Shown one piece after another: positions 1 through 10,749 of a DNA stretch of 10,749 nucleotides. The DNA comes from Pseudomonadota bacterium (lineage in GTDB: Bacteria > Pseudomonadota > Gammaproteobacteria > Burkholderiales > Burkholderiaceae_C): assembly GCA_018241985.1 (NCBI GenBank), contig JAFECV010000032.1, positions 1 through 10,749 of the forward strand, given 5' to 3'. How positions within the stretch are numbered: position 1 is the first letter of the stretch; every line of letters starts with the position of its first letter. A program made the position numbers and the translations under genes. The notes under the pieces are model-generated. The model did not search any database, was not told the DNA's origin, and worked only from the letters and a program-made list of their open reading frames with translations.

Positions 1-2845
1 CGATCGCGGTCAGCATCGTCAGCGTCGCGCCGACCACCAGCGAGAATACGCCGAGGTCGAAGAACAGCGCGCTGGGCAGATGCAGTTCGCCGAGCACCGG
101 AAGATGCAGGTGCGCGGTGTGCGTGGTCAGGAACGGATAGCCGAGCGCGACCGATCCCAGGCCGGTGGCGAACGCGAGCAACAGGCCGGCGGCGATCCAG
201 CGGCGCGGAACCAGCACCAGATGTGCCTCGACCCACTCCGTGCCCGAGACGATGTACTGCAGGATCAGCGCGATCGACAGCACGAGGCCTGCGACGAAGC
301 CGCCGCCCGGCGCGTCGTGGCCGCGCAGGAACAGATAGGCCGAGGCCAGCGCGCCGAACGGCAGCAGCAGCCGCACAAGCACCGCCGGCACCATCAGGTA
401 GCCGACCGCGGTGTCGCGCACATGGCGCGGGTTCACCAGGTCGGTCTGCAGGTCGGCGGGCAGCGCGCGCTGCTGCTCGGGCAGTTCCATCGCCTCGCGC
501 GCCGGACGGAAGCGACGCAGCAGCGCATACACCGTGATCGCGACGATGCCGAGCACCGCGATCTCGCCGAAGGTGTCGAAGCCGCGGAAGTCGACCAGCA
601 TCACGTTCACGACGTTGCGGCCGCCGCCCAGGGACAGGGCATTCTCGAGAAAGAACGTCGACGTGCTCTCGGGGAACGGCCGGCTCATCATCGCGAGCGA
701 CAGCCCTGCCATGCCGGCGCCGGCCAGCAGTGCCAGCAGCAGATCGCGCAGCCTGCGTCGCCGCGTGCCGCGCGGGCGCCGCTCGGCCGCGGGACGCAGC
801 CGCTCGTCGCGCCGCGGCAGCCAGCGCAGCCCGAGCAGGATCAGCATCGTGGTCACGACCTCGACCGCGATCTGCGTGAGCGCGAGATCCGGCGCGGAAA
901 GCCAGGCGAAGCTGATCGAGGTCGCGAGTCCCGCGCCACCGAGCAGCGCGAGCGCCGCGAGGCGGTGGTACTTCGCCTGCCACGCGACGCCGATCGCGCA
1001 GGCGCCGCCCAGCAGCCACAGCAGCGCGAACGCGGGCGGCAGCGCCAGCACACCGCGCTGGAGCGTCCGCGGCGCGTGCAGCCCGAGCAACGGCAAGGCG
1101 CCCGCTGCCAGCGCCGCGCAGACCAGCCACAGCATCTGCCACTGCAGCCGCTCGGTGGTCAGCAGGCGCCGTCCGGAGCGTCCGAGTGCCGTGACCCCGG
1201 TCAGCAGCCGCTCGAACAGCCGGCGGCCGTCCAGCGGCCAGCGCGGCGCGTCGCTGGCGGCGATGGCCTTGGTTCGCAGCCGCAGGTAGATCAGTGCACC
1301 GCCTGCCAGCGCGGCCACGCTCATCGCGAGCGGCAAGTTCCAGCCGTGCCAGACGGCAAGGCTGTAGGCCGGCAACGGCTCGCCGAGCACCGAGCGCGCG
1401 GCCACTGCCAGCGGCACGGCGACGGTGAAGGCCGGCGCCATGCCGACCAGCAGGCAGGCCAGCACCAGCAGTTCCACCGGCAGCCGCATCCAACGCGGCG
1501 GCTCGTGCGGTGCGCGCGGCAGATCGGTGGCCGGCGCGCCGCAGAACGCGCCCGCCGCGAAGCGCAGCGAATAGGCGACGCTGAACATGCCGGCCAGCGT
1601 CGCGGCACCGGCCAAGCCCCAGCGCACGAAGGGATCGGCGTCGAGCAGCACGGTCTCGGCAAAGAACATCTCTTTCGACAGAAAGCCGTTCAGCAGCGGT
1701 ACGCCGGCCATCGCCGCGCTCGCGACCATCGCCAGCGTCGCGGTGATCGGCATCATGTGCCGCAGGCCCGACAGGCGGCGCATGTCGCGCGTGCCGCTTT
1801 CGTGATCGACAATGCCGGCCGCCATGAACAGCGACGCCTTGAAGGTCGCGTGATTCATCACGTGGAACAGCGCCGCGACCAGCGCGAGCCGGCTGTTCAG
1901 GCCGAGCAGCAGCGTGATCAGACCCAGGTGCGAGATCGTGGAGTACGCGAGCAGTCCTTTGAGGTCGTTCTGGAACATCGCGACGAAGCCGCCGAGCACC
2001 AGCGTCGCCAGCCCCGCGCCGCCGACGATCCAGAACCACGGCCCGGTGCCGGCCAGCACCGGCCACAGCCGCGCGAGCAGGAACACGCCGGCCTTCACCA
2101 GCGTCGCCGAATGCAGGTAGGCCGACACCGGCGTCGGCGCGGCCATCGCCTGCGGCAGCCAGAACTGGAAAGGGAACTGCGCGCTCTTGGTCAGTGCCCC
2201 GAGCAACACCAGTACCAGCACCAGCGGGTACAGCGGATCGGCGCGCACGCGCGGCGCAGCCGCCAGCACCTGATCGAGGTCGTAGCTGCCGGCGAGATGA
2301 CCGAGCAGCAGCAGCCCGGCGAACAGGCACAGCCCGCCGGTGCCGGTCACCGTCAGCGCGATGCGCGCGCTGCGGCGCGCATCGCGCCGGTGGTGCCAGT
2401 AGCCGATCAGCAGGAACGAGAACAGGCTGGTCAACTCCCAGAAGAACGCGGTCTGGATCAGGTTGCCCGACAGCACGATGCCGGCCATCGAGCCCATGAA
2501 CGCGAGCAGCAGCGCGAAGAAGCGCGGCACCGGGTCGGTGGGCGACATGTAGTAGCGTGCGTACAGCACCACCAGCGCGCCGATGCCGAACACCAGCATG
2601 CAGAACAGCCACGCGAGCCCGTCGACGCGGATCGTCAGGTTCAGGCCGAGCGCGGGCAGCCAGGCGATGCTCTGGCGCAGCACCGTGCCCTGCGCGATGC
2701 CCGGGAAATACAGCGCCGCCTGCACCGCGCAGACGAGCGCGATCACGCTGGCCAGCGTCGATTCGGCGTTGCGCGAGTTCGGCGGCAGCAGCGCGGCCAG
2801 CACGCTGCCGAGGAACGGCAGGACAATGAGGAACAGCGGCGCCAT
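1..2845 (-). CDS. mrpA: Fused MrpA-MrpB (PhaA/MnhA type) monovalent cation/H+ antiporter subunit A, 3' end cut by window edge
   Basis: Large inner-membrane subunit of the multi-subunit Mrp (Pha/Mnh) Na+ or K+/H+ antiporter, related to complex I NuoL. The frame is open from ATG 2845 to the left edge (948 codons); an in-frame TAG lies just upstream at 2860-2858, so this is the first ATG. The NuoL-like part shows the transmembrane Glu137 in FFWELTS, Lys220 in LTKSAQ, the signature APTPVSAYLHSATLVKAG at about 236-253, Lys296 in FQNDLKGLLAYST, and HVMNHATFKASLFM near 328-341. Then come an MbhD-like segment (APDLALTQIAVEVVTTML, about 645-665), an MbhE-like segment (VDFRGFDTFGEIAVLG, about 752-767) and an MnhB-like domain with GHDAPGGGF near 845. 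The A-B fusion is the arrangement of group 2 Mrp systems, so mrpC and later subunits should lie beyond the left edge. Probably only 10-40 residues are missing. Whether Na+ or K+ is carried cannot be told. It is divergent from the DinB-family gene. Confidence 0.95.
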   Translation of the reverse strand, partial: MAPLFLIVLPFLGSVLAALLPPNSRNAESTLASVIALVCAVQAALYFPGIAQGTVLRQSIAWLPALGLNLTIRVDGLAWLFCMLVFGIGALVVLYARYYMSPTDPVPRFFALLLAFMGSMAGIVLSGNLIQTAFFWELTSLFSFLLIGYWHHRRDARRSARIALTVTGTGGLCLFAGLLLLGHLAGSYDLDQVLAAAPRVRADPLYPLVLVLVLLGALTKSAQFPFQFWLPQAMAAPTPVSAYLHSATLVKAGVFLLARLWPVLAGTGPWFWIVGGAGLATLVLGGFVAMFQNDLKGLLAYSTISHLGLITLLLGLNSRLALVAALFHVMNHATFKASLFMAAGIVDHESGTRDMRRLSGLRHMMPITATLAMVASAAMAGVPLLNGFLSKEMFFAETVLLDADPFVRWGLAGAATLAGMFSVAYSLRFAAGAFCGAPATDLPRAPHEPPRWMRLPVELLVLACLLVGMAPAFTVAVPLAVAARSVLGEPLPAYSLAVWHGWNLPLAMSVAALAGGALIYLRLRTKAIAASDAPRWPLDGRRLFERLLTGVTALGRSGRRLLTTERLQWQMLWLVCAALAAGALPLLGLHAPRTLQRGVLALPPAFALLWLLGGACAIGVAWQAKYHRLAALALLGGAGLATSISFAWLSAPDLALTQIAVEVVTTMLILLGLRWLPRRDERLRPAAERRPRGTRRRRLRDLLLALLAGAGMAGLSLAMMSRPFPESTSTFFLENALSLGGGRNVVNVMLVDFRGFDTFGEIAVLGIVAITVYALLRRFRPAREAMELPEQQRALPADLQTDLVNPRHVRDTAVGYLMVPAVLVRLLLPFGALASAYLFLRGHDAPGGGFVAGLVLSIALILQYIVSGTEWVEAHLVLVPRRWIAAGLLLAFATGLGSVALGYPFLTTHTAHLHLPVLGELHLPSALFFDLGVFSLVVGATLTMLTAI

Positions 2846-2983
2846 CTGCGGGTCATTCTACGGGGCCGGTTCGCGGCGTCCGGGGTTGGGCCGCGGCGCG
2901 CTGCGGTGCCCATTTTTTGAATGAAATAGGCCTGCAGAGCCCGTGTATTCTTCACTATTAGCTCTACTTTCAGGAGCAAACCG
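2846..2983. promoter_or_regulatory. Divergent intergenic region between mrpA and the DinB-family gene
   Basis: These 138 bases separate the two divergent start codons and must hold the promoters of both. The part from about 2911 to 2972 is much richer in A and T than its surroundings and is the likely promoter zone. It contains TTGAAT at 2917-2922 and TATTCT at 2946-2951, but their 23-bp spacing is too long for a standard sigma-70 promoter, so no promoter is assigned. On the minus strand TAGAAT (2860-2855) resembles a -10 box but has no acceptable -35 partner. I see no clear operator. Confidence 0.4.
2972..2976 (+). promoter_or_regulatory. Shine-Dalgarno site of the DinB-family gene
   Basis: AGGAG lies seven bases before ATG 2984. 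It fixes the start at MADPF and argues against the competing open frames that begin nearby. Confidence 0.8.
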
Positions 2984-3538
2984 ATGGCCGATCCGTTCCA
3001 CGACCACGACCACTACCGGCTGCTGGCCCGCTACAACCGCCGCTTCAACGCGTGCCTGTACGACGCCTGCGAGAAACTCAGTGACGGGGAGCGCAAGCGC
3101 GACCGCGGCGCATTCTTCGGCTCGATCCACGGCACGCTGAATCACCTGATCTGGGGCGACAAGGTGTGGCTGGCGCGCTTCGCGGCGCAGCGCGCCGAGT
3201 TCGCGGCCGTGCTCACGCCCGAGCTGCTGGCGCTGCCGCCGGGTGCAGTGCATGCGACGATGCTGCACGAGGACTGGGCGCTGCTCCGCGCCGAGCGCGG
3301 GCGGCTCGACGCGGCGATCGAGGCGTGGGTCGACGACATGACGCCGGACTTCCCGCAGTCCCTCATGCGCTACGCCAACACCCGCGGCGTGCAGCGCGAG
3401 CACCCGGCCTGGATCGCGCTCTCGCATTTCTTCAACCACCAGACGCATCACCGCGGCCAGGTCACCACGCTGCTGATGCAGGCCGGCGTCGACCCCGGTG
3501 TGACCGACCTGATCGCGTTTGCTACCGCGCCGGCGTGA
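2984..3538 (+). CDS. DinB-family four-helix-bundle protein (putative metal-dependent enzyme)
   Basis: 184 residues, the usual size for the DinB/YfiT-like family, whose members are cytosolic four-helix bundles that bind a divalent metal through three histidines. Some family members are thiol-dependent transferases (bacillithiol or mycothiol S-transferases); most, including this one, have unknown substrates. The sequence shows the expected histidines: His54 in GTLNHLIWGD on the second helix, and His152 and His156 in the NHQTHHRGQ motif on the last helix. The N-terminus FHDHDHY carries three more histidines. A good Shine-Dalgarno site supports the start. It is the only convincing plus-strand gene of the window, divergent from mrpA and convergent with the ComEA-type gene, so it is probably transcribed alone. 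The name DinB here has nothing to do with DNA polymerase IV. The family is clear; the reaction is not. Confidence 0.92.
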   Translation: MADPFHDHDHYRLLARYNRRFNACLYDACEKLSDGERKRDRGAFFGSIHGTLNHLIWGDKVWLARFAAQRAEFAAVLTPELLALPPGAVHATMLHEDWALLRAERGRLDAAIEAWVDDMTPDFPQSLMRYANTRGVQREHPAWIALSHFFNHQTHHRGQVTTLLMQAGVDPGVTDLIAFATAPA

Positions 3539-3583
3539 CCGGATTGCCTCAAGCTGCGACGGGCCGCAGCGCGTCGCGCCGTA

Positions 3584-3892
3584 TCAGTCTTCGGCAGCGT
3601 CCTTGCGCTGCGCCGCCGCCGGAGCGTCGGCATACGCCTCGCCGTTGATCGTCAGCCCCTCGCGCGAGAGCGCGGCAGCCTTCTTGCGGCCGATACCCTT
3701 GATGCGGACGATGAAGTCGTTCCAGTCACTGAACTGGCGCTGCCGGCGCTCGTCGAGGATGCGGGTCGACAGGCCGGGGCCGATGCCCTTGACGCCGTCG
3801 AGCGCGACCACGTCGGCCTTGTTCAGGTCCACCGTCGCGAAGGTGGCGGCGGCGAATAGCAGCAACGACAACAGCAGCAGGTTCTTGAGCAT
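3584..3892 (-). CDS. Exported helix-hairpin-helix protein of the ComEA type
   Basis: 102 residues. An N-terminal signal peptide (about 1-19: a lysine, then a leucine-rich core ending in ATFA) points to the periplasm. The mature part is a double helix-hairpin-helix domain: VDLNKADVVALDGVKGIGPG at about 21-40 with the first hairpin GVKGIGPG, and a second hairpin IKGIGRKKAAAL at about 64-75. This is the layout of the short Gram-negative ComEA-like proteins, where HhH motifs bind double-stranded DNA backbone. ComEA pulls incoming DNA into the periplasm during natural transformation. A short hydrophilic alanine-rich tail follows. The gene starts 46 bases after the lapB stop, so it could be co-transcribed with it, though a role with LapAB is not evident. 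Many species carry several short ComEA-like proteins, so a true competence role is plausible but unproven. Confidence 0.85.
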   Translation of the reverse strand: MLKNLLLLSLLLFAAATFATVDLNKADVVALDGVKGIGPGLSTRILDERRQRQFSDWNDFIVRIKGIGRKKAAALSREGLTINGEAYADAPAAAQRKDAAED

Positions 3893-3899
3893 CGGTCGA

Positions 3900-3904
3900 C
3901 TCCT
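3900..3904 (-). promoter_or_regulatory. Shine-Dalgarno site of the ComEA-type gene
   Basis: On the minus strand AGGAG lies seven bases upstream of ATG 3892, giving this small gene an independent ribosome binding site and fixing its start directly before the signal peptide. Confidence 0.75.
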
Positions 3905-3938
3905 CGAACAATTCGGTCGGCGGCGGCGCGTGGCCCGG

Positions 3939-5108
3939 TCAGAGTTCTTCCACCCGGCGTGCCGGGTAGCTGTCCCAGGCCTGGCAGCCCGGGCATTGCC
4001 AGAAATGCTGGTTCACCTCGAAGCCACAGGCGGCGCAGCGGTAGCGCAGCAGCGGCCTGGCCGCATGGTCGAGCGCACGCTGCACCGGCGCATGGTACTG
4101 CTCGTGCTCGAGCCGCTCGCCGGCGATCCATTTGGCGGCGGCGACCAGCGATGGTTCGTGCTCGAGGTGGCGCACGTACCATTCGCGCGCCGCGCCATCC
4201 GGTTGTGCGTTTTGCGTCGCCTCGGTGAGCGCGACGATCGCGTCCAGCAGGTCGAGCGAAGGCACACGTGTATAGGCGTCCTTCAAGATCTGCAGCGCCC
4301 GGCCGCCCTGGCCGCAGGCGACCGCCGCCTCGCGCAGCAGCTGGGCGGCCAGCGGCAGCGATTGCGGCGCCGCTTCGACCAGCGCATCGAGCGCCTGCAG
4401 CGCGGCCGCCGACTCGCCCGAGCGCAGCAGCAGCGCGGCCAGTTCGATGCGCGGCCGCGGCGCATGCGGCGCGGCCGCCGCCGCCTGCTCGAGCAGCCGG
4501 CGTGCGGCGGCTTCGTTGCCGGCGCCGGTCTGCGCCGCCGCCTGCTCGCACAGGTAATGCGCCTGCCGCGCGCGAAAGCTCCCCTGGCCGGCCTCGTCGA
4601 GCCGGGCCGCGATGCGCGCCGCCTGCGGCCAGTCGTGCGAGCGCTCGAAGATCGACAGCAGCGCGAGGTTCGCCTGCGACTCGAACGGCGTGCCTTCGAG
4701 CTTGCCGAATGCGTCCTCGGCGCGATCGAGCAGTCCGGCCTTCAGGAAATCGGTGGCCAGCGCGTACTGCGCGCGTTCGCGGTCGGCGCGGCTCAGGTCG
4801 CCGCGCGACAGCAGATGCTCGTGCACGCGCACCGCGCGTTCGTACTCGCCGCGGCGGCGGAATAGGTTGCCGAGCGCGAAGTGCAGTTCGGACGTGTCCG
4901 GGTCGCTCTGCACCGCCTCGATGAACGCGTCGATCGCGTGGTCCTGCTGTTCGTTCAGCAGGAAGGTCAGTCCGCGGAAGTAGGCCTTCGGCGCCTGCCG
5001 GTTTTCCATGCGCAGCTGGCGCAGGTCCAGCCGCGACGCGATCCAGCCCAGCACGAAGGCGACCGGCAGGCCGAGCAGAATCCAGCTCAGACTGAAATCA
5101 AGTTCCAT
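3939..5108 (-). CDS. lapB: LapB (YciM), lipopolysaccharide assembly protein with TPR repeats and rubredoxin-like metal domain
   Basis: In E. coli LapB is an inner-membrane-anchored cytoplasmic adaptor that promotes FtsH proteolysis of LpxC, the first committed enzyme of lipid A synthesis, and is itself restrained by PbgA/YejM. This product has 389 residues, matching my recollection of the E. coli length. It begins with one membrane anchor (about 6-24), then QAPKAYFRGLTFLLNEQ at about 38-54, a long run of tetratricopeptide repeats to about residue 330, and a C-terminal rubredoxin-type zinc/iron site. That site has Cys358 and Cys361 (RCAACGF) and Cys372 and Cys375 (QCPGCQ), followed by WDSYP. 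All four cysteines are present. The start at 5108 is chosen because the membrane anchor begins there and overlaps the lapA stop; the frame stays open 60 codons further upstream without family-like sequence. Translational coupling to lapA is likely. Confidence 0.95.
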   Translation of the reverse strand: MELDFSLSWILLGLPVAFVLGWIASRLDLRQLRMENRQAPKAYFRGLTFLLNEQQDHAIDAFIEAVQSDPDTSELHFALGNLFRRRGEYERAVRVHEHLLSRGDLSRADRERAQYALATDFLKAGLLDRAEDAFGKLEGTPFESQANLALLSIFERSHDWPQAARIAARLDEAGQGSFRARQAHYLCEQAAAQTGAGNEAAARRLLEQAAAAAPHAPRPRIELAALLLRSGESAAALQALDALVEAAPQSLPLAAQLLREAAVACGQGGRALQILKDAYTRVPSLDLLDAIVALTEATQNAQPDGAAREWYVRHLEHEPSLVAAAKWIAGERLEHEQYHAPVQRALDHAARPLLRYRCAACGFEVNQHFWQCPGCQAWDSYPARRVEEL

Positions 5109-5388
5109 CGCGTGCGGCGTCGGCGCCCGGTTCGTGGGCCGAGGCCGCCATGGCGCCGGCCTGCCGGGCGCGCCGCGCCGCGCTGCGGTGCTTCCACCAG
5201 CGCGGGACCATGCCGAGCACGCCGAGCAGCACGCCGAGCGCGAACGCGACCAGCACCACCAGCACCAGCGGCGCACGCCACTCGGCACCGAAGAAGAAGT
5301 GCACGGTGGCGTCCTGCTGGTTGTTCAGCGCGAACGCGAGCAACGAAAAAAAAATGGCTGCCTTCAGCAGCCACATGAGGTATTTCAT
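5098..5388 (-). CDS. lapA: LapA (YciS), lipopolysaccharide assembly membrane protein
   Basis: 96 residues; a two-helix inner-membrane protein that works next to LapB. Membrane segments lie at about 5-21 and 39-61. Between them is the family signature LNNQQDATVHFFFG (21-34), and a basic cytoplasmic tail follows (RWWKHRSAARRARQ). The gene overlaps lapB by 11 bases: the shared string ATGGAACTTGA holds the lapB start and the lapA TGA. The start at 5388 fits the family's N-terminus, but the preceding bases (GGGGCCGGTGC) form only a weak ribosome binding site. An 8-bp direct repeat, CACCGGCC on the plus strand (5390-5397 and 5403-5410), abuts the start codon. Codons 6-15 coincide with a complete intrinsic terminator, listed separately. 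Isoleucine and two phenylalanines there use ATT TTT TTT, whereas the later Phe triplet of the same gene uses TTC TTC TTC. Confidence 0.93.
   Translation of the reverse strand: MKYLMWLLKAAIFFSLLAFALNNQQDATVHFFFGAEWRAPLVLVVLVAFALGVLLGVLGMVPRWWKHRSAARRARQAGAMAASAHEPGADAARDGT
5346..5373 (-). terminator. Intrinsic terminator inside the lapA coding sequence (probable attenuator)
   Basis: On the minus strand, TGGCTGC (5373-5367) and GCAGCCA (5361-5355) form a perfect 7-bp stem around the loop TGAAG, followed at once by nine Ts (5354-5346). A G-U pair with the first T can extend the stem to eight. It lies 43 bases from the lapA start codon to the end of the U-run and about 85 bases after the ihfB stop. 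By standard rules it should terminate transcription when not covered by ribosomes. It may serve as the 3' end of rpsA-ihfB mRNA and as a translation-sensitive gate for lapAB. Termination efficiency is not measured here. Confidence 0.72.
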
Positions 5389-5431
5389 GCACCGGCCCCG
5401 GTCACCGGCCGATTCTAGCGATGCGGCGCTT

Positions 5432-5746
5432 TCATGCCGTCTCGGCCTGGGCTTCGAGCTCGCGCGTGCGCCGGTCGACCGCCTCGCGCAGTGCCTTGCC
5501 GGGCTTGAAATGCGGCACGCGCTTCTCGGGGATCGTGACCGTTTCGCCGGAGCGCGGGTTGCGTCCGAGCCGCGGCGGGCGGCGGCTGATCGAAAAGCTG
5601 CCGAAGCCGCGGATTTCGATCCGGTGCCCGCGCACCAGTGCATCGCTCATCGCGTCGAGCATCGCCTTCACCGCGAATTCGGCGTCGCGGTGCTTGAGCT
5701 GCGCGAAACGGGCGGCCAGTTCTTCGACGAGATCGGAGCGGGTCAT
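5432..5746 (-). CDS. ihfB: Integration host factor, beta subunit
   Basis: 104 residues of the HU/IHF family; with IhfA it forms the heterodimer that bends DNA sharply at specific sites in transcription, replication and recombination. Seen in the sequence: [14 protein letters not shown] at the N-terminus, RGFGSFSI at 46-53, and the arm motif GRNPRSGE at 61-68 with Pro64, the residue that intercalates between base pairs. [16 protein letters not shown] follows at 76-91. The RNPxxGE arm and the position after rpsA identify the beta subunit rather than HU. The C-terminus is about ten residues longer than in E. coli, rich in Glu, Arg and Ala. The open frame extends 38 codons upstream, but the family N-terminus fixes ATG 5746. 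No strong ribosome binding site is visible (upstream bases GAATCCACCG). It follows rpsA by 61 bases containing a perfect hairpin. Confidence 0.96.
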
Positions 5747-5775
5747 CGGTGGATTCGCGGGCCAGGCCAAGCCAA

Positions 5776-5799
5776 GCCGGGGCGGGAAGCCGCCCCGGC
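5776..5799 (-). other. Perfect 10-bp GC hairpin between rpsA and ihfB
   Basis: On the minus strand GCCGGGGCGG and CCGCCCCGGC flank the four-base loop CTTC, starting eight bases after the rpsA stop. Every base of both arms pairs. The following bases (TTGGCTTGG) are not a U-run, so full intrinsic termination is unlikely. It more plausibly protects the rpsA 3' end from exonucleases, acts as a pause or processing site, or lowers read-through into ihfB. Confidence 0.7.
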
Positions 5800-5807
5800 G
5801 TGCCGGC

Positions 5808-7505
5808 TCAGTTGTCGCTGTTGTTGTTGCTGTGGTCCAGCTTGGCGCGCAGCAGCGCACCGAGGCTGGTGGTGCCGGCGCTCTCGCGTACCGACTGCTG
5901 GCTCAGCTGCTGCATCGCTTCCTGCTGGTCGGCCGCGTCCTTCGCGCGGATCGACAGCTGGATGTTGCGCGTCTTGCGATCGACGTTGACGACCACCGCG
6001 GTGACCTCGTCGCCTTCCTTCAGCACGTTGCGGGCGTCTTCGACCCGGTCGCGGCTGATCTCGGACGCGCGCAGGTAGCCGATCACGTCCTGGCCCAGGT
6101 CGATCTCGGCGCCGCGCGGGTCGACCGTCTTCACGCGGCCGGTCACCGTGTGGCCCTTGTCGTTGACCGTGACGAAGGTCGTGAACGGGTCCGAGTCGAG
6201 CTGCTTGATGCCGAGCGAGATGCGCTCGCGGTCCACGTCGACCGCCAGCACGATGGCTTCGACGTCCTGGCCCTTCTTGTAGTTGCGCACCGCCGTTTCG
6301 CCGGGCTCGTTCCAGCTCAGGTCGGACAGGTGCACCAGGCCGTCGATGCCGGCGGCGAGACCGACGAAGATGCCGAAGTCGGTGATCGACTTGATCGGAC
6401 CCTTCACGCGGTCGCCGCGCTTGGTGTTCTGCGCGAACTCCTGCCACGGATTGGCCTTGCACTGCTTCATGCCGAGGCTGATGCGGCGCTTGTCCTCGTC
6501 GATCTCGAGCACCATGACCTCGACCTCGTCACCCATCGAAACGATCTTGGCCGGCGCGACGTTCTTGTTCGTCCAGTCCATCTCGGAGACGTGGACCAGG
6601 CCTTCGATGCCCGGCTCGAGCTCGACGAACGCGCCGTAGTCGGCGATGTTCGTCACGCGGCCGAACATGCGCGTGCCCTGCGGATAGCGGCGCGAGACGC
6701 CGAGCCACGGGTCGTCGCCCATCTGCTTCAGGCCCAGCGATACACGGTTCTTCTCGGCGTCGAACTTGAGGATCTTGGCGGTGATTTCCTGGCCGGTCTG
6801 CACAACCTCGGTCGGGTGGCGCACGCGGCGCCAGGCCATGTCGGTGATGTGCAGCAGGCCGTCGATGCCGCCGAGGTCGACGAACGCGCCGTATTCGGTG
6901 ATGTTCTTCACCACGCCGTTCACGATCGCGCCTTCCTTGAGCGTCTCGAGCAGCTTCGCGCGCTCCTCGCCCATGCTGGCCTCGACCACCGCGCGGCGCG
7001 ACAGCACGACGTTGTTGCGCTTGCGGTCGAGCTTGATGACCTTGAATTCGAGCGTCTTGTTCTCGTACGGGGTCAGGTCCTTCACCGGACGCGTGTCGAT
7101 CAGCGAACCCGGCAGGAACGCGCGGATGCCGTTCACCAGCACGGTCAGGCCGCCCTTGACCCGGCCGCTGGTCGTGCCATGCACGAACTCGCCGGACTCG
7201 AGCGCTTTCTCCAGCGCCATCCAGGACGCGAGGCGCTTGGCCTTGTCCCGCGACAGGATGGTGTCGCCGTAGCCGTTCTCGATCGCGTCGATCGCGACCG
7301 ACACGAAGTCGCCGGGCTGCACTTCGATCTCGCCCTGATCGCTCTTGAATTCGTCGATCGGCACGTAGGCTTCGGACTTGAGCCCGGCGTTGACCACGAC
7401 GAAGTTGTGCTCGACGCGGATCACCTCGGCGGTGACCACCTCGCCGGCGCGCATCTCGGAGCGCTGCAGCGATTCTTCGAACAGGGCGGCAAATGATTCA
7501 GACAT
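5808..7505 (-). CDS. rpsA: 30S ribosomal protein S1
   Basis: 565 residues, close to the 557 of E. coli S1. S1 binds mRNA on the 30S subunit and delivers it for initiation, especially on transcripts with weak Shine-Dalgarno sites. Six S1 (OB-fold) repeats are visible, starting at about residues 21, 105, 192, 277, 364 and 451. Repeats 3-5 carry the classic pattern, for example [19 protein letters not shown] (205-223), [20 protein letters not shown] (290-309) and [20 protein letters not shown] (377-396). The first two repeats, which bind the ribosome, are more divergent, as expected. The C-terminal tail is short and Asn/Ser-rich (DHSNNNSDN). ATG 7505 is chosen because [13 protein letters not shown] is the normal start and a good Shine-Dalgarno site precedes it; the frame is open 42 codons further upstream, but that part is structured leader. 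Likely transcribed from a promoter inside cmk as well as from upstream. Confidence 0.98.
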
Positions 7506-7513
7506 TAAGAGTT

Positions 7514-7518
7514 TCCTT
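7514..7518 (-). promoter_or_regulatory. Shine-Dalgarno site of rpsA
   Basis: On the minus strand AAGGA lies eight bases before ATG 7505. In E. coli the rpsA start lacks a good Shine-Dalgarno and is autoregulated by S1, so a recognisable site here is a difference worth noting. Confidence 0.7.
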
Positions 7519-7571
7519 GGAAGGTGCAGGCGCGCTCGGGCGGGCGCGAAATCAGCGTTGTGGCTTGTCGA

Positions 7572-7670
7572 GAGCGCCTGCGGCGCTTGGTTTGCGGCTT
7601 CGTATGCAGCCGCGGGTTGGTTGCAAACCACACGGCCTGCGCCTAGAAAGGCGCGATGCGGGCCGTGCGG
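7572..7670 (-). other. Strongly folded rpsA 5' leader (three nested or adjacent hairpins)
   Basis: Within the 178 bases between cmk and rpsA the minus-strand RNA can form several stems. Hairpin 1 (7670-7628) has the 10-bp outer arms CCGCACGGCC and GGCCGTGTGG, with one G-U pair, and an inner GCGCC/GGCGC stem. Hairpin 2 (7629-7589) has the outer arms GGTTTGC and GCAAACC with an inner GGCT/AGCC. Hairpin 3 (7587-7573) pairs AGCGCC with GGCGCT around GCA. Hairpins 1 and 2 compete for two bases. The G-U pair in hairpin 1 would be an A-C mismatch on the opposite strand, which favours the rpsA leader as the folded RNA. E. coli S1 represses its own synthesis through a three-hairpin leader; a similar role here is inference. 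Confidence 0.5.
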
Positions 7671-7683
7671 ACCGGACAGCCGT

Positions 7684-9705
7684 TCAGGGGATCAGAGGTG
7701 TTGCCCCGAACGGCTGCTTGCGCTGCCACTCGTCCAGCACCCGCAGGACCGATTGCTCGATCGACATGTCGGAGTTGTCCAGAAGCAGCGCATCCTCGGC
7801 CGGTTTCAGGGGCGCGACGCTGCGCGACGAATCGCGTGTATCGCGCGCCTCCAAGTCGGCGCGAAGACTGTCAAGTATAGCTGGAATTCCCTTTGAAATC
7901 AATTGCTTATAGCGCCGCTCGGCGCGCCGGGCGGCGCTTGCGGTGAGGAAGATTTTCAGCGGCGCATCGGGGAAGACGACGGTTCCCATGTCGCGGCCGT
8001 CGGCAACCAGGCCCGGCAGCCGGCGAAACCCGTGCTGCAGCGCCAGCAGCGCCGTGCGCACCGCCGGCAGCGCCGAGACCTGGGACGCATTCATGCCGGC
8101 TTGCTCGGTGCGGATCGCGTCGCTGACGTCTTCGCCGTCCAGCCAGATCTGGGTGGCCGAGAAGCGGATCGGCAACTGCTGCGCCATCGCGGCGATCGCG
8201 ACCTCGTGCGCCGCGTCGAGCGCGAAGCCGGCGCGGACCGCGGCCAGGCCGGTGAGACGGTACAGCGCGCCCGAGTCCAGATAGTGGTAGCCGAGCCGCT
8301 CGGCGAGCGCGGCCGCCAGCGTGCCCTTGCCGGACGCGCTCGGCCCGTCCACGCAGATCACCGGGATGCGCGCCGCGTAGGTGTGGGCGAGCGAGAACAG
8401 CGCCTCGAAGTAGTCCGGGAAGGTCTTCGCGACGCATTTCGGGTCTTCGATGCGCACCGGCAGCCCGGCCGGGTTGAACGCGGCGAGCGCGAAGCACATC
8501 GCGATCCGGTGGTCGTCGTAGGTGCGGATGCTGGCCGCGCGCCAGTCGGCCGGGGTCGCCGGCGGCGTGACGCGCAGGAAGTCCGCGCCTTCGTCCACCA
8601 GGGCGCCGAGCTTGCGCAGTTCGGCCGCCATCGCCGCGATGCGGTCGGTTTCCTTCACGCGCCAGCTCGCGATGTTGCGCAGCGTCGACGGGCCGTCGGC
8701 GTACAGCGCCAGCACCGCCAGCGTCATCGCGGCGTCGGGGATGTGGTTGCAGTCGATGTCGATCGCGTGCAGCGGCCAGGCCCCGCGCGACACCTCGAGC
8801 CAGTTCGCGCCGCTGACGATGGTGGCGCCCATCGCGCGCGCCGCGTCGACGAACCGGATGTCGCCCTGGATCGAATCCGCGCCGACGCCCTCGATTCTGA
8901 CCTCTTTCTGGCCTGCAGCGCCCGTTGTCAGCGCACCGAGCGCTATGAAATAACTAGCAGACGAGGCGTCGGCCTCGACCGCGATGGTGCCGGGCGAGCG
9001 GTAGCGGCTGCCGGCCGGGATGGTGAACCGCTGCCAGCCCTGGCGCTGGACCGCGATGCCGAAGCGCGCCAGGAGATTCAGCGTGATCTCGATGTAGGGC
9101 TTGGAGATCAGTTCGCCGTCGACTTCGATCACGATGTCCTGCTTGGCCGCGACCAGCGGCAGCGCCATCAGCAGCGCGGTCAGGAACTGGCTTGACACGT
9201 CGCCGCGCACTCGAACCGGCTGGTCCAATTGAAGCCGAGGCGGCGCGATGCGCAGCGGCGGATAGCCGGGCCGGCCCAGGTAGTCGATGCGGCAGCCGAG
9301 CCCGCGCAGCGCGTCCACCAGGTCGCCGATCGGCCGCTCGTGCATGCGCGCCACGCCGCTCAGTTCGAACTCGCCGCCGAGCAGCGCCAGCGCCGCGGTC
9401 AGCGGACGCATCGCGGTGCCGGCGTTGCCCATGAACAGACGCGCGCGCCGTGTCTTGAGCTGCCCGCCCAGCCCGGCGATCCGCAGCCCGCCGGCGACGG
9501 ACTCGACGCCGCAGCCCAGTTCCTCGAGCGCCGTCACCATGATGCGGGTGTCGTCCGAGTCCAGCGGATCGAGCACCGTGGTGCTGCCGGCGCACAGCGC
9601 CGCCAGCAGCAGCACCCGGTTCGAGATGCTCTTGGAGCCGGGCAGGGCGATCGACCCGCCGGCGGTGCGCAGCGCGGGAATGTCGAGGAACGCGGTGGTG
9701 TACAT
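7684..9705 (-). CDS. aroA-cmk: Bifunctional 3-phosphoshikimate 1-carboxyvinyltransferase (EPSP synthase)-cytidylate kinase fusion
   Basis: 673 residues in one uninterrupted frame. Residues 1 to about 437 are AroA, which joins PEP to shikimate 3-phosphate in chorismate synthesis. It shows [10 protein letters not shown] (21-30, Lys25), NAGTAMRPL (94-102, with Gly96, Thr97 and Pro101 as in class I, glyphosate-sensitive enzymes), ASSASYF (247-253), RVKETDRI (349-356) and YDDHRIAM (396-403). After a linker of about ten residues, residues 447-673 are Cmk, which phosphorylates CMP and dCMP: P-loop GPSASGKGT (454-462), YLDSGALYR (475-483), [11 protein letters not shown] (569-579), and [11 protein letters not shown] (591-601). 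Neither half lacks a key residue, so both should be active. Elsewhere aroA and cmk are separate neighbours. Start 9705 matches the family N-terminus; the binding site is weak. It begins 31 bases after the tyrA stop. Two low-GC codon patches are described separately. Confidence 0.96.
7874..7902 (-). promoter_or_regulatory. Sigma-70-like promoter inside cmk, directed at rpsA
   Basis: On the minus strand -35 TTGATT (7902-7897) and -10 TATACT (7879-7874) are separated by exactly 17 bp. They match consensus at 4/6 and 5/6 positions. The elements lie in a low-GC island whose codons (CAA TTG ATT TCA AAG GGA ATT CCA and onward) contrast with the GC-ending codons around them, suggesting selection on the DNA as well as the protein. 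Transcription would start near 7867, giving a leader of about 360 bases before rpsA. E. coli rpsA likewise uses promoters upstream and within cmk. Confidence 0.65.
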
Positions 9706-9736
9706 GGGCTCGGCCGGCGGCTGGCGCTGACAGGCC

Positions 9737-10639
9737 CTAATGGCCGGAACGGCCCGATCCCATGCGCCAGTGGGCCCGCTTTTCGCTGGCCCGCTCGATC
9801 AGGGCCTCGATCGCGTTCGCGTCGCCGCTGTCGATCGCGGCTTCGAGCGCCTGCAGGCTGCGCCGGAAGCGCTCCGACTGGGCCAGCAGCTCCTCGCGAT
9901 TGGCGACCAGGATGTCGCGCCAGATCAGCGGGTCGCTGGCGGCGATCCGCGAGAAGTCGCGAAAGCCCGGTCCGGCCAACGACAGGAACTCGTCGCCGGC
10001 CGGCTGGCCCATGATCGCGTTCATCAGCGCGAACGCGATCAGGTGCGGCAGATGGCTGACCGCGGCAAACGCCGCGTCGTGCGCTTCCGGCGCCATCTTG
10101 GTCACCTCGCACCCGAGCGCGGTCCAGACCTCGGTCGCCTGCTGCAGCTGCGCGGTCAGCGTGCGTTCGATCGGCGTCAGGATCACCTGGCGGCCGCTGA
10201 ACAGATGGGCGTCGGCATGCTCGACGCCGGCGACCTCGCGCCCGGCGATCGGATGCGCCGGAACGAACGAGCCGACCTGCTCGCGCAGCACGCGCCGCGC
10301 GGCATCGACCACGTCGCGCTTGGTCGACCCGACGTCCATCACCAGCGTCTTCGGCGTGATCAGATGCCGGATCGCCCGCAGCGTGGTTTCGGTCGCTGCC
10401 ACCGGCACCGCGAGCAGCACGATGTCCGCGCCCGAGACCGCCTGCAGCGCCGACGGCGCCTCCTGGTCGATCACGCCGAGCTGGCGCGCCAGTTCCGTCG
10501 TCGACGGCGACTTGCTGTAGCCGACCACGCGGCGCACCAGTCCGGCGCGCTTGGCCGCGAGCGCAAACGATCCGCCCATCAGGCCGCAGCCGATCAGGCC
10601 GAGTTGCTCGTACACGGCGGGACGTTCTCCCGCACTCAT
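9737..10639 (-). CDS. tyrA: Prephenate (or cyclohexadienyl) dehydrogenase, TyrA
   Basis: 300 residues. It oxidatively decarboxylates prephenate to 4-hydroxyphenylpyruvate, or arogenate to tyrosine. Seen: a Rossmann dinucleotide site [14 protein letters not shown] (14-27), VGSTK (103-107), the prephenate-binding motif HPIAG (129-133) with the catalytic-type His129, SHLPH (195-199), and [16 protein letters not shown] (222-237). The loop after the second strand reads VGYSKS rather than carrying an acidic residue, which leans towards NADP+, though substrate and cofactor use cannot be settled by eye. There is no fused chorismate mutase and no ACT domain, unlike the E. coli enzyme. A strong Shine-Dalgarno site fixes ATG 10639. 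The frame is open upstream from a TTG at 10723, but that segment is not family-like. Followed by aroA-cmk at 31 bases. Confidence 0.95.
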
Positions 10640-10749
10640 TCGGCGGCCTCCGATGCCCTCGGCGCAGGTTCGATCACCGGATGGTCGGCCGCCTGATCGA
10701 ATTCGCGGTGCCGATCCCCGCAAGCAGGGCCCCTCGTCATTGCGCTCAT
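10636..10749 (-). CDS. Possible 3' end of an upstream gene, or a chance open frame
   Basis: A minus-strand frame is open from the window edge to a TGA at 10638-10636, which overlaps the tyrA start as ATGA, the usual geometry of coupled genes. It encodes 37 residues ending [11 protein letters not shown] and happens to begin with ATG at the edge base. I do not recognise it: it resembles neither the PheA nor the HisC C-terminus expected in front of tyrA in this order. The tyrA frame is also open to the edge, so a gene tail here is possible but weakly supported. Confidence 0.2.
   Translation of the reverse strand: MSAMTRGPACGDRHREFDQAADHPVIEPAPRASEAAE
10647..10651 (-). promoter_or_regulatory. 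Shine-Dalgarno site of tyrA
   Basis: GGAGG on the minus strand, seven bases before ATG 10639. This strong site decides the start over the longer open frame. Confidence 0.8.
10669..10701 (-). repeat. 8-bp perfect inverted repeat upstream of tyrA
   Basis: TTCGATCA (10669-10676) and TGATCGAA (10694-10701) are separated by 17 bases and centred about 45 bases before the tyrA start. The arms could be half-sites of a dimeric regulator two helical turns apart or the stem of an RNA hairpin. A repeat of this length can also occur by chance. Confidence 0.4.

Follow-up and report, generated by a model that had tools for sequence, protein, structure and literature searches.

The early codons of lapA hold a hairpin followed directly by a run of Ts, and comparison among relatives indicates that this stem and U-run are under selection as RNA, being dual-coding with the lapA protein. 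Intrinsic terminators normally lie outside genes. The reading that we favor, with a probability of roughly 0.55, is an RNA-selected intrinsic terminator within lapA codons 6-15, acting as a leaky default stop that would set a low and fixed flow of transcription into lapA and lapB. In E. coli LapB is described as controlling the proteolysis of LpxC and hence the level of LPS, and the element is placed between the genes for S1 and IHF on one side and the lapA-lapB pair on the other. The presence of a terminator-like element within the first 15 lapA codons in no fewer than 58 genera, its pairing kept even where amino acids change, represents a clear case of dual coding and suggests that annotation ignoring in-gene terminators can miss conserved control sites.

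The lapA locus and its hairpin

The window, i.e., the whole stretch of 10,749 nucleotides that was analysed, contains rpsA, ihfB, lapA and lapB on the minus strand in this order of transcription. The features needed below are as follows (carriers are the 128 lapA genes bearing the element):

5808..7505, minus strand: rpsA, ribosomal protein S1, with six S1 domain stretches
5432..5746, minus strand: ihfB, HU/IHF family (PF00216), upstream of lapA
5412..5417, minus strand: TAGAAT, conserved -10-like hexamer (TANAAT upstream of the ATG in 121/128 carriers; 1.1% by shuffle)
5391..5413, minus strand: leader hairpin between the -10-like hexamer and the ATG, obtained by folding, in which 5413-5407 pairs with 5397-5391; moderate covariation in relatives
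5098..5388, minus strand: lapA, 96 aa, LapA_dom (PF06305), from the domain match and in-frame translation; start at 5388
5367..5373, minus strand: left arm of the terminator stem, TGGCTGC, codons 6-8, from the sequence; 7/7 stem pairs standard in 40/40 aligned rows
5362..5366, minus strand: loop, TGAAG; mostly TCAAG in relatives and longer in lineages with an inserted segment
5355..5361, minus strand: right arm of the stem, GCAGCCA, codons 10-12, including the rare Ala codon GCA
5346..5354, minus strand: U-run, nine Ts formed by Ile12 ATT, Phe13 TTT, Phe14 TTT and the first base of Ser15
3939..5108, minus strand: lapB, downstream of lapA, with TPR repeats and Zn_ribbon_LapB (domain search on 3942-5102)

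The start of lapB overlaps the 3′ end of lapA, and ihfB, lapA and lapB are collinear in all 185 of the 185 loci having both neighbours. Farther upstream, a 673-aa frame at 7684..9705 of the minus strand appears, judged by eye from its translation, to be a fusion of AroA (EPSP synthase) and cytidylate kinase.

The initial annotation had reported a hairpin and nine Ts inside the lapA frame, and both the sequence and the reading frame proved exact: positions 5373..5346 of the minus strand read TGGCTGC-TGAAG-GCAGCCA-T9, giving a 7-bp G+C-rich stem, a 5-nt loop and a T9 tract immediately adjoining, while codons 6-15 are TGG CTG CTG AAG GCA GCC ATT TTT TTT TCG (W6 L L K A A I F F S15). Its remark that F31-F33 of the same gene are written TTC TTC TTC agrees with the sequence as well. 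Thus the element has the defining make-up of an intrinsic terminator, a G+C-rich stem passing directly into a U-rich run. The hairpin alone has a dG of -12.1 kcal/mol and is contained in the fold of the 101 nt around the element, the whole of which is of ordinary stability (z -1.16). Among 10 terminator-like sites returned by a generic scan of the window, where shuffles expect 4.3, the lapA element is at the top, and T9 occurs just three times in the 3.13-Mb draft genome. In the 128 carriers the T-run measures 7, 8 or 9 in 32, 94 and 2 genes, respectively. A T9 tract is long enough for slippage, T7-T8 tracts being poor substrates; slippage or phase variation at T9 as a conserved function was considered and rejected, 126 of the 128 carriers having T7-T8.

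Searches in Rfam gave 0 matches at the gathering score in the window and, for six relatives at up to E 5, eight weak matches, none of them covering the lapA element; the literature searched yielded no published account of a lapA-internal terminator.

Selection beyond the protein code

Relatives were compared in a set of lapA genes from the family and beyond, in which 189 of 191 sources were parsed to 170 distinct CDS, 167 of them with ihfB; the four loci from the genome of the window itself (L001-L004) were left out, and two loci, L018 and L095, were mis-assigned and lost though both carry the element. Since the loci came partly from a similarity-ranked search with the window (best 80 of 313), percentages of loci lean to carriers.

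Stem and T≥7 together are found in 122 of the 170 distinct CDS as compared to 1.26 expected upon recoding with each locus's codon usage. When the window sequence itself was resampled with local codon usage, T≥7 appeared in 0.8% of cases and a 7-bp stem in 14.6%, and the two never coincided in 500 draws. Particular codons account for this excess in the 105 non-insertion relatives: Ala10 is GCA in 92% (usage 9%), Ile12 is ATT in 94% (usage 11%), and TTT is used in 97% at Phe13 and 72% at Phe14 (usage 22%). Together, rpsA, ihfB and lapB have 516 conserved degenerate codon columns, among which none is as biased as GCA10 or ATT12 and two are as biased as TTT13, and at lapA codons 15-19 the bias is back to background, i.e., the constraint stops with the U-run. 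The same boundary is met in 4103 genome pairs diverged at synonymous sites of lapB, where the same codon encodes shared residues in 92% of cases for codons 7-14, 77% for codons 2-6, 62% for codons 15-45 and 58% for lapB. No weight is put on lapA codons 2-6, because codon 2 (AAA) is as extreme as the codons of the element and codons 3-6 of ihfB are likewise biased; codon 4 (CTC) is also conserved. Nor does the protein demand the U-run, since L014, L028 and L178 encode KAAIFF without it. The suggestion of the initial annotation that the U-run looks selected is thus borne out and extends to the stem, and the alignment of relatives that it had proposed as a check reveals conservation of both well past the protein's demand.

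Pairing was followed in two alignments. In the 40 dereplicated rows of the non-insertion type the stem is paired in every row with six of seven pairs invariant, and because these never vary, the alignment is silent on compensation in the stem; for both helices together the covariation is weak (17/500 shuffles reach the score and 396/500 the count of doubly changed pairs), and all doubly changed pairs belong to the leader hairpin. RNAalifold returned the terminator and did not return the leader hairpin. The insertion-type group, which has four residues inserted between the arms, keeps the stem 91% paired in 25 rows and has five of 12 stem pairs altered on both sides. Scored jointly with the leader hairpin, its covariation is matched by 0 of 500 shuffles; a control with partners slid by -1 gave more doubly changed pairs (8 vs 7) and half the score (0.083 vs 0.177), and the structure itself was drawn from two of the sequences in that alignment. 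Individual substitutions are instructive: in L027 the outer pair T-A became C-G via altered Trp6 and the Ile preceding Phe-Phe, in L088 and L151 Lys to Glu is accompanied by CTT to CTC, and in L158 Lys to Gln is accompanied by CTT to CTG. As judged from these alignments, insertion lineages keep the stem through compensatory changes, some of them amino-acid altering.

A strict pattern search found the element in 136 of 399 family genomes and 58 of 141 genera, as compared to 0 for the reversed-pattern control, with two copies in one matching genome and one copy in all others; demanding exact arm letters, this pattern undercounts, and its tally is less biased than locus percentages. Named carriers include Acidovorax and Variovorax, which belong to Comamonadaceae, and Comamonas, Delftia, Ramlibacter and Rhodoferax, which we take to belong there too. 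The element has been seen so far in Comamonadaceae-type genomes, and it is absent from eight loci of other families (L187-L194). A scan of 399 genomes of the order used the pattern N{2,17}, which sees the insertion type only, so that its result of 1/399 says nothing on absence in other families; the sole insertion-type match (G570:C37:249284-249320) is in an other-family genome and may reflect draft contamination or transfer. On a tree of 149 tips, 111 with and 38 without the element, its distribution takes 10 changes as compared to 33.7 for shuffled labels (minimum 28), which suggests an old gain followed by some losses. Three loci of a neighbouring lineage (L163, L102 and L090) have a long stem in the same place and a T-run that is interrupted (TTTTCTTC), which may be an intermediate or a decayed version.

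Proposed default termination and its alternatives

Upstream of the element, the conserved hexamer looks like a -10 element, and by this hexamer alone a putative lapA promoter is placed. Its distance to the ATG is 21-24 nt in 108 of the 121 carriers having it (22 nt in 68; full range 19-32 nt), and the first purine from 6 nt onward is 7 nt past the hexamer in 78/121. A -35 element is not conserved, the mean match being 2.70 vs 2.60 in shifted controls with no strongly conserved columns there. Of 15 occurrences of TAGAAT in 400 kb, 12 are not within called ORF bodies, a weak enrichment ranking just 15th among 60 permutations, and literature searches found no published transcription start-site data for Comamonadaceae or Acidovorax. 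In eight family non-carriers (L030, L032, L033, L165, L167, L174, L175 and L183) the hexamer TAGAAT is 6-9 nt from the ATG, which suggests a nearly leaderless lapA mRNA in those lineages.

In the reading that we favor, RNA polymerases reading through from rpsA-ihfB would stop at the U-run by default, as would part of those coming from the likely promoter just upstream of lapA, and the fraction leaking past the terminator would supply lapA-lapB at a low, fixed rate. Read-through would be greater with a ribosome already under way on lapA, probably as a modulation and not as the main switch. Termination at the U-run is likely, and default termination is the simplest reading because the site does not fall short of other terminator-like sites in strength: in 400 kb sampled from a genome of the same genus it is 8th of 18 by energy and one of two with eight Ts. 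The ORF caller missed lapA in this sample and labelled its site intergenic; four other matches are within called ORFs near starts, two of which (L214 and L215) look by eye like miscalled starts, and L212 and L207 have weaker hairpins.

One role of the element may be to end rpsA-ihfB transcription and so insulate lapAB. A conventional terminator between ihfB and the hexamer is found in 3/128 carriers and 6/39 non-carriers (p 0.0056, ancestry ignored). The contrast is a weak one, since three of the six non-carrier cases belong to other families, and within the family it is 3/33 non-carriers vs 3/128 carriers (p 0.10). Insulation from ihfB alone does not explain the element, because three carriers (L046, L132 and L069) have the additional intergenic terminator-like site and hence both kinds. 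With its place downstream of the likely promoter, the site should also throttle transcription of lapA from that promoter, in keeping with the three genomes having both kinds. In L178 (G179) the element is replaced by ATCTTCTTC and a -22 kcal/mol intergenic terminator is present upstream of the hexamer, its sister L023 keeping the element, which is an apparent relocation of the terminator.

The initial annotation proposed a translation-gated attenuator resembling that of pyrBI, in which the terminator fires unless prompt lapA initiation covers the stem, so that lapAB expression would report the efficiency of initiation. We consider this doubtful as the main mechanism. Its geometry is suggestive: the stem begins at nucleotide +16, about the front edge of an initiating ribosome of usual footprint, and the U-run ends 41-43 nt past the AUG in 97 of the 128 carriers and 53-54 nt past it in the other 31, i.e., at distances confined to two narrow ranges. 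Moreover, at least 40 nt of intergenic room is available in 60/128 carriers, yet the terminator is within the ORF, and the lapA Shine-Dalgarno sequence is predicted to be largely paired in long transcripts (unpaired probability 0.26). The same distances argue against a pure gate on grounds of timing, because with the U-run ending 41-43 nt past the AUG polymerase transcribes only about 13 nt between exposing the AUG region and reaching the end of the U-run, and by usual footprints and rates a new ribosome would be unlikely to cover the stem in that time unless polymerase paused; nor was an antiterminator partner noticed, short of a systematic search. Gating stays a serious rival because intrinsic terminators can be suppressed by a ribosome that is already in place, pyrL being an example (PMC5021804, in the portion available).

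According to the initial annotation, a weak lapA ribosome site and a direct repeat at the start codon would make the gate sensitive, and S1, encoded upstream and promoting initiation on weak sites, could close a feedback loop. The weak site and the repeat are both present in the window and neither is general: Shine-Dalgarno sequences are strong in 98 of the 128 carriers, shorter in nine and absent from 21, the window being among the latter, and even in L005, the closest relative, the repeat is not perfect. In many relatives the 3′ arm of the leader hairpin is the Shine-Dalgarno sequence. Bases after the hexamer form a helix of at least 5 bp with the segment preceding the ATG in 65 of 102 leaders as compared to 45 in chimeric controls, with the variants CTTCCC/GGGAAG, GTTCCC/GGGAAC and CTTCTTC/GAAGAAG. 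In this species the start codon of lapA itself is predicted to be paired in a mini-hairpin (GCATGA/TCATGT, 5373..5390 of the minus strand) just upstream of the terminator.

This leader allows an unlikely gate of two locks, in which mRNA reading through from rpsA-ihfB would fold the discriminator onto the lapA Shine-Dalgarno sequence, stay untranslated and be terminated, while only mRNA from lapA's own promoter, devoid of the locking arm, would be translated and escape; the promoter of origin would thereby decide the control of LPS. In predicted folds, a release of the Shine-Dalgarno sequence according to transcript origin is not specifically supported, the unpaired probability in the shorter transcript rising from 0.26 to 0.40 for lapA (69/102 rise) and at least as much, from 0.45 to 0.67, for the ihfB control (85/102).

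It is quite unlikely that the product of biological relevance is the terminated RNA itself, about 58 nt from the lapA promoter to the U-run, serving as a regulatory sRNA that has a U-rich 3′ end and is conserved around AUGAAAUACCUC. Small RNAs derived from ORFs are described in E. coli (PMC7815308, in the part available), and the nearly constant spacing of the -10-like hexamer, the terminator with 7-9 Us and the conservation of codon 2 AAA and codon 4 CTC would suit such a product; the lack of a conserved -35 and of any Rfam match counts against it, as does the bias in ihfB codons 3-6, by which lapA codons 2-6 may simply serve initiation.

That no RNA signal is involved, and that start-proximal codon bias, a conserved protein motif, slippage or a DNA signal produced the pattern, is highly improbable: codon bias near gene starts is general and the KAAI residues ahead of Phe-Phe are conserved, but a G+C hairpin is the opposite of the usual start-proximal bias, KAAIFF is encoded without the U-run in the three loci named above, the constraint on codons 10-13 ends with the U-run, and the changes of Lys to Glu and Lys to Gln are matched in the opposite arm.

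Relation to known systems

The proposed behavior of lapA has counterparts among described regulatory devices. In the pyrBI operon of E. coli translation of the leader frame pyrL stops folding of an intrinsic terminator (PMC5021804, as far as the available text of this source goes), and the lapA terminator too overlaps an ORF, lapA translation being assumed. The two differ in that pyrL is a separate leader peptide whereas the lapA terminator is made of the gene's own first codons; with the hexamer 19-32 nt before the ATG (121/128 carriers), a transcript starting there would be too short upstream of lapA for a leader ORF. Sensing codons or a pause site, in an inspection short of systematic search, were not noticed in lapA. 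In phage T4 gene e, long transcripts hide the ribosome site by a structure, and those of the proximal promoters lack the 5′ part of this structure (PMC3014915, available portion); the lapA leader helix would, according to the predicted folds, confine such hiding to read-through transcripts. This resemblance is only suggestive, the predicted gain in accessibility being no larger than in the ihfB control; in addition, the available portion of that source describes no in-gene terminator (PMC3014915).

RNA 3′ ends and stable RNAs arising within coding sequences and 5′ UTRs are described in E. coli (PMC7815308, available part). Those ORF-internal ends come from RNA mapping in one species, whereas the lapA element is conserved, dual-coding and known from sequence comparison alone. 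For the DUF1127 uORF of Sinorhizobium meliloti, attenuation is linked both to initiation and to early codons that pair with the ribosome site (PMC12218461, available part); it differs in being an upstream ORF with C-rich codons, and the available part of this source describes no hairpin-plus-U-run within the regulated gene. The lapA element offers an easily mutated test of the interplay between early-ORF terminators and ribosomes. Set against these systems, lapA appears to represent a known principle in a new arrangement, in which the gene's own first codons form the predicted terminator.
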